Source: Bacteroidota bacterium (GTDB taxonomy: Bacteria; Bacteroidota; Bacteroidia; Bacteroidales; NBLH01). From it: DNA of 64,000 nt. Within the stretch, counting starts at the first letter, position 1, and each line of letters opens with the position of its first letter. Shown here piece after piece: positions 1-64,000 of the stretch. Location of the stretch: assembly GCA_025361565.1 (NCBI GenBank), contig JANYKN010000116.1, positions 472,470-536,469 of the forward strand, given 5' to 3'. Position numbers and translations under genes: made by a program. Below the pieces are notes generated by a model that did no database searches, was not told where the DNA came from, and worked only from the letters and a program-made list of their open reading frames with translations.

Positions 1-125
1 CAGGAATTCTGTGGAAAGATTCTAGTTTAGCGATTGAATGGCCTGTGAAAAATCCAATTCTATCTGAAAGAGACTTAAAACTGCCTGAATTTAATGAATT
101 CGTACAAATGTATAATGGCCTTTAA
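1..125 (+). CDS. C-terminal end of RmlC-like nucleotide-sugar 3,5-epimerase (partial)
   Basis: The frame starting at base 3 is open from the window edge to a TAA at 123-125 and encodes 40 residues, including LAIEWPVKNPILSERD. This resembles the C-terminal tail of the dTDP-4-dehydrorhamnose 3,5-epimerase family, where a W-x-D...I-x-W-P segment is followed by P-x-L-S-x-x-D. The next genes make CDP-3,6-dideoxyhexoses, so the substrate may be a CDP-linked 4-keto sugar, as in ascarylose synthesis, rather than dTDP-rhamnose. The family call rests on a short tail; the substrate is inferred from neighbours only. Confidence 0.6.
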   Translation, partial: GILWKDSSLAIEWPVKNPILSERDLKLPEFNEFVQMYNGL

Positions 126-205
126 AAAAAAGATTGCAACTAAATTTTAATTAAGATAAATTTTATTCAAAAAAGATAAGATTAAAACCGCCTAAAGATA
201 AAAAA

Positions 206-1513
206 ATGAACGAAAAGGAGCTAAGAAGCCAAATACTTGAATTAACTAAAAAGTATTATACTGCAAAATTTGATAATTATGAGTTTGTACCAGGCAAAAC
301 CCCAGTAAGATATGCAGGAAGGGTTTTTGATGAAAAAGAATTAGTAAATCTGGTTGATTCTTCATTGGATTTTTGGCTTACAGCCGGAAAAAATGCCGAA
401 GAATTCGAATATGAATTTGCAACTATGTTCGGTGCACATGAGGCAATCCTTGTAAATTCAGGTTCTTCAGCCAACTTGGTAGCGATTTCGACGTTAACTT
501 CCCCAAAATTAAAAAACCGGAGATTAAAGCCTGGAGATGAAGTAATTACTGTTGCCGCTGGTTTTCCAACAACCGTTGCACCAATTATACAAAATGGCTT
601 AATTCCTGTTTTTCTTGATGTAACCCTTGGTAATTACAACATCAATACGGCAAGACTTGAACAAGCAATTTCACCTAAAACCAAAGCTATTTTTATTGCG
701 CATACACTTGGAATCCCTTTCGATTTGGATGCAGTTACAGCTTTTGCAAAAAAATACAATTTATGGTTAATTGAAGACAATTGTGATGCACTTGGCAGTA
801 AATACAACGATAAATTAACCGGCACATTTGGCGATTTGGCTACATTTTCATTTTATCCAGCACACCATATTACTATGGGTGAAGGTGGAGCAGTAATCAG
901 CCACAGTGAAGAATTAGCCCGGATAGCTAAATCGTTCAGAGATTGGGGGCGCGATTGCTATTGTAATTCAGGAGAAGATAACACTTGCGGTGTTCGTTTC
1001 ACCCAACAATTTGGAAAAATGCCTGTTGGATATGATCATAAATTTGTTTATTCACATCTTGGATATAATCTTAAGGTTACTGATATGCAAGCTGCAGTTG
1101 GAATAGAACAATTAAAAAAACTCCCGGCATTTGTAAAAAAAAGAAAAGAGAATTATGAATTTCTTTTTAAAGGTTTGAAAAAATTCGAAGACAAACTTAT
1201 TTTGCCAGTTGCCACAGAAAAAAGTGATCCTTCCTGGTTTGGATTTTTGATCACCCTAAAAAAGGAAGCTGGTTTTACAAGGAATGATTTTGTACAATAT
1301 CTTAATGAAAATAAAATACATACACGAAATCTGTTTGCCGGAAACATAATCAAGCAACCTGCATTTGAAGGAGTTGACATGAGAATTATCGGTGATTTGA
1401 CAAATACCGATATCATAATGAACAATTCATTCTTTATTGGAATATATCCCGGCAATGGAGAGGCTGAGTTACAATATGTTATTGATAAATTTGAAGCATA
1501 TATTAATAAATAA
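206..1513 (+). CDS. rfbH: CDP-4-keto-6-deoxy-D-glucose-3-dehydrase (E1), RfbH/DdhC/AscC type
   Basis: A PMP- and [2Fe-2S]-dependent dehydrase that removes the C3 hydroxyl of CDP-4-keto-6-deoxyglucose on the route to 3,6-dideoxyhexoses. It has the DegT/AHBA-synthase fold, but the PLP lysine is replaced by histidine in the motif FYPAHHITMGEGG (His220), the mark of this enzyme. The four iron-sulfur cysteines are at C193, C251, C253 and C261, matching the known C-X57-C-X1-C-X7-C spacing exactly. The length of 435 residues is normal. Its stop overlaps the start of the reductase gene by one base (TAATG), which indicates translational coupling. It acts in the cytoplasm. The identification is strong. 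Confidence 0.95.
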   Translation: MNEKELRSQILELTKKYYTAKFDNYEFVPGKTPVRYAGRVFDEKELVNLVDSSLDFWLTAGKNAEEFEYEFATMFGAHEAILVNSGSSANLVAISTLTSPKLKNRRLKPGDEVITVAAGFPTTVAPIIQNGLIPVFLDVTLGNYNINTARLEQAISPKTKAIFIAHTLGIPFDLDAVTAFAKKYNLWLIEDNCDALGSKYNDKLTGTFGDLATFSFYPAHHITMGEGGAVISHSEELARIAKSFRDWGRDCYCNSGEDNTCGVRFTQQFGKMPVGYDHKFVYSHLGYNLKVTDMQAAVGIEQLKKLPAFVKKRKENYEFLFKGLKKFEDKLILPVATEKSDPSWFGFLITLKKEAGFTRNDFVQYLNENKIHTRNLFAGNIIKQPAFEGVDMRIIGDLTNTDIIMNNSFFIGIYPGNGEAELQYVIDKFEAYINK

Positions 1514-2247
1514 TGGCGGCAATCCGAAAAATCCCAGTAACAGTAATAGAAATAATACCGTATTCGGAAAACGTAAAATTATTTAGACTTGAACCCCAGA
1601 AAAAAGGGATACAGTTTAAGGCGGGTCAATTTCTTCATTTAGCCATTGAACCTTATGATCCAAGCTACAATTGGCCTGAATCAAGAGTGTTTTCAATTGC
1701 AAATTCTCCGACCAGAGTATCAACTGTTGATATTTTAGTTTCAAGGATTGGCTCGTTTACAAAAGCCCTTTTCGAAAATGTAAGATTAGGTGATGAACTT
1801 TGGATAAAACTACCTTATGGTATTTTTAATTTCGATGAATCGATTGACCATGATACAGTTTTAATTGCAGGTGGAACAGGAATCAGTCCATATATATCAT
1901 TTCTTCAATATGCTATTGATAAAAATTTAAATCCCGCTATACATCTGAACTATGGTGTAAGAAACACGGAATTGGTAATCATCGACAATCTAATTAGGGA
2001 AGCCAAATCGAAATTAATAAACTTCAATTATAGATTATACATTGAGGAAAATAATGGAAATTCTCTTGAAGGTCTTGAATTTGGAAAGGGTCAGCTCCCG
2101 GTTAAAAACATAGTTGAAGAATCGCTAAAATTGAATAGCCCCATTTTTTATCTATCCGGACCTCCGAAAATGATTACCGCATTTGAGCTCGAATTAAAAA
2201 AACAAGGTGCAAATGCACATCAAATTAAATATGACAAATGGGAATAA
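1513..2247 (+). CDS. FNR-type flavin reductase, putative CDP-6-deoxy-3,4-glucoseen reductase (E3) without ferredoxin domain
   Basis: A ferredoxin-NADP reductase-fold protein of 244 residues. It shows the FAD-binding RxFS motif (RVFS, residues 58-61), the nucleotide-binding GGTGISP (120-126) and a late SGPPKM segment. Directly coupled to the E1 gene, it is best explained as the electron donor E3 that completes C3 deoxygenation. Classical E3 proteins (AscD, RfbI/DdhD) are about 330 residues and carry an N-terminal plant-type [2Fe-2S] domain. This protein starts straight at the flavin barrel and has no such cysteine cluster. Electrons must therefore pass to E1 directly or through a separate ferredoxin. 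The fold is certain; the E3 role is inferred from position. Confidence 0.82.
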   Translation: MAAIRKIPVTVIEIIPYSENVKLFRLEPQKKGIQFKAGQFLHLAIEPYDPSYNWPESRVFSIANSPTRVSTVDILVSRIGSFTKALFENVRLGDELWIKLPYGIFNFDESIDHDTVLIAGGTGISPYISFLQYAIDKNLNPAIHLNYGVRNTELVIIDNLIREAKSKLINFNYRLYIEENNGNSLEGLEFGKGQLPVKNIVEESLKLNSPIFYLSGPPKMITAFELELKKQGANAHQIKYDKWE

Positions 2248-2330
2248 ATCACAAATTATAATCCATTTATCATATCATTAAATATTTTGAAACAATTAAC
2301 AAATAGGTTAAAAGCCTTAACTTTTATATT

Positions 2331-3470
2331 ATGAACATTCGATTATTTAAACCAAGTATAGGGCAAGAAGAGCTCGACAATGTAAAAAAAGTTTTTGATA
2401 GGGAATGGTTGGGACTAGGCCCCACAGTTTCGCAATTCGAAAAGGAGTGGAATGATTATGTAGGAACAAAAATGTCAATTGCCCTTAATTCGGCCACTGC
2501 CGCACTCCATTTGGCACTGATGGCATATAAATTTCCAAGAGGCAAAAAAGTACTCGTACCCGCTATTACATTTGCGGCTACTGCCACAGCAGTGTTATAC
2601 AATGATTTAATTCCAGTTTTTGTTGATGTTGAACGTGAAACATCAGTGATGGATATTGAGGATCTGAAAAGAAAATATACTCCTGATTGCGTGGCAGTTA
2701 TCCCAGTTCACAATGGCGGTTACCCTGTTGCTATGGAAAAATTAATGCCATTTGCAAAGGAGAAAAACTTGATTGTGATTGAAGATTGCGCCCATTGCGC
2801 AGGCGGTGAATATCTTGGAAAAAAACTTGGAACTTTTGGCGATATTGGCTGTTTCAGTTTTGAAGAAAAAAAATGCATGACAACAGGTGATGGTGGCATG
2901 ATTTGCTCAAATCATGTTGATATCATTGAACCATTAAAAGCGCAGAGATGGGTTGGAATAGATAAAGATACATGGAAGAGGACCCAAACAGCAGATCAAG
3001 CAGATACCAATGAAGCCATGCACTGGCACTACGAGATTGCCCTTTTAGGCTATAAATACAATATGAACGACATAGCTGCAGCAATCGGTCTTGCTCAATT
3101 GCATAAGCTCGACAAAATGAATTTGAAACGTAGGGATATTATCCGGAAATATCTTGCTGGCATTGAAAACCTAAATACGATTAAACCAATATTTCCATAC
3201 GATAAAAACCATGGTGCTTATTGGTATTTTGCAATCAGGAGCGAACACCGCGACGAATTAATCGTTTATTTGAAAAATAAAGGAATTGCAACTGGAGTGC
3301 ATTTTTACCCACTTCCACTTCAACCATTGTTTAAACCATATGACAATGGATGTGAAGTTGCCAAAGAAATTTGGAAAACCTTCATCACCCTGCCTTCACA
3401 TGTTGATTTAACTGATGAAGAAATGAATTATATTATAACTGCACTTCAGGAATTTGATGCAAAAAAATAA
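2331..3470 (+). CDS. DegT/DnrJ/EryC1/StrS family sugar aminotransferase
   Basis: A PLP-dependent aminotransferase that converts a nucleotide-linked keto sugar to an amino sugar. The fold-type I features are present: early GxxxxxFExxW, the SATAALHLAL phosphate-binding region, EDCAH before the lysine, and SFEEKKCMTTGDGG with the Schiff-base lysine at K181. Unlike the RfbH protein upstream, it keeps this lysine. At 379 residues it has the usual length. It heads a run containing a glycosyltransferase, an acyltransferase, an acyl carrier protein, a reductase and an AMP ligase, so its amino sugar is probably N-acylated with an unusual acyl group. The exact keto sugar (4-keto or 3-keto) cannot be read from sequence. 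Confidence 0.9.
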   Translation: MNIRLFKPSIGQEELDNVKKVFDREWLGLGPTVSQFEKEWNDYVGTKMSIALNSATAALHLALMAYKFPRGKKVLVPAITFAATATAVLYNDLIPVFVDVERETSVMDIEDLKRKYTPDCVAVIPVHNGGYPVAMEKLMPFAKEKNLIVIEDCAHCAGGEYLGKKLGTFGDIGCFSFEEKKCMTTGDGGMICSNHVDIIEPLKAQRWVGIDKDTWKRTQTADQADTNEAMHWHYEIALLGYKYNMNDIAAAIGLAQLHKLDKMNLKRRDIIRKYLAGIENLNTIKPIFPYDKNHGAYWYFAIRSEHRDELIVYLKNKGIATGVHFYPLPLQPLFKPYDNGCEVAKEIWKTFITLPSHVDLTDEEMNYIITALQEFDAKK

Positions 3471-3474
3471 GGAA

Positions 3475-4401
3475 ATGGAAAGCCCAAAAGTATCAGTTCT
3501 AATATTGAGTTATAATGGCAAGCAGTTGCTTGAAGATTCTGTTTCGAGTTATCTTGCAAATGATTATTCAAATTTTGATGTAGTAATTATAGATAATGGT
3601 TCAACAGACGGAACAAAAGAATATGTTGAAACCAATTTTCCAAAAGCAAAAGTGATTAGGCTTGAAAAAAACAGAGGCTATTCCGGGGGTTTTAATTTTG
3701 GATTAAAATATGCGTTTAATGAAAATAATTCAAAATATGCAATCATTACAAACAACGATGTAAAAGTTGACAATCAATTGGTTAAAGAACTTGTTAAGGT
3801 TGCCGAAACCGATGAAATGATTGGATTTGTTACAGGGAAAGTTTACTATTATGACAAACCGGATACACTACAAACAGTTGGAAAAAAAGAAGATCCAATT
3901 TACTGGAATGGTGGACACATTGGAAGCAAAGAAATTGACAAAGGTCAATATGAAGCGGTTGCTGAGCGATATTTTGCCGATGATATTTTTACATTGGCCA
4001 GTAAAAAAATGTTTGACGAGATTGGTTCTTACGACGAAAATTTCCTTTTTCAATCCGAAGAATATGATTGGCAAGCCAGGGCTAAAGCAAAAGGATTTAA
4101 AATCATGTATACTCCAGGTGCTAAAATCTGGCACAAAGAAAGTATGACAATTGGCAAACAATCGCCATTCAAGGCATTCTATGACGCCCGGAATCCTATG
4201 CTGGTTGTTTTGAAATACAAATCTCCTGATTATTTCAGAAAATATTTTTGGGTACATTTCAGGAAAGATATTTTCAGGGATTCTTTGGTGAGAATTAAAA
4301 AAGGAAGACCAAAAGTAGCCTGGGCTATTTGGAGAGGATTTTTCTCAGGCTTAAGTTGGGGTTTCAAAAACAAAAAATTGACAAGAAAGCATTTTATTTA
4401 A
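3475..4401 (+). CDS. Family 2 glycosyltransferase (rhamnosyltransferase-like)
   Basis: A cytoplasmic GT-A glycosyltransferase. The N-terminus VSVLILSYNG, the IIDNGSTDGT loop (about 38-47) and an NND at 93-95 in the DXD position are typical of GT2 enzymes of the WcaA/rhamnosyltransferase type. A conserved acceptor-side E-x-x-W appears as EEYDWQARAKA. The C-terminus is basic, without clear membrane spans. The ATG at 3475 is preferred: an in-frame ATG at 3454 lies inside the preceding aminotransferase gene, while 3475 begins four bases after its stop and directly before the conserved VSVLIL strand. Donor and acceptor are unknown; the context suggests the acylated amino sugar made by its neighbours. 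Confidence 0.88.
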   Translation: MESPKVSVLILSYNGKQLLEDSVSSYLANDYSNFDVVIIDNGSTDGTKEYVETNFPKAKVIRLEKNRGYSGGFNFGLKYAFNENNSKYAIITNNDVKVDNQLVKELVKVAETDEMIGFVTGKVYYYDKPDTLQTVGKKEDPIYWNGGHIGSKEIDKGQYEAVAERYFADDIFTLASKKMFDEIGSYDENFLFQSEEYDWQARAKAKGFKIMYTPGAKIWHKESMTIGKQSPFKAFYDARNPMLVVLKYKSPDYFRKYFWVHFRKDIFRDSLVRIKKGRPKVAWAIWRGFFSGLSWGFKNKKLTRKHFI

Positions 4402-4404
4402 AAA

Positions 4405-4992
4405 ATGGGAATTAAACAATCAATTAACCACTTATATATTAAATGGAATGTATTTTCATTTAAAGTCAGGAAAAAAATTCTTGGTTTTGATAATGCAAAT
4501 TTGATGCTTCAAAGAGTTGACAGTAGGGCCATTATTCCAATCCTAAGGAATAATGGGGCCTCTATTGGCGATGATTGCAAATTCAAAACACCTTTGTTTA
4601 TCGACAATCCAAAAGGCAGTTATAAAAATTTAAAATTGGGAAAAGGCATCAGTATTGGCGCAAATACCTATATAGATTTAATGGATGAAGTAATTATTGG
4701 CGACTATACCGGGGTCGGACCTGGAGTCAGTTTTCTAACTCACTGGCATGTAGGTGAAGTTCCACTTTTGAAATTATTTCCTTACAAAACAGATAAAATC
4801 ATTATCGATGAAAATTGTTTTATCGGATTGGATTGTACCTTACTTTATGGAACCAGGCTTAAGGAATTTACATTAATAAATGCAAGGAGCCTAGTTACAG
4901 GAACATTTCCAAGCGGAAGTTTGGCATCAGGAAATCCAGCAAAAGTGACTAGTCAATTGAATGAAAAAGCTTTGATTAGATTAAAAAAATAA
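4405..4992 (+). CDS. Left-handed beta-helix (hexapeptide repeat) acyltransferase
   Basis: A 195-residue protein with hexapeptide repeats over roughly residues 45-180, in the order IGDDCKF, LGKGISIGANTYID, IIGDYTGVGPGVSFLTHWH and FIGLDCTLLYG. It ends in the SGNPAKV signature of the LacA/NodL/CysE-type acyltransferases. The histidines in THWH are good candidates for the catalytic base. Such enzymes move an acyl group from CoA or acyl-ACP to a sugar hydroxyl or amine. Its gene follows the GT2 gene by three bases and precedes an acyl carrier protein gene by 28. I infer that it is the transferase that places the ACP-borne acyl group on the amino sugar. An ordinary acetyl-CoA donor is the alternative. 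Confidence 0.82.
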   Translation: MGIKQSINHLYIKWNVFSFKVRKKILGFDNANLMLQRVDSRAIIPILRNNGASIGDDCKFKTPLFIDNPKGSYKNLKLGKGISIGANTYIDLMDEVIIGDYTGVGPGVSFLTHWHVGEVPLLKLFPYKTDKIIIDENCFIGLDCTLLYGTRLKEFTLINARSLVTGTFPSGSLASGNPAKVTSQLNEKALIRLKK

Positions 4993-5020
4993 AAACAACG
5001 TAGAACTAAATAGCACAGAA

Positions 5021-5296
5021 ATGAAAAAAGAAGAAATATTGGACTTAGTTATCAACGCTGTAAAAGAAGTTGTAGATGATAGTACAACCATTATCAACGA
5101 CAAAACTGTATTGTTAGGAAATGATGCAGTAGTTGATTCAATGGGACTTGTAAATCTGATAGTTGACATAGAATCAGCCTTGGCAGATAAAGATCTTGAA
5201 GTTACTTTGACTTCTGAAAAAGCAATGTCGCAAAGAAATAGCCCTTTCAGAACAGTTGAATCGTTAACTGATTATATTTCAGAATTAACTGCATAG
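5021..5296 (+). CDS. Acyl carrier protein
   Basis: A 91-residue acidic four-helix protein. The phosphopantetheine site is DSMGLVNLI, with Ser40 as the attachment residue; the usual DSL is DSM here. The helix after it is conserved in pattern. It is somewhat longer than fatty-acid AcpP (about 78 residues) and has the divergent tail PFRTVESLTDYISEL, typical of dedicated pathway ACPs. It sits between the hexapeptide acyltransferase and an acyl-ACP reductase-like SDR, with an AMP ligase after that. It therefore probably carries one specific acyl group for sugar decoration rather than serving general lipid synthesis. It would need a 4'-phosphopantetheinyl transferase encoded elsewhere. Confidence 0.88.
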   Translation: MKKEEILDLVINAVKEVVDDSTTIINDKTVLLGNDAVVDSMGLVNLIVDIESALADKDLEVTLTSEKAMSQRNSPFRTVESLTDYISELTA

Positions 5297-5297
5297 G

Positions 5298-5996
5298 ATG
5301 GAAAAAAGAATAATGATAATTACAGGTTCCCGCAAAGGAATTGGCAAATATATGGCTGAATATTACCTTGAAAAGGGGTTTCAGGTAATCGGTTGTGCAC
5401 GAGGCGAATCTGATTTAATCCATGAAAATTATGAATTTCACCAGCTTGACGTTTCGGATGAAAAAGCGGTTGTAAAATTTGTTTCAGCAGTATCAAAAAA
5501 ATATGGAAAAATAGATTACCTAGTGAACAATGCTGGAGTAGCTTCCATGAACCATAGCTTTCTTACACCGCTGAGTGTGGTAGAAAAAATATTCAAAACC
5601 AATGTTTTTGGTACATTTCTTTTTACGCGCGAAGTGGGTAAAATTATGTCGAAAAAGAAATTTGGCAGAATTATAAACCTAACCACATTTGCAGTACCTT
5701 TCAAACTAGAAGGAGAAGCCGTATATGCAGCGTCAAAAGCCGCAGTTACAGTTATGGGTGAAGCCTTGGCGAGAGAATATGCTGAATATAGAATTACCAT
5801 AAACACAGTGGCTCCACCGGCAGTGCAAACCGATTTGATAAAAAACGTTCCAAAAGAAAAACTTGACAAATTACTGATGCGCCAAGCTATTCACCGCTTT
5901 GGACATGCAAAAGATGTATGTAACACCATCGATTTTTTTCTTAGAGACGAAAGTGATATGGTTACCGGACAAACTGTTTATTTAGGAGGGATATAA
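5298..5996 (+). CDS. Short-chain dehydrogenase, FabG-like (3-oxoacyl-ACP reductase type)
   Basis: A classical SDR of 232 residues. It has the nucleotide-binding TGSRKGIG near residues 9-16, the NNAG motif and the catalytic pair Y143-x3-K147 (YAASK). The residue in the catalytic serine position appears to be threonine (INLTTFA), which is tolerated in some SDRs. The tail VTGQTVYLGG is the usual C-terminus of FabG-type reductases. One base separates it from the ACP gene, and its last base is the first base of the AMP ligase start. The likely substrate is a 3-oxoacyl group on the neighbouring ACP, giving a 3-hydroxyacyl group. A sugar substrate cannot be excluded. Confidence 0.85.
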   Translation: MEKRIMIITGSRKGIGKYMAEYYLEKGFQVIGCARGESDLIHENYEFHQLDVSDEKAVVKFVSAVSKKYGKIDYLVNNAGVASMNHSFLTPLSVVEKIFKTNVFGTFLFTREVGKIMSKKKFGRIINLTTFAVPFKLEGEAVYAASKAAVTVMGEALAREYAEYRITINTVAPPAVQTDLIKNVPKEKLDKLLMRQAIHRFGHAKDVCNTIDFFLRDESDMVTGQTVYLGGI

Positions 5997-7330
5997 TGTT
6001 TATTGATTTTATATTAGAAAGATTTAAAGAAAATCTAAAAAGTGAAGCTGTAATCTGGAATGATACACAGTACACATATAAAGATCTACTCGAAAAATAC
6101 AATTTCTGGATCGGATTTTTAAATAAAAACACAAAAAAAGGCTCAGTTGTTGGGGTTCGTGCAGATTATAATCCTGATTCAATTGGATTGATGCTTGCCC
6201 TTATCGAAAATCAAAACATCTTTGTGCCTTTCAGTTTTGCCAACAAAGACATTGATGAAAAAATAGAAAGTGCTGAAGTTGAACACTATATTAAATTTGA
6301 AGTGGATGGCACTTATGAATTTATAAAGACTGGAATTAGGGCCAAGCACAGCTTAATTCAAGAAATTCGAGACAGGCAACATCCAGGTGTAATTGTTTTT
6401 TCGTCAGGTTCAACTGGTAAACCCAAAGCGGCGCTTCATGATTTTACTTTTTTATTAAGCAAATTCAAAGTACAACGAGCCACGTTAAGAACAATTACTT
6501 TCCTATTATTCGACCATTGGGGCGGTATTAATACACTTTTATATATTTTATCGAATGTAGGTTTAATAGGTGTTCCAAAAGCAAGATCAGCCGAAGAAGT
6601 TTGTGAATTCATATACAAACACAAAATAGAACTTCTGCCAACAACTCCAACATTTATCAATCTTATCCTAATAAGCAAGGCATTTGAAAAATTCGACATT
6701 TCATCGCTGCAAGTTGTTAGCTATGGAACTGAAATGATGCCCGAATCAACCTTGAAGGCATTCAATTCTCTTTTCCCTAAAATTTCGTTAAAACAAACTT
6801 ACGGATTAACCGAGCTTGGCGTAATGCGCACAAAATCAGAGAGCAATGATTCTCTTTGGTTAAAAGTTGGTGGCGAAGATTATCAGACAAAAATAGTTGA
6901 CAACATTCTTTTTATCAAAGCAAAAACTTCCATTTTGGGATACTTGAATGCAGCATCACCTTTTGACGCTGAAGGTTGGTACAACACAGGAGATAAAGTT
7001 GAACAAAAAGATGATTGGATTCGGTTTTTAGGACGCGAAAGTGACATTATCAATGTAGGTGGCCAAAAAGTTTTTCCTGCCGAAGTAGAATCTGTGCTTA
7101 TGCAAATTGAAAACATCAACGAAGCATCAGTTTTTGGCAAAAAAAATCCAATAATGGGAAATGTTGTGGCTGCTAAAATCATACTTGAAAAGGAAGAAAG
7201 CCTAAGTGAGGTAAAAAACAAAATTAGGAAATTCTGTAAAGACAAACTGGAAGCATTCAAAATACCGGTGCATATAGAAATTGTGACAGAGACAAATGTA
7301 TCGGAACGATTTAAAAAAGTGAGGAAATAA
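5996..7330 (+). CDS. AMP-forming acyl-CoA/acyl-ACP ligase (ANL superfamily)
   Basis: An adenylate-forming ligase of 444 residues with the core motifs in order: SSGSTGKPK (136-144), YGLTE (269-273), YNTGD (329-333) and the hinge GRESDIINVGGQKVFP (346-361). It ends in a lysine-rich tail (RFKKVRK) where the catalytic C-terminal lysine lies. It is shorter than fatty-acyl-CoA ligases (about 550), mainly at the N-terminus, which fits ligases that charge a carrier protein with a small acid. I infer that it adenylates a free carboxylic acid and loads it on the ACP encoded 700 bases upstream, for final transfer to an amino sugar. The acid is unknown. Confidence 0.88.
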   Translation: MFIDFILERFKENLKSEAVIWNDTQYTYKDLLEKYNFWIGFLNKNTKKGSVVGVRADYNPDSIGLMLALIENQNIFVPFSFANKDIDEKIESAEVEHYIKFEVDGTYEFIKTGIRAKHSLIQEIRDRQHPGVIVFSSGSTGKPKAALHDFTFLLSKFKVQRATLRTITFLLFDHWGGINTLLYILSNVGLIGVPKARSAEEVCEFIYKHKIELLPTTPTFINLILISKAFEKFDISSLQVVSYGTEMMPESTLKAFNSLFPKISLKQTYGLTELGVMRTKSESNDSLWLKVGGEDYQTKIVDNILFIKAKTSILGYLNAASPFDAEGWYNTGDKVEQKDDWIRFLGRESDIINVGGQKVFPAEVESVLMQIENINEASVFGKKNPIMGNVVAAKIILEKEESLSEVKNKIRKFCKDKLEAFKIPVHIEIVTETNVSERFKKVRK

Positions 7331-7336
7331 TAAGAA

Positions 7337-8833
7337 ATGCTTAAACAGAAATTTATATTAAGCTATGCTTCGAAAATGGTTGTGCAATTTGTTACAATTG
7401 CCACAAGCATTGTAGTTGCAAGGCTTGCAGGACCTACCGTAATGGGTACAATTGCCTGGGCATTGGCATATGTTCAGATGTTTGGCTTTATTGCAGATTT
7501 GGGATTAGGTACGGCCCATATTAAATTGATTTCAGAAGGAAAGGATCCAAGTAAATGCCTGGGAACATATACAACATTAAAACTTAGTGCCTCAGGATTG
7601 TACTTAATAGTCTTTATGGCTAATTATTTATTGAAGAAATTCGTGTTTCACGATCCTTTTGAAAGTAAAATTCATGAATATGTTCTTTTCATCTCTCTGG
7701 CATACATGATGATACAGGATACACTGACTATTGCTCTGGCAACTTTTGCAGGTAAAACAGAACAAGCGAAACAGGATATTCCGTATATGATTCAGAATGT
7801 TTTTGGCCAGCTGTTAAGGGTGGCAATTGTTTTGTTAGGAGGAAGGGCAATTGCGCTAGCCTTAGGGAATTTGGCATCTGCTGTAGTTATATTTCCTATG
7901 TACATCGCAATGATGAAAAATTACAAATTTGGGAAATTTGATAAGGAGCTAGCCAAAGAATATATCAAAATAGCAGCTCCTGTTTTAATTTTAGGGGCAG
8001 CTACAACATTGACCAATACAATAGACAAGGTTCTGCTGCAGGATTTCACAGATTCAAATCAAGTTGGACTATATACTGCCGGCCAAAGGATTGGTGGCTT
8101 TATTTTATTGATATCCAGAAGCATGAGTATGTTATTTTTTCCTATGTTTTCGGCTGCCGTAGCAAGAAGCGATTTCCGTTTTATTCAGGATAAAATATAC
8201 AAATTTGAACGTTTCAGTTTTTTGTTTATTCTTCCATTTGTAGTTGTCATTGCCCTATACTCAAGAGATATTGTTTTGATATTGTTGGGCAAAGAATATA
8301 TGCCATCTATCAATATGATGTCTATTTCAACTGTTGCCCTTTTTCTAACGGTTTTTAATACTCCTCAAGGCAATGTGATGACTGGTTTGGGAAAATTTCG
8401 ACTAGTTGCAATTATTGCTGTTGTTAATTTAATTATCTATGTTGGTCTAATTGTTTTATTTGTACATAAAGACTTCTTAAACATGGGAGGAGAAGGTGTT
8501 TCTTGGTGCCTTTTGATTACAAACGTATTAATTGGTATATTTTACAGGTATTATTGCTATAAAGCATCCAAATTACTAAGCAACAAACTGGCCATTCAGT
8601 TTATAATCTATGGAATTGTTAATTTCGGAGTATTTTGGTTTATTTTCAAAAATTACTTTTTCGACACCGTCCTTTTAAGGATTATATTTTTGCCAATATA
8701 TATCCTTTTAACATATGGCAGCTTTTTCGTTTTAAAATGGATGAATAGAAATGATATCGTTCAACTTCTTGGACTTTTCAATATAAAAGCCATGAAAAAC
8801 TATATTTCAGGAGAAATGAAAGGGAAAAAATGA
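7337..8833 (+). CDS. wzx: Wzx-type polysaccharide flippase
   Basis: A hydrophobic protein of 498 residues with about 12-14 predicted membrane spans and the MOP-superfamily start YASKMVVQFVTIATSIVVARL. Such proteins move undecaprenyl-diphosphate-linked oligosaccharide units across the inner membrane. Typical Wzx features are the N-terminal AGPTVMGTIAWA region and the internal half repeat beginning near KEYIKIAAPVLILGAATTL. It follows the AMP ligase by six bases and overlaps the next glycosyltransferase by four, so it belongs to the same transcript. It is the only flippase seen in the window, which points to a Wzx/Wzy rather than an ABC-transporter pathway. Confidence 0.9.
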   Translation: MLKQKFILSYASKMVVQFVTIATSIVVARLAGPTVMGTIAWALAYVQMFGFIADLGLGTAHIKLISEGKDPSKCLGTYTTLKLSASGLYLIVFMANYLLKKFVFHDPFESKIHEYVLFISLAYMMIQDTLTIALATFAGKTEQAKQDIPYMIQNVFGQLLRVAIVLLGGRAIALALGNLASAVVIFPMYIAMMKNYKFGKFDKELAKEYIKIAAPVLILGAATTLTNTIDKVLLQDFTDSNQVGLYTAGQRIGGFILLISRSMSMLFFPMFSAAVARSDFRFIQDKIYKFERFSFLFILPFVVVIALYSRDIVLILLGKEYMPSINMMSISTVALFLTVFNTPQGNVMTGLGKFRLVAIIAVVNLIIYVGLIVLFVHKDFLNMGGEGVSWCLLITNVLIGIFYRYYCYKASKLLSNKLAIQFIIYGIVNFGVFWFIFKNYFFDTVLLRIIFLPIYILLTYGSFFVLKWMNRNDIVQLLGLFNIKAMKNYISGEMKGKK

Positions 8834-10092
8834 AATTAAAAGTAATCAATATTGTTAATCATCCCCCTGCTTATGAAGCACATAGGGGTAGGCCACGTCC
8901 CAAAATCAACTGGGATTTGCCTGATGGAAGCTGGATTGGTATCTGGGGTTATGAATGGCACGACATTATTGGAAATAAAGTACTTGAAATATCAAATGAT
9001 ATTGAATATGAAGTATGGCAACCTGATTTACGTGCAGATAAAATTTATGAACATACTTTTGAATCCGGATTATTACATAAATCATTTCCTGCTGTAGCAA
9101 AAAAATTTCTTCATGGAATCAAGCACAGAGACGATATTTATTCGGAGTTTCTCATGTTGGAGCTTGAAAAGGAATATAAGTCTGGAAGGCCTTTGGTATT
9201 GCATATAAATGCAGGTTTCAGATTCATTAACATACCAATACTTAAAAAATACAGTAAAAAAATTCCAATTGTTGGACAATTTTACACCAATAGTATAGAT
9301 ATTTTCGATCTACCCAAAACCAATAAACCAATAAAATTATTTCATGCCTATTTAAAATTTTGGGAATTAACAAAATATTATAAACTAATAAAATACATCA
9401 TACCCAGCGTAGTTGAAGGCACTGAATATTTTGAGAACAAATTTGGGACTAAAGTGTTCAACCGAGATTTTGCAAATTTCGGGAGCAGCGTTGATGACTG
9501 GAAAAGAAAATATTCAAAAGAAGAAGTAAAAACTAAATTAAATATCCCATTAGATAAATTTGTCTTTTTTTCTTCATCGCGCTTAATTCCAGTTAAGCAA
9601 ATTGATAAAATGCTCATCGCTTTGTCTAAACTTGAAAATCAAAACTATATCTGTTATATTTCGGGAAGGGGATCTGAAGAATACGAAATATATTTGAACA
9701 ATATGATTAAAGAACTTAAACTTGAAGATAGAATAGTATTTATAAAGTACGTTGATTATAAGGTATTACAGGAATATTTTCAAGCTGCTGACATTCTTTT
9801 ATCAACATCTAAAATGGACGCAGGTCCCTCTGCTCCTTTTGAAGCATCTGCAATGGATACACCGTCTATTTTAACAGATACTGGAATTGCAAGTGAATTC
9901 TTTAAGTTAACTAATACAGGTATAATTATCCCAACCGATGATTATGAAAAGTGGATTATTGAATTAAATGCTGCCATGAAAGGAAAAGAAATAAAAATAC
10001 CATTGAGAGAAGACCTTATTGCTTTTGGAGATTGGAACAAAATTTCGAAATATTATTACAATATTTATAAAACAATTCAAAACAAACAATAG
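8830..10092 (+). CDS. Family 4 glycosyltransferase, first of a sister pair
   Basis: A GT-B protein of 420 residues. The C-terminal half has the usual GT4 pattern: FFSSSRLIPVKQIDKM, a YISGRGSEEYE sugar-nucleotide loop, and an E-x7-E-like site in GPSAPFEASAMDTPSIL. The N-terminal half begins with an unusual conserved stretch, AHRGRPRPKINWDLP followed by WGYEWHD, shared almost word for word with the next gene. Its ATG overlaps the flippase stop by four bases. The sister gene follows after 13 bases. Donor sugar unknown; the two probably add similar sugars in succession or recognise the same acceptor. Confidence 0.85.
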   Translation: MKLKVINIVNHPPAYEAHRGRPRPKINWDLPDGSWIGIWGYEWHDIIGNKVLEISNDIEYEVWQPDLRADKIYEHTFESGLLHKSFPAVAKKFLHGIKHRDDIYSEFLMLELEKEYKSGRPLVLHINAGFRFINIPILKKYSKKIPIVGQFYTNSIDIFDLPKTNKPIKLFHAYLKFWELTKYYKLIKYIIPSVVEGTEYFENKFGTKVFNRDFANFGSSVDDWKRKYSKEEVKTKLNIPLDKFVFFSSSRLIPVKQIDKMLIALSKLENQNYICYISGRGSEEYEIYLNNMIKELKLEDRIVFIKYVDYKVLQEYFQAADILLSTSKMDAGPSAPFEASAMDTPSILTDTGIASEFFKLTNTGIIIPTDDYEKWIIELNAAMKGKEIKIPLREDLIAFGDWNKISKYYYNIYKTIQNKQ

Positions 10093-10105
10093 ACAGCTTA
10101 AAGAA

Positions 10106-11371
10106 GTGAAATTAAAAGTTATCAATATCGTTAATCATGCTCCGGCATATGAAAGTCATAGAGGGAGGCCTCGTCCGCAAGTTAACTGGGACTTGCCAAA
10201 TGGCAATTGGGTGGGCATATGGGGTTATGAGTGGCATGATTTACTTGGTAATAATATACTTGCTATAACAAATGATATTGATTATGAAGTTTGGCAGCCA
10301 GATCTTCGTGCAGACAGGATTTATGAACATACTTTTGAATCAGGATTGAAACATAAATTATTTCCAGCCATTGATAAAAATTATATCCATGGATTTAGAA
10401 TTTATAAAGACATTTATTCTGAAACAATAATGCTAGAATTACAGAAAATACTAAGGGGAAATAATCCGTTAGTACTCCATATCAACGCCGGATACCGATA
10501 TATCAATGTACCAATTTTAAAAAAATACTGTAATAAAATTCCAATTGTCGCGCAATTTTATACAAATAGTCTTGATACTTTTGCTACACCTAAAACAAAG
10601 AATATATATAAAGTAGCACATGCTTTTAAAAAGAATTATGAACTCAGACAATATTATAAAAAAATTAAATTTATAATTCCAAGTGTTAAAGAAGGTGTAG
10701 ACTATTTCGAAAAAGAGTTCGGAGCTCATGTATTTTATCGGAACTATCAGAATTTCGGAACCAATTATGAAGATTGGGTCAGGAAATACTCAAAAGAAGA
10801 AGCAAGGAAAAGACTTAATATTCCTATTGAAAAGTTTATATTTTTTTCATCGTCCCGCCTAATACCTGTTAAGCAAATTGATAAAATGATTGTCGCATTG
10901 TCAAAGATCAAAAATCAAAATTTTATTTGTTATGTATCAGGAAGGGGATCTGTTGAATATGAAGCATGCCTGAACAAATTAGTTCAAAAACATAAATTAG
11001 AAGAAAAAATCGTTTTCATTGGTTATGTAGACTTTGAAATTTTAAAAGAATATTTTCAAGCTGCAGATTTGGTTCTATCAACATCAATTCTAGAAGCAGG
11101 GCCATCCAGCCCTTTTCAGGCTGCAGCAATGGAAACACCATCATTAATAACCGACACCGGCATTGCAAGCGAATTTTTTAAACAGAATAACGCAGAAGTA
11201 ATTGTTCCAACAGAGAATTATGAAAAATGGATCGAAGAATTAAACGCTATTATGAACGGTAAAGAAATCAAAACTCCCTTAAGAAAAGATGTAGTCGAAT
11301 TTGGGAATTGGAATCAAATTTCAAAATACTACTATAATATTTATAAAACACTACAAAATACGACGTTATGA
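10106..11371 (+). CDS. Family 4 glycosyltransferase, second of a sister pair
   Basis: A 421-residue GT4 enzyme closely related to the one just upstream; about 70% of the first 90 residues match by eye, including SHRGRPRPQVNWDLP and WGYEWHD. The open frame extends back to 10019 inside the previous gene. The GTG at 10106 gives a protein beginning MKLKVINIVNH, exactly like its sister, and begins 13 bases after the upstream stop, so I use it. The GT4 donor-binding region reads GPSSPFQAAAMETPSLI. The pair probably arose by tandem duplication and has since diverged. The stop overlaps the next gene by four bases. Confidence 0.85.
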   Translation: MKLKVINIVNHAPAYESHRGRPRPQVNWDLPNGNWVGIWGYEWHDLLGNNILAITNDIDYEVWQPDLRADRIYEHTFESGLKHKLFPAIDKNYIHGFRIYKDIYSETIMLELQKILRGNNPLVLHINAGYRYINVPILKKYCNKIPIVAQFYTNSLDTFATPKTKNIYKVAHAFKKNYELRQYYKKIKFIIPSVKEGVDYFEKEFGAHVFYRNYQNFGTNYEDWVRKYSKEEARKRLNIPIEKFIFFSSSRLIPVKQIDKMIVALSKIKNQNFICYVSGRGSVEYEACLNKLVQKHKLEEKIVFIGYVDFEILKEYFQAADLVLSTSILEAGPSSPFQAAAMETPSLITDTGIASEFFKQNNAEVIVPTENYEKWIEELNAIMNGKEIKTPLRKDVVEFGNWNQISKYYYNIYKTLQNTTL

Positions 11372-12078
11372 AAGCAGTAATTTTAGCAGGTGGCCTTGGT
11401 ACAAGATTAAGACCCTTTACTCAAATAATTCCAAAACCTCTTTTACCTATTGGTGAAAAATCTGTTTTAGAAATCCAAATTGAACATTTGAAGAAGCATG
11501 GGTTCGATGAAATTTTTTTAGCAACTAATTACAAATCACAATACATAGAAAATTTTTTTGGTGATGGTTCCCAATATGGCGTAAAATTAAAAATCAGTAA
11601 AGAAGAAAAACCTTTAGGTACCGTAGGGCCATTAACATTACTTAAAAATGAGCTTACTGAACCTTTTCTAGTTATGAATGGAGACATTCTAACCGCGATG
11701 GATTTTTCTAAGCTCTACAATTTTGCTATTTCGAATCCCGCAGATTTAATAGTTTCCATCAAAATGTATGTAACACCGTTTCGATTTGGAAACATTTTTT
11801 ATGAAGGTGATTTTGTTACCCGAATTGAAGAAAAAAACGATATTGTTACAAAAATTCTTGCAGGAATTTATGTTATGAAACCCGAAATTTTCAATATAGT
11901 ACCTACTGATGAGTATTTTGGAATGGATACATTAATTAACACTATGCTGGAACATCAAAAACCTGTTGCAAAATACGAAATGTTCGAATATTGGCTTGAC
12001 ATCGGAATGGAGGAAGATTATAAAGAAGCACAGGAAACTTATCAAAAATATTTTGCCGAGCAGAAAAAAGATTTGTAA
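11368..12078 (+). CDS. Sugar-1-phosphate nucleotidyltransferase
   Basis: A 236-residue NTP_transferase protein. The N-terminus has the signature AGGLGTRLRPFT followed by PKPLLPIG, which binds the nucleotide and phosphate. GDILTAMDF is the metal-binding aspartate region, and YWLDIGMEEDY lies near the C-terminus. It lacks the C-terminal beta-helix of GlmU. The size and motifs resemble the short HddC/PtmE-type enzymes that make GDP- or CDP-linked sugars. It precedes an SDR and a LegC-family aminotransferase, so it may activate the sugar phosphate they modify. The nucleotide and the sugar are not readable from sequence. Confidence 0.85.
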   Translation: MKAVILAGGLGTRLRPFTQIIPKPLLPIGEKSVLEIQIEHLKKHGFDEIFLATNYKSQYIENFFGDGSQYGVKLKISKEEKPLGTVGPLTLLKNELTEPFLVMNGDILTAMDFSKLYNFAISNPADLIVSIKMYVTPFRFGNIFYEGDFVTRIEEKNDIVTKILAGIYVMKPEIFNIVPTDEYFGMDTLINTMLEHQKPVAKYEMFEYWLDIGMEEDYKEAQETYQKYFAEQKKDL

Positions 12079-12302
12079 TTTACTATTCGGATAAGATATT
12101 GATGAAATACTCAAATTAACAACTATTAAAAATAAGGGATAACATTTGGGGATAAAGTTTATAATAATTGAATTGATTATTTCATGGCAAATTTGTATCA
12201 ACTGAACAAAATATATTTAGTATTTAAAATTTGAATAATTTCAGGTCTGCATTGTCTGTTGACTTGCTGGCATTTGACTTAAAAATTAAAAACAACATAC
12301 AG

Positions 12303-13277
12303 ATGAAAAAAGTTTTAGTAAGTGGTGGTGCAGGCTACATAGGAAGTGTACTTGTTCGTTTATTGTTAAAATCAGGGTATAAAGTTAGGGTAATTGACAA
12401 CCTTAGATTTGGTGGCGAAGCGATTGTTGATTTACTTAACGATGATAATTTTGAATTTATCAAAGGTGATACAAGAAATGATGCAGACCTTGAAGAAGCA
12501 GTTAAGGGGATTGATTACATTGCGCACCTAGCTGCTATCGTTGGCGATCCCGCCTGTGCACAAGAACCTGATTTGGCTAGAGCCACCAACCTGGATGCTT
12601 CCAAAAGAATGTATGAAATTGCAAATAAACACGGAGTTAAAAAATTTATTTTTGCCTCAACTTGCAGCAATTATGGTAAGATGAAAGAGGCTGATGCTTT
12701 TGTTAATGAGGAATCCGAACTATCACCAGTCTCATTATATGCAGAAACAAAAGTTGCAGTTGAAACTTTTTTATTGAATCAGGACAGGAAGAATGTTTGT
12801 AAGCCTACAAATCTAAGATTTTCAACCGTGTATGGATTATCTCCACGAATTAGATTTGATTTGACAGTAAACGAATTTGCCAAAGATTTGGCCATGGGAA
12901 AGGAATTGGTAATTTTCGGAGAACAATTCTGGAGGCCATATTGCCATGTAATTGATTTGGCGAGAGGTGTGTTGTCAATCATTGAAGCAGATGAAAACAA
13001 AGTTGCGTTTGAAGTCTTTAATGTGGGTGATACAACTGAAAATTATCAAAAGCAGATGATCATAGCTGAAATTCAAAAGCAATTGCCTGGAGTGAAAATA
13101 AAATATGTTCAAAAAAATGAAGATCCAAGGGATTATAGGGTAAATTTTGATAAAATTTCAAATAAACTTGGATATAAAATCACCAAAAAAGTTCCTGAAG
13201 GAATTGCACAAATTCTCAAAATTGTGCACGAAGGCTTTTTAAATAATCCGGATGACGGAAAATATAAGAATATCTAA
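12303..13277 (+). CDS. NAD-dependent nucleotide-sugar epimerase/dehydratase (extended SDR)
   Basis: An extended SDR of 324 residues with the Rossmann motif GGAGYIG, the HLAAIVGDPAC region, an STCSNYG segment where GalE has SSxxVYG, and the catalytic YAETK (Y-x3-K). The start at ATG 12303 puts MKKVLVSGG directly before the glycine motif. A TTG at 12231 would add 24 residues with no counterpart in the family. It lacks the TDE triad of 4,6-dehydratases such as RmlB, so an epimerase or keto-reductase role is more likely. It lies 26 bases before the LegC-type aminotransferase and probably prepares or modifies its sugar. Confidence 0.85.
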   Translation: MKKVLVSGGAGYIGSVLVRLLLKSGYKVRVIDNLRFGGEAIVDLLNDDNFEFIKGDTRNDADLEEAVKGIDYIAHLAAIVGDPACAQEPDLARATNLDASKRMYEIANKHGVKKFIFASTCSNYGKMKEADAFVNEESELSPVSLYAETKVAVETFLLNQDRKNVCKPTNLRFSTVYGLSPRIRFDLTVNEFAKDLAMGKELVIFGEQFWRPYCHVIDLARGVLSIIEADENKVAFEVFNVGDTTENYQKQMIIAEIQKQLPGVKIKYVQKNEDPRDYRVNFDKISNKLGYKITKKVPEGIAQILKIVHEGFLNNPDDGKYKNI

Positions 13278-13303
13278 TATTTATACGCTTAAATTTTAAT
13301 CTT

Positions 13304-14446
13304 ATGCAAGAAGTTGTCAAATTTATCAGGTCAGTTTTCCAAACCGAAGAGTTCATTCCATTGCATGAACCTAGGTTTTGGGGGAATGAAAAAAAATATG
13401 TTGCTGATTGCATCGACTCTACATTTGTTTCAAGCGTTGGCAAATATGTTGACAGATTTGAAGAAATGATGGCACTATATACCGGTGCAAAATATGCAGT
13501 TGCTACTGTAAATGGTTCCGCGGCATTGCACATTGCATTGTTAATGGCAGGTGTAAAGAATAATGACGAAGTTATCACTCAGCCACTAACTTTTGTAGCT
13601 ACTGCAAATGCGATAAAGTATTGTAATGCTCATCCAGTATTTATTGATGTCGACAAAGATACAATGGGCTTATCGCCAGTTAAATTAACCGATTTTTTGA
13701 ATGAATTTGCAGAGGTAAGATCGGATGGAAATTGTTACAACAAACTAAGCGGAAGAATAATAAGGGCTTGCGTTCCCATGCATACTTTTGGTCATCCTGT
13801 AAAAATAGATGAAATAAAACAAATTTGCGATAAATTCCATCTTGTTTTGATCGAAGACGCTGCCGAAAGCCTGGGAAGTAAATATAAAGGCCAACACACT
13901 GGAACAACTGGACTGTTAGGGATACTTAGCTTTAACGGGAATAAAACTATTACCACTGGAGGTGGAGGAATGATTATTACAAACGATGAAGCGCTGGCGA
14001 AAAAAGCAAAGCATATTACCACAACAGGGAAAATACCACATAAATGGGAATACGTGCATGATATGACAGCATACAATTATCGTATGCCCAACTTGAATGC
14101 AGCTCTGGGTTGTGCTCAGCTTGAAATGTTTGATAAATTTGTAGAGAAAAAAAGAGAACTTTTTAATGAATATCAAGTTTACTTCAAAAATACAGAAATA
14201 CAACTTTTTTCCGAGCCACAGAATGCTTTTTCAAATTATTGGCTTCAATCAGTTTTATTGAAAGACAGGAAAGAGAGGGATTCTTTTCTGGAATTTACCA
14301 ATAGCAATGGTGTAATGACCAGACCTATATGGCAATTAATGAATAAATCAGCTATGTATTCAAGATCACAATGTGGTCCACTCGAAAATTCACTTTGGTT
14401 CGAAGACCGAGTAGTTAATATCCCCAGTAGTGTAAGAAAAATCTAA
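13304..14446 (+). CDS. legC: LegC-family nucleotide-sugar aminotransferase
   Basis: A DegT-superfamily aminotransferase of 380 residues. The N-terminus, with FIPLHEPRFWGNEKKYV and SSVGKYVDRFE, is characteristic of the LegC subgroup, which aminates UDP-4-keto-2-acetamido-2,6-dideoxyhexoses in legionaminic or bacillosamine-type pathways. The PLP lysine is K214 in SFNGNKTITTGGGG. A GNAT acetyltransferase gene follows after ten bases, as expected for subsequent N-acetylation of the 4-amino group. No NeuB/LegI synthase, hydrolysing epimerase or CMP transferase is visible, so the product may be a 2,4-diamino-trideoxyhexose used directly. The subgroup call is fairly strong; the final sugar is inferred. 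Confidence 0.87.
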   Translation: MQEVVKFIRSVFQTEEFIPLHEPRFWGNEKKYVADCIDSTFVSSVGKYVDRFEEMMALYTGAKYAVATVNGSAALHIALLMAGVKNNDEVITQPLTFVATANAIKYCNAHPVFIDVDKDTMGLSPVKLTDFLNEFAEVRSDGNCYNKLSGRIIRACVPMHTFGHPVKIDEIKQICDKFHLVLIEDAAESLGSKYKGQHTGTTGLLGILSFNGNKTITTGGGGMIITNDEALAKKAKHITTTGKIPHKWEYVHDMTAYNYRMPNLNAALGCAQLEMFDKFVEKKRELFNEYQVYFKNTEIQLFSEPQNAFSNYWLQSVLLKDRKERDSFLEFTNSNGVMTRPIWQLMNKSAMYSRSQCGPLENSLWFEDRVVNIPSSVRKI

Positions 14447-14456
14447 AACAGAAAAC

Positions 14457-15002
14457 ATGTTCGAAAACAATAATTCAGTTTACCTCAGAGCATTTGAAAT
14501 TAATGATTACAAATTAATTAACAAATGGCACAATGATCATGAAATAATGAAAACTGTTGTAGGAAACCGTGTCTTTATTTCAAGTGAAAAAGATAAGCTA
14601 AGAGTTGAAGAAGCCATCGCCAACGATAAAGTAAATATGTTCATGTCTATTTGTGATAAAATCACAGGCGAAATGGTAGGATACACAAGTGTAAGAGATA
14701 TTAATTGGCGAAATAAAAGTGCTCGTTGGGGAGGCATTATTATTGGAAAAGAGCATTGGAAAAAAGGATATTCTATGGCAACAGGCACTTTAATACTTCA
14801 TTTCGTCTTTGCAGAACTTGGTGTTAATCGTTTCTACACTGATTATATGGAAGGCCATATTATTTCAGAAAATATTTTGCAAAAATTGGGTTTTACAACT
14901 GAAGGAATTGGGCGTCAGGAATTTTTTAAAGCTGGTAAATATCAAAATATTGTAAGGGTTTCTCTGCTAAAAAGAGAATATGACGAAAAATTAAAAGGAT
15001 AA
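14457..15002 (+). CDS. GNAT acetyltransferase 1 of 4 (tandem array)
   Basis: A 181-residue RimJ/RimL-like GNAT protein. It opens with YLRAFEINDY and KWHNDHEI. The acetyl-CoA loop is at IIIGKEHWKKGYSMATG, in the Q/R-x-x-G-x-G/A position, followed by the AELGVNRFYTDYMEGHIIS strand. This is the PseH/LegH-like shape used for N-acetylating amino sugars, and it sits ten bases after the LegC aminotransferase. Of the four tandem GNAT genes it is the most divergent and the one with the most normal acetyl-CoA loop, so it is the best candidate for the acetyltransferase acting on the LegC product. Confidence 0.85.
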   Translation: MFENNNSVYLRAFEINDYKLINKWHNDHEIMKTVVGNRVFISSEKDKLRVEEAIANDKVNMFMSICDKITGEMVGYTSVRDINWRNKSARWGGIIIGKEHWKKGYSMATGTLILHFVFAELGVNRFYTDYMEGHIISENILQKLGFTTEGIGRQEFFKAGKYQNIVRVSLLKREYDEKLKG

Positions 15003-15129
15003 ACTGGAAATTTACATCAATGTCTTAAGCATGTTCTTATAGTAATTAAAAAACATGAGCCTAAATTATTTTTCCTTTACATTGGATTTTTTAAAACTTT
15101 TATAGGATTAAAACCTAAATCATCATGAA

Positions 15130-15669
15130 ATGAGTCAAATGAAAACATATTTAAGAGCCTATGAGCCAAGTGATTGGTCATTGTTAAATAAATGGCATAA
15201 TGATGAAAATGTTTTCTCGAACACTATGGCAAATAAATATTTCATTTCTTCTGAAAGGGATAAAGTCTGGGCTAAAAACACAATGATAAAAGATTCAGAA
15301 AATATTTTCTGGGCAATATGTTTTTGTGATAATGACGAAATGATTGGGTCTACATCATTGCTGAATATTGATTTACGAAATAAAAAAGCCAATATTGGTG
15401 GAATTACTATCGATCAAAAGTATCAGGATCAGAAATATGGACTTGAAGCTACCTTTCAAGTATTTGAATATGCTTTTAATGAACTGGGCTTAAATAAAAT
15501 AAGTGCTGCATTTCTTGACACACAAACGATTACTGCTCATGGAGCAAAAAAATTCGGATTTGTTGAAGAATTAAGGCTTAGGGAAGAGATTTATAAACTT
15601 GGAAGATTCCATGATGTCATAGTCGCATCTTTGTTTGCTTCGGTTTTTAATAGTGGATTAGGCAAATAA
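15130..15669 (+). CDS. GNAT acetyltransferase-like protein 2 of 4
   Basis: A 179-residue paralogue of the preceding GNAT, beginning MKTYLRAYEPSDW after three extra residues, with KWHNDENVFSNTMANKYFIS. The segment corresponding to the acetyl-CoA loop is ITIDQKYQDQKYGLEA. It keeps only part of the glycine pattern, so cofactor binding may be altered. The C-terminal REEIYKLGRFHDVIV is shared with copies 3 and 4. It is separated from copy 1 by 127 untranslated bases, unlike the tight spacing elsewhere in the island. An acyltransferase role on a sugar amine or hydroxyl is likely, but the substrate is unknown. Confidence 0.78.
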   Translation: MSQMKTYLRAYEPSDWSLLNKWHNDENVFSNTMANKYFISSERDKVWAKNTMIKDSENIFWAICFCDNDEMIGSTSLLNIDLRNKKANIGGITIDQKYQDQKYGLEATFQVFEYAFNELGLNKISAAFLDTQTITAHGAKKFGFVEELRLREEIYKLGRFHDVIVASLFASVFNSGLGK

Positions 15670-15783
15670 ATTAGAATCATTCATAATTTGAATCTTGAAA
15701 AAGTGCTTTTTGCATTAATGAAATGATATTAACAAAATAGTAAAAAGCTGTGAAGGCAAATACTGCTTATATCTAATTATATT

Positions 15784-15804
15784 TATCAAATTGTTGGTTT
15801 AAAA
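15784..15804 (+). repeat. Direct repeat upstream of GNAT copy 3
   Basis: A 21-base block beginning TATCAAATTGTTGGTT lies 12 bases before the GTG start. It matches the block at 16408-16428 with a single mismatch. Confidence 0.7.
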
Positions 15805-15816
15805 AGTTATTTAATT

Positions 15817-16365
15817 GTGAAAAATTACAGAACATATTTAAGAGCTATAGAGCCAGGCGACTGGTCATTATTGAACAAATGGCATGTTGACGAAGAAGTC
15901 TATCAAACTACTATGGCAAATAAGTTTTTTATTTCGCCCGAAAGAGACAAAACGTGGGCAAATAACCTGATGATAAACAATTCAGATTCCATTTTCTGGG
16001 CTATTTGCCTTTGTGATACAAATGAAATGATTGGTTGTACATCATTAGTAAATATTGATCAACTTAATAAAAAGGCTTATATTGGTGGTATTACAATTGA
16101 TCAGCAATTTCAGGATTTAAAGTTGGGTTTTGACTCTTTCGACCAAGTACTTGATTATGCATTTAACGAATTGGTTTTAAACAAGTTGAGTTCAGGATAT
16201 CTTGTATCGCAGATGAAAACTGCCCATGGTTTAAGAAAATATGGTTTTAAAGAAGAATTTAGATTGCGTGAAGAAATTTATAAACTTGGAAAATATCATG
16301 ATGTGATAGTTGTATCTTTTTTATCTTCCGATTTTAAGGATAAAATGAGCTTTACAAAGGAATAA
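15817..16365 (+). CDS. GNAT acetyltransferase-like protein 3 of 4 (GTG start)
   Basis: A 182-residue GNAT paralogue, closest to copy 2: YLRAIEPGDWSLLNKWH, TTMANKFFIS and REEIYKLGKYHDVIV are nearly identical. The start is a GTG at 15817, giving MKNYRTYLR, which lines up with the starts of copies 2 and 4; no ATG fits. The acetyl-CoA loop (ITIDQQFQDLKLGFDS) is more degraded than in copy 1. A 21-base block 12 bases before the start recurs with one mismatch before copy 4, which suggests that the duplicated unit included upstream DNA. It may be a divergent enzyme or on its way to inactivity. Confidence 0.75.
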   Translation: MKNYRTYLRAIEPGDWSLLNKWHVDEEVYQTTMANKFFISPERDKTWANNLMINNSDSIFWAICLCDTNEMIGCTSLVNIDQLNKKAYIGGITIDQQFQDLKLGFDSFDQVLDYAFNELVLNKLSSGYLVSQMKTAHGLRKYGFKEEFRLREEIYKLGKYHDVIVVSFLSSDFKDKMSFTKE

Positions 16366-16407
16366 AAGGGAAAAAGTCAATTGAAACAGGTAATATTTCT
16401 TTTATAT

Positions 16408-16428
16408 TATCAAATTATTGGTTTAAAA
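16408..16428 (+). repeat. Direct repeat upstream of GNAT copy 4
   Basis: A 21-base block beginning TATCAAATTATTGGTT lies ten bases before the ATG at 16439. It matches 15784-15804 except for one base. It may be a remnant of the duplication junction or a shared leader or promoter element. Confidence 0.7.
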
Positions 16429-16438
16429 TTAATCATGA

Positions 16439-16978
16439 ATGGAAAGTAACAAAACGTATTTAAGGGCCTTAGAGTCCGGCGATTACAAAATGCTTAATGA
16501 ATGGCATAATGATGAAAAAATATTTCCTTTTATCACCGCTAATAAATACTTTATTTCATCGGCCAGAGATGAAAAATGGATAAGAGAGGTTATTCTTAAT
16601 GATACTAAAAATCTATATCTGGCAATTTGCTACAAAGAAAATGATGAAATGATTGGTTATACTTCTCTTTTAGATATTGATTACAAAAATAGTAAAGCAC
16701 TTATTGGTGGCTGGACAATGGATCGGAAATATCAAAGAAGGCAAATAGGTGTAGATGCATGGCTTCAATTTCTTGATTTCGTTTTTAATGACTTAGGCTT
16801 GAATCGTCTTGTAACAGCTTATCTTGAGGAAAATATTGTTACTGCCCGCCACATGAAAACACATGGATTTAAAGTGGAATGCCTGCTGCGCGATGAAGTT
16901 TATAAATTAGGAAAGTTTCATAATGTAGTAACAGTATCGTTACTGGCATCTGAACAAAAAGCAAAAAGTCAACAATGA
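16439..16978 (+). CDS. GNAT acetyltransferase-like protein 4 of 4
   Basis: A 179-residue member of the tandem GNAT array: KTYLRALESGDYKMLNEWHND, ANKYFIS and RDEVYKLGKFHNVVTV. Its acetyl-CoA loop reads WTMDRKYQRRQIGVDAW, with a basic RRxIG that fits CoA binding better than copies 2 and 3. The stop overlaps the start of the FemAB-like gene by four bases (ATGA), so the two are translationally coupled. The array of four related transferases suggests several acylation positions or alternative acceptors in the same polysaccharide. Individual substrates cannot be assigned. Confidence 0.8.
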   Translation: MESNKTYLRALESGDYKMLNEWHNDEKIFPFITANKYFISSARDEKWIREVILNDTKNLYLAICYKENDEMIGYTSLLDIDYKNSKALIGGWTMDRKYQRRQIGVDAWLQFLDFVFNDLGLNRLVTAYLEENIVTARHMKTHGFKVECLLRDEVYKLGKFHNVVTVSLLASEQKAKSQQ

Positions 16979-18039
16979 ACTGGGAATTATTATCACTATC
17001 CGACAAAGAAAAATGGGAGGCATTAATTACAGAATTGCCTATAAACCAGCGAGATATATATTTTTATCCTGAATATTATAGACTTTATAAGGAATATGGA
17101 GATGGAGAACCTTTTTGCTTCATATTTAAAAATGACAAAGGTTTGGCAATATATCCATTTCTCAAAAACAAGATTGATAATTCGATTTATAATCTTAATA
17201 GTGAATACTTTGATATCCAGGGTACATATGGATACAATGGTGTGATAAGCAGCTCATATGACGAAGATTTTAAAAATGATTTTTCTCTTGCTTTTGGAGA
17301 ATTCTGTGAAAAAGAAAATATTGTTGCTGAGTTTACAAGATTTCATCCTTTAATAAAAAATCATCAGTTTTCTGAATCACACATGACAATTATTAAAGAC
17401 AGACAAACTGTTTGGCTTGATTTATCAGCAGACCATACTCAATTTTGGAAGGAAAGTTATTCATCCAACAACAGGAACATGATAAGAAAAGCCCAAAAAA
17501 ATGCTATTCAGGTTTTATTAGCTGATAGAGATTCAGACTATAAGCTTTTTTATGAAATCTACCTCACAACTATGAAAGAAGTAAATGCCTTGCCATATTA
17601 TTATTTTGACGAAAAATATGCACTCAATTTTAATTCTTTTATAGGTAATAATCAAAAATTATTAATTGCCAGATACCAGGGACAAAACATTTGTGCAATG
17701 CTAATGATGATCAATGGCAAATATGCACATTATCATCTTTCGGGAAGAGTAAAAGAATTTGCCAACCTTGCTGCTAATAATTTAATACTTGATTTTGCCA
17801 TTCAAATAGCAAGAGAGCACGGTGCTCAATTATTTCATTTTGGTGGTGGAAATAGCACTGATTTAAAAGATCCTCTGTTTAAATTTAAGTCAAATTTTTC
17901 AAAAACAAATGCCGATTTTTATATCGGGAAAAAAGTACATAACAAGGAGGTATATAATCAAATTTGCAGCATTTGGGAACATAACAATCCGGAAAAAAAA
18001 GAAAAATATGCTAATTTTTTATTGAAATACCGGCAATGA
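16975..18039 (+). CDS. FemAB/GNAT-like aminoacyl- or acyltransferase
   Basis: A 354-residue protein of the double-GNAT FemAB/acetyltransferase_6 type. The N-terminal half contains DIYFYPEYYRLYKEY and EGxY-like hydrophobic strands. The second half has NNRNMIRKAQKN, the long helix expected in Fem-type folds, and the closing segment LFHFGGGNSTDLKDPLFKFKS, with the G-G-G then F-K-x-x-F pattern of these proteins. Members transfer amino acids from aminoacyl-tRNA or acyl groups from CoA to cell-wall or polysaccharide amines. In this location a role in attaching an amino acid or acyl group to the repeat unit is reasonable but inferred. No membrane segment or signal peptide is seen. Confidence 0.75.
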   Translation: MNWELLSLSDKEKWEALITELPINQRDIYFYPEYYRLYKEYGDGEPFCFIFKNDKGLAIYPFLKNKIDNSIYNLNSEYFDIQGTYGYNGVISSSYDEDFKNDFSLAFGEFCEKENIVAEFTRFHPLIKNHQFSESHMTIIKDRQTVWLDLSADHTQFWKESYSSNNRNMIRKAQKNAIQVLLADRDSDYKLFYEIYLTTMKEVNALPYYYFDEKYALNFNSFIGNNQKLLIARYQGQNICAMLMMINGKYAHYHLSGRVKEFANLAANNLILDFAIQIAREHGAQLFHFGGGNSTDLKDPLFKFKSNFSKTNADFYIGKKVHNKEVYNQICSIWEHNNPEKKEKYANFLLKYRQ

Positions 18040-18071
18040 AATAATTTTAAGTAAACCTAAAAACAAAATAA

Positions 18072-19187
18072 ATGCAAGTTAATACCGATTGCAAATACTA
18101 TTTAGCCTATAAACCATGCAAATTTCATAAAATAGATGGTAGAACATGCGAAAATTGCAAGGATTATGATCCACTAGGAATACGAATATTGATAGTAAAA
18201 CTAGATGCACTGGGCGATGTATTAAGAACAACATCTCTCCTACCTGCCCTGAAAGAAAAATATCCGGTTTCGGAAATTACCTGGGTAACTAAAAAAAATG
18301 CGTTTGCCTTGCTTGATGGCAATCAATATATTGATAGGAAATTAGCTATTGAGGAAAACTTTGTGCAATATCTTTTGACTGAATCTTTTGATATTGGAAT
18401 TTGCTTGGATGCTGATCCACAAAGTGCTTCAATACTTTCTCTAGCAAATACAAAACAACAATTTGGTTTTATATGTAATGAAACTGGAAAAGTAATTCTG
18501 GCAAACCAGGCTGCCAAAACCTGGTGGCACATGGGCATTAATGATCAGTTAAAAAAGGAGAATCGCGAAACCTACCAACAACATATTTATAAAATCTGCG
18601 GCCTAGTAGCCAAGGTTGCTAAACCTCAATTCAAACTGGATGAAAAAGATAAAGTTATTGCCTATAACTTTAAAAAAAAGCACAAACTTGAAAAATACAA
18701 AAAAGTAATAGGTATAAATACTGGAGGTGGATCTCGCTGGGAACTAAAGAAGTGGATTTTTGAATATTATATCGATTTAGTTAAAATCATCAAACAAAAA
18801 AATCCTGATTTTGGAATATTATTATTTGGAGGACCTGAAGAGATTGAAATGAACAAAAAAATAAAGGCTCAAATTCCAGATTTGATTATGGATACGGGCT
18901 GCAATAATTCAATTAAGGAGTTTGCTGCATTAATTGGTCTTTGCGATATTTTTTTCACTTCCGATAGTCTTGGAATGCATTTGAGCATTGCGTTAGATAA
19001 AACAACTATTGTATTGGTAGGACCTACTTCCCCTTGGGAACTTGAAGTTTTTAATGATGGAGATGTGATCTATAATAAAAAACTTAAGTGCATTTCCTGT
19101 TATAAATCGACCTGCGATTTTGTAAAAAACTGTATGAATACGCTTAAACCTGAAGATATTTATAACAAAATAAGCAAATATTTCTAA
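18072..19187 (+). CDS. Family 9 glycosyltransferase (heptosyltransferase-like) with N-terminal cysteine cluster
   Basis: A GT-B protein of 371 residues with the ADP-heptose:LPS heptosyltransferase pattern: ILIVKLDALGDVLRTT, the LLPALKEKYP strand, GINTGGGSRWELKKW and the late TSDSLGMHLSIAL with GPTSPWE. Before the GT domain are about 37 extra residues with cysteines at C7, C16, C26 and C29 and a nearby histidine, resembling a small metal-binding knuckle. The C-terminus carries another cysteine run, CISCYKSTCDFVKNC, which is common in this family. It may transfer a heptose or similar sugar. The decayed glycosyltransferase copy begins just behind its stop. Confidence 0.85.
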   Translation: MQVNTDCKYYLAYKPCKFHKIDGRTCENCKDYDPLGIRILIVKLDALGDVLRTTSLLPALKEKYPVSEITWVTKKNAFALLDGNQYIDRKLAIEENFVQYLLTESFDIGICLDADPQSASILSLANTKQQFGFICNETGKVILANQAAKTWWHMGINDQLKKENRETYQQHIYKICGLVAKVAKPQFKLDEKDKVIAYNFKKKHKLEKYKKVIGINTGGGSRWELKKWIFEYYIDLVKIIKQKNPDFGILLFGGPEEIEMNKKIKAQIPDLIMDTGCNNSIKEFAALIGLCDIFFTSDSLGMHLSIALDKTTIVLVGPTSPWELEVFNDGDVIYNKKLKCISCYKSTCDFVKNCMNTLKPEDIYNKISKYF

Positions 19188-19195
19188 ATCAATAA

Positions 19196-19503
19196 GATAA
19201 AGCTTGTAAAATTGTAGTTTGCCCTTACACAGATGCCTCTCAATCTGGGGTTGCCATGACTGCTTTTTTTTAACTAACCAGTTATAGCAACTAATGTTGG
19301 AGGCTTTAAAGATGAATTAAGGATAATCAAAATGATTTTTTAGTCCCTGTAAAAGATTCAAATGCAATATTTGAAAAACTAAAATTCATGCTTAATAAAC
19401 TGGATATGATTGAGCAGTTTGACGAAAATATTAAAACAGGAAGTCAGAATGGAGAATTTCATGGAATAGTATTGCTGATTCATATATCCAAATTTATAAT
19501 TAA
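19196..19503 (+). pseudogene. Remnant of a family 4 glycosyltransferase (C-terminal third)
   Basis: Reading 19202 onward gives CPYTDASQSGVAMTAF preceded by CKIVV, nearly identical to the intact glycosyltransferase at 34405-35574 (its bases 35254 onward). The match then breaks. About two bases are missing near 19265-19271, and a lysine codon has become TAA at 19275-19277. PVIATNVGGF follows in a new frame. Another shift near 19317 restores DFLVPVKDSNAIFEKLKFML. A single missing T near 19458 precedes FSWNSIADSYIQIYN and a stop at 19501. With at least three frameshifts and one nonsense codon, no functional product is possible. The N-terminal two thirds are gone. Confidence 0.9.
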
Positions 19504-19523
19504 AAATATATTAATTTAAAAAA

Positions 19524-20597
19524 TTGAATTTAAAGAAAATACATATTCTTTATTTGATTGATGGGCTTTATCCTGGCGGAAAAGAGCGGCAATTTATTGA
19601 AATACTAAAAGGTTTAAATAGAGAAGAATTCAAAATCGGTATAGTTACTTTTAACAAAAACAAGTTTTATACATACCAAGCTAAAGAATTATCTGACTAT
19701 TTTATTGAACTTGATAAAACATCAAATAAATTCAAACCTTTTGTCAGTATTTGGAAATGTTTCAGTCAATTTAAGCCAGATATCATTCATACATGGGATT
19801 ATCTTTCTTCAATGTATGGATATTTGCCTTCAAGATTTCACGGTGTTAAATTTGTAAATGGCTCAATAAGAGATTCTGGAACAGAAAAAGGATGGCAAAA
19901 TACCACAAAGAAAATTATGTTGCAACTTGCAGATCTCACAATTAGCAATTCTTTAGCAGGTCTTCGAACTTATGGAATTTCAAAAGGTGAAGTCATATAC
20001 AATGCAGTTGATCAAAATCGGTTTCTCGAAAAGGAAAATTCTGAAGAGTTTAATTTAATCAAAGTTGCTAATTTTACAGATTATAAAGATCATTTGACAT
20101 TTACGATGGCTGCAATAGAATTGGTAAACAGAAAAATTGTGGATCATATTTTTTATGCAGGCGATGGGAAATATAAAGAAAAATATCGGAATTTGGTTAA
20201 TGAAAAAGCGAACCCAAATTTTGATAAATTTGTATTTTTAGGTGCAATTTCAAATATTGAAGAATATCTTAAAAAATGTTCGGTAGGTGTATTGTGTTCC
20301 ACGGTTAAATACAGTGAAGGTATTTCCAATTCTGTATTGGAATATATGGCAGCATCAGTAGTGCCTGTTGTTACGAATATTGGAGGATCTTCAGAAATAA
20401 TTACTGACAATGTCAATGGATTTTTAACCAGACCTGAATCTCCTAAAGATATTATTGCTATTGTTGAACTGATAAAATCTGACAAAAAATTACAGGAAAG
20501 AATTATTAAAGAGGCAAAGAATACCATTTCGGAAAAATTTAATTATCAAGGAAATTTGAACAAATTAATTGGTCTTTATAGAAATTTGATAAATTGA
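19524..20597 (+). CDS. Family 4 glycosyltransferase (TTG start)
   Basis: A 357-residue GT4 enzyme opening with KKIHILYLIDGLYPGGKERQ, the usual GG-x-E/K-R loop for the acceptor side. It continues with FKPDIIHTWDYLSSMYGYLP and the donor site EGISNSVLEYMAASVVPVV. No ATG lies near the conserved first strand, and TTG at 19524 fits best. It sits between the remnant of a different glycosyltransferase and the 3' remnant of a deacetylase. It therefore appears to have replaced part of an older cassette, probably by recombination. It is intact and presumably active; sugar specificity is unknown. Confidence 0.84.
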   Translation: MNLKKIHILYLIDGLYPGGKERQFIEILKGLNREEFKIGIVTFNKNKFYTYQAKELSDYFIELDKTSNKFKPFVSIWKCFSQFKPDIIHTWDYLSSMYGYLPSRFHGVKFVNGSIRDSGTEKGWQNTTKKIMLQLADLTISNSLAGLRTYGISKGEVIYNAVDQNRFLEKENSEEFNLIKVANFTDYKDHLTFTMAAIELVNRKIVDHIFYAGDGKYKEKYRNLVNEKANPNFDKFVFLGAISNIEEYLKKCSVGVLCSTVKYSEGISNSVLEYMAASVVPVVTNIGGSSEIITDNVNGFLTRPESPKDIIAIVELIKSDKKLQERIIKEAKNTISEKFNYQGNLNKLIGLYRNLIN

Positions 20598-20674
20598 GTG
20601 TTGGTAAATGGAATTTTCGCAAATCAATATGATAAAAACATCAGGTTTCAATTGAATTATAATAATAAAAATTG

Positions 20675-20773
20675 ATGCCTAGAGGGATATAAATAGAACA
20701 AGGAATGAAGGAAATTTGGCCGACAACTTTGGGTGAACACACAACATGGTTAAATGAAAATATAATGCATTAA
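20675..20773 (+). pseudogene. 3' remnant of a polysaccharide deacetylase gene
   Basis: In frame from 20675 the sequence reads MPRGI, a TAA at 20690, then IEQGMKEIWPTTLGEHTTW and LNENIMH before a stop at 20771. The intact deacetylase at 35591-36622 ends (from 36521) with MPAVFEYIDEMRKEIF and TTMGEYTQWLNENMSK. Around half of the residues match, the register is the same apart from one deleted codon, and the tyrosine codon TAT has become TAA. In both places the segment lies just upstream of a near-identical hexapeptide acyltransferase gene. The rest of the deacetylase gene has been lost, and an unrelated glycosyltransferase occupies its place. Confidence 0.85.
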
Positions 20774-20857
20774 CAAAACTTTATATTTATTTTAATAAAA
20801 TTTGAAACAAATAACAAAATAGAATGTAAGCATTTCAACTAAACCGAAATAAAAAAA

Positions 20858-21388
20858 ATGAAAAAGCTTCGATTAATAGCAAGAGTTTTACGAAATATAT
20901 TTACCATTTCTTTTTTTAAGCAAGCGTTCGATTTTATTGCAGAACTTTCGCTGGAAAATGCTTATGCATTGAGAGTAATGAGCAGAGGGAAAAATACCCC
21001 AATTAGCTCTTCTGCAAGATTTAATCATCCGAACAATATTACAATTGGAGACCGGACAAACATCAATAGAAATTGTATGATTTGGGCTGGAGACACAGCT
21101 AAAGTGGTTATTGGAAAAGATTGCCTTACTGGGCCGGGAGTAACAATTATTGCATCCAGGTATGATGTAAGAGGACATAACATTATCCGCTCCTATCCAC
21201 CTTACGAAAGGGATATAATTATCGGGGATGACGTATGGCTTGGTGCCAATGTAGTAATTTTACCAGGCGTTAAAATAGGAAATGGTGCCATTGTCGGAGC
21301 TGGCTCTGTGGTTACAAAAGATATTGAATCATATACTGTTGTTGCTGGTGTTCCAGCAGTAATGTTAAAAAGAAGACAAAATGATTGA
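20858..21388 (+). CDS. Hexapeptide-repeat acyltransferase (WbbJ/LacA type), copy A
   Basis: A 176-residue left-handed beta-helix acyltransferase. The repeats run from about residue 55 to 165 (ITIGDRTNINRNCMIWAG, VVIGKDCLTGPGVTII, IIIGDDVWLGANVVILPG) and end with the standard VAGVPA. The catalytic histidine is probably in VRGHNIIRSYPP. The first 45 residues, including AFDFIAELSLENAYALRVM, form an extra helical lead. The protein is about three quarters identical to the one at 36626-37165, which marks this as a duplicated cassette. Likely an O-acetyltransferase for the polysaccharide. Its last eight bases overlap the next gene. Confidence 0.87.
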   Translation: MKKLRLIARVLRNIFTISFFKQAFDFIAELSLENAYALRVMSRGKNTPISSSARFNHPNNITIGDRTNINRNCMIWAGDTAKVVIGKDCLTGPGVTIIASRYDVRGHNIIRSYPPYERDIIIGDDVWLGANVVILPGVKIGNGAIVGAGSVVTKDIESYTVVAGVPAVMLKRRQND

Positions 21389-23198
21389 TTTTTTTGCTGA
21401 AATTCACTTTACATCAAATGAAGTTTTAATTACCAACGATTTTTTTGATAAACAAAATGTTTATTCGGAATTGACGTATTTTAATTTTCAAACTGAATTC
21501 AATAACTGTAAATTTGTTTGGACAAAGCGATTTGAGGAAATTGATTCTTATTTTGAGAACAACCAATATTTAACTCTAATTTATGGTTATTGTTTCACCA
21601 GACTCGATTCCAATTTAAAAATTGGGAAGAAGAGACTTACAGCAAATGATTTAGGTACGCTTTATGATGAATATAAAGAAAGAATCACGGATCATATCAA
21701 AGGCTCTTATTCAATGCTTATCTTTGATAAAGAAAAAAACGAAGTTCGATTATTTACTGATAAGTTTAATATTAAAAATATATATTATTCGTTCAATGGC
21801 AGCCGATTACTAATTTCCACATCATTAGGAGCTTTTTCTCAATATTCCAAAGAAGAATTCAGTAAAGTGAATGTTAAATCTATTTTGGAATATTATCTAT
21901 TTGATTTTGACCTAGTCGATGAATCTTTTATTGAAAATATCTATTCTTTGCCCTCAGCTAGTTGTTTAACAGTATCCCTAAATAAAATAGAAAAAAAAAC
22001 CTATTGGGATATATTCAATGCTTTTGCTGATTCAAAACCTGAATTAGATGAGGACGAAGGAATTGCAAAGGTAGAAGATTTACTAAAGAAAAACCTGGAT
22101 CTATACCTTAATCACCCGCAAAAAACAGCGTTTGCCTTAACTGGCGGATACGATTCAAGAACAAATTTGGCATTATTGGATGGGAAAGCAGATAAATGTT
22201 TCTTTTATTCCTATGGATTACCAGAAAGCTATGATGTTAAATTATCGCAAAGAATTGCAAGGGAGCTGGGATTAAATTTCAAAGCTTTTCATATGGATGA
22301 TAACTTTGCTGAAAATTTTGATAAAAATGCAGAAATAGCCATTCGATTAGGCGATGGCATAAGTGAAATGAATCGCGCCAATTATGTTTATGTATATAAA
22401 AACTTCTTTACCAAATTCGATCATATATTAACCGGATTATTTGGCAGTGAATTAATTAAACGGCCAACCAGCCTTGGTGGTTACATTGATGTTCATGTAA
22501 GAGATTTGCTATTATCAAATAACCTCGAAGAATGTTTTGAAAAAATAATCCTTAAAGCAAAATCAGAAAACTATTTTAAACCAGAAATTATTGATCAATA
22601 TAAAGATCAAATATTGAATGATATCGTAAAAAATCCATATCTTAATAATAAATTCAACGGTGCCCTAAAGTTTTTCTTTTTTATTACCGGAATTGGCAAT
22701 TGTAAATATTTTATGAAGGAAATTAAAACAGAAAGGCCTTTTGTTGAAAACCTTCACCCCTATCTCGATATTGAGTTTGTTGAGTTGTTAATGAAAACTC
22801 CATTTCCATGGGTATATAATTGGGAAGAAAAAAAGAGTTTGCTGGAGAATTTAAAAATCCACAAATTCTATGGCTCACTAATCTACAGAAATAATAAAAA
22901 ACTTGCTGATATTATTACAACACATGCCTATAAACCAAAATATCTGTTGAAAAAGATTTGGTTGCCTTTTTTAATAGCTCAATACTTATACTTCAAAAAA
23001 AGAATCAGCAAGATAGGTATTTTCAGAAACGAAGGATTGATTTATGAATTCTATACAAAAAGAAAGAAAATATTTGAACGATACACATCTGTTTTTAACC
23101 AAAAAGAAATTGAACACGAGTATCTTAAGCATATGAAAGATTTTACCAAACTCAGTTCTCTTCAAATTTGGATGCATGAAAATGATTTGAAGCTTTGA
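21381..23198 (+). CDS. Asparagine synthase-like protein lacking the N-terminal cysteine
   Basis: A 605-residue protein with the two-domain layout of AsnB. The N-terminal glutaminase-like fold is recognisable (TDKFNIKNIYYSFNG, where AsnB has DRFGIKPLYY). The synthetase domain has the ATP pyrophosphatase loop FALTGGYDSRTN in place of SGGLDS. The protein begins MIDFFAEI, so the Cys2 nucleophile needed to release ammonia from glutamine is absent. It may use free ammonia or another amine, or catalyse a different adenylation-based ligation. Its gene starts inside the end of the acyltransferase gene. Two complete AsnB genes (32008 and 37158) lie elsewhere in the island. Confidence 0.8.
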   Translation: MIDFFAEIHFTSNEVLITNDFFDKQNVYSELTYFNFQTEFNNCKFVWTKRFEEIDSYFENNQYLTLIYGYCFTRLDSNLKIGKKRLTANDLGTLYDEYKERITDHIKGSYSMLIFDKEKNEVRLFTDKFNIKNIYYSFNGSRLLISTSLGAFSQYSKEEFSKVNVKSILEYYLFDFDLVDESFIENIYSLPSASCLTVSLNKIEKKTYWDIFNAFADSKPELDEDEGIAKVEDLLKKNLDLYLNHPQKTAFALTGGYDSRTNLALLDGKADKCFFYSYGLPESYDVKLSQRIARELGLNFKAFHMDDNFAENFDKNAEIAIRLGDGISEMNRANYVYVYKNFFTKFDHILTGLFGSELIKRPTSLGGYIDVHVRDLLLSNNLEECFEKIILKAKSENYFKPEIIDQYKDQILNDIVKNPYLNNKFNGALKFFFFITGIGNCKYFMKEIKTERPFVENLHPYLDIEFVELLMKTPFPWVYNWEEKKSLLENLKIHKFYGSLIYRNNKKLADIITTHAYKPKYLLKKIWLPFLIAQYLYFKKRISKIGIFRNEGLIYEFYTKRKKIFERYTSVFNQKEIEHEYLKHMKDFTKLSSLQIWMHENDLKL

Positions 23199-23221
23199 TA
23201 TTAAACCTAACAGATAAGAAA

Positions 23222-24400
23222 ATGAACAAGCCAACCAAATTATACCTGATTAAAAGTTTAGCTCCATGGATGATGGAGGAACTGATTAGTTTTTCGACAT
23301 TTACGACGTTTAAACTAATTTTTTTAAAGGAAGTTCAGGATTTTTACAATAATGATTTGGAAATCCTTAAAAAAAACGGCATAGAATACCATATAAAACC
23401 ATTCATTAAAATCCCGAATATAAAGGATATACTATTTGCAATTTGGACAATCATTTCGCATCCAAATCTATTTTTTAAAAAAAAGAGTGCCGTATGGACT
23501 TTACACGGAACTTTTTGGTTCTTGTTTTTGGATAAAAAACTTGTTCAAAATATAACTTCTGTACATTCGCAATTTGCTTCGCAAGCCACAGTTATTTCAT
23601 GGTATCTTAAAAAAAGATATCATATTGATTACTATTTTACATTTCATGCACATAGCATATATTGTAATAACAAATTGTTTCCATTGGTTTTAAAAGACTG
23701 TAATACAGCCTTTAGCATCTCGGAATTTAATATTAGGTATGTTGAAAAAGAGTATAGTGTAAGTAGTGATAAAATTATTCTTGCCAGATTGGGTTTAAAA
23801 TTGCCAGATTTGAAGCAAAACATAAAAGATGAAAAACTTCCTTTTATACTCGGATTCATGTCGAATCTTGAACCAAAGAAAGGTATTCCATATTTGCTTG
23901 AAGCCTTTTTAAAGCTTCATACCAAATTTCCTGGAAAATATGAATTATGGATAGCAGGAAAAGGAGAAGAATTGCCTTTTATTGAATCATTTATATCCAG
24001 TCATAAAATGAATGGCGGAATAAAAATATTAGGCCGGATAAGGGATCAGAAAAAAATTGACTTCTTTCAGGGAATTGATGTTTTTGTATTACCATCAATA
24101 ATAATTCCAAACGATATGGATGGAATTCCTGTGGTTTTAATGGAGTCCATAGGATATGGAAAACCAATTATTAGTACAAATGTATCAGGAATTCCAGAAA
24201 TATGTATAAATGATTATGATGGATATCTAATTCCTGAGAAAAATGTGGATGAATTGGTCAAAGCTATTGAAAAAATATCTTCGGACAAGGAAAAGCTAAA
24301 AGAATTTTCATTAAATTCAATAAAACTGGCCAAAAGAGATTACGATCTAATAAAAAACTCTGAAAATAAACTTAAGGAAATGAAATGGTTGGATAATTAA
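23222..24400 (+). CDS. Family 4 glycosyltransferase
   Basis: A 392-residue GT-B enzyme. The GT4 C-terminal domain is clear: LGFMSNLEPKKGIPYLLEAF, ELWIAGKGEELP, VFVLPSIIIPNDMDGIPVVL and MESIGYGKPIISTNVSGIPE, which contain the donor-binding E-x7-E region. The N-terminal half is less conserved and lacks a signal peptide. The ATG at 23222, 23 bases after the previous stop, is preferred to an in-frame TTG at 23195 inside the previous gene. It is the last plus-strand gene before a convergent seven-gene operon. The sugar is unknown. Confidence 0.87.
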   Translation: MNKPTKLYLIKSLAPWMMEELISFSTFTTFKLIFLKEVQDFYNNDLEILKKNGIEYHIKPFIKIPNIKDILFAIWTIISHPNLFFKKKSAVWTLHGTFWFLFLDKKLVQNITSVHSQFASQATVISWYLKKRYHIDYYFTFHAHSIYCNNKLFPLVLKDCNTAFSISEFNIRYVEKEYSVSSDKIILARLGLKLPDLKQNIKDEKLPFILGFMSNLEPKKGIPYLLEAFLKLHTKFPGKYELWIAGKGEELPFIESFISSHKMNGGIKILGRIRDQKKIDFFQGIDVFVLPSIIIPNDMDGIPVVLMESIGYGKPIISTNVSGIPEICINDYDGYLIPEKNVDELVKAIEKISSDKEKLKEFSLNSIKLAKRDYDLIKNSENKLKEMKWLDN

Positions 24401-24462
24401 TATCCGCCTCACAAATTATTTGAAAGTTTATTTAAATTCATCTAAAATATCTTGCTAAATAA

Positions 24463-25833
24463 TCAATCCTTTTGTGGTACATTTCTGTTAACGACAAATG
24501 ATATCTTAATAATATTTGTTAGGATATAAGAAAAATACATAGTAATAGCTGGAATTACTGGAAAAAGATGACGAGCCTCCGCAGACACTAATGAACTAGC
24601 ACCCAAATAAATAAATGAGACCATAAGAATTATTCTAATTTCGAGTGGAATGATTTTGAAAAATCTAATCCCCGGATATAAAAGCAATATAAACATTACA
24701 AATAAAAACATATTTGGAAGTAAATAGTAATAGGTTGCTAATTTCATTTTTCGATATGAATATGGATAGGAAAATAATATCCTTCCAACATTTGCAGTCC
24801 AGTTCAAAAAATACTTCTCTGGTTTTTGCTTAATGTTACTCAAGGCATGAGTAAAAAATACTGAATCACCTTTAAATGGCGAAGCATATGTTACCTGTTC
24901 CAGCACTTCTGAGTGGTTTTTCAAGAACCTGGAATGATCTAATGAATCATGGAGATCTTCTTCCCAGTTTTTAATATCAATCAGATCATATTTTAACCAA
25001 TCTCCATATTCATCTTTATCCAAACTTGTCATCCAATAAAAAGTATCATTCCCCGGACTTCCCCAATAAAAAAACTTATCTGTCAACTTATAAGTATAGA
25101 ATAAATAGGGCGTGCAAAAAAACAATGCTATAGCGAAGATTTTTACAAAACCTAAAAGATTACTTCTATAGTTTTTTTTAAATAACATTACAACAATTAA
25201 AATTAAAATACTTGCTAATATAATATATCCATATATAATTTTCGTTAGGGCTAATAATGACAAAACTAGTGCTGCTCCAATAAGATATAATGCTCTAAAT
25301 TTTTTTCCTCTATAATAACTGATTATTAAGTATTGCACAATGCAGATGAGTAAAATTGCCAACATCTCTGTCATCATAACCGGTAATGATTTGAAGTACG
25401 GAAAATATAATCCAAAAGCATATGAAAATGTAATTGCCTTTTTATAATTAATATAAAACAACAAGGATTTACTGATAAAGTATACCGCCAGATACAATAA
25501 TAATGCATTGATTAATCTGGAATAAACTATTGGAATGTTAAATAGCACAAAAGGAGATAAAAAAATCGGATAACCTGGTCCATTAACAATTGAAGTATTT
25601 GGATAAGGCAGGGCAAACTGTCCGTTCAAAAAATTCCTTGCATTTGACAGATATCGCACCTCATCTTCAACAAATTTATTGCTTTGAAAATGTAACGCTA
25701 TAAAAAAATACAAAACTAAAAGTGGGAATAATATGATAAAGATTTTCAGGTTTGTATTTTTTATTTTAATCATTTTATAATATAAATTAAGCATTCGAAT
25801 ATAATGTAAAATAATATTCAATATCAAATGCAA
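24463..25833 (-). CDS. GT-C membrane glycosyltransferase (GT39/ArnT-like)
   Basis: A hydrophobic protein of up to 456 residues with about 10-12 membrane spans. An acidic VEDEVRYLSNARNFL segment follows the first span, the conserved DE/ED site in the first extracytoplasmic loop of GT-C enzymes such as ArnT and PMT, which use polyprenyl-phosphate sugars. A further loop contains TSLDKDEYGDWLKYDL. The start may be M21 (base 25773), directly before the first membrane span; the listed start is nine bases after the upstream stop. It is the last gene of the operon and follows a DPM1-like GT2, the expected source of its lipid-linked donor. It acts on the periplasmic face. Confidence 0.78.
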   Translation of the reverse strand: MHLILNIILHYIRMLNLYYKMIKIKNTNLKIFIILFPLLVLYFFIALHFQSNKFVEDEVRYLSNARNFLNGQFALPYPNTSIVNGPGYPIFLSPFVLFNIPIVYSRLINALLLYLAVYFISKSLLFYINYKKAITFSYAFGLYFPYFKSLPVMMTEMLAILLICIVQYLIISYYRGKKFRALYLIGAALVLSLLALTKIIYGYIILASILILIVVMLFKKNYRSNLLGFVKIFAIALFFCTPYLFYTYKLTDKFFYWGSPGNDTFYWMTSLDKDEYGDWLKYDLIDIKNWEEDLHDSLDHSRFLKNHSEVLEQVTYASPFKGDSVFFTHALSNIKQKPEKYFLNWTANVGRILFSYPYSYRKMKLATYYYLLPNMFLFVMFILLLYPGIRFFKIIPLEIRIILMVSFIYLGASSLVSAEARHLFPVIPAITMYFSYILTNIIKISFVVNRNVPQKD

Positions 25834-25842
25834 AAGGTACTT

Positions 25843-26898
25843 CTATTTAGAATTATTACTATTATTCAATTCCCTTAAGTGCTTAGTACCCAAATAAAAA
25901 GATTCATCAAAATATCGCTTATTTTGTAAGGATAAAAATCCAATTCCCAATATTTGTAATGCTACGACCAATGTGAATCCCCCAACTAAAAATGCATGAG
26001 GAGCTCTCTGAAATAAATGTGCCACAGCTGCAGAAAATCTATCATCAAAAAATTTTGAGCTTGATTCAATGGTTGGATAAATTTGATAAGTATTATAGAT
26101 AATCCAAGCTATTATATAAAATGATAACAATAATAAAAGTAAACCGGGAATAATAAAAAACATATAAGGACGGAAAATGAAACCGGAAAAAAATCCATCA
26201 AATATACCTGTCCTTATCTTTATACCTGAAAATCGGGTTTTACTATATTTATTTTGATAAGTCCAATCTAAATGGGCAGGAATCTCAATTATTCTAGCTC
26301 TAAGTATTTGAGCTTTTAAAATAATCTCTGTATTTATTTCAAATGTACTTGCTTTTAAACTAAGGTTTTTAATGAATGATGCTTTATAGGCCCTCACCAT
26401 TCCACTAAAAGTATGTATTTTCTGTCGTGAAGCATACGACAAGTAACTATTTGCCCATTTACTCATAATTTTTCTATTGTACGGCACATTGGTTGTTTTA
26501 CCTCCTTTCATATATGGAGATGCAATTACAATATCAGCATGTTGTTCAATAATTGAATCAAGAAGCATTTTTATATGATCGGTAGAATAACTTAAATCTA
26601 TATCATATACAATTATAATTTCGCCCTTTGCATTTGCAAATCCTGTTTTAATGGCCACACCGAGGTTCATATTTGCAAAATGATGAATTACATGAATATT
26701 TTCATGTTCTTTTGCAAATTTTTCAGCCAAATTACCAGTATTGTCCTTACTTCCATCGTTAATAATTATTATTTCCCAGGTATATTTTGGCGAAATATTT
26801 TCTTGTAGATATTCACAAATACAAACAAGGCTTTCTTCGATGATTGCCCCCTCATTATAAGCAGGACAGATTATTGAAACAAATGGCTCTTCTTTCAT
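25843..26898 (-). CDS. GT2 polyprenyl-phosphate glycosyltransferase (DPM1/ArnC-like)
   Basis: A 351-residue protein. Residues 1-240 form a GT2 domain like dolichol-phosphate mannose synthase: VSIICPAYNEG, IIIINDGSKDNT and IIIVYDIDLSYSTDHI, which holds the DXD motif. Two membrane spans follow, one near FFIIPGLLLLLLSFYIIAW and one near VGGFTLVVALQILGIGF, as in ArnC-type enzymes. It should transfer a sugar from a nucleotide to polyprenyl phosphate on the cytoplasmic side. The GT-C gene directly downstream would then use this lipid-linked sugar in the periplasm. The family is clear; the sugar is inferred to be one made by the operon. Confidence 0.87.
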   Translation of the reverse strand: MKEEPFVSIICPAYNEGAIIEESLVCICEYLQENISPKYTWEIIIINDGSKDNTGNLAEKFAKEHENIHVIHHFANMNLGVAIKTGFANAKGEIIIVYDIDLSYSTDHIKMLLDSIIEQHADIVIASPYMKGGKTTNVPYNRKIMSKWANSYLSYASRQKIHTFSGMVRAYKASFIKNLSLKASTFEINTEIILKAQILRARIIEIPAHLDWTYQNKYSKTRFSGIKIRTGIFDGFFSGFIFRPYMFFIIPGLLLLLLSFYIIAWIIYNTYQIYPTIESSSKFFDDRFSAAVAHLFQRAPHAFLVGGFTLVVALQILGIGFLSLQNKRYFDESFYLGTKHLRELNNSNNSK

Positions 26899-26950
26899 TA
26901 TTTAAAGTAAAAATTATATATTTTCTTTGAACAAATCATATTGAATTTAT

Positions 26951-27886
26951 CTATTCTATTGAATGGGTTTTAACAAATTCTTTCAAAGGTAATAAATCAT
27001 AATTGTTGTTCAAATGCCGTATCACTTTTTTAAACACTTCAACTTTTTTTTCACTATCCACTTTCATTCCTGGAAAAAACTGTAAATCCTTAATTTTATC
27101 TCCTCCAATTATATCTAAAGGATGCAGTAAAAAGCTCGGTGGTGTGTTAGATATTTTACAAAGAAGCATTGCAATTGAAAAATAAGCATTCATTAAATGC
27201 TTAGAAAATTGGTTTAAGTATAGCAAATACGATAAGTGAAAAGGAATTCTAAAGAATGGCATAGTCGTCACTGGAATTTCCAATAATTTTGCACCATTTT
27301 TCAATTTCATATAATGCGACTTTAAAGGTTTAAAGCCATCCATAAATTTCCCATAGAGTTCATTTCGTTTTTTCCGTTCTTCTTTTGATAAGTCCGAAGT
27401 CCAAAAGTAATATTTACGTGCTAGTGGCCCAATAAATGTAGGTAATGTAGAGCAATCATAGGAATAGTTTTTTTCAGCCAGTATCTCGAACAATTCGTTA
27501 CTAAAACTAAAACCAGGGCCTCTAAATCCAACTGTTTTATGCCCTGTAACATCAAAAATAGCTTCTTCTGCTTTTGTTATCTCTTCAAACAATTCTTCTT
27601 TTGTATATTTTTGCAACCACGATTCATGATTGAAGGAATGGTTAGCTATTTCATGTCCACGATCTGCAATCATCTTCAGATAATCTTTATTTTTATCTAA
27701 AACTGCATCTTGACCTACAATAAAAAAAGTAATTTTTAAATTCAATTCATCCAATAAATCGAGCACATAAGGAACGAAAATATCAAAATATGATGGCAAG
27801 TCTTTCCATGATTGATTTCCATGAATTTTCAGGTATGACCATTGATTATCAAGATCAAGCGAAATTGTTGCTTTTTTTTTCCCCAT
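26951..27886 (-). CDS. Polysaccharide deacetylase (NodB/CE4 domain)
   Basis: A 311-residue NodB-homology protein. The catalytic and metal-binding motifs are present: SLDLDNQW (D11 and D13), NHSFNHE with H83 and H87 as the His pair, an RGPGFSFSN motif-3 segment and FLLHPLDIIG near the C-terminus. No signal peptide is seen, so it probably acts in the cytoplasm or at the inner membrane face on a nucleotide- or lipid-linked sugar. Its position beside an ArnC-like GT2 and an ArnT-like GT-C parallels ArnD, which deformylates the lipid-linked sugar. It follows the FAD enzyme gene by five bases. Confidence 0.86.
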   Translation of the reverse strand: MGKKKATISLDLDNQWSYLKIHGNQSWKDLPSYFDIFVPYVLDLLDELNLKITFFIVGQDAVLDKNKDYLKMIADRGHEIANHSFNHESWLQKYTKEELFEEITKAEEAIFDVTGHKTVGFRGPGFSFSNELFEILAEKNYSYDCSTLPTFIGPLARKYYFWTSDLSKEERKKRNELYGKFMDGFKPLKSHYMKLKNGAKLLEIPVTTMPFFRIPFHLSYLLYLNQFSKHLMNAYFSIAMLLCKISNTPPSFLLHPLDIIGGDKIKDLQFFPGMKVDSEKKVEVFKKVIRHLNNNYDLLPLKEFVKTHSIE

Positions 27887-27891
27887 AGAAG

Positions 27892-29202
27892 CTAATTACA
27901 ATATTGTTTTACAAATTTTTCGGCCAATTGAATGGTTTCATTCACATTTAATGTCCCATTAGTAATTTGTGCTGAATTCAAAATATATACGCCTTGAATA
28001 TTTGTCTCTACAGACGGTATATTTTTTGAATATCCTAGTGTTGAAAGTGCAAATACATTCCGCGAACGGGCAACTCCACTAAATAGAATATCTTCTTTTT
28101 TAATTTCAGGATACATTATCAAAAGTGCTGCAATAAAATTATCTGTAATTTCTGTATCCGCCATTTCAAAAAGCTTACTATTTGATAAAACATACTTTGG
28201 TAAATAAATCAAAGCATTTCCATTAAAATGTTTTTTATCCACCAAAGCAGACATTTCAATAACACCCGTGAATGGAACCCAGTCATCGGTTATATTGGTG
28301 ACATAATATGGTGAGATTGAATTTTTTAAAATTAAAGTAACACAAATAACCCCCAAATATTTAAGATTTTGATGCTTTAACAATTGGGCTTCAGAAATAT
28401 CGGGATAAATTTTTGGAATTAATTTCGAAGGCAAGGTTACAATACATCTTTCGAATAAAGAAGAATCATCGTTTCCACTATATATAATAACACCTTTAGG
28501 ATGAGCAGCCTCAATTTTCAACACATTAACACTTGTTCTAATTTCCACACTTAATTGACCAAGCTTTTCACATAATACCTTTAAAATTCTTGCATATCCA
28601 CCATTTACATAACCAAACATTTCCTTTTTCAAACCACTTCTTCGAGCGGCATACATACGTTGGATTGTAGCCCAAATAAATGCTGCCGAAGCTTCTTTGT
28701 ATGATTCGCCAAGTTTAGCTTTTAATAAAGGCAACCATATTTTATTAAATGTTCGTTTTCCTGAAAGTTGTGTTAACCACTTTTCGACACTAATTTGCTC
28801 AAGTTTTTTATAATCATTTACTTTTGATGCATAAAAAATAGTTCCTCCCAGCCTGAATTTATCGATTAGATTTAACGGAGGAAACTTTAAAAACTCCAGT
28901 GAATTGGACATGGAATATAATTTTCCACCTGTGTAAAATCCAGTTTTAGTTTCTTCCCACACCAACTCATTTTCAATACCGATTTCTTTCAATATATTCC
29001 GTAAATAAAAATCTGACATTAAAATTACATGATAGAATTTATCCCATGTAATGTTTCCGAATTCCCATGGCGATGTTAATCCACCAACATTTGGGCTTGC
29101 CTCAAATACTGTAACTTTATTTCCTTGTTGAGCCAACCTCAATGCCAGTGTCAACCCCAACATTCCACCACCGACAATTCCATATGTTTCTTTATTTGTC
29201 AT
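27892..29202 (-). CDS. FAD-dependent oxidoreductase (amine oxidase/UDP-galactopyranose mutase-like)
   Basis: A 436-residue flavoprotein. The N-terminus GIVGGGMLGLTLALRL, followed by VTVFEASPNVGGL, is the dinucleotide-binding motif with the downstream GG doublet seen in protoporphyrinogen-oxidase-like, phytoene-desaturase-like and amine-oxidase enzymes. The C-terminus has GVYILNSAQITNGTLNVNETIQLA, the second FAD contact. Proteins of this group recur in polysaccharide clusters, but their reaction is not established; oxidation of a sugar or of a lipid-linked sugar is possible. The start overlaps the epimerase gene end by 11 bases, and the deacetylase gene follows after five bases, so it is firmly part of the operon. 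Confidence 0.82.
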   Translation of the reverse strand: MTNKETYGIVGGGMLGLTLALRLAQQGNKVTVFEASPNVGGLTSPWEFGNITWDKFYHVILMSDFYLRNILKEIGIENELVWEETKTGFYTGGKLYSMSNSLEFLKFPPLNLIDKFRLGGTIFYASKVNDYKKLEQISVEKWLTQLSGKRTFNKIWLPLLKAKLGESYKEASAAFIWATIQRMYAARRSGLKKEMFGYVNGGYARILKVLCEKLGQLSVEIRTSVNVLKIEAAHPKGVIIYSGNDDSSLFERCIVTLPSKLIPKIYPDISEAQLLKHQNLKYLGVICVTLILKNSISPYYVTNITDDWVPFTGVIEMSALVDKKHFNGNALIYLPKYVLSNSKLFEMADTEITDNFIAALLIMYPEIKKEDILFSGVARSRNVFALSTLGYSKNIPSVETNIQGVYILNSAQITNGTLNVNETIQLAEKFVKQYCN

Positions 29203-30265
29203 TGATATCAGAAATTATTTTTTCTATCGCTTTTAACATGGTATTCGATACATCATTTCCAAATACATCTGATTGAACATTGGTTGGCATAAAATCCAAT
29301 ACTTTTCTAAAAGCATTTTCAAGGGTTGGATCAACTAATATATTCCAGCCATCTCTAATAGTTTCAGTCCATTCAGTCTCTGTTCTAAATGTAATACAAG
29401 GTTTTTTTAAAAAATATGCTTCTTTTTGAATGCCTCCTGAGTCTGTAAGAATCTTTTCAGCATAATATTCAAGTTTCAAAAAATCGAAATACGGTTTGGG
29501 TTCTGTTACTATAATATTCTTTCCTATATCGATTTTGTTATCCCTAATAATCTTTTGAGTTCTGGGGTGTACCGGAAAAACCACATTTTTTTCAAGTTTT
29601 TGAAGATTATTCAATATTTTCGATAAGTTTTTAGGGTCATCCACATTATAAGGCCTGTGCAATGTCAATAAAAAATATGGATCTCCATTTATATTTAGTT
29701 TATCTAAAACAGTTGATTTTTCAAGTGCAACAGGCAAATTATTTTCAAGTGTATCCTTCATGATATCACCTGTGAACCAAGTTTTTTTTGCTAGTCCTTC
29801 ATACTCCAAGTTTTTTACTGCACTTCGAGTTGGTGCAAACAAATAATCAGAAATATGGTCCGTAGCAATCCTATTTATCTCTTCAGGCATTTTTCTGTTA
29901 TAACTTCTTAAGCCTGCCTCAATATGAATTACGGGAATATGTAATTTTGTTGCAGTCAAAGAGCCCGCTACTGTTGAATTTGTATCTCCAAAAACTATTA
30001 CCAGTGACGGTTTTTCGGCAACGAAAACTTTCTCTAATTCAATAAGCATTTTACCGGTCTGCTCTCCATGGCTGCCAGAACCAATTCCAAGATTATAATC
30101 CGGCTGAGCAATTTGCAACTCCTTAAATATCATATCAGACATCGCATCATCATAATGCTGGCCGGTATGGATAATAATCTCTTTAAAATTTTTTCTTATT
30201 AATTTAGAGAGTGGAGCCAATTTGATAAATTGTGGTCTGGCTCCAACTATAGATAAAATTTTCAT
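29192..30265 (-). CDS. wecB: UDP-N-acetylglucosamine 2-epimerase (non-hydrolysing)
   Basis: A 357-residue GT-B-fold epimerase that interconverts UDP-GlcNAc and UDP-ManNAc. Family motifs are all present: GARPQFIKLAPL, IHTGQHYDDAMSD, GDTNSTVAGSL, HIEAGLRSYNRKMPEEINR and TDSGGIQKEAY. The length is normal. The neighbouring gene, overlapping by four bases, is a UDP-sugar 6-dehydrogenase, so the pair should make UDP-ManNAcA, as wecB-wecC do in enterobacterial common antigen. The assignment is strong. Confidence 0.94.
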   Translation of the reverse strand: MKILSIVGARPQFIKLAPLSKLIRKNFKEIIIHTGQHYDDAMSDMIFKELQIAQPDYNLGIGSGSHGEQTGKMLIELEKVFVAEKPSLVIVFGDTNSTVAGSLTATKLHIPVIHIEAGLRSYNRKMPEEINRIATDHISDYLFAPTRSAVKNLEYEGLAKKTWFTGDIMKDTLENNLPVALEKSTVLDKLNINGDPYFLLTLHRPYNVDDPKNLSKILNNLQKLEKNVVFPVHPRTQKIIRDNKIDIGKNIIVTEPKPYFDFLKLEYYAEKILTDSGGIQKEAYFLKKPCITFRTETEWTETIRDGWNILVDPTLENAFRKVLDFMPTNVQSDVFGNDVSNTMLKAIEKIISDINDK

Positions 30266-31983
30266 AAAGCCTTCTTTTTTTGTGCTTCAAATGCATTTTT
30301 CACTAATAGAAATGTATGGTCATTATAGATTGGAACCGTATTAATTTCGCCTATTTCAGCAATAATACATCCTGTTGAACAACTTGCTGCCAGTTTTTGA
30401 ACTGTTTGAAAACTAATTTTATTGAATTCATTTTCAGCATACTTTTCATTTAAAAAAGAACAAATTTCATAAACTTCATTTGCTATTCCTATTTCCATTA
30501 TTTTAAATGATTTTTCAATAAAATCAACAAATTCCTTTTCCGGTTTTTGCGTTCCTCTACCGATTCCACAATAGGCGATGCCAATATTATGGAATTGTTC
30601 TGTCGTGTAAATATTACACCCATCTAAAACCCCCATAATATCAATCGAATTATTAAAAATATTGTCAAAATAATCTAAATAAATTTTATGAGCCGTTCCT
30701 ATAATAATATAGCTTGAACCTCTTACTGATTTTTCAATATCATTGGAAAAAATTGATTTAACGTTGTATTTAAGCAAATTTTGATCGTCATTTTTAACAT
30801 AAGGATCATGAAGTATTACTAATGCACCTTTTTTCTGAAGTTCGATTGCCAACTGAATTGAAGGAGAATTTCGGGTATCTTCGGAATTAAAACGATAGGC
30901 TGTACCAAGTATTGTGATTTTTTTTCCCTCAACTGAACCAAAATTTTTCTCAAAAAGTTTGATGGTTTCCAACGGAGATTTATCATTTATTTTTCTGGAA
31001 TTAATAATCAAACTTGATGAAGTATCGGCTCCATTTTTAATCATTCTCCACCACAACAGAATTCCATCTTTTGGCAAACAGTGCCCACCAACACCAATGG
31101 TTGGAATTAACAAACCACCACTAGGCACCACAGTGGCATCTTTCGAAGCATCATCAGCCTGAGAAATCCTTGTATTTACCTCATCTCTAAGCGCATAAAA
31201 ATCAATATTTTGTTCATCACAGTATCTTACTACCTCGGCAGAAAAAGCAATCCGCACATCTCTATATGCATTTTCTAATGTTTTAACAACTTCCGCAGTT
31301 AAACTATTAGTCATGTGCAAAATTCCGTTTGTGACAATATTGCTGTATAATTTTCGAATCATTATAGGTGTAACAGGATGTAAGCCAGCCACGAGTTTGT
31401 CACTATGGGTTACTCTTTCTACTAGTCTTCCAGGCATTACCCGATTAGGACTGTTACCCAATAATATATCTTTACCTTCAATCAATCCATATTTTTCGAA
31501 ATGTTGCTTTATGATTGTCATCATGGTTGATGGTGCCAATGTAGATTCGAAAATAACCAAAGGTATTTTATTTTCAGGTTTATTTTGAAGTGCTTCTGCC
31601 AAACTGGATAATCCTCCAAGCAGTGGCCCATAATCGGGTTCCAGGCCATCTTTGTCTGTTTGAATGGAAATCAGAATTACATCTGCGTCTGAAAGAACAT
31701 TAAAATCCCAACTTGCGGATAATCGAACATCTTTTACATTTTGTTCAACTATTGAGTTCAGCGCTGGTTCTATTCCTCCAATGACCGATTTTCCATCGTT
31801 GATAGCTTTTACTTTCCATCCTGAATTTCCTGAATTTCTCTGCACTACCACAACTATTGCTGGCTTATCGGTACCAATTTTTATTTCTGCATCCGCCAAA
31901 AGCGCAGCCATTGGCATTCCTACAATCCCTGGACCTATTACGCCGATTTTTTCAACTTTCCAGTTTTTAAAATATTCTTCCAT
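30262..31983 (-). CDS. wecC: UDP-N-acetyl-D-mannosaminuronate-type dehydrogenase with C-terminal extension
   Basis: A nucleotide-sugar 6-dehydrogenase with an N-terminal Rossmann domain (GVIGPGIVGMPMA), the catalytic cysteine C302 in GVGGHCLPKD, and the C-terminal UDP-binding domain (ITILGTAYRFNSEDTRNSP). Next to the UDP-GlcNAc 2-epimerase gene it is expected to oxidise UDP-ManNAc to UDP-ManNAcA. Most such enzymes have about 420-440 residues; this one has 573. About 110 residues after the third domain (roughly 465-573) include a helical EVYEICSFLNEKYAEN and a cysteine-containing CSTGCIIAEIGEI that I cannot assign. The domain near residue 40 also has a short insertion (QRNSGNSGW). Whether the tail is regulatory or catalytic is unknown. 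Confidence 0.85.
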   Translation of the reverse strand: MEEYFKNWKVEKIGVIGPGIVGMPMAALLADAEIKIGTDKPAIVVVVQRNSGNSGWKVKAINDGKSVIGGIEPALNSIVEQNVKDVRLSASWDFNVLSDADVILISIQTDKDGLEPDYGPLLGGLSSLAEALQNKPENKIPLVIFESTLAPSTMMTIIKQHFEKYGLIEGKDILLGNSPNRVMPGRLVERVTHSDKLVAGLHPVTPIMIRKLYSNIVTNGILHMTNSLTAEVVKTLENAYRDVRIAFSAEVVRYCDEQNIDFYALRDEVNTRISQADDASKDATVVPSGGLLIPTIGVGGHCLPKDGILLWWRMIKNGADTSSSLIINSRKINDKSPLETIKLFEKNFGSVEGKKITILGTAYRFNSEDTRNSPSIQLAIELQKKGALVILHDPYVKNDDQNLLKYNVKSIFSNDIEKSVRGSSYIIIGTAHKIYLDYFDNIFNNSIDIMGVLDGCNIYTTEQFHNIGIAYCGIGRGTQKPEKEFVDFIEKSFKIMEIGIANEVYEICSFLNEKYAENEFNKISFQTVQKLAASCSTGCIIAEIGEINTVPIYNDHTFLLVKNAFEAQKKKAL

Positions 31984-32007
31984 TATTTTGACACGCTATT
32001 TTAATAA

Positions 32008-33888
32008 TTAATTATCAATGAATTGATTAAACCAAACTTCAAGTGATATAATGCCCCATAATGCCCTTCCAAATTCCCTTTCTGATTGAATCATCTCGTT
32101 AATTTTTGCATGATTCAGTATACCTCTTTCTCTACATTTTTGGGTATTAAGCAAGTCGTTGATATGCTCCCCGGTTTTACCTTTAAACCAGATATGAAGA
32201 GGAACGGGAAATCCCATTTTATCTTTTCTGCTTATAATTTCTTTTGGAACTATATGTTTAATTGCTTTTTTAAGTATATACTTCATTTCGGCTCCCCGGA
32301 ATTTCATTCCTGCCGGCATACTGGAAACTAAATCCACAATTTTCCTATCCAATAATGGAACCCTTGATTCAATAGATGCAGCCATTGAAACCCTGTCTTC
32401 GACCTGCAATAAGCCCGGCAAACTGCCAAACATATCAAAATGAGTCATTTTATTATAATATGATAAGGTATCGGGATGATTAAAAAGTTCCTGAAATCTT
32501 TGAAAAATTTTATTTTTGTCATAATCCTTCTGAAAATCCTGAGAAAAATAAGCCAAACTATTATCACTCCTATCAATAAGGTGAAAATATCTCTTGTCCA
32601 TGTCATCATAGACACCTTGTTTAAAAAATTGTTTCATCATTGGAATATACTGCTTCAAATAAGGCAAGTTGGGTAAAATTGATTTCAAAGAAACAATATG
32701 TTCAGCTTCTTCATTGGTTTCAAATATACCTCCTTTAATTGCCTGTTCAAGATAGGCAATTGTATAGCGCGCATATCCTCCAAAAATTTCATCGCCACCT
32801 TGTCCTCCAAGCAAAACTTTAACTTTAGTCGAAGCAAGCCTGGAAACCATATATTGAGGAAAAACACCCGGCCCAACTACTGGTTCATCAAGGTGATATA
32901 TTAATTTGTTAAGGTTTTCAATAAAATCATTTTCAGTTGCATATATTTCATTATAAAAAGAGTTACTTTTCTCAGCAACAAGCTTAGCATATTTAGTTTC
33001 ATCAAATTCTAATCCTTCTTTAAAAGCTCCAGTAAAGGTTTGAATCTGTGAACCCATCAATTTTGACGACAACATAGTTACTAAACTGGAGTCTAATCCA
33101 CCGCTCAAGGAAGTACCAAGAGCTACATCACTTCTCAATTGAATTTTTATTGTATCTTCTAGCAATTGACCAAGATGATCAATAAAATACTCTTCGGTAT
33201 GGTACATATCAATTTTAAAATTCGGATCCCAATATTGTTTTTGCTTTATTGAAAAGTCATTTAAATTGATAACCATATAATGACCAGGCTTTACCTTATG
33301 AATATTCTTGAATAAAGTTTCTGTATGGAGTGTAAACTGGAAAGTTAGGTATTCATTGATCATTTCGTAATTTGCCTCAGCTTTTACGCTGGGATGTTTA
33401 AGAATTGCCTTTATTTCTGAGCCAAAAAGAATCAAATTTTTATCTTCATAAAAATACAATGGTTTTATCCCAAAATGATCTCTTGCAATAACAAAAATAT
33501 TCTGCTTTAAATCATAGATAATAAATGCAAACATTCCGTTTAACTGATTAATAGCGGACAAACCATCACGTTCGTACAATTTTAATATGACTTCGGTATC
33601 AGAGTTTGATTCAAAAGCAAATCCGTCTTTTATTAACTCATTGCGGAGTTCAATATAATTATAAATTTCTCCATTAAAAACAATAATCAAATCGTTTGAT
33701 TTCATTGGCTGTTGGCCGGTTTTCAAATCGATGATTGATAATCTTTTGTGATATAATCCAATGTTGTCTTTTATAAAATGCCCTTCTGAATCAGGCCCTC
33801 TATGATGAATGGCTTGAGCCATATTACTAAGGATTTCCAATTTCGGACTTAAGTTATTCTTTTGAATTATAGATACTATTCCACACAC
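32008..33888 (-). CDS. asnB: Asparagine synthase (glutamine-hydrolysing), AsnB family
   Basis: A 626-residue enzyme with the complete class II layout. Met1-Cys2 (MCGIVSIIQ) supplies the glutaminase nucleophile, HHRGPDSEG and FNGEIYNY form the glutamine site, and SLSGGLDSSLV is the ATP loop. In polysaccharide islands AsnB paralogues usually amidate uronic acids or other carboxyls on sugars rather than making free asparagine; UDP-ManNAcA from the adjacent genes is an obvious substrate. It is first in the seven-gene minus-strand operon, 24 bases ahead of the dehydrogenase gene, and has a good promoter immediately upstream. Confidence 0.9.
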   Translation of the reverse strand: MCGIVSIIQKNNLSPKLEILSNMAQAIHHRGPDSEGHFIKDNIGLYHKRLSIIDLKTGQQPMKSNDLIIVFNGEIYNYIELRNELIKDGFAFESNSDTEVILKLYERDGLSAINQLNGMFAFIIYDLKQNIFVIARDHFGIKPLYFYEDKNLILFGSEIKAILKHPSVKAEANYEMINEYLTFQFTLHTETLFKNIHKVKPGHYMVINLNDFSIKQKQYWDPNFKIDMYHTEEYFIDHLGQLLEDTIKIQLRSDVALGTSLSGGLDSSLVTMLSSKLMGSQIQTFTGAFKEGLEFDETKYAKLVAEKSNSFYNEIYATENDFIENLNKLIYHLDEPVVGPGVFPQYMVSRLASTKVKVLLGGQGGDEIFGGYARYTIAYLEQAIKGGIFETNEEAEHIVSLKSILPNLPYLKQYIPMMKQFFKQGVYDDMDKRYFHLIDRSDNSLAYFSQDFQKDYDKNKIFQRFQELFNHPDTLSYYNKMTHFDMFGSLPGLLQVEDRVSMAASIESRVPLLDRKIVDLVSSMPAGMKFRGAEMKYILKKAIKHIVPKEIISRKDKMGFPVPLHIWFKGKTGEHINDLLNTQKCRERGILNHAKINEMIQSEREFGRALWGIISLEVWFNQFIDN

Positions 33889-34404
33889 AAAGCTCCAAAT
33901 TTAGTTGACTTGTGAAAATACCAATATTTTTATTACAAATTTTAAAATTCCATGAATTGAATGTTTTTATTGAAAAACGATTATCCAAAACAATAGAATT
34001 GTGTATTTGTCCAAAACTAAAAATTGAATTGAGTTCCAATCTGTCAATAAAGTTGTAAATATCTGACCTAATGAATCATATCATGCATTTCAATCCTAAT
34101 TAAATTTCAAATTAATGTCTTTAGAATTTATCTTTACCATACAATATAATTAAACTGCAAGATTTTTATATAATCATACAGCTTTATTGAAAAAAGAAAC
34201 ATAATCTGCACAATTCTATGACAAAACAATAAATGTCTTATTATCGAGACTGAAGTATCAATTTCAATTTTAAAACCACCAACCAATTAATATGAATTAT
34301 CAAATAATACCGTTAATTACCAATAAAAAGGGAACGATTTTAACTATTTATGCTAAATTGGCCGTTGGATTTATATTATTTACCTATTGAATAAAACTGA
34401 AACA
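33889..34404. other. Divergent intergenic region, 516 bases
   Basis: This AT-rich gap separates the minus-strand asnB operon from the plus-strand cassette. It holds the minus-strand promoter described separately. I see no strong hairpin or repeat and no exact TAnnTTTG on the plus strand. A 32-codon open frame at 34292-34390 (MNYQIIPL... ending in a hydrophobic AVGFILFTY) is possible but not supported by anything else. Confidence 0.5.
33896..33924 (-). promoter_or_regulatory. Bacteroidota-type promoter for the asnB-wecCB operon
   Basis: Read on the minus strand, TTG (33924-33922) is followed after 18 bases by TAAATTTG (33903-33896), matching the TAnnTTTG -7 element and its TTG -33 partner. 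The -7 element ends only seven bases before the ATG at 33888, so the transcript would be almost leaderless. The match is by eye to a short consensus. Confidence 0.5.
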
Positions 34405-35574
34405 ATGAAAGTTGCACTGGTGAGTTTTGGACACGCAGATAGCGCAATCCCGATGGCAAAAGCAATATCGGAAAGACTTGAGATTGACCTTGTTTTTACT
34501 TTTTCATTAAACATGAGAAAAAACAATGTAGTTGATTTTGAGAATCTTGATTTAAAACCTGGGATGCAAGATGATTCAATTTGTTTGAATGCTTTTTCGC
34601 AAGAAGTTAGGAAATATGTTGACGGGAAATTTAAACTGTATTTATTTATCTATAAAAACCTGAAATTTAAATCTTTAAATAATTGGAAGTTTTCATTTCA
34701 ATATGCAAAGATTCTAAGATCGTACGACATCATCCATTTCAATGGTAAAAACCTGAATATCTTTCAATTACGCGTATTTCTCCCTTTTAAAAAATTCATT
34801 TATACCATTCACGATTTAGAAAACCACACGGGTGAAAAAGCAAAAAATATATTCGCGCGAAAGTTTAATCACCTGATTTTAAAATCAAAAAGCCATGTGG
34901 TAATACAGAATAAATCTGATTATGAATTGGTAAAACAAATATATCCAAAGAGTATTAAAACTTTACATTTTATACCATTTGGAAACCTTGAAATATACAA
35001 TCAATACAATACAGAACACATAAAAGTACCTTGTTGCGATGTTCTCTTGTTCGGAAGAATTTCACCTTATAAAGGAATTGAATTTTTTATTGAAGCAGTG
35101 CAAAAATTAAAAACTGAATTCCCTTCTATCCAAGCAATCATTGCTGGCAGTGGAAAATTTTATTTTGATATTTCAGCCATTCAGGATGATAACACTTTTA
35201 CCATCTACAATAAGTTTATACAAAGCGATGAGTTGGTTGCTTTAATCAAATCCTGTAAAATAGTTGTTTGCCCGTATACAGATGCCACTCAATCAGGTGT
35301 GGCCATGACAGCTTTTGCTTTTAACAAACCAGTAATTGCAACGGAAACCGGAGGATTTATAGATGTAATTAAAGATGGGGTAAATGGGTTTCTTATCCCA
35401 ATAAAAAATTCAAATGCCATTTACGAAAAAGTCAAAATACTTTTAAAAAATCCAGATTTATTAGCAACAATGAGCCAAAACATTGCGGAACAAGGAAAAT
35501 CTGGTGAATTTGCCTGGACAAATATTGCCAAAAATTATGAAGAAGTTTATAAATTGGCATTAATGAAGAACTAA
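34405..35574 (+). CDS. Family 4 glycosyltransferase (intact parent of the 19.2 kb remnant)
   Basis: A 389-residue GT4 protein. The C-terminal domain has VLLFGRISPYKGIEFFIEAV, the CPYTDATQSGVAMTAFAF donor site, NKPVIATETGGFIDVI and FLIPIKNSNAIYEKV. ATG 34405 (MKVALVSFGHADSAIPMA) is preferred over the TTG at 34387 because it places the first strand at the N-terminus. The C-terminal third is nearly identical to the broken copy at 19196-19503. It starts a three-gene cassette with the deacetylase and the hexapeptide acyltransferase, separated by 16 and 3 bases. Donor sugar unknown. Confidence 0.88.
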   Translation: MKVALVSFGHADSAIPMAKAISERLEIDLVFTFSLNMRKNNVVDFENLDLKPGMQDDSICLNAFSQEVRKYVDGKFKLYLFIYKNLKFKSLNNWKFSFQYAKILRSYDIIHFNGKNLNIFQLRVFLPFKKFIYTIHDLENHTGEKAKNIFARKFNHLILKSKSHVVIQNKSDYELVKQIYPKSIKTLHFIPFGNLEIYNQYNTEHIKVPCCDVLLFGRISPYKGIEFFIEAVQKLKTEFPSIQAIIAGSGKFYFDISAIQDDNTFTIYNKFIQSDELVALIKSCKIVVCPYTDATQSGVAMTAFAFNKPVIATETGGFIDVIKDGVNGFLIPIKNSNAIYEKVKILLKNPDLLATMSQNIAEQGKSGEFAWTNIAKNYEEVYKLALMKN

Positions 35575-35590
35575 AAAAATTAAGAGAAAT

Positions 35591-36622
35591 ATGGAATTTT
35601 TACAGATTGAAAAAATAAGAAGTACACAATTTCCGCTAAAATCGCTCATTGGAAAGCTTAGTTTTGAATTGGGAAGAAATCCAAAAATTGAAAAAAAAGC
35701 AAATTATCAGGATTATATTCCAAAACCTTATAAGTCGGTATTGATTATTTCGGCAGATTTTGAGTTGGCATGGGCATTCCGGTTTTCAAAATCCCAGAAA
35801 AATCCGGTTGAAAATGCACTCGAACATGGCAGATTAACAAGAAAAAATGTTCCGGAAATTGTTAAACTATGCGAAAAACACAATATCCCAATCACATGGG
35901 CTACTGTTGGCCATCTCTTTTTGGAATCATGTTCAAAAGAAAATGGTCATGCACATTCTGATTTAAAAAAACTGGATCATTTTGAAAGTCCTTTCTGGAA
36001 ATTTGATAACGGTGATTGGTTTAAGGACGATCCTTGTACCGATTATAAAACAGATCCAGAATGGTATGCCCCTGATTTAATAAAATTAATTACAGAGTCA
36101 TCAGTAAACCATGAAATTGGAAGTCATACATTTTCTCATATTGATTGCAGGGAATCTGTTTGTACTCCTGATATATTTAGTTCGGAATTAAAAAAATGTG
36201 TAGAAGTGGCTAATGATTATGACATTCAATTAAAATCATTTGTGTATCCGGGACATACATTTGGCAATTTTAATTTATTGCCAGAATTCGGATTTACTTC
36301 ATTCAGAACTAATTACCTGAATATTTTAGGCTATCCAATAAAAAAATCGAATAAGTTGTGGGAGCATCAAAGTACTGCTGAATTTGACATAAGGCACTCC
36401 TGGTCAATAAAATACCAAATTTACCGATATAAAAAGATAATTGACAAGGCCATTAAAAATAATACAAATTGTCATTTTTGGTTTCACCCTTCATTTCAGC
36501 ACCAGTTTGTAACAGATGTTATGCCTGCAGTGTTTGAATATATTGATGAAATGAGAAAGGAAATTTTTATAACAACTATGGGTGAATACACCCAATGGTT
36601 AAACGAAAACATGAGTAAATAG
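35591..36622 (+). CDS. Polysaccharide deacetylase-family protein
   Basis: A 343-residue NodB-fold protein. Motif 1 is SADFELAWAF (D56-F-E58), so the second aspartate of the usual DD or DxD is replaced by glutamate. The His pair is in HEIGSHTFSH, and KSFVYPGHTFGNF resembles motif 3. WFHPSFQHQF near the C-terminus could supply a further histidine. Without a signal peptide it likely acts on a cytoplasmic intermediate. It is the middle gene of the cassette whose other copy is reduced to about 100 bases at 20675. Deacetylation of a sugar before the downstream acyltransferase acts would be a sensible pairing, but that is inference. Confidence 0.84.
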   Translation: MEFLQIEKIRSTQFPLKSLIGKLSFELGRNPKIEKKANYQDYIPKPYKSVLIISADFELAWAFRFSKSQKNPVENALEHGRLTRKNVPEIVKLCEKHNIPITWATVGHLFLESCSKENGHAHSDLKKLDHFESPFWKFDNGDWFKDDPCTDYKTDPEWYAPDLIKLITESSVNHEIGSHTFSHIDCRESVCTPDIFSSELKKCVEVANDYDIQLKSFVYPGHTFGNFNLLPEFGFTSFRTNYLNILGYPIKKSNKLWEHQSTAEFDIRHSWSIKYQIYRYKKIIDKAIKNNTNCHFWFHPSFQHQFVTDVMPAVFEYIDEMRKEIFITTMGEYTQWLNENMSK

Positions 36623-36625
36623 TAA

Positions 36626-37165
36626 ATGATTAAAAAAAGCAATATAATACTTATATTAAGGGTATTACGAAATGTTTTTAGTTTTATTTTCTGGCAGCAG
36701 GCTTTTGATTTTCTTGCAGAATTAAGTTTGGAAAATGCCTATGCATTAAGAGTAATGGATAGAGGAAAATCTACTCCGATAAGTGCTTCTGCCCGGTTTA
36801 ACCATCCAAAAAACATCAAGATTGGAGATAGATCCAATGTAAACCTAAACTGCATGGTTTGGGCAGGCAAAAATGCAAAAGTCGTCATTGGAGCGGATTG
36901 CCTTTTGGGGCCTGGCGTAACTATTATAGCATCGAAATATGATGTAAATGGTCATAACATCATCCGCTCATACCCTGTATTTGAAAGTGATATTATTATT
37001 GGCAATGATGTTTGGCTTGGTGCCAATGTAGTTGTATTACCTGGTGTAATAATTGGCGATGGCGCTATTGTTGGAGCAGGATCCGTAGTTACAAAAAATA
37101 TCGAACCTTATACGGTAGTAACCGGCGTACCTGCAAAAAAATTAAAAGACAGACCAACTACTTGA
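36626..37165 (+). CDS. Hexapeptide-repeat acyltransferase (WbbJ/LacA type), copy B
   Basis: A 179-residue beta-helix acyltransferase closely related to the one at 20858-21388: shared AFDFLAELSLENAYALRVM, SARFNHPKNIKIGDRS, GPGVTIIASKYDVNGHNII and DVWLGANVVVLPG, ending in VTGVPAKKL. The same helical N-terminal lead is present. It follows the deacetylase by three bases. The last eight bases overlap the end of the convergent AsnB gene on the other strand. Likely transfers an acetyl or other acyl group to a sugar of the polysaccharide. Confidence 0.87.
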   Translation: MIKKSNIILILRVLRNVFSFIFWQQAFDFLAELSLENAYALRVMDRGKSTPISASARFNHPKNIKIGDRSNVNLNCMVWAGKNAKVVIGADCLLGPGVTIIASKYDVNGHNIIRSYPVFESDIIIGNDVWLGANVVVLPGVIIGDGAIVGAGSVVTKNIEPYTVVTGVPAKKLKDRPTT

Positions 37166-39008
37166 TAAACATATCATACCAAAGGTTAATGTTAATCCAT
37201 TTCCAGATTTCAACATGACAATTAATTTTACCTTTAAGGTGTAAACTATATATTCTTTTCGCTTTTTCTTTATTCATCATCCCCTCTTTGAAAAAATACC
37301 CATTTTCGAAAATATCATTGAGCAAATGCTGAAATTGAATGCCTCGAAACCAATCATCTGCTGGATTATCAAATCCTATTTTATCCATTCTCATTCTAAT
37401 TTTCTCAGGCAGTGTTCCTTTCAATGCTTGCCTTAAAATATATTTATTTACCCCATTTTTAATTATCCGATTTGATTCCATCGCTATCGTTTTTTCAACC
37501 AGACGATGATCTAGAAATGGAACTCTAGACTCAAGTGAAAACCACATAGAATTAATATCCTCCCATTTTAATAGATGTTCCAATTTATATTCGAAATGAT
37601 CAAGAAAAGAATTTTTTAAAGTATTTGAACCATAAATATTTTTAGTAACATTATTATTTGTTCCATAGTACTGAGAAAACTCTGCATTCAAAAAACCTTG
37701 CTGAGCCACACGGGCTCTAACCTGAAGCTGTTCAGGCAACAAAAAATAAGCGAAGGATTTTACTCCAAACAATGAATGGTGATTTTTCAAATAAGAAAAT
37801 GTTTCGAAAAACCCCTTTAATAAACGCCCATTTCTTAAAAGTTCTTTAAAATAAAATCCAAAAAAATAATGATAGCCTGCAAGTTGCTCATCTGCCCCTT
37901 GTCCATCCAAAGTAACAACCACATCATTTTTTACAAGTTCCATCACTTTAAATTGTGCGTAAGGCCTTGCTGACGGCAATGGTTCGGCGTGAGCCCTTAT
38001 AAAATCCTCTTTATCTTTAAACAATGAATCACCTGTGGGTGTAATAAAATTCATATGCCTTAAAGATGAAATATATTCAGCAATATACTCCGATTCATCA
38101 CCGGTTTGGCCTTTTCCATAAACTGCTGAAAAAGTATGAAGATCGTGTTTTTGAAAATCCTTTAACAAGACCGAAACTATGCTTGAAGAGTCCAAACCTC
38201 CGCTTAATGTAACTCCTACTGGTACATCGCTCCGTAATTGCAATCCAACAGCAGAGCTAAACATTTCTCTATATTCTTCGGGAGATTTAAATCCTTCAGT
38301 ATTTTCAACTATTTCAGCTAAATCATACCATTTCATTATATCTAAAAGTCCATTTTTAATATTAACACTGGTATTAATTATAGAATAATTGCCATGCTGC
38401 AACTTCCTAATTCCATTAAAAAAAGTCTGCTCGGTTTGGTCTGTTCGGTTAAAAGCCAGATAATCAAAAACTGCCTGAAGGTTCGCACTTGGCTTTTTAT
38501 CTAATACGCTTAGAATTGGAGGAATTTCAGATGCAAAAATAAATTTGTTCTCGTCTATATAATAATAAAAAGGTTTTATTCCAAAATGATCACGTACTAT
38601 AAAGAGCGTTTTCTCAAGCCTGTCGAATATTACAAAGGCAAACATTCCATTTAACCTATCAAGGCATCCTTTGCCCCATTCTATATATGAATATAACAAA
38701 ACTTCGGTGTCAGTTCCGGAATGAAAAACGTAACCTTTAGCTTTTAAAATTTCTCTTTTTTCAATGTAATTATAAATTTCGCCATTAAACACAATTACAT
38801 AACGACCAGAAGGATCAATCATTGGCTGATGTCCAGAAGGACTTAAATCAATAATACTTAGACGCACAAAACCTAATCCAACATTGTTTTCAATAAAAAC
38901 ACCTTCGTCGTCCGGACCACGGTGTTTCATTGTCCTCATCATTAGCCTTAATTGATTTTCCTGCGCCGCCTCACCGTTAAAATTTATAATTCCAGAAATG
39001 CCGCACAT
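37158..39008 (-). CDS. asnB: Asparagine synthase (glutamine-hydrolysing), second AsnB
   Basis: A 616-residue AsnB-family enzyme beginning MCGISGIINFNGE with the Cys2 nucleophile, then KHRGPDDEG, FNGEIYNYIE, DHFGIKPFYYY and the ATP loop TLSGGLDSSSIV. DGQGADEQLAGYHYFF matches the conserved GxGADE region of the synthetase domain. It probably transfers glutamine-derived ammonia to a carboxylate on the polysaccharide precursor, as is typical for extra AsnB copies in such islands. It follows a GT4 gene by three bases on the minus strand and converges on the acyltransferase gene with an eight-base overlap. Confidence 0.9.
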   Translation of the reverse strand: MCGISGIINFNGEAAQENQLRLMMRTMKHRGPDDEGVFIENNVGLGFVRLSIIDLSPSGHQPMIDPSGRYVIVFNGEIYNYIEKREILKAKGYVFHSGTDTEVLLYSYIEWGKGCLDRLNGMFAFVIFDRLEKTLFIVRDHFGIKPFYYYIDENKFIFASEIPPILSVLDKKPSANLQAVFDYLAFNRTDQTEQTFFNGIRKLQHGNYSIINTSVNIKNGLLDIMKWYDLAEIVENTEGFKSPEEYREMFSSAVGLQLRSDVPVGVTLSGGLDSSSIVSVLLKDFQKHDLHTFSAVYGKGQTGDESEYIAEYISSLRHMNFITPTGDSLFKDKEDFIRAHAEPLPSARPYAQFKVMELVKNDVVVTLDGQGADEQLAGYHYFFGFYFKELLRNGRLLKGFFETFSYLKNHHSLFGVKSFAYFLLPEQLQVRARVAQQGFLNAEFSQYYGTNNNVTKNIYGSNTLKNSFLDHFEYKLEHLLKWEDINSMWFSLESRVPFLDHRLVEKTIAMESNRIIKNGVNKYILRQALKGTLPEKIRMRMDKIGFDNPADDWFRGIQFQHLLNDIFENGYFFKEGMMNKEKAKRIYSLHLKGKINCHVEIWKWININLWYDMFIK

Positions 39009-39011
39009 TTT

Positions 39012-40178
39012 TTACTGTTTTTCTAATAATTCCATATAAATATTTTCCAATTTTTCTTCTCTTAAATGAATATCAAGTTGTTCAAGAGCAAATTTTTGTC
39101 CGGATTTACCGTATTCTTTTCGCAGTAACTCACTAGCTGCTAATTCAATTATTGCTTCTGTTAATGCCTTATAGTCAAATTCATTAACTAATAATCCTTC
39201 TATTTTATTTTTAATAATATATGGAATACCTGCATGATTTGTTGAAATAACAGGTAATCCTGAAGCCATTGCCTCTACAATTGAACCTGGAATACCTTCT
39301 TTGTCTCCGTTCATATCGGTTATACTTGGATGAATAAATATATCATGACTTTTAAGATATTCTAAATGCGAATCAGAGCCATAAACCACACTTGAATTAA
39401 AAGAAACATATGCTGATAAATTGTTTATTTTAATAAATTTTGCAATCTTATTCTTTAATAAACCGTCACCAACAATAGTCAATCTAATATTCCTGTTTAT
39501 TTGGAGTGCATTTTTAAAGGATTCAAGTAAAAATAAATGTCCCTTTTGAGGAGTCAATCCGGAAATAATCAAAAAATCTATTGTTTGTTTATTCACAGAA
39601 TAATCGCGCTCCATGTAAAATCGATTTACATCATTTCCGTGGTGATGAACAATTATTTTTTCATAAGGACATCCAATTCCGATCAAGTCGTTTTTCATAT
39701 CAGGAGACATGGCCAAAACTTTTGTAACATAAGGGAAAACACGATTTTGCAAATATCTTTTACCAAATCCACCCATATATCCTGGAAAACCAGAACATTC
39801 ATATCCATAAAAAGAAACGACTGAAGGAACTTTATTCACTTTCAGAAATGGCATATAAGTTCCGGCATCTGTTCCATAATGAAAGTGAAGCACTTTAACA
39901 TTATTTTTTTTAATGAAAGTATTAATAGTTTCAATATCCGAATTGCTTATAAGCTTAAGAAATTTAAATTTAAGTTTCGAAATCAATCCTTCCTTGCTTG
40001 AAAGTTCAATCTGAGTCAATTCAGCATTAATCTCAGCAAAGCCACCAGCATGTTTATGAGTTGCGATTTTGTATAATACAACAGGATTGAATTTAATATG
40101 ATGATCAATCTGATTTATGATAAAAGAAGCCTTCAATTGCGAATATTTTCTCAGAAAATGTGCTACTGTAATTTTCAT
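39012..40178 (-). CDS. Family 4 glycosyltransferase
   Basis: A 388-residue GT-B enzyme. It has FLIISGLTPQKGHLFLLESF, RLTIVGDGLLKNKI, IFIHPSITDMNGDKEGIPGS and VEAMASGLPVISTNHAGIPY, the last two forming the E-x7-E donor site. The N-terminal half contains VLHFHYGTDAGTYMPFL and VSFYGYECSGFPGY, typical of the acceptor domain of colanic-acid WcaL-like enzymes. It is the first gene of a two-gene minus-strand unit with the AsnB above. No promoter-like element is evident upstream. Confidence 0.88.
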   Translation of the reverse strand: MKITVAHFLRKYSQLKASFIINQIDHHIKFNPVVLYKIATHKHAGGFAEINAELTQIELSSKEGLISKLKFKFLKLISNSDIETINTFIKKNNVKVLHFHYGTDAGTYMPFLKVNKVPSVVSFYGYECSGFPGYMGGFGKRYLQNRVFPYVTKVLAMSPDMKNDLIGIGCPYEKIIVHHHGNDVNRFYMERDYSVNKQTIDFLIISGLTPQKGHLFLLESFKNALQINRNIRLTIVGDGLLKNKIAKFIKINNLSAYVSFNSSVVYGSDSHLEYLKSHDIFIHPSITDMNGDKEGIPGSIVEAMASGLPVISTNHAGIPYIIKNKIEGLLVNEFDYKALTEAIIELAASELLRKEYGKSGQKFALEQLDIHLREEKLENIYMELLEKQ

Positions 40179-40585
40179 CCAACAAATATTAAAATAATTT
40201 CCACTTTTCTATAAACTCAACTTATTTATTGTCAACATTTCTTTTATAGAAATTTAATAAACTATGCAGTTCAGCTAAAATAAAAACAAAATTCAATTTT
40301 AAGATGGAGAATTTTATTAAAAAGAGGAAATTTTGACTCAAATTCAATATTACCTGACCATATACTCTAATTTCAATTTAAATGAAAAGAACTTTAATAT
40401 TGTTTTGCCTTATTTAAGATAATACCTGAATAATTTTATAGCGAGAAATAAAAGACAAGTTCACATCAGTTTTTTTCATCTTAGCCAAGAATGAATAGAA
40501 TTTGGTCAAAAATTCTTATATCAAGCTAAAAGAATTAAAATGGTTATATAATTAAGTGTTATTTTCGAGCAAATTTCATACTAAA
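40179..40585. other. Divergent intergenic region, about 400 bases
   Basis: An AT-rich gap between the minus-strand glycosyltransferase and the plus-strand five-gene operon. It presumably contains promoters for both, but I find no exact TAnnTTTG element, hairpin or repeat. An in-frame GTG at 40556 would extend the next protein by ten residues; this is unlikely to be the start. Confidence 0.4.
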
Positions 40586-41350
40586 ATGGAGCGCGATTTT
40601 ACACTCACAACATATTCATATTTATTGGAGCATTTATCAAAAGCTGGTTATTTGTTTCAAACTTTTGAAGAATTCACCTTGAATCCAGGAAATGACAAAA
40701 TTGCAATTCTTCGCCATGATGTTGACCGTGCACCTGAAAACAGCGTAAAAATGGCCAAATTGGAAAATAGCATGAACATTAAGGCTAGCTATTATTTTAG
40801 GATAGTTTCCGAAAGCTATGATGAAAATTGCATTGAATCAATAGTTAAGCTAAATCATGAACTTGGATATCATTATGAGGATTTGGCATTATCAAATGGA
40901 ATAGAAGAACAGGCATTTGAGAATTTTAAAAAAAATCTTCAAAATTTAAGGCGATTTTATCCAATAAAAACCATGTGCATGCATGGAAGTCCGACTTCGA
41001 AATGGGATAACCGACTTTTATGGAACACTTATAAATATAAAGATTTTGGAATTATTGCTGAACCTTATTTCGATATAGACTTTAATCAGGTTTTCTATAT
41101 TACCGATGCTAGCAGAAGCTGGAATAACCAAGAGGTTACGCTTAGAGACAAAGTTAAATCGGATTTTGATATTGATATTAATTCTAGTTCCGATATTATT
41201 AACTTGATAAATAATCAAAAACTTCCTAACAAAGTGATGATAAGCACACATCCCCATAACTGGGCTGCCAGCAATATGGAATGGGCAAAAATCCTTATAT
41301 GGCAAGGCATGAAAAATCAAATAAAAAGAATATTAGTACGTAAAGCATGA
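40586..41350 (+). CDS. NodB-fold deacetylase-like protein (HDVD type)
   Basis: A 254-residue protein with a polysaccharide-deacetylase fold. AILRHDVDRAPEN (HDVD at 44-47) is motif 1. HELGYHYEDL replaces the usual His-x3-His by Y-H-Y-E, and a late STHPHNW gives a further histidine pair. MCMHGSPTSKWDN lies between. The start is ATG 40586; a GTG at 40556 is in frame but precedes no conserved residues. It heads a compact plus-strand operon and overlaps the ATP-grasp gene by four bases. Proteins of this type occur in glycan clusters, but the substrate is unknown and hydrolase activity is not assured. Confidence 0.75.
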   Translation: MERDFTLTTYSYLLEHLSKAGYLFQTFEEFTLNPGNDKIAILRHDVDRAPENSVKMAKLENSMNIKASYYFRIVSESYDENCIESIVKLNHELGYHYEDLALSNGIEEQAFENFKKNLQNLRRFYPIKTMCMHGSPTSKWDNRLLWNTYKYKDFGIIAEPYFDIDFNQVFYITDASRSWNNQEVTLRDKVKSDFDIDINSSSDIINLINNQKLPNKVMISTHPHNWAASNMEWAKILIWQGMKNQIKRILVRKA

Positions 41351-42501
41351 TAGAACGAATTGTAATATTAGGCAATCACATTCAAGGTCTTGGAATTTCA
41401 AGAATTACTAACAGATTGGGATATGAAGTAATTTTATATAATCAATCTTCGTTAAGTGTAGCAAGGTTTTCGAACACATGCGGTAAGTTTATAAAATTTA
41501 AAGATTTAACCCATCTGTTAAAGTTACTAATGGAAAGCGAGTTAAATGGAAAGAAAACCTTGATTTTTCCTACAAATGATTTAATGGTAGGGTTTCTATC
41601 TGATAATTATGATGAGTTGTCGACTAAATATATTTTATCTATTTCTGAAAAGAAAATTACAGATATTGCATTTAACAAACGAAAGACTTATGAATCAGCT
41701 AAAAATGCAGGATTACCGATACCTGAGAGTTTTTATCCTAACACACTAGAAGAATTGAATCTAATTGAAAGTAAACTGGTATATCCGGTTATTTTAAAAC
41801 CTGCAGTGATGTATCATTTTTATAAAAAGGCCGGGAAAAAAGTTTTTCTATGCAAATCAAAAGATGAGCTCGTTGCCAATTACGAAAAAGCAGTACAAAT
41901 CATTCCAAAAAATGAAGTGATAATTCAGGAAATGCTTACTGGTGGGGCTGCTAAGTTATTTTCATTTGCATCATATGCAAAGTGTGGAAGTGTTAAAGGA
42001 AGTTTCATTGCAAATAGGATTAGACAAAAACCAATGGATTTTGGAGTTGCTACTACCTTTGCCAAAACAGTAATTTCGGAGGAAATTGAAACTTCAGCAA
42101 AAATTTTCTTGAAATCTATAAATTACACTGGAGTTTCGGAAGTAGAATTTATGTTTGATGATAAAACAAAAAAATACAAATTAATTGAAATCAATCCACG
42201 TACATGGAAATGGCATACCATGTCGAATGCAGTCGGCATCAATTTGATTAAAATGCTTATAGACGATTTTGATGGAAAGGAAATTATAGAACAAAAAAAT
42301 ACAATCGAAAATATTGGGTGGATTGAGCAGCTGACCGATTCATTTATCATGATTTCAGAAATACTCAAAGGACGGTTGCGCTTTAAAGATTATTTAAAAT
42401 CCTTGAAAATACATAAGGAATATGCTACATGGGATAAAAAAGATCCGCTACCTGCAATTATGTATATAATTTTATCACCCTATTTCTATTTTATGAGGTA
42501 A
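41347..42501 (+). CDS. ATP-grasp ligase (carbamoyl-phosphate synthase-like fold)
   Basis: A 384-residue ATP-grasp protein. An N-terminal Rossmann-like domain (IVILGNHIQGLGISRI) is followed by the ATP-binding core: FNKRKTYESAKNAGLPIPES, YPVILKPAV with the ATP-contacting lysine, VIIQEMLTG, and the metal-binding EVEFMFDD and LIEINPRTWKWH. Such enzymes activate a carboxylate as acyl phosphate and join it to an amine or other nucleophile. Overlap with the deacetylase-like gene and closeness to a pyruvoyl-decarboxylase-like gene suggest a modification pathway in which an amino acid or acid is attached to a sugar or lipid. The substrates are not known. Confidence 0.8.
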   Translation: MIERIVILGNHIQGLGISRITNRLGYEVILYNQSSLSVARFSNTCGKFIKFKDLTHLLKLLMESELNGKKTLIFPTNDLMVGFLSDNYDELSTKYILSISEKKITDIAFNKRKTYESAKNAGLPIPESFYPNTLEELNLIESKLVYPVILKPAVMYHFYKKAGKKVFLCKSKDELVANYEKAVQIIPKNEVIIQEMLTGGAAKLFSFASYAKCGSVKGSFIANRIRQKPMDFGVATTFAKTVISEEIETSAKIFLKSINYTGVSEVEFMFDDKTKKYKLIEINPRTWKWHTMSNAVGINLIKMLIDDFDGKEIIEQKNTIENIGWIEQLTDSFIMISEILKGRLRFKDYLKSLKIHKEYATWDKKDPLPAIMYIILSPYFYFMR

Positions 42502-42529
42502 TTAATATTTAATATAATAAACCATTCAT

Positions 42530-43336
42530 ATGTTTGCATTTTTATTATTTATCGAGTCGCTAATAATCAGCACATTGATGTTCCTTTATCTTAATTATAA
42601 AGCTAAAGTTGAGCTCAAATATCTTTTTCTTGACAATATTTTAATTTCTGTTGTTTCAACAATCATTACCTATTTGTTTTACACCTCATATCTTGAGAAT
42701 CCTATTTATTCATATATTGTTAATATTGCAATGGTTCCTACTGTTTTGGTTCTAAATACTTTAGTACGATTTTACAGAGTTCCAAACCGCAAAACAAAAG
42801 CTGGAGATAAAGATATTATTTCACCTGCAGATGGGAATATCATCTATATCAAATTAATTGAAGCCAATGATATACCTTTTTCAATTAAAAATTACGAGAT
42901 TTCAAAACTTTCTGAGCTTGTTAATACAGATATTTTAAAAACTCCTTGCTGGCTCATAGGCATCAATATGACTCCTTTTGATGTTCATAAAAATGCATCA
43001 CCAATTGGCGGAAAAGTAATATTAAACAAACATTTTAATGGCAAATTTTTATCCCTTAAAGATGGCCAGGCTGAACTTGAAAATGAACGGAATACCATTG
43101 TAATTGATAATGGCGAATTTCAGGTTGGCGTAGTACAAATTGCTTCAAAAAAAGTAAGGCGAATCGAAACTTATTTTAAAGAAGGTGAAACTATAAAACG
43201 TGGGAATTGGTTTGGCATGATAAAGTTTGGTTCTCAGGTAGATGTTATTATTCCTGCCACCTACCAGGTTGAACTTAATTTAAAAGATCAGGTCTATGCA
43301 GGAAGAACAATCATAGCTAAACCAAAACAATCATAA
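42530..43336 (+). CDS. Phosphatidylserine decarboxylase-like protein (pyruvoyl proenzyme)
   Basis: A 268-residue protein. Residues 1-85 are hydrophobic with two or three membrane spans. Residues 90-268 match the short-type phosphatidylserine decarboxylase: DIISPADGNIIYI, MTPFDVHKNASPIGG with the catalytic histidine, and the self-cleavage site FGSQVDVIIP (Gly234-Ser235), where Ser235 would become the pyruvoyl group. Bona fide short Psd enzymes often read FGSRVD. In this glycan operon the substrate may be phosphatidylserine or a serine-containing conjugate. Placement 28 bases after the ATP-grasp gene argues for a shared pathway. Confidence 0.82.
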   Translation: MFAFLLFIESLIISTLMFLYLNYKAKVELKYLFLDNILISVVSTIITYLFYTSYLENPIYSYIVNIAMVPTVLVLNTLVRFYRVPNRKTKAGDKDIISPADGNIIYIKLIEANDIPFSIKNYEISKLSELVNTDILKTPCWLIGINMTPFDVHKNASPIGGKVILNKHFNGKFLSLKDGQAELENERNTIVIDNGEFQVGVVQIASKKVRRIETYFKEGETIKRGNWFGMIKFGSQVDVIIPATYQVELNLKDQVYAGRTIIAKPKQS

Positions 43337-43350
43337 ATTAATTAAACCAT

Positions 43351-44196
43351 ATGCTTAAAGTTGCCTTAAGTCACGATGTTGATCGGATAAAAAAGCATTA
43401 TCAATACATCACCAATTCATTTAAATCATTATCTAAAGGTAATCTTAAAAATGCACTCTACCACTATTTGTCATGCTTTGGGCCAGAACCTTATTGGAAT
43501 TTTCCAGAAATAATAAAAATAGAAGAAAGTTATGGAGTACGTTCAACTTTTTTTATGTTGGATGAAACAATTCCATTTAAGCTTTTTGACCGAAAAAACT
43601 GGCAGCTTTCTGTTGGAAGGTATAAAATTTCAAATAAGAAACTAAATGAAACCGTTCAGTTCTTAGATAAAAATGGTTGGGAAATTGGAGTGCATGGCTC
43701 ATACCTTTCATACAACAATGAAAGCCTTTTAAAAAAGGAAAAAGAAAATATCGAAAATATTGTAGGTCATAAAATTATCGGTAGTCGTCAACATTATTTA
43801 AATTGGGATGAAACTACATGGAAAATCCAAAAATCACTTGGATTCAAGTATGATTCAACTTGGGGATTGACCAATGATATAGGGTTTAAAGAAAACAAAA
43901 TATTACCATTTAAACCTAACAATGACTATTTTATAGAAATACCATTAATTGCAATGGATATTCCTTTCATGTCAATAAAAAACAGATGGGAAAGATTGAA
44001 AACCCTTATGGATACCCTGGAAGAAAAAAATGGTATTTTCGTAATAAACTGGCATCAGCGAGTTTATAATGAAAACGAATTCCCTGGTTATAACAGTGCT
44101 TATCATCGCATTATTCAAGAGTGTAAAGCTAGAAATGCTCAATTTTTAACTATGTCTGAAATCTACAATGATTTAGAAAAAAACTGGATTTTATGA
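43351..44196 (+). CDS. Polysaccharide deacetylase-family protein (HDVD type)
   Basis: A 281-residue NodB-fold protein beginning almost directly with motif 1: VALSHDVDRIKKHY (H8-D-V-D11). The region EIGVHGSYLSYNN corresponds to the metal-binding histidine motif, SRQHYLNWDETTW to motif 3, and INWHQRVYNENEFPGY is a C-terminal histidine segment typical of this subfamily. No signal peptide. It is the second deacetylase-fold protein of the operon, 14 bases after the decarboxylase-like gene, and overlaps the DUF354 gene by four bases. Possibly removes an acyl group from a sugar intermediate. Confidence 0.82.
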   Translation: MLKVALSHDVDRIKKHYQYITNSFKSLSKGNLKNALYHYLSCFGPEPYWNFPEIIKIEESYGVRSTFFMLDETIPFKLFDRKNWQLSVGRYKISNKKLNETVQFLDKNGWEIGVHGSYLSYNNESLLKKEKENIENIVGHKIIGSRQHYLNWDETTWKIQKSLGFKYDSTWGLTNDIGFKENKILPFKPNNDYFIEIPLIAMDIPFMSIKNRWERLKTLMDTLEEKNGIFVINWHQRVYNENEFPGYNSAYHRIIQECKARNAQFLTMSEIYNDLEKNWIL

Positions 44197-45269
44197 AGAT
44201 TATCATTGACGTAAACCATCCCGGACATGTCCATTTATTTAAGAACTTTGCAAAAATGGGAGAAATTGAAGGCTGGAAAATCCTGTTTACTGCCAAAGAC
44301 AAAGAAGTCACATTGGATTTATTAAAAGCGTACAAACTAGAATATAAATGCCTTGGTAAACACTACAGCGGAAAACTCGGAAAAATACTAAGCTTGCTCA
44401 ATCATACCTTCAGACTTTTTTGGACAGCCATTTTTTTCAGAACTGATATTTTCCTGAGCCATGGTTCGGTTTCCGCTTCATGGGTTTCATTTCTTTTACG
44501 CCGAAAATATATTGCCTTTGAAGATACCGGAAACATGGAACAAATAAGACTTTACAAACCATTTGCCCATGCTATACTAACCACAGAATCCTTTAAACAG
44601 GATTATGGTAAAGTTCAAATAAGATATAAAGGATTTCATGAAATTGCATATCTTCATCCAAATTATTTTAATCCGGACAACGAAATTTTGAAACAGCTAG
44701 GCATAATCAAAAATGAAAAATACTTCATAGTAAGATTTATCTCTTGGGGAGCCAGCCACGATGGAAGCGAAAAAGGCCCTTCTGAAACAGAAAAGGAAAA
44801 ATTAATTGACCTTTTGGCAGCACATGGAAAAGTTTTCATTACTTCAGAAGCTCCACTATCAGAAAACTTAAAAAAATATAAAATTCAGATTCCTCCAGAA
44901 AAAATCCACGATGCTCTGGCATTTGCCTATCTGTTTATTGGTGAAGGTTTAACAATGGCATCGGAATGCGCTATGCTTGGTACCCCTGCAATACTTATCA
45001 ACACTATGAAAGCTGCAACTATTGATGAACAACAGGAGTATGGTTTATTATTTCATTTAACCAAATATGAACAGATCTGTGATAAAATTAATGAATTATT
45101 GAAAGAGGAAAATCTAAAACAAAAATGGCAGGAAAAGAGAATTAAATTACTAAACGATAAAATAGATGTAAGTGCATTTACTTTTTGGTTTGTAAAAAAC
45201 TTTCCAGGAAGCTTTAATTCATTGAAGAAAAACCCTAAAATACAGAATGATTTTAATACAAAAATTTAG
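44193..45269 (+). CDS. DUF354 family protein (GT-B-like)
   Basis: A 358-residue protein of the DUF354 group, which resembles UDP-GlcNAc epimerases and GT-B glycosyltransferases. It opens with IIIDVNHPGHVHLFKNFAK, has FLSHGSVSASWVSFLLRR and IAFEDTGNMEQ in the first domain, and in the second SWGASHDGSEKGPSE and LFIGEGLTMASECAMLGTPA, the sugar-nucleotide-type site. Members are found in archaeal and bacterial polysaccharide loci, but their reaction is not established. It is the last gene of the operon; a convergent gene follows after 45 bases. Probably a glycosyltransferase or nucleotide-sugar enzyme. Confidence 0.82.
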   Translation: MKIIIDVNHPGHVHLFKNFAKMGEIEGWKILFTAKDKEVTLDLLKAYKLEYKCLGKHYSGKLGKILSLLNHTFRLFWTAIFFRTDIFLSHGSVSASWVSFLLRRKYIAFEDTGNMEQIRLYKPFAHAILTTESFKQDYGKVQIRYKGFHEIAYLHPNYFNPDNEILKQLGIIKNEKYFIVRFISWGASHDGSEKGPSETEKEKLIDLLAAHGKVFITSEAPLSENLKKYKIQIPPEKIHDALAFAYLFIGEGLTMASECAMLGTPAILINTMKAATIDEQQEYGLLFHLTKYEQICDKINELLKEENLKQKWQEKRIKLLNDKIDVSAFTFWFVKNFPGSFNSLKKNPKIQNDFNTKI

Positions 45270-45314
45270 TCTCTATTTCGAAAGTAATTAAATGTTTGAA
45301 TAAAATATTTAAGC

Positions 45315-45872
45315 TTATTCACTCCACTTTACAAGATAATCAGTAGTCGAATCACCTTGACCCATTGATTTTAACATTTCAACTTTGGGACTATTGAATT
45401 TTGAAAATTCCATGGTGTTTTTTATCCAGCCCAAAATTCGATAGTCAACAATAACACTTGGTTTAGGAAAGTCAATAATTGAAAGTATTGCCATCTCTTT
45501 TGAGCGTTTGGTTATTTCCATTGTACAAGGCCTATAATAGCCTGACATTATTGTAGATGCTCTATTTACAATAAACGACGGAGAACTTACCATCACTAAC
45601 ATTTTATAAACTCCTTTAATAGCTTGAACAGAACTATATACACCCAACTCGTATGCAGCTTTTTGAACATCTTTATAAAACATATCACCTATTAATTTTG
45701 TCGGTATAATCAAAGCTGATTCCAGTGGATACCAATTTGTAAGGCTAATCCTGCTATCTATAATTGAACGCGATTCTGCAGGTAAGGAATCTATCCAATT
45801 GTTATATTCATTAAGGAATTTCTCTTTAACAAATTCTTGAATCGTTTTTATTGCAATTCCTTTAACTTCCAT
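45315..45872 (-). CDS. Uncharacterised 185-residue cytoplasmic protein
   Basis: I do not recognise this protein with certainty. It is soluble, without signal peptide or membrane span. It has an early segment NWYPLESALIIPTKLIGDMFY, a central FIVNRASTIMSGYYRPC and a tail ending GQGDSTTDYLVKW. The W-Y-P-x-E region and the late glycine-rich strand faintly recall the TIGR02265/DUF2378 and V4R-like ligand-binding folds. It lies downstream of a TPR protein on the same strand (90 bases apart), so the two may be co-transcribed. A sensory or regulatory role is a guess. Confidence 0.6.
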   Translation of the reverse strand: MEVKGIAIKTIQEFVKEKFLNEYNNWIDSLPAESRSIIDSRISLTNWYPLESALIIPTKLIGDMFYKDVQKAAYELGVYSSVQAIKGVYKMLVMVSSPSFIVNRASTIMSGYYRPCTMEITKRSKEMAILSIIDFPKPSVIVDYRILGWIKNTMEFSKFNSPKVEMLKSMGQGDSTTDYLVKWSE

Positions 45873-45962
45873 CTTTGAATCTATTAATTTGTGCCATATA
45901 AATTAGATTAAAAATAAGAATTTATCTTCAATCTAAAAAATATCATGAAATTTTGAATGGAT

Positions 45963-48140
45963 TTAAAGCAAATTTTGATTCACTTGGTCTAAAAAAAGAA
46001 AATCGAGCATCAATTCAATTTCAAATGATAGAATTCCAAATTTTATTAGATACTCTTTATCCTCTAAAAAATCTTTTTTAATTGATACATTGCCAGATGA
46101 AGCTAATAATAAACTATTTCTATAAGTTTCAACTGCATTTTCAATATTTCCCATACACCAATAAACATGACCTAATCCAATATAGTCTGCATAGCTTGCT
46201 TCATTATGTTCAATTAATTTTTGATAATACTTAATTGATGTCTCAAATCTTCCCAACACAAATGAACACCAAGCTATAGGCCTAAGGATCTTTGTATTAG
46301 AAGGTGCGAAATATTCAACTTTAAAATAATGCTTTAATGCACTTTCATAATCATGAACTCGCAAATGGATATGACCTAAATTTGCCTGAACATATAAATT
46401 TTCAGGTTCAATTTCTTCAGCTTTATGATAATAATCAATGGCCTTTTCATTGTTATCCAATTCTCTATAGCAAAGTGCAACTTTTTTATATGTCCACGAT
46501 AGGTTGAGATCAAATAACTCTGATTTTTTATAATATGAAAGTGCATTTTCAAAATCTCCTAGTTTTTGATAGGAATATGCTATTTTCTCAAAGGCACTTT
46601 GTTCATTAAATCCTTTTTCTATGAGTAAATTATATACACTTATTGCTTCATTATAATATTCTTGCTTAAAATATAAGCTTCCAATATTCTTGTATAATTC
46701 AACATCAAACCACCAATTTAAAAAGATTTCGCTATTGAATAAATCCAACTTATCATCAAAAATATCAGTAAATTCTATCCTGTTTGGATGAATCTTATAA
46801 AATCTGTACAAATCCTGGATATATTGGTTAACAATATATTTATCAATCATTGATTTATTGACTAATTCATCGTCTTTAACCAATTCATTCATGCTTTCAA
46901 GCTCAGCATTAAACATTTCTAGCATCATGTTTTTTTGAACATCCGGCATATACCTAATATTCATTATAAAGGAGTATTTATCTGAGTTACAAAGAAATGC
47001 AGACTTTTCGAGCCCTTCAAGAAATAAATCCGAATTAAATCCTTCTTTTTCAAATCTAAAAGCTTCCTTAACATCTTTGTTTTCTTTGTAAAAAGGAATA
47101 AACCAATGAGCTGGTTCTTTGAAAAAATCAAAATGCTTCAACAAAGCAAATGCACTCATAAAAACATCAGATCCTTCGATTTGCATTTTTGAAAACTCTT
47201 CAAGTTTGCTAAATAATTGGGGAGAATCTTCAAAAACCATTTCCCAATCCGGGTTCTTATCTTCACCAAATTGATCTTTTAAAATATCATCGAGTCGCAA
47301 TTTTTCTTCAATTTTAGGTTTAAATTTAGCAACCTCGGGAATAATTTCTTCGTGAAGTTTTCTTGAAATTTTATCGGTATCTTTAGTTCTGATTATCTGC
47401 AAAATAACATATTGCAGATTTTTTTGAAAATCTTTTTCTTTACTAATCAATTTAATTCTCTTAATAATATCTGGATATTCCCTTAGTCGGGGAGAATAAT
47501 AATAAACAATTAAAACAATTCCAACAAATGCCCTCTGCCAAACTTTATTTATTCCTTTATAATAGAAATCAAATAAAAACCGGAGCTTTTTTTCATCAAA
47601 ATTCATGATTGATGATATTGTTAAAGCACTTACAATCAATGATTCGTCTACCCAGGAGGTTTCTTTACTCTTAACTATTCTTGCGATAACCGCCAAATCT
47701 TCATCATTCATTACTCCAGAAATCCATATTTTTTTAAATAATTTATTTGATTCCGAAGTCATATTTCCTGAAAGTATTGATTTTTCAATAATTTCCCTGT
47801 TCGTTTGAAAGTCAAAATTTATTTCTTGTCTGATTGTATTAATTGCCCAATACTTATTTTCCTCTATCATTGACAATTTTATTTCATCAATTATACCATA
47901 TAACGCATTCAATATTTTCGAATAAATACTATCTCTTTCAGGATCTTTAACATTTGTAAATGAATATTTGAGCAAATTTGTGTAAATCTCTACCTGCTTG
48001 CGCACTTTATCTTTTAAATATAAAAGATTTTTGTGTTCATCAATTGTTTGATTGATTTCATTAAAAGCATCACTCAGTTGATGATTGAAAACTAGTTTAC
48101 AAAACCCTTCAATTTTTATTTTTAGTTGGCCTATTTCCAT
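45963..48140 (-). CDS. Large tetratricopeptide-repeat protein
   Basis: A 725-residue protein with two parts. Residues 1-480 are helical and of no family I know, with long charged stretches such as KFKPKIEEKLRLDDILKDQ. Residues about 495-680 hold five or six TPR units, seen in GSLYFKQEYYNEAISVYN, SYQKLGDFENALSYYKKS, CYRELDNNEKAIDYYHKA, LGHIHLRVHDYESALKHY and LGHVYWCMGNIENAVETY. TPRs make protein-protein contacts. It has no signal peptide. It lies between two glycan transcription units but on the opposite strand, so it may be an inserted gene rather than part of the pathway. Confidence 0.75.
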   Translation of the reverse strand: MEIGQLKIKIEGFCKLVFNHQLSDAFNEINQTIDEHKNLLYLKDKVRKQVEIYTNLLKYSFTNVKDPERDSIYSKILNALYGIIDEIKLSMIEENKYWAINTIRQEINFDFQTNREIIEKSILSGNMTSESNKLFKKIWISGVMNDEDLAVIARIVKSKETSWVDESLIVSALTISSIMNFDEKKLRFLFDFYYKGINKVWQRAFVGIVLIVYYYSPRLREYPDIIKRIKLISKEKDFQKNLQYVILQIIRTKDTDKISRKLHEEIIPEVAKFKPKIEEKLRLDDILKDQFGEDKNPDWEMVFEDSPQLFSKLEEFSKMQIEGSDVFMSAFALLKHFDFFKEPAHWFIPFYKENKDVKEAFRFEKEGFNSDLFLEGLEKSAFLCNSDKYSFIMNIRYMPDVQKNMMLEMFNAELESMNELVKDDELVNKSMIDKYIVNQYIQDLYRFYKIHPNRIEFTDIFDDKLDLFNSEIFLNWWFDVELYKNIGSLYFKQEYYNEAISVYNLLIEKGFNEQSAFEKIAYSYQKLGDFENALSYYKKSELFDLNLSWTYKKVALCYRELDNNEKAIDYYHKAEEIEPENLYVQANLGHIHLRVHDYESALKHYFKVEYFAPSNTKILRPIAWCSFVLGRFETSIKYYQKLIEHNEASYADYIGLGHVYWCMGNIENAVETYRNSLLLASSGNVSIKKDFLEDKEYLIKFGILSFEIELMLDFLFLDQVNQNLL

Positions 48141-48754
48141 ATTCTATAAAAATATTATCTTAAATTCTCGACAAAACCATAAAAATGTGTAATAAAAAAT
48201 TCCATTTAAAATTGCCAGTAATTTTCGAAATCATGATACACATAAATTAAAATTGATTTCGAACATCAACCGCAACATATATTTACGTCAAATTGTCTTG
48301 TAATATTATACAATTATAAGATTTGAAAAAGTCAATTTGCATACCATTATAAAAATTAGGTAAATAGATGCCAAATTGTCCGTGAAATAAATTTCTTAGT
48401 TATATTATTGTTTGTAAAACTACTTATTGACAATATTGAAGATTTTCGATCGACAGAAATAATTGTAACTAAGTTATGAATGAATCCAAATTTGAAACTA
48501 TTAAAATATTGATTATTAGGATGAATACCTTTTCAATCCCAATAAAAACATAATGAGCTGATGAATCAATTTAAAAGATATTGATGAATCAGTTAAATAT
48601 TTTGATCAGTTTTGATGGCTGATTGATGACACTTGAAAAATCCAACATGAATCTATTGACAAATGCAGGAAATAATAGTGTTTTCAAGTAGTTCAGGTTT
48701 TTTTTGTCATTATTTTTCAGTAGTTTTGAATGTTGAAATCATAAACTAAACCAA
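48141..48754. other. Intergenic region before the export genes, about 610 bases
   Basis: A very AT-rich divergent gap between the TPR gene and the export genes. Apart from a promoter-like -7 element at 48721 I see no coding frame, repeat or stable hairpin. Its length suggests regulatory content for the wza-wzc unit, which cannot be resolved by eye. Confidence 0.4.
48721..48728 (+). promoter_or_regulatory. Possible -7 element of the wza-wzc promoter
   Basis: TAGTTTTG matches TAnnTTTG and ends 26 bases before the ATG at 48755, a plausible leader. The nearest upstream TTG (48704-48706) is only 14 bases away instead of the usual 17-23, so the match is partial. Confidence 0.35.
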
Positions 48755-49543
48755 ATGAAAATTAATTTGCCCTATTTTTCAAATAGTCTTGTTTTTTTGG
48801 CAATTCTTTATGTAATTATTGTATTTAGTTCTTGTATTCCTCAAAAGAAACTAAAGTTAATTCAATCCAAAGTAAAAAACGATACTATTAATGAATTTAT
48901 TCTTAAGCAAAGACCAAAAAATACTGTTAAACCATTTGATAATTTATACATTAAAGTAATCAGCCCTGATGCTACTACTTCCGCGTTGTTTAATAGTGAA
49001 TCTACTAATTTGCAAACTGTCAATTACAATATGATTAGTTACACGGTAAACGATTCCGGTTATATCACTTTTCCATATTTGGGCTTGATCAAAGTAAAAG
49101 ATTTAACAATTCTGGCAGCTCAGGATACAATTCAAGCTGCCCTAAGTAAATTTATTAGTGAGGCTACAGTAGTTGTAAAATTTGTTGGGAAAAGTGTCAC
49201 TATAGTAGGCGAAGTATTCAGGCAAGGGGAGTATGTTATTTATTCTGATAATATAAATATTTTCAAAGCGTTGTCGATGGCCGGAGGATTAACAGATTAT
49301 GGAAACCGTTCAAATGTTACTATTATTAGAGAAGATGAAGGTAAAGCCAAATTTCATACGGTGGATATCTCCGACAAATATCTGATACAATCAGAGTTCT
49401 ATTACTTAAGACCCGATGACGTGGTTATCATCCAACCATTAAAGCAAAAATCTTTCGGATTTGCACAATTCCCTTATAATCTGGTATTAACCGCCATGAC
49501 TACTTTTGTTGTGGTTTTAACTTTTATAAGAACATATCAATAA
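48755..49543 (+). CDS. wza: Wza-like polysaccharide export lipoprotein
   Basis: A 262-residue outer-membrane export protein. The N-terminal signal ends in the lipobox VFSSC (Cys27). A Poly_export domain follows (LYIKVISPDATTSALFN, VNDSGYITFPYLGLIKV), then an SLBB segment (VTIVGEVFRQGEYVIY, DNINIFKALSMAGGLTDYGN). A hydrophobic stretch, LVLTAMTTFVVVLTFI, at the C-terminus is in the position of the membrane-spanning helix of Wza. It is shorter than E. coli Wza (about 380) because it has one SLBB unit, as is usual in Bacteroidota. The wzc-like gene follows after 30 bases. Confidence 0.92.
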   Translation: MKINLPYFSNSLVFLAILYVIIVFSSCIPQKKLKLIQSKVKNDTINEFILKQRPKNTVKPFDNLYIKVISPDATTSALFNSESTNLQTVNYNMISYTVNDSGYITFPYLGLIKVKDLTILAAQDTIQAALSKFISEATVVVKFVGKSVTIVGEVFRQGEYVIYSDNINIFKALSMAGGLTDYGNRSNVTIIREDEGKAKFHTVDISDKYLIQSEFYYLRPDDVVIIQPLKQKSFGFAQFPYNLVLTAMTTFVVVLTFIRTYQ

Positions 49544-49573
49544 AATTATAGCATCCTTCAAAAAAAATATATA

Positions 49574-52066
49574 ATGGTCAAAAATCTAAAGCCCACTGAA
49601 CAAGAATCATCAAATATTGATTTCTATAAATCTTTAGTCAAACGATTAATCAACCGTTGGTACTGGTTTGCCATAAGCTTGTTTGTTTCTGTAGGAGTTG
49701 GATATTTAATAATGAAATCATCAGCTCCATTATACAGGAATAACTTGTTGATGCTTTTTTCTGAAGCAACGGGAAGGCAGCAACAGCAAAACCGTAATGC
49801 TGGAGACATGATGCAGTTTGAGATGTTTGATGTTCAAGGCAATATTGAAGATGAACTTGGTGTAATTAGATCTTTCCCTGTAATAAATAAAACATTAAAA
49901 GAATTAAATCTTGGAATATCTTATTTTTCTAAAGAAGGTTTAATTACAAATGAGCTATATAAAAATTCACCTTTCATGGTCATGATTGATCCAGAATATT
50001 CTCAACCAGTCGAACTTATGTTTCAAGTTGAAATTCTGTCAAATGATCGTTTCCGCCTTTCTGCCAAGACCGATGACGACATTAATCTGGTAAATTATGC
50101 AAGAAATGAAATTACTGGAACAGTTAAGGGTTTTAAATTTACCCAAGAATTTAGTTTTGGTGACGAAATTAAATTAAATGACGTAAAGTTTAGAGTACTT
50201 TTAAATGGAAATTACGATTCTGAATTGTATGAGAACAGCAAACTGTTTTTTAAATTTAACGATTTGGATCTTCTTACTTATTCTTATCAGGAATTATTAA
50301 ATATTGAAAGAGTTTCAGCCCAATCATCACTTGTTACCATAGAATTGACCGGGGGAAATGCGCTTTTAGTTACCGATTTCTTAAATAAACTGGCAGAAGT
50401 ATATTTAGCCAAGAATCTAGATAAAAAAAATCAAATTGCTAATAAAACCATCAAGTTTATTGAAGGTCAAATTTCTGAAATTGCGGATTCTTTAGGCTAC
50501 ACTTCAAATCAATTAAAAGATTTCCGGACAGAGAATAATGTAATGGATATTAATGCTTTATCTCAAAGTGTAAACTCCCAGATGCGAGCATTGGAAGACC
50601 AGAAGGCTGTTTTAATTGTTAAATCTAAATACTATGATTATATAAAAGAGTACTTTGAAAACAATAAGGACCTGACCGATTTGCTTGCACCTTCAGCTCT
50701 AGGAGTAGAAGATCCTCAATTGACTTTACTTATTAATCAACTTACTACAGCAAATGCGGCAAGGGCTTTAAAAATTGATAACAATACTCCTAAAAACATG
50801 CAGCTTCCTTCGCTGAATGCACAAATAAATAATCTAAAAAAAACCATACTAGAACAAATTGATTATATCGTAAACACTTCAAATATTACTATTAATGATA
50901 TAAATAATAGAATTGCAAAGCTAAATCACGAAGTTCAAAATCTACCTTCTATCGAAAAACAATTAAGAAATATCCAACGTGATTTTTCGCTAAATGATGC
51001 TATTTATACCTTTTTACTTACAAAAAGATCTGAATCGCAAATAGCAAGTGCATCTAATTCTCCCGATTATGAAGTAGCAGACCCATCCAAATTAAGCAGT
51101 GCAACCCAGGTTGCACCAAAAACAGCAATGATTCTTATCAGTGCATTGTTTTTGGGCCTTATGGCTCCAATTGGTTTAATTATGCTGCTATCTGCATTTG
51201 ATGATTCCATAACTGACCGACGTGATGTTGACAAAATTACACACTTTCCGCACCTTGGCACTATTTCAAAAAACGATCGGAATACTCTTTTACCAATTTT
51301 TGACTTTCCAAAATCTCATATTGCAGAATCGTTCAGATCTGTAAGAACCAGTTTGCAGTTTTTTCAAAAGGGGCAGCCTAAACAAAAAATCTTAGTGACA
51401 TCATCAATGACTGGTGATGGTAAAACTTTTATTTCAATGAATTTGGCATCTGCATTTTCATATTACGGAAAAAAGACATTATTACTTGAATTTGATCTGC
51501 GAAATCCAAAGATTTCTGAGTATATGGGCCTTGAAAATATTAAAGGACTGTCGTCTTATTTAATAAATGATGCCAGACTCGAAGACATAATCCAAAAAAC
51601 CAGCATGAAAAATCTGGATGTTATCCCTGCAGGAGAAATACCACCAAATCCTGTAGAATTAATTGCTTCGGATAATACTAAAAACATGATGGATATATTG
51701 CAATCCATATATGATTATATCATTATTGACACCCCACCAATTGGTGTTGTAACTGATTCATACTTATTGATGGAACATTCTGATGCCAATATATTCGCTG
51801 TCCGGCTTAACCATACTGATAAAAAGCTCTTTAGTACTTTAATGAGAGACTTAGAACAAAAAGACATTTCAAATATTGCCCTTTTAATTAATGATGACGA
51901 AGAAAAAACGCAATCATCGTATTATGATAATTCTGGAGGTAAATTATCATACTTAAAGAAAAAATTTAATACGCTAAAAACACTTATGAGGGTGAAAAGA
52001 AAGCTGTTTAACAGAACTTCTCTTATTTTTATGGAGAATAAAAATAAGTGCTTTCAATTGATATAA
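49574..52066 (+). CDS. wzc: Wzc-like polysaccharide co-polymerase / BY-kinase
   Basis: An 830-residue inner-membrane protein combining a Wzz chain-length domain and a tyrosine autokinase. The first membrane span is near residues 30-50 (WYWFAISLFVSVGVGYLIM). A long periplasmic coiled-coil region follows, and the second span is near 518-540 (TAMILISALFLGLMAPIGLI). The kinase has Walker A SSMTGDGKTF (lysine 617), the A' motif LLEFDLRNP and Walker B IIIDTPPIG. The C-terminal tail has a few tyrosines (SSYYDNSGGKLSY), fewer than the cluster in E. coli Wzc. It controls chain length and export with the Wza-like protein. A terminator follows. Confidence 0.93.
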   Translation: MVKNLKPTEQESSNIDFYKSLVKRLINRWYWFAISLFVSVGVGYLIMKSSAPLYRNNLLMLFSEATGRQQQQNRNAGDMMQFEMFDVQGNIEDELGVIRSFPVINKTLKELNLGISYFSKEGLITNELYKNSPFMVMIDPEYSQPVELMFQVEILSNDRFRLSAKTDDDINLVNYARNEITGTVKGFKFTQEFSFGDEIKLNDVKFRVLLNGNYDSELYENSKLFFKFNDLDLLTYSYQELLNIERVSAQSSLVTIELTGGNALLVTDFLNKLAEVYLAKNLDKKNQIANKTIKFIEGQISEIADSLGYTSNQLKDFRTENNVMDINALSQSVNSQMRALEDQKAVLIVKSKYYDYIKEYFENNKDLTDLLAPSALGVEDPQLTLLINQLTTANAARALKIDNNTPKNMQLPSLNAQINNLKKTILEQIDYIVNTSNITINDINNRIAKLNHEVQNLPSIEKQLRNIQRDFSLNDAIYTFLLTKRSESQIASASNSPDYEVADPSKLSSATQVAPKTAMILISALFLGLMAPIGLIMLLSAFDDSITDRRDVDKITHFPHLGTISKNDRNTLLPIFDFPKSHIAESFRSVRTSLQFFQKGQPKQKILVTSSMTGDGKTFISMNLASAFSYYGKKTLLLEFDLRNPKISEYMGLENIKGLSSYLINDARLEDIIQKTSMKNLDVIPAGEIPPNPVELIASDNTKNMMDILQSIYDYIIIDTPPIGVVTDSYLLMEHSDANIFAVRLNHTDKKLFSTLMRDLEQKDISNIALLINDDEEKTQSSYYDNSGGKLSYLKKKFNTLKTLMRVKRKLFNRTSLIFMENKNKCFQLI

Positions 52067-52088
52067 TTGCATCATGATAAAATAATAA

Positions 52089-52122
52089 ATGACTGTTAAG
52101 CATTGCTAAACAGTCATTTTTA
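52089..52122 (+). terminator. Rho-independent terminator after wzc
   Basis: ATGACTGTT (52089-52097) and AACAGTCAT (52109-52117) form a perfect nine-base-pair stem around an 11-base loop, followed by TTTTTATTTT. It lies 23 bases after the wzc stop and closes the polysaccharide island. Confidence 0.85.
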
Positions 52123-52204
52123 TTTTCAATTCTAATTACAATTATATAATTGAACTAATGATAAGTACTTGTCTTACAATAAAAAGTTTCATTCGCATGA
52201 AAGA

Positions 52205-52936
52205 TTAATTAGTTTCATATTCAAGTTTAACAGTTATTGTAGCTGTTTTTCTTTTTGATGCAGTGTTGAATGAACCACCCCATGAATATTCCTCTGCCGA
52301 ATTTTGAGCAGTAATTTGAAAAACTCCCATGTCTGCATTTTTAAGCCTACCTACTCCACTTCCAGCATTTTCAGCAATTCTTTTAGCTCTGATATTGGCG
52401 TCCTTGGTTGCTTCAGCAATCATTTCAATTTTAAGTTCGGCCAGTTTTGTATAATAGTATTGAGGGCTATTTGAATAAAATTCTACTCCTGAGTTAATTA
52501 ATTCACTTACTTGTCTTGAAATTTCTTCCACTTTATCAACTTCATTTGATTCCAGCTGAACATTTTGTTTCAACAAGTATCCAGTAAAAATAGATTTTGT
52601 TTTGTTGCCTGTATTATCAAAGATATCATCAAATTGCTTTTCTATTTCAATCGCTGAAAAAATGATATTTTCAGGTTTAATTCCTTTAGAGACTAAATAA
52701 GTTTTTATACTTTCCCTATCCTTGTCTAATTCAGCATAAGCCTGCTTAAGATCAGCATTTTTTTTTATAAATGAACCACTCCATACAATCAAATCCGAAA
52801 CAAAATCTTTACTTCCAAGACCAGTTACATTGATAGAGTTATTTGCATTGTTCCTGTTTTTGAACGCTCCGGCAAAAATAAATGCTGTAATTACGATTGC
52901 TACAGCAATGACAATACTGTTAATATACGTTTTCAT
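52205..52936 (-). CDS. SIMPL (DUF541) domain protein
   Basis: A 243-residue exported or membrane-anchored protein. One N-terminal hydrophobic segment (residues 7-24) is followed by a SIMPL domain with INVTGLGSKDFVSDLIVWSG and IKPENIIFSAIEIEKQF. It ends in KRKTATITVKLEYE, the usual closing strand. SIMPL proteins of this type occur widely in Bacteroidota and their biochemical role is poorly known. It has its own promoter and converges on the end of the polysaccharide island. Confidence 0.88.
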   Translation of the reverse strand: MKTYINSIVIAVAIVITAFIFAGAFKNRNNANNSINVTGLGSKDFVSDLIVWSGSFIKKNADLKQAYAELDKDRESIKTYLVSKGIKPENIIFSAIEIEKQFDDIFDNTGNKTKSIFTGYLLKQNVQLESNEVDKVEEISRQVSELINSGVEFYSNSPQYYYTKLAELKIEMIAEATKDANIRAKRIAENAGSGVGRLKNADMGVFQITAQNSAEEYSWGGSFNTASKRKTATITVKLEYETN

Positions 52937-53018
52937 TGGTAATTGTTTTTAATTAGGTATTTTAATAATTGGTAAGAATTTTATTGAATAATACTTTGCT
53001 TAAATTTTAAAGGTGTTC

Positions 53019-53049
53019 CAAAATTAAATATAATAAACGAGGGATGCAA
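53019..53049 (-). promoter_or_regulatory. Bacteroidota-type promoter for the SIMPL gene
   Basis: On the minus strand TTG (53049-53047) is followed after 20 bases by TAATTTTG (53026-53019). Both elements and the spacing fit the phylum consensus. The leader to the ATG at 52936 would be about 80 bases. Confidence 0.5.
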
Positions 53050-53117
53050 GCAAGTTTAAAATGAACAATATTATCAAATAAAAGAGTTTGAAACATTACA
53101 TTTGATCAATCTGTACT

Positions 53118-53125
53118 TATATTTG
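53118..53125 (+). promoter_or_regulatory. -7 element of the GroES-like gene
   Basis: TATATTTG matches TAnnTTTG and lies 17 bases before the ATG at 53143. A TTG 13 bases upstream is closer than usual, so only the -7 part is convincing. Confidence 0.4.
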
Positions 53126-53142
53126 TGCAAAATTGTTTAACT

Positions 53143-53544
53143 ATGTCTTTAGTAATTTCTGAAAAAGATCTGGACAAAATCATCATTGTAGGCGACAGAG
53201 TTTTAATTAAGCCAAAAACATTTAGTGACAAAACAAAATCGGGCTTGTTTTTACCACCCGGTGTTCAGCAAAATGAAAAATTATATTCTGGATATGTAAT
53301 TAAAGTAGGTCCAGGCTATCCAATACCGGCAGTTCAAGAATTTGATGAACCATGGAAAGATAAATCGGATGATGTAAAATATGTTCCGATACAGCCCAAA
53401 CGTGGTGATTTGGCAGTATACCTGCAAAACAGCGCCTGGGAAATCCTTTTCAACAGTGAAAAGTACTTGATTGTCCCAAATTCTGCAATTCTAATGCTTG
53501 TTAGGGATGAGGATCTAATGAAAGTTCAAGAAAGATTAAAATGA
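53143..53544 (+). CDS. GroES-like co-chaperone family protein
   Basis: A 133-residue Cpn10-fold protein: IIIVGDRVLIKPK at the N-terminus, SGLFLPPGVQQNEKLYSG with the mobile-loop region, VIKVGPGYPIP, and a late RGDLAVYL. It is longer than GroES (about 95) because of an acidic insertion (EFDEPWKDKSDDVKY). It stands alone without groEL, so it is likely the separate GroES-like paralogue common in Bacteroidota. The ATG at 53143 is preferred to the GTG at 53125, which overlaps the promoter -7 element. Confidence 0.85.
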   Translation: MSLVISEKDLDKIIIVGDRVLIKPKTFSDKTKSGLFLPPGVQQNEKLYSGYVIKVGPGYPIPAVQEFDEPWKDKSDDVKYVPIQPKRGDLAVYLQNSAWEILFNSEKYLIVPNSAILMLVRDEDLMKVQERLK

Positions 53545-53609
53545 AATATATTCATTCGAAATTAATGGTGATGATGAGCCGAAAAAAAATCGGTCGATAC
53601 CTATAAATT

Positions 53610-54767
53610 TCACTCTATTTCATCTGAATAATATGATTTGGCTAAATCACGCAAATTGTATCTGGATGCCATAACTTCACCATAAGCACCAATCGTTCGG
53701 ATTGCAATTAAATCGCCTCGTTTGGTTTCTGTCATTTGAACCGTTTTTCCAAAAGTATCGGACGACTCACATATTGGGCCTACAACATCATAAAAATCAA
53801 TACCTTCCTTCGAAGTTATATTTTCAATTTTATGATACGCCTGGTAGAGAGCAGGCCTGATAAGTTCAGTCATTCCTGCATCAACAATTGCGAAATTTGT
53901 ATTAATCCCATTTTTAACAAATAGCACACGGGTAATTAAATCACCAGCTTGTGCTACCATTGCACGTCCAATTTCAAAATGCAGTTTCTGCCCCGAACGA
54001 AGTTCCAGAAAGCGATCAAACAATCTGAAAAATGCTTCAAAATCAGGAAAATCATCCTTGTCGGGATGTTCATAATCAACACCGAGACCTCCTCCAACAT
54101 TAATATGCTCTAATAAAATATGGTTTTCCGTAAAGTATTTTTGTATTTCATTCACTCTTATACATAAATTCTTAAAAACATCCAAGTCAGTAATTTGAGA
54201 TCCAATATGAAAATGGATTCCAATAAGATGGATGTTTTTTTTACTTTTAAGTAATTCAATAATTTTATCGAATTCCCAACGGTTTATTCCAAATTTATTC
54301 TCTTCGAGACCAGTTGTGATATAGTGATGAGTATTTGCATTTACATTTGGATTAATTCTTAATGCAATTTGAGCAATTTTCCCTTTTTTTGCTGCAAATT
54401 CGTCAATAATTTCAAGTTCTTGTATCGATTCGCAATTAAAAGAAAATATATCATTATCGAGTGCAAGATTGATTTCAAAATCGGATTTCCCAACACCTGC
54501 AAAGGCTATTTCTTTAGGTTTGAAACCCAAATCAATTGCTTTTTGTACTTCATTCCCGCTCACACAATCGGCTCCAAAGCCAAAGTCCTTAATAATTCCT
54601 AACAGTTTATCATTGGCATTCGCCTTCATGGCATAATGAACAACATAGCCATATTTTCCAGCTGCATTTTTAATCTTTTCAAGATTATTTTTAAAATACT
54701 CCATTTTATAGTAATAAAATGGAGTTTTAATCGTATTAAAATAACTTATTTCATCCGAACTATACAT
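53610..54767 (-). CDS. lysA: Diaminopimelate decarboxylase
   Basis: A PLP enzyme of fold type III, 385 residues, catalysing the last step of lysine synthesis from meso-diaminopimelate. The PLP lysine is K48 in HYAMKAN, with HFHIGSQ and NVGGGLGVDYEHP in the barrel. The C-terminal domain has GPICESSDTFG, whose cysteine completes the partner active site. The length is slightly short but complete. The gene follows the aspartate kinase gene by two bases on the minus strand, a logical lysine-pathway operon. Confidence 0.95.
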   Translation of the reverse strand: MYSSDEISYFNTIKTPFYYYKMEYFKNNLEKIKNAAGKYGYVVHYAMKANANDKLLGIIKDFGFGADCVSGNEVQKAIDLGFKPKEIAFAGVGKSDFEINLALDNDIFSFNCESIQELEIIDEFAAKKGKIAQIALRINPNVNANTHHYITTGLEENKFGINRWEFDKIIELLKSKKNIHLIGIHFHIGSQITDLDVFKNLCIRVNEIQKYFTENHILLEHINVGGGLGVDYEHPDKDDFPDFEAFFRLFDRFLELRSGQKLHFEIGRAMVAQAGDLITRVLFVKNGINTNFAIVDAGMTELIRPALYQAYHKIENITSKEGIDFYDVVGPICESSDTFGKTVQMTETKRGDLIAIRTIGAYGEVMASRYNLRDLAKSYYSDEIE

Positions 54768-54769
54768 AG

Positions 54770-56086
54770 CTAATATTTAAATAGATTGTCATTCAATATG
54801 TTAAGGGCACTAATTTTGTCAGTTGTGTTTATCAGTAACGAAATATTATGCACACTTCCACCATATGAAATCATTCTAATTGGAATATCTTTTAATGCAT
54901 CAATGACTTTTAAAATAATTCCTTTTTCATCTGCAAGAAAATTACCCACAACACATATAATTGTTTGATTTTCATCGACTTCAACTAATGCATATTTTTT
55001 TAAATCTGTGAGGATATCTTTGAGGTTTGTTGAATCATCAATGGTTACAGAAACTGCTATTTCAGATGTTGTAATCATGTCAATTGGGGTACGATATCGC
55101 TCAAATATTTCAAATACTTGTCGTAAAAAACCATAGGCCAGAAGCATTCTACCTGATTTAATTTTCACTGCAGTTATGCCATCCTTTGCAGCCACGGCTT
55201 TTATCTCACCCTGGATGATCTTATCTGTAATCAAAGTTCCTTCATCCTCAGGTTTCATTGTGTTTTTTAACCTTACAGGAATATTAGCATTTTTAGCAGG
55301 AAGTACACTGGACGGATGCAGGATTTTTGCACCAAAATAAGCAAGCTCTGCAGCTTCATCAAATGATAGCTCTTTAATTGAATGTGTTTTTTTTACATAC
55401 CGTGGATCATTATTATGAAAACCACTAATATCTGTCCAGATTTGTATCTCATCAGCGCCAATTGCAGCACCAACCAGTGAAGCAGAATAATCACTTCCTC
55501 CTCGTTTCAAATTATCAATTTCACCATATGCATCACGGCAAATATATCCTTGAGTCACGAATAGCTCAACTCCCGGATGTGCTTCAATTTCACGTAATAG
55601 GTTTTGCTTGATATAAAACTCATCTGGTTCAAGGCTTTTATCAATACGCATATAGTTAAGTGCAGGAATTAGAGCTGTATTAACACCTTGTTCCTGAAGA
55701 TAATAAAATAAAAATGCACTTGAAAGCAATTCACCTTGTGCCAATAAAGCTCTTTCTTCATATACAGTAAATAAATCACGCGTAAATGAAATCATATAAT
55801 CAAAGTGCTGATTTAATAGTTCTTGTCCCTTTATCTTAAACTCTTCGATACTATAAAGCTCATTTACAACAGTTTTGTATTGCTCTTTTAAATAATTAAT
55901 TTTATTGACCGCTTCATCATTTTTAACACTATACAACAATTTCACAATTTCTACCAGATAATTTGTTGTTCCAGACATTGCAGACAAAACCACAATTTTT
56001 GGCACACCATCTTTGATAATTTCTGCAACTTGCTGTATTTTTTCAGCAGAGCCTACAGAAGTTCCTCCAAACTTTAATACTCTCAT
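54770..56086 (-). CDS. lysC: Aspartate kinase
   Basis: A 438-residue monofunctional aspartokinase that phosphorylates aspartate at the start of the lysine/threonine/methionine pathway. KFGGTSVGS at residues 5-13 binds ATP; NLKRGGSDYSASLVGAAIGA and WTDISGFHNNDPR complete the active site. The last 150 residues hold two ACT domains (TSEIAVSVTIDDS, IICVVGNFLADEKG) for feedback control. It is followed by lysA two bases later and preceded by a good promoter. Confidence 0.95.
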   Translation of the reverse strand: MRVLKFGGTSVGSAEKIQQVAEIIKDGVPKIVVLSAMSGTTNYLVEIVKLLYSVKNDEAVNKINYLKEQYKTVVNELYSIEEFKIKGQELLNQHFDYMISFTRDLFTVYEERALLAQGELLSSAFLFYYLQEQGVNTALIPALNYMRIDKSLEPDEFYIKQNLLREIEAHPGVELFVTQGYICRDAYGEIDNLKRGGSDYSASLVGAAIGADEIQIWTDISGFHNNDPRYVKKTHSIKELSFDEAAELAYFGAKILHPSSVLPAKNANIPVRLKNTMKPEDEGTLITDKIIQGEIKAVAAKDGITAVKIKSGRMLLAYGFLRQVFEIFERYRTPIDMITTSEIAVSVTIDDSTNLKDILTDLKKYALVEVDENQTIICVVGNFLADEKGIILKVIDALKDIPIRMISYGGSVHNISLLINTTDKISALNILNDNLFKY

Positions 56087-56203
56087 AATCTTTAATTAAG
56101 CAATTTTACAAACAAATCCTTAGATCTATCAACTCAAAAATACGAAAATTGAACGATAATTCAATTAACAAAAATTTATTGATCTTTTTTTTAATTGAGA
56201 ACG

Positions 56204-56235
56204 CAAAAGTATTCTTTTTTCGGAAAATAAAACAA
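56204..56235 (-). promoter_or_regulatory. Bacteroidota-type promoter for lysC-lysA
   Basis: On the minus strand TTG (56235-56233, within TTTG) is followed after 21 bases by TACTTTTG (56211-56204). Both elements match the consensus. The ATG of lysC is about 115 bases downstream. Confidence 0.55.
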
Positions 56236-56432
56236 ATGTTGTAGCATTTTGACACTATTTTAAATATTTTAGAAATAAAACCATTGTTTTAATGGATTTT
56301 TGAAAGTAAAATTGTTTACAGATTTAAAATTCCTTAAATGATAAAGAAAGTTATATCACTCATCTAAATTTACAGATCGATTAATCGTCCTTATTTTGCT
56401 GAAATTTAAATCCTTTTAATTTTCTACAATAA

Positions 56433-56465
56433 TTGATCTTCCAAAATTGAAAATCATTAATTTTG
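56433..56465 (+). promoter_or_regulatory. Bacteroidota-type promoter for the exonuclease/GIY-YIG gene
   Basis: TTG (56433-56435) and TAATTTTG (56458-56465) are 22 bases apart, matching the phylum consensus. The ATG at 56500 lies 34 bases after the -7 element. Confidence 0.5.
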
Positions 56466-56499
56466 TGCCATTTAATTGTATTTTTCAATAAAATGTCCC

Positions 56500-57882
56500 A
56501 TGTATAGTATTATCGATATCGAAACCACAGGATTAAGTGCTGATAAAGAAAAAATTACCGAAATTGCAATTTATATTCACGATGGAAAAAAAATTGTGGA
56601 CGAATTTGTGAGTTTGGTTAATCCAGAAAGACCAATTCCCTATTTCATAACAAGATTGACTGGTATAACAAACGATCTAGTTGACGATGCTCCAAAGTTT
56701 TACGAAATTGCCAAAAAAATTATTGAGATAACTGAAAATCGCATTTTTGTTGCTCACAATGCTGAATTTGATTATGGTTTTATAAAGGCAGAATTTGCAA
56801 GTCTTGGCTATGAATTTAAACGAAACAGATTATGTACAGTAAAATTGAGCAAAAAAATTATTCCAGGACATCGGTCTTATAGTCTTGGAAAATTAACTGA
56901 AGAACTTGGGATTCAAATAAAAGGACGACACCGGGCTGCAGGCGATGCACTTGCTACTGTACGGCTTTTCGAACATTTGCTTAATGAAGATGCCAAATCG
57001 AAACCTTTAATTGAAGAAATGACATTTCATTCTATTAAAAATCTACATCCAGAATTTAATAAATCTATTATTGATGATTTACCTGAGAAAACAGGAGTAT
57101 ATTATTTCTATGATGAAAATCGGAATCTAATATACATTGGCAAAAGTAAAAGTCTAAGGAGCAGAGTTATGCAACACATGAACAATAATACTACAAAAAA
57201 AGCCATTGAAATGAAAAGTAAAATAACCGATATCAGTTACGAAATAACAGGTAGCGAGCTAGTTGCACTTTTACTTGAATCATCTGAGATAAAGAAGCAC
57301 TTGCCTTTGTACAACAGGGCCCAACGCAGAACAAGTTTTCATTTTGGAATCTATAGCAACATTGACAAAAATGGATATTTGAATTTCGAAGTTAGAAAAA
57401 ATTCAGGAAATGAAATACCTATTACTTCGTTTAACAATATGCTAAGCGCCAGAAGCTTTTTAGAACAAATGGTAATTAAATATGAACTTTGTCAAAAACT
57501 TTGTGGATTGTATTGCAGTCAGGGCGCATGTTTTCAGTTTGGAATCAAAGAATGTCATGGCGCTTGTGTGCAAAAAGAAAGTGCAGTACTGTACAACCAA
57601 AGAGTGGAAAAAGCTTTAAAAAATCTGGAATTCAAATTTCAAAATTTTTTGATTATAGACAAAGGCCGCAATGCAGATGAACGCTCAATTGTACGTATAC
57701 AGAATGGTTTATACACTGGTTTCGGTTTTGCTGAAACAGAATATGCAGCCAACAATATTGAACTATTGAAAGACTGCATAAAAAATTATCCTGATAACCG
57801 TGATATTCAAATCATTATTAAGGGATACATTACACGGAATTTAATTGAAAAAATAATCCCTTTAAATGATGAATTGCTATAA
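56500..57882 (+). CDS. DNA polymerase III epsilon-like exonuclease fused to a GIY-YIG (UvrC-like) nuclease
   Basis: A 460-residue fusion. Residues 1-170 form a DEDDh exonuclease: IIDIETTGLSADKEK (D6 and E8), AHNAEFDYGF and the late HRAAGDALAT. Residues 199-290 form a UvrC-type GIY-YIG domain (GVYYFYDENRNLIYIGKSK, R-x3-HM after it). A cysteine-rich stretch follows (CQKLCGLYCSQGACFQFGIKECHGAC), as seen in Cho-like nucleases. The start is ATG 56500; the TTG at 56476 would add eight residues. The stop overlaps the convergent lipoprotein gene by six bases. Probably involved in DNA repair. Confidence 0.9.
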   Translation: MYSIIDIETTGLSADKEKITEIAIYIHDGKKIVDEFVSLVNPERPIPYFITRLTGITNDLVDDAPKFYEIAKKIIEITENRIFVAHNAEFDYGFIKAEFASLGYEFKRNRLCTVKLSKKIIPGHRSYSLGKLTEELGIQIKGRHRAAGDALATVRLFEHLLNEDAKSKPLIEEMTFHSIKNLHPEFNKSIIDDLPEKTGVYYFYDENRNLIYIGKSKSLRSRVMQHMNNNTTKKAIEMKSKITDISYEITGSELVALLLESSEIKKHLPLYNRAQRRTSFHFGIYSNIDKNGYLNFEVRKNSGNEIPITSFNNMLSARSFLEQMVIKYELCQKLCGLYCSQGACFQFGIKECHGACVQKESAVLYNQRVEKALKNLEFKFQNFLIIDKGRNADERSIVRIQNGLYTGFGFAETEYAANNIELLKDCIKNYPDNRDIQIIIKGYITRNLIEKIIPLNDELL

Positions 57883-59094
57883 ATTAGCAGATGTTTTAAT
57901 AATATAAGCTTTTGGAAATCCGGCTTTTTTAACATCAGCCAACAGAGCTTTTGCTTTTTCCATGCTACATTCCTTCCCAATTGTATATTTGTATTTAAAT
58001 TTATCTTGATTGGAGGGTATTATCTGATCGATCTGATATTTACAACCCTTAAATTCCTTTGATCCATCTTTAACAGGTTGTTGGGTGGCAAGAACCTGGA
58101 CCCTATATACCATTGGACATTTCGATTTTGAAACTGGTTGTGTTTTTACTTCATTTTTAATTTTAACTGGCTCCTGAGTATCCATTTCATCAGGAGTATC
58201 CACACTTCCAGTTTTATCGTGATCTACTTCCAATACGTCAACTTTTTGAGCTTCTTTTATCAATGATTTATAAGTTTCGACTGATATTTCAGAAAGTTTT
58301 ATTTTTTGGACCTGTTTCATCGATATAATACCAGAGATTTTCTGTGTGAGAACACCTGTATAAGACATCCATTTGCCTTGATTAATATTAAATTTACCTT
58401 TACCTACATAACTCAAAGCTCTTCCAATATTTTCAGGTCCCTGAAGCTGATATTCCAAAACTGCGATTGAATCCTTTCCTTCAACCAAAAGTTCGACAAA
58501 TTTCACTTGATTTAAGGTATCTTTAATTTTTTCTTTTTTATCCTGTGGCTCAGTAAATTTAATTTTCAAAGACCAGGTATCGCCAACCGAAACAGGTTTT
58601 TCGGGCAGTTCAAATAAAATATTGATTTTAGGATCAAAAACCGGGCTGCCATCCTCATCATATAAATCTCCATTTTTTGATAAATTGCCTTTAAAAACAG
58701 CTTTTTTAATGAATTTATTAAAAATATCCATATACTTAGCTTGATCATATTGCTTATTTATCCTGGTAATGAAATCTATCTTCATATCATTTTCAGCACC
58801 TTGACGCAAAATAGAAAAATATGAAAGTGAATTTATCCTGCTAATCAGGCCTTGGTAAATATCTTCGGAATTGATTGGTACATCAATAGAATCGCCATAC
58901 ATTTTTGCAACCATTTTTACCAATGAGCTCATATCATCTTCAGGGACGGAGCTTAAGCTATCAATGGTCTCCATTTGAATTTTATAAATAAGTACCTCTT
59001 CTGCTGGAATTTTCCAACGAAGTTCATATTTTTCTTCGCTACAAGATATAATACTGAATATCAGAATTATAACAAATACTAAATTTTTAATCAT
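57877..59094 (-). CDS. DUF6263-like lipoprotein with C-terminal SPOR domain
   Basis: A 405-residue lipoprotein: signal segment then lipobox SIISC (Cys18). The middle resembles the DUF6263 family (LRWKIPAEEVLIYKIQ; PEKPVSVGDTWSLKIKF; GKFNINQGKW). A low-complexity charged linker (about 270-320) precedes a SPOR-like domain, CPMVYRVQVLATQQPV with the later YKYTIGKECSMEKAKALLADVK. SPOR domains bind denuded peptidoglycan, so the protein probably tethers the outer membrane to the cell wall near division sites or elsewhere. No promoter is visible. Confidence 0.75.
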   Translation of the reverse strand: MIKNLVFVIILIFSIISCSEEKYELRWKIPAEEVLIYKIQMETIDSLSSVPEDDMSSLVKMVAKMYGDSIDVPINSEDIYQGLISRINSLSYFSILRQGAENDMKIDFITRINKQYDQAKYMDIFNKFIKKAVFKGNLSKNGDLYDEDGSPVFDPKINILFELPEKPVSVGDTWSLKIKFTEPQDKKEKIKDTLNQVKFVELLVEGKDSIAVLEYQLQGPENIGRALSYVGKGKFNINQGKWMSYTGVLTQKISGIISMKQVQKIKLSEISVETYKSLIKEAQKVDVLEVDHDKTGSVDTPDEMDTQEPVKIKNEVKTQPVSKSKCPMVYRVQVLATQQPVKDGSKEFKGCKYQIDQIIPSNQDKFKYKYTIGKECSMEKAKALLADVKKAGFPKAYIIKTSANL

Positions 59095-59823
59095 GGCGTT
59101 TCGGTTTAGAAAGTTTTTTGCAATAAATGTACACTTTTATTTGCTTTTTTGCAAGATAATTAAAAATAATTTATCCTTAAGAAGTTATTAGATAAACAAA
59201 ACTTAGTCACAGCCTTTTAAATCGACCAAATTGCATAAATTGCAACTTTACAGTCATGCTATTTTCAGCTTGCTTTTCAAACTTTTTTTATTGATTTGTA
59301 GAAAAGACCATCCAATACCAATTAAAATCTAATTATATATGGATTCGGAAGAGAAATATTTTAGTAAAAGTTACCTTATGTAGTTGAATCCAACTATTAA
59401 CATAATTCCACTCACTTGAAATCTTATTCTGTGAAAATTCAAAAACATAAAATGGTATTGAGTTATAGAATTGAAATAAACTATTCCAAAAAATCATTAT
59501 CAATTCAAATCATAATTTCAAGACACCTATATGGCATTTCTATTATTTGCGTTTCTAAATAATAGATTTATGAATTTAATAATATTCACTAATTTTCTAA
59601 AAAAAATTACTGAGAAACGTAGATTATATAAAATAGAACAAGTCAAAGTCCCACATTATCCTAACACAACACCGACAAGAACTGCCAATTAGCTGAATAG
59701 CAATAGAATAAAAACATATCAATGCTTCCAATTTATCTTTTTCAATATACCGAAGTATAACAACAAAAAATATTTCATGAAAAAAAAACGTTATTAACAT
59801 CACATAAACTAAAACCATAACAA
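59095..59823. other. Intergenic region, about 730 bases
   Basis: The longest gap in the window, AT-rich, between the SPOR lipoprotein gene and the beta-helix lipoprotein gene. I find no convincing coding frame, repeat, hairpin or exact TAnnTTTG element. A 151-codon frame on the minus strand at 59624-60079 overlaps the beta-helix gene and has the composition of an antisense shadow. Confidence 0.5.
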
Positions 59824-61218
59824 ATGACTTTAAAAATGCTAAATATTTTGACTTATATTTTATTGGCATATCTAGCTTTAGGATGCAAAAAAGAAGATCC
59901 TGTTGAAATCTTTGAAATTCGTCCAATAGTTGGAGATTACTATGTTTCACCTGATGGTAATGATTCAAATAATGGAAGTAAAACCTTACCTTTTCGAAGT
60001 ATTCAAAAAGCAGTTGGCATAATGGCTCCTGGAGATACTGTTGTAGTAATTGCAGGCGATTATCCTGAATGTGTAACAATTTCCAAAAGTGGTAGTAGTG
60101 AAAGCACCAGACTCCTTATTTTTTCCGAATCATTACATGGTGCCAAATGTTCTGGATTTAGAATAAAAGGAGATTTTGTAACCCTGGATGGCTTTGATGT
60201 AGAAGCTGATGCAGTAAAAAACTATGTTGGAATTTCAGTAGCAGGTAAATCAAATGTAGAAATTCTGAATTGCAAAGTACATGAATGTCCCATGGGTGGG
60301 ATAAACTTTGCACACGATGCTGTGCAAGGCTCTAATAATGCCAGAATTATCAACAATATTCTGGAGCACAACGGGCAATGGGGAATTAATCTTATTGGCT
60401 CAAATGGATTGATTGAAGGAAATGAAATAACCAAAACTGTGCAGCATCATCCAAAAGGAGACGAGCCTGGTTTTCAAGGAAATGATGCTGATGGTTTACG
60501 TATTTTTGGCGATAATCATATCATTCGTGGTAACCGGGTTTTGGATATTGGCGATCCGGGTGATGGTGGAAACATAGATCCACATGTTGATTGCCTCCAG
60601 ACTTGGGATGGAAGCCTAAATGGTCAACCAGTGATGACTAACACTATTATTGAAGGCAACTATTTCCGTGTTAAACATTTCACTGGAAAAGGAATCCTGC
60701 TTGAATCAACTACTGGTAATGCCTGTCATCACCTCATTATTCGCAATAACATTTTCGAGTATCGAGATATTGGCGTTGCTGCGTTTTCAGGTGAATTCCA
60801 CGATATATTTATCTATAATAATGTTTTTAATTCAATACTTTCAGGCGATTCATGGGGAACTTCTGTTGCTTTAACAAATGTTACCAATTATGATTATCGC
60901 AATAACATCACGGTTGATTGCCATAAAGAACATCGAAAAATTTTAGGTGGTTCCGGAATTGTAGACTACAATCTTGCATGGAGCTCAGATGGCTCCCATT
61001 TTACTATGGAACCAGGTTTGCAGGCCCATGATTTAATGGGTGTAAATCCTAAATTCGTGAAATATACAGGGAACTTTGGTGAAAACGACTACCACCTCCA
61101 AGCAGGATCACCAGCGATTAATGCAGGTGCAGCTTTAAGCGATGTGCCAAACGATTTTGATGGAACGGCACGTCCGCAGGGAAGTGGATATGACATTGGA
61201 GCCTTTGAATTTCATTAA
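59824..61218 (+). CDS. Right-handed beta-helix lipoprotein (DUF1565-type)
   Basis: A 464-residue lipoprotein with lipobox LALGC (Cys21). The sequence YYVSPDGNDSNNGSKTLPF, followed by SIQKAVGIMAPGDTVVV, is the DUF1565 entry to a parallel beta-helix. Repeats such as VEILNCKVHECPMGGINF, ARIINNILEHNGQWGIN and LIIRNNIFEYRDIGV make the rungs. A final GSPAINAGA...DFDGTARPQGSGYDIGAFEF is the family's C-terminal cap. These are surface or periplasmic proteins that often bind or cleave acidic polysaccharides (polysaccharide lyase-like), but catalysis is not evident. Deacetylase-like secreted proteins follow. Confidence 0.87.
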   Translation: MTLKMLNILTYILLAYLALGCKKEDPVEIFEIRPIVGDYYVSPDGNDSNNGSKTLPFRSIQKAVGIMAPGDTVVVIAGDYPECVTISKSGSSESTRLLIFSESLHGAKCSGFRIKGDFVTLDGFDVEADAVKNYVGISVAGKSNVEILNCKVHECPMGGINFAHDAVQGSNNARIINNILEHNGQWGINLIGSNGLIEGNEITKTVQHHPKGDEPGFQGNDADGLRIFGDNHIIRGNRVLDIGDPGDGGNIDPHVDCLQTWDGSLNGQPVMTNTIIEGNYFRVKHFTGKGILLESTTGNACHHLIIRNNIFEYRDIGVAAFSGEFHDIFIYNNVFNSILSGDSWGTSVALTNVTNYDYRNNITVDCHKEHRKILGGSGIVDYNLAWSSDGSHFTMEPGLQAHDLMGVNPKFVKYTGNFGENDYHLQAGSPAINAGAALSDVPNDFDGTARPQGSGYDIGAFEFH

Positions 61219-61318
61219 AATTGTAAATTTTCCAAGGAGGCTTTATCAATAATAAAATTTGGCTGAAAAAATTTATTAAATGTTACTAAATACACACTTA
61301 AGTTAGTAATTATCTAAA

Positions 61319-62374
61319 ATGATTAAAATGAAAAATTATATAAATAATATAAAGCCAATTCAAATTTATTTTGTATTGGTTCTGTTTATGGTTAGTTCAT
61401 GTAAATCAGAGAAAAAAGATATTCCATATCCATATACCGAAGGTACGGCAAGGATAGCCAAGTGGAAAGATGATAAAAAAGCAGTTGTAACCCTGGAATT
61501 TGACGACAGCACACCGGGGCAGGCAACTTTAGGCGTACCAGCTTTGAACGCTAGAAAGATGGTAGGCACATGGTATGTAAACCCAGGACGGGATGAATAT
61601 ATTTCCAACATAAATATTTGGGAAAATATTGCCCCAGCAGGTGGACAAGAATTGGCAAACCATACTATGACCCACACTGGAGCCACCACAATGGATCAAG
61701 TTGTTTATGAAGTTGGTGAGGCTTCGAAAAGAATCTGGCAAATCAGGGGACAAGCAATTTATGGATCTTTGATTGCTTTTAACCGCGGAGGTGGAACCAC
61801 TTGGAACGAAGCAGATCTGGCAAAGGTACTTAGTGATTATGACAATATCGACAGGCAAGCATATATTGGAGTTCCAGTTTCGGCTTTAACAGTTGTGGCT
61901 GGTTCGGATGCAAATGCCATGTATGTTTATATACCAAATGCAATTGCAGATTCCACTATTGCACGTATTCATTTTCACGGAATTAGCGCAATAAATGCCA
62001 ATCCACCAATGGATTCAGGCAATGCAGCAGTTTGGATTAATGAGTTTAATGCTTTTCTGGACAAATTGGATAATATCAAATCTGAGATCTGGATTGCCGG
62101 GTTTATTCAGTTGTATAAATACATAAAGGAACAGCAAACAGCAACTCTTACAATTGCCCAATTTAGTGAAGAGCTTTTTAAAATTACTCTTCAATCAAGT
62201 ATGGATACAAAATATTATGACGAACCACTAACCATTGTAGCATATTTACCTGTCAGTTGGACTAATTGCCTGGTTTCGTACGATGGAACCGAAAAAACAA
62301 TACCTGTAAACAATGGGGTTGCCATGTTTGATGCACGACCAAATAAAGGTGATATTTCTCTTTTAAAAAAATGA
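61319..62374 (+). CDS. Secreted deacetylase-like lipoprotein, tandem copy 1
   Basis: A 351-residue lipoprotein, lipobox VSSC (Cys28), with a NodB-like fold. LEFDDSTPGQATLGV (D62, D63) resembles motif 1, and ELANHTMTHTG (H115 and H119) fits the His-x3-His metal site. IARIHFHGIS gives a further histidine pair. The last 90 residues form a separate beta-rich domain (YDEPLTIVAYLPVSW, GVAMFDARPNKGDISLLKK). An alternative ATG at 61328 would shorten the signal by three residues. It probably removes acetyl or other groups from an exported or environmental polysaccharide. The next gene is its paralogue, 56 bases on. Confidence 0.82.
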   Translation: MIKMKNYINNIKPIQIYFVLVLFMVSSCKSEKKDIPYPYTEGTARIAKWKDDKKAVVTLEFDDSTPGQATLGVPALNARKMVGTWYVNPGRDEYISNINIWENIAPAGGQELANHTMTHTGATTMDQVVYEVGEASKRIWQIRGQAIYGSLIAFNRGGGTTWNEADLAKVLSDYDNIDRQAYIGVPVSALTVVAGSDANAMYVYIPNAIADSTIARIHFHGISAINANPPMDSGNAAVWINEFNAFLDKLDNIKSEIWIAGFIQLYKYIKEQQTATLTIAQFSEELFKITLQSSMDTKYYDEPLTIVAYLPVSWTNCLVSYDGTEKTIPVNNGVAMFDARPNKGDISLLKK

Positions 62375-62430
62375 TTATAGCAAGTTGAACTAAAATGAAT
62401 GGGAATTGATACAATCAAAATAAACTGGAT

Positions 62431-63444
62431 ATGAAAAATTTAGCAATATGGTTTTTGATACTATTCTCATTTTCATTAAAAGGCAAGACAATTCAAAATG
62501 CTGATTATGAACCAAATGTTATAATTGCAAAATGGAAAGGAAATAAAAAAGCCGCATTAAACCTGCAATTTGATGATAGCACTCCTGGGCAGGCAACTCT
62601 TGGTATACATGCTTTAAACAAAAGAAATATCATAGGAACATGGTATGTTAACCCGGGGCGAGAAGAATTTAATAAATATTTACACTTTTGGGAAGATACT
62701 GCAACTGCTGGCGGTCAAGAGTTGGCCAACCACACTATGACTCATTCGGGAGCTAGCAACCACAAACAAATAGAATACGAAGTTGGCGAAGCTTCAAGGA
62801 TAATTTGGCACATTAGGAAGCAAAAGGAATTTGAATCACTTATTGCTTTTTGCACTGGTGGAGGCACTTCGTGGGATCAGGAGGACTTAAAACAAGTGTT
62901 AACCCAATTTCATAATATTGATAGAATTTCAAATGCAGGAGTAAAAGTTGATGCTAAAACGATTCTTCCCGGTTCAAGTTCGGATGATATGTACGAAACA
63001 ATTCCAAAAATAATCCAGGATGGAATTTGGGGCCGATTACATTTTCATGGAATTACAAACATTAAGGGTAATCCACCAAAGGACTTTGGAAATGGCGCAG
63101 TAATGATTGATGAGTTTGAGAAATTTTTAGACAAACTATTACAGGATACTGACAAGCTGTGGATCGCAGGTTACATCCAGGTATACAAATACATCAAGGA
63201 AAGAGAAACTGCTGAAATTTCAATGATACAAATTGATGATCGGATCTTTCAAATTAATCTCAAATCAAATATGGATGGTAAATATTACGATGAACCTTTA
63301 ACTGTTTTGGCAAATGTTCCTATAAGCTGGAATAATTGCATCATTTCAATTAATGACAAAAAAAAATCAATAAAAATTGTAAATGGTATTGCTATGTTTG
63401 ATTTATTGCCCAACCCAGGAGATGTTTTGCTAATAAAAAAATGA
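62431..63444 (+). CDS. Secreted deacetylase-like protein, tandem copy 2
   Basis: A 337-residue paralogue of the previous protein, with the same motifs: LQFDDSTPGQATLGI (D48, D49), ELANHTMTHSG (H101, H105), RLHFHGIT and the C-terminal YDEPLTVLANVPISW. It has a cleavable-type signal peptide (NLAIWFLILFSFSLKGK) without a lipobox cysteine, so it would be soluble in the periplasm or outside, while copy 1 is lipid-anchored. The pair arose by tandem duplication and may act on the same polymer in two locations. Confidence 0.82.
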   Translation: MKNLAIWFLILFSFSLKGKTIQNADYEPNVIIAKWKGNKKAALNLQFDDSTPGQATLGIHALNKRNIIGTWYVNPGREEFNKYLHFWEDTATAGGQELANHTMTHSGASNHKQIEYEVGEASRIIWHIRKQKEFESLIAFCTGGGTSWDQEDLKQVLTQFHNIDRISNAGVKVDAKTILPGSSSDDMYETIPKIIQDGIWGRLHFHGITNIKGNPPKDFGNGAVMIDEFEKFLDKLLQDTDKLWIAGYIQVYKYIKERETAEISMIQIDDRIFQINLKSNMDGKYYDEPLTVLANVPISWNNCIISINDKKKSIKIVNGIAMFDLLPNPGDVLLIKK

Positions 63445-63492
63445 GTGGCTCGTTTTCAAAGCTTCATCAAATACAAGTTACTATGCAAATAA

Positions 63493-64000
63493 TTATTCCT
63501 TTATATGCTTAATTTCTTTCGTTCTTTGAAAAACTGCATCCAACAACAATGGAAATGCTGGCTCTATCATATTATGTCCATATCCATCCAATTCGTATAG
63601 TTTGGTGTATTTGTGGCCTGCTAATTTCATCATTCTGGCCAAGTAAGCATTCTCTTCATATCGTCCCAACAATTCCAATTCCCTGTCGCCAGTAATCAAT
63701 AACAAAGGAGAAGCATCAGCACGAACATGAAAAAGCGGCGCCAATTCATCTACAACAGGTTGTGTGTCAGAAATGCCTCTCTCTGCACGAATAGTAAAAT
63801 GAGTAATTGCCTGTCCACTAAGCGAAATCAAGCCTGCAATTGAATTTGCATCAATACCACACGCATTTAACCATTTTTTATCTAAGCCTGTCATCAATGT
63901 AAGATATCCTCCGGCAGAATGTCCTGAAATAAAAATCAAAACGCTATCTCCACCATATTTATTGATGTTTTTAAAAACCCAGGCTACTGAAGCAGCAGCA
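63493..64000 (-). CDS. Alpha/beta-hydrolase (esterase/lipase), N-terminal part cut by window edge
   Basis: The minus-strand frame is open from the stop at 63493 to the window end, giving about 169 residues of an alpha/beta-hydrolase. FISGHSAGGYLTL contains the nucleophile elbow (GHSAGG, with serine). SPLLLITGDRELELLGR holds the acid region, and YGHNMI near the end supplies the catalytic histidine. It resembles BD-FAE-type carbohydrate esterases or lipases. The N-terminal region, including the oxyanion-hole motif, lies beyond the window. It converges on the deacetylase-like pair and may remove esters from the same polysaccharide. Confidence 0.82.
   Translation of the reverse strand, partial: AAASVAWVFKNINKYGGDSVLIFISGHSAGGYLTLMTGLDKKWLNACGIDANSIAGLISLSGQAITHFTIRAERGISDTQPVVDELAPLFHVRADASPLLLITGDRELELLGRYEENAYLARMMKLAGHKYTKLYELDGYGHNMIEPAFPLLLDAVFQRTKEIKHIKE

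Follow-up and report, generated by a model that had tools for sequence, protein, structure and literature searches.

Positions 40586-45269 of the window (the whole stretch of 64,000 nucleotides that we analysed) hold five co-directional open reading frames on the + strand, separated by intergenic gaps of -4, 28, 14 and -4 bases. The five tightly spaced genes of the initial annotation were reproduced with the same coordinates and gaps, and are the following.

Gene 1, 40586..41350, + strand: CE4/NodB-like family, with conserved HDVD and HEIGYHYE motifs.
Gene 2, 41347..42501, + strand: ATP-grasp ligase, by Pfam and structure model; module core.
Gene 3, 42530..43336, + strand: Psd-like pyruvoyl decarboxylase (PF02666) with three N-terminal membrane segments; module core.
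Gene 4, 43351..44196, + strand: NodB/CE4-type deacetylase (PF01522), distant relative of VimE.
Gene 5, 44193..45269, + strand: DUF354 protein (PF04007), GT-B-like putative glycosyltransferase.

For gene 1, the mechanically called frame begins at a GTG at 40556; the ATG at 40586 matches the start in two relatives.

Gene 2 matches PF02786 (46.1 bits, cut-off 19.8) and PF02655 (32.2 bits, cut-off 23.2). Its predicted structure (pLDDT 93.9) was compared with solved structures and the match list was filled by ATP-grasp chains, at 12-19% identity, the best being biotin carboxylase, PurK, PylC and amino acid ligases (best Z 28.0). E281, N283 and R285 are invariant in an alignment of 38 members of the family and form a Glu-x-Asn-x-Arg motif, which we take to be the metal/ATP site of ATP-grasp enzymes. 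None of the NCBIfam equivalogs passes among the matches listed (25 of 32), the best reaching 47.7 bits against a cut-off of 218. The closest solved enzymes were also considered as a guide to the substrate of gene 2, but these structures do not tell it. Gene 2 has in common with PylC, the L-amino acid ligases and PurK both the fold and the Glu-x-Asn-x-Arg site; unlike them, it has a decarboxylase as its partner within a glycan cluster.

The initial annotation proposed two deacetylase folds. This holds for gene 4, which matches PF01522 (Polysacc_deac_1) with 26.7 bits (cut-off 23.1), whereas gene 1 gave no match to PF01522 or a related deacetylase family in Pfam or NCBIfam; three of its relatives were without a Pfam match and one without an NCBIfam match. 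Gene 1 is nevertheless distantly related to gene 4 (hhalign E 2.8e-6, probability 88) and weakly matches the peptidoglycan GlcNAc deacetylase 2c1g (E 0.0011 with the whole sequence, 0.018 with the best stretch). In an alignment of 24 sequences H96 and H222 are invariant and H44, D45, D47 and H91 nearly so; by sequence alignment, the conserved HDVD, HEIGYH and H222 are candidates for the metal-site Asp and His positions. Gene 5 belongs to PF04007 (DUF354; 75.6 bits, cut-off 22), with weak matches to Glycos_transf_1 and MurG and only a weak match among PDB sequences.

To compare loci, we used the best 80 of 357 stretches, weaker relatives lying outside this set. They were split into 52 module loci and 28 comparison loci after the profile (HMMER) results had been viewed, and the split was then checked by a tree, whose module side holds 50 rows: 47 of the 52 loci, the window, L034 and L043. 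For five loci (L069, L085, L093, L096 and L097) the sequence was too short or broken, or was not taken into the tree, and L108, assigned to the module group at 28% identity, falls there in the tree too. Duplicate contigs, recognised by their length, were left out of the counts (L033, L035, L041, L042 and L044, equal to L070, L092, L046, L064 and L074, respectively). Because L068 (labelled archaeon), L083 (Chloroflexi) and L079 (Actinomycetota) may have been binned wrongly, none of the three was used to count a phylum. Genes were called directly adjacent when within 400 bases between mechanical ORF ends, and the module-locus counts ignored ATP-grasp matches below 100 bits in proteins longer than 200 residues.

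In such conditions, the ATP-grasp gene lies directly 5' of the Psd gene in 47 of the 52 module loci and anywhere on the locus in 50; in the remaining two the contig begins at the Psd gene. No full-length ATP-grasp protein of the module type was found in the 28 comparison Psd loci, the single match there (L100, 50 bits, at a contig end) being counted as not full length. DUF354 occurs in 41 module loci, in 33 of them as the directly adjacent gene 3' of Psd, and is absent from 11; the gene 1 family is present in 32 and absent from 20, and contigs end nearby in some of the loci without gene 1 or DUF354. Gene 4 is on the locus in only 6 of the 52. The five genes had been taken as one unit, but gene 4 was seen inside the unit in close relatives only, and it is there alone that the exact five-gene order was seen (L046, equal to G426, L047 and L045, the contigs of the last two starting in or after gene 1). 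The wide unit is the ATP-grasp–Psd pair, accompanied in most loci by DUF354 and often by gene 1. Several loci outside Bacteroidota (L079, L086-L090, L108 and L092) carry the pair alone; hence the steps of deacetylation and sugar transfer are not common to all. A search for co-occurrence of the five families had been suggested, with the possibility that it would be limited to this strain. What proved widely conserved is the pair, which sits in polysaccharide clusters of many unrelated bacteria of several phyla.

The two genes are also unequally distributed. Among 149 sampled genomes of the order, the Psd family is present in 5 and the ATP-grasp family in 7, and all 5 are within the 7, a co-occurrence beyond chance. 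When the search began with the ATP-grasp family, a Psd was present in 8 of the 12 genomes carrying it and absent from 4, which are scattered on the tree. Conversely, no Psd without the ATP-grasp gene was seen among the untruncated module loci. This asymmetry is expected if the Psd works on the product of the ATP-grasp enzyme. Three Psd-less loci (L144, L145 and L154) have DUF354 directly after the ATP-grasp gene, with no substitute gene between; in the fourth, L155, a DegT-type PLP enzyme occupies the usual place of Psd. The ATP-grasp and Psd distances are correlated (Spearman 0.51), the best of six gene pairs, the others giving 0.10-0.26.

Gene 3 matches PF02666 with 139.6 bits (cut-off 22), and the soluble domain has a fold like that of the E. 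coli PSD 7cnz (Z 12.8, rmsd 2.7, 153 aligned residues). The Asp, His and cleaved Ser of pyruvoyl enzymes (D101, H153 and S235) are present in 50/50 module and 27/27 housekeeping Psd sequences, and with them membrane anchoring is common to gene 3 and the PSD family. Gene 3 differs from the PSDs of this family in several respects. Firstly, the module Psds form their own group, one side of a tree branch with moderate support (94/71). The residue after the pyruvoyl serine is Gln (Gln236) in all 50 module sequences and Arg in all 27 housekeeping ones; since the sequence patterns used to collect most loci contained GSQ, this is partly ascertained in the pattern-found loci, but Gln236 is also present in seven module Psds found without any pattern. 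There are three hydrophobic segments by sequence, modelled as helices 2-25, 30-55 and 58-82. The module Psds also carry an insert with an invariant Lys120, which in gene 3 spans 20 columns relative to the housekeeping copy of its own genome. Finally, pssA was found near the module Psd in 0 of 52 loci, while 15 of the 28 comparison loci have it (phmmer, with the genome's own pssA as query); it was accordingly rejected as a module partner.

The initial annotation allowed that gene 3 might be the only Psd of its genome; a housekeeping Psd lies elsewhere, together with cdsA and pssA. It passes NF003678 (278.9 bits, cut-off 225), whereas gene 3 stays below every PSD or archaetidylserine decarboxylase cut-off among the NCBIfam matches listed (NF003685, 172.8 against 183; TIGR00164, 168.2 against 230). 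A second Psd is found in 28 of the 31 Psd-bearing module genomes, G983, G989 and G991 having a single one. The Psd-like enzyme probably does not act on bulk phosphatidylserine. We know of no ATP-grasp partner for PsiD or for the arginine decarboxylase of Aspergillus oryzae. Judging by PDB titles, both have the Psd fold and use amino acids (tryptophan for PsiD) instead of phosphatidylserine; these are free amino acids, unlike the substrate that we propose for gene 3.

Locus comparison therefore shows a conserved pair, a predicted ATP-grasp ligase and a predicted membrane-anchored Psd-family decarboxylase distinct from the housekeeping Psd, inside glycan clusters; in Bacteroidota it is mostly accompanied by a putative DUF354 transferase and a deacetylase-like gene. 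It is very likely a functional pair in glycan modification, and the two proteins very probably catalyse connected reactions, two in number, by which a surface polysaccharide is chemically modified in a way not described before. The initial annotation knew of no pathway that joins an ATP-grasp enzyme and a Psd-like one, and our literature searches gave none among the matches listed.

The mechanism of pyruvoyl decarboxylases requires that both the alpha-amine and the carboxylate of the substrate are free, so that either the amino acid is attached via its side chain or decarboxylation comes first. The earlier proposal of ligation followed by decarboxylation agrees with the conserved pair in polysaccharide clusters, but an amino acid joined by its alpha-amine or carboxyl could not be decarboxylated; a backbone-linked serine, one way to understand that proposal, has one of these groups blocked and was discarded as chemically unsuitable. 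We tentatively favour, at somewhat less than even chances and from sequence considerations, a glycan module of accessory nature: the ligase would attach an amino acid by its side chain, and its decarboxylation by the Psd-like enzyme would leave a free amine. On a lipid-linked intermediate, the deacetylase-like protein or proteins would uncover the amine of an N-acetylated sugar, to which the ATP-grasp enzyme would join the amino acid through its side chain, the alpha-amino acid staying free. The simplest linkage would use the omega-carboxyl of Asp or Glu, and it is doubtful that these are the ones attached. The Psd-like enzyme would then form a Schiff base with the alpha-amine and remove the carboxyl, giving a group of beta-alanyl or 4-aminobutyryl type with a free primary amine, and the DUF354 protein would add the next sugar. 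The Psd step would be an optional tailoring that can be lost.

The order of the two steps, ligation then decarboxylation, has about an even chance of being right. There is a parallel in butirosin, where BtrJ and BtrK serve the aminohydroxybutyrate side chain: the amino acid is attached by ATP-grasp ligation and then decarboxylated, which leaves a sugar-containing compound bearing an aminobutyryl group. That system differs from our proposal by its PLP decarboxylase, carrier-protein-bound substrate and place in an antibiotic pathway.

In the reverse order, a serine derivative (phosphoserine- or phosphatidylserine-like) would be converted by the Psd-like enzyme into an ethanolamine-type amine, with which the ATP-grasp enzyme would then amidate the carboxylate of a uronic acid, as in the capsule of Campylobacter jejuni. 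We hold this to be rather unlikely, but there is a precedent: in C. jejuni HS:2, the decarboxylase Cj1436, or Cj1437, is reported to produce ethanolamine phosphate or serinol phosphate, and the ATP-using ligase domain Cj1438C to amidate glucuronic acid (PMC12409886). Compared by description, Cj1436/Cj1437/Cj1438 likewise bring together, within a cluster for the capsule, a decarboxylase (or Cj1437) and an amide ligase that uses ATP, and differ from our module in that a serine-phosphate decarboxylase is used and the amine is produced before ligation. The DegT-type enzyme of L155 fits amine supply before ligation as well, and the window encodes a nucleotide-sugar dehydrogenase (30262-31983). Against this, a gene cluster resembling, by eye, nucleotide-sugar dehydrogenases recurs in no more than 5 of 55 loci, no substitute lies between the ATP-grasp and DUF354 genes in the other three Psd-less loci, and three membrane segments are easier to reconcile with a lipid-linked substrate than with a soluble one.

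These membrane segments would also fit a lipid anchor, the Psd-like enzyme making a special pool or variant of phosphatidylethanolamine whose amine is joined by the ATP-grasp enzyme to a carboxylated glycan. The haloarchaeal proteins HvPssA and HvPssD, which are reported to contribute to ArtA-dependent lipid anchoring (PMC7157517), offer a comparison. However, pssA is missing from all 52 module loci, nearly all the genomes already have another Psd, and Gln instead of Arg stands beside the pyruvoyl serine, so that we judge this improbable.

Even less probable is that the module makes an amine-bearing sugar accepting secreted proteins of T9SS or exosortase type, as do the Vim/Wbp enzymes of Porphyromonas. 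Gene 4 is a distant relative of VimE, but its score against the VimE model NF053580 (50.5 bits) is far under the cut-off of 440. In the Wbp/Vim pathway as proposed, VimE deacetylates a sugar and VimA adds Ser or Gly, giving the sugar that carries T9SS cargo (PMC7468200); the sequence of deacetylation and amino acid addition is that of the side-chain ligation proposed here, but the addition is ascribed to VimA, a putative N-acetyltransferase, and the main text of that paper mentions no ATP-grasp enzyme or decarboxylation (PMC7468200). T9SS tails were searched at E <= 1e-6 in a phylum sample and E <= 1e-3 in the carriers, the counts compared being those above the family cut-off. Of the 35 carrier genomes 30 exceed it, including four without Psd, and 3 of the other 5 have strong exosortase matches. 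The module is rare and T9SS common: such tails are present in at least 229 of the 296 genomes of the phylum sample, so there is no enrichment among carriers, and their presence in all 6 ATP-grasp carriers of that sample is not surprising. Moreover, G989 has neither system and G986 only weak matches (T9SS under the cut-off, exosortase 30.5 bits). An association with T9SS or exosortase was for this reason dropped as the main reading. A redundant phosphatidylserine decarboxylase merely located in a polysaccharide cluster would explain the retained catalytic residues and the Pfam match, but is very improbable, given that in several phyla the gene is almost always coupled to one ATP-grasp family, that pssA is absent from all 52 module loci and that the tree group is separate.

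Returning to side-chain ligation followed by alpha-decarboxylation, we tentatively suggest, as somewhat less likely than not, that a clade of the Psd family and a dedicated ATP-grasp ligase have been recruited in several phyla to act on a membrane-bound glycan and leave a free primary amine. If true, this would be a new step in surface-glycan biosynthesis, ligate and then decarboxylate, and a textbook phospholipid enzyme family would have been repurposed in bacteria; annotation of such genes as phosphatidylserine decarboxylase would then be misleading. The ATP-grasp/Psd pair is a signature that can be tested directly in genomes. Amino groups left free on capsules influence their charge, adhesion and recognition, and could act as attachment points.

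Domain matches of the window genes place the five-gene run within a large polysaccharide island encoding aminotransferases, a flippase, glycosyltransferases, a nucleotide-sugar dehydrogenase, a UDP-GlcNAc 2-epimerase, AsnB-type proteins and export and chain-length proteins. The run is composed as follows, genes 2 to 5 being assigned by domain match:

40586-45269, forward strand: five-gene run, gaps of -4, 28, 14 and -4 bases
40586-41350: gene 1, conserved family
gene 2, forward strand: ATP-grasp enzyme
gene 3, forward strand: PF02666 protein (Psd-like)
gene 4, forward strand: NodB-type deacetylase
gene 5, forward strand: DUF354

No deacetylase model of Pfam or NCBIfam matched the gene 1 protein or the relatives searched; HDVD and HEIGYHYE motifs are conserved in the family alignment, and profile comparison makes genes 1 and 4 distant relatives. 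The same island contains more NodB-type deacetylases, at 35591-36622, 61319-62374 and 62431-63444.

Conservation was firstly considered from the Psd side, by a scan of 84,980 species genomes in which the best 80 of 357 stretches were kept. After inspection of their neighbourhoods these were split into 52 module loci and 28 comparison loci with other Psd, and the split was then checked by a tree. We observed that the ATP-grasp gene lies directly 5' of the Psd gene (≤400 bases) in 47 of the 52 module loci, so that the cross-genome check proposed in the initial annotation shows a conserved, mostly adjoining pair. It lies directly 3' in one locus (L077) and elsewhere in two (L070, with DUF354 between, and L092, 5.6 kb away), and is absent from L069 and L097, whose contigs both begin at the Psd gene. 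DUF354 occurs in 41/52 module loci, in 33 of them directly 3' of Psd; the gene-1 family occurs in 32/52 and the gene-4 family in 6/52. The comparison loci yielded a single, partial ATP-grasp match (L100, 50 bits, at a contig end), and pssA relatives occur in 15/28 of them versus 0/52 module loci.

The carriers are mostly Bacteroidota, with others labelled Ignavibacteriota, Cloacimonadota, Calditrichota, Verrucomicrobiota, Planctomycetota and Fischeribacteriota. Several non-Bacteroidota loci (L079, L086-L090, L092, L108) have the ATP-grasp/Psd pair but neither DUF354 nor gene 1. In the trees, the copies of L068 (Methanomicrobiales MAG) and L083 (Chloroflexi MAG) fall near those of Bacteroidota, a position that points to misbinning more than to transfer; L079 (Actinomycetota MAG) is uncertain.

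Several neighbouring genes recur. AsnB-like proteins with weakened glutaminase/synthase model matches, possibly additional amide-forming enzymes, are seen in the window (21381-23198), in L049 (4889-6712) and in other module loci, one cluster in 13/55 loci and another in 9/55. A second, distinct ATP-grasp-like family (~345-355 aa) lies upstream of the module in L034 (3324-4391), L154 (5931-6965) and L033 (17850-18890); its cluster is present in 7/55 loci, the L034 and L154 proteins matching ATP-grasp weakly and L033 being assigned by eye. Near the pair in several non-Bacteroidota loci there is a B12-binding radical SAM gene (L086:11913-13373, L089:11487-12950, L108:11637-13124, L035:14574-16034), in a cluster of 5/55 loci, with domains confirmed for L108 and L035 assigned by eye.

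Samples viewed from the ATP-grasp side were chosen independently of the Psd-based selection. In the phylum sample (296 genomes), six ATP-grasp family matches exceed 400 bits, the next being 239; four of the six carriers have the Psd family, whose scores fall from 146 to 99 bits. One of these four, G070, has the two genes separated by 5.6 kb, with neither DUF354 nor gene 1 within the 20 kb examined. Of the 149 genomes in the order sample, seven carry the ATP-grasp family and five the Psd family, all five among the seven; the chance of this overlap is 21/571,880,029 (~4e-8), ignoring kinship, and two of the five belong to one genus. The ATP-grasp family occurs in 4/245 genomes of the class of genome G184, none additional to other samples, and in 1/345 of the window's own class, the window's genome; the Psd family occurs in 2/80 genomes of the family of G184, neither additional. 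In total, 8 of 12 different ATP-grasp carriers have the Psd family. In the other four (G066, G123, G446, G450), ATP-grasp, DUF354 and gene 1 stay together, and they require four separate changes in the ATP-grasp tree, where Psd-bearing rows are over-represented since most were found through Psd.

The predicted ATP-grasp structure (pLDDT 93.9) best matches biotin carboxylases, PurK, PylC and amino acid ligases (12-19% identity); the protein is far under every NCBIfam cut-off listed. All 38 sequences compared have E281, N283 and R285. Distances of ATP-grasp and Psd partners correlate best of six gene pairs (Spearman 0.51, 48 loci; the others 0.10-0.26).

In the Psd-like protein, Asp101, His153 and Ser235 are present in 50/50 module and 27/27 housekeeping sequences. 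The residue after the pyruvoyl serine is Gln in 50/50 module versus Arg in 27/27 housekeeping sequences, the Gln count being partly ascertained since the scan patterns contained GSQ; Gln also occurs in seven members outside the window, from the pattern-free phylum and order samples. All module sequences share Tyr106, Lys120, Gly144, Leu176 and Val209, which few or no housekeeping copies have. Lys120 lies inside an insert of 20 columns relative to the genome's own housekeeping copy, but the profile aligns this stretch with its Lys120 to a segment found in E. coli PSD; having an insert here is therefore not in itself module-specific. The predicted structure (pLDDT 89.7) has a PSD-type domain and, at the N-terminus, three helices resembling membrane segments. 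Since the PDB contains, by title, Psd-fold enzymes with other substrates (PsiD, fungal arginine decarboxylase), an altered substrate is plausible.

The module gene is not the housekeeping Psd. The possibility, raised in the initial annotation, that it is the sole Psd of the genome is set aside by a second gene outside the module, which adjoins a cdsA-type gene, with a pssA-type gene ~1.6 kb off. This second Psd is over a curated PSD cut-off (278.9 vs 225), whereas the module Psd is under every one listed (best 172.8 vs 183). At least two Psd genes are present in 28 of the 31 Psd-bearing carrier genomes searched; G983, G989 and G991 have one.

Pyruvoyl decarboxylases bind the substrate's alpha-amine as a Schiff base and then remove the carboxylate, so an amino acid joined by its own alpha-amine or carboxyl is unsuitable. 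If the ligase acted first, joining through the side chain would be required: an amino sugar could receive Asp/Glu by the omega-carboxyl, or a uronic acid could receive a diamino acid by its side-chain amine. As the deacetylase-like partners could expose an amino sugar, the Asp/Glu option would be simplest; it would leave a beta-alanyl or aminobutyryl group, and butirosin likewise ends in an aminobutyryl group. Psd without ATP-grasp is found in no untruncated module locus and ATP-grasp is sometimes without Psd, a one-way dependence that favours ligation first. Alternatively, the decarboxylase would act first and supply the amine, as the DegT-type PLP enzyme gene between ATP-grasp and DUF354 in G450 favours. 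The module would then resemble C. jejuni, where, in the excerpt of PMC12409886, a decarboxylase or Cj1437 provides the amine for an amide ligase. We place ligation first ahead of amine supply, though not far.

Literature searches, with subscription journals largely outside their coverage, found no published account of the ATP-grasp/Psd combination; the operon with ATP-grasp and PssA of PMC12419801 is, as far as its excerpt goes, unrelated. The module is real and conserved and, as far as searches show, undescribed. It is rare and patchy, resembling other accessory glycan genes, and comparative sequence evidence supports well the initial proposal that ligase and decarboxylase would catalyse linked steps, of putative exact chemistry.
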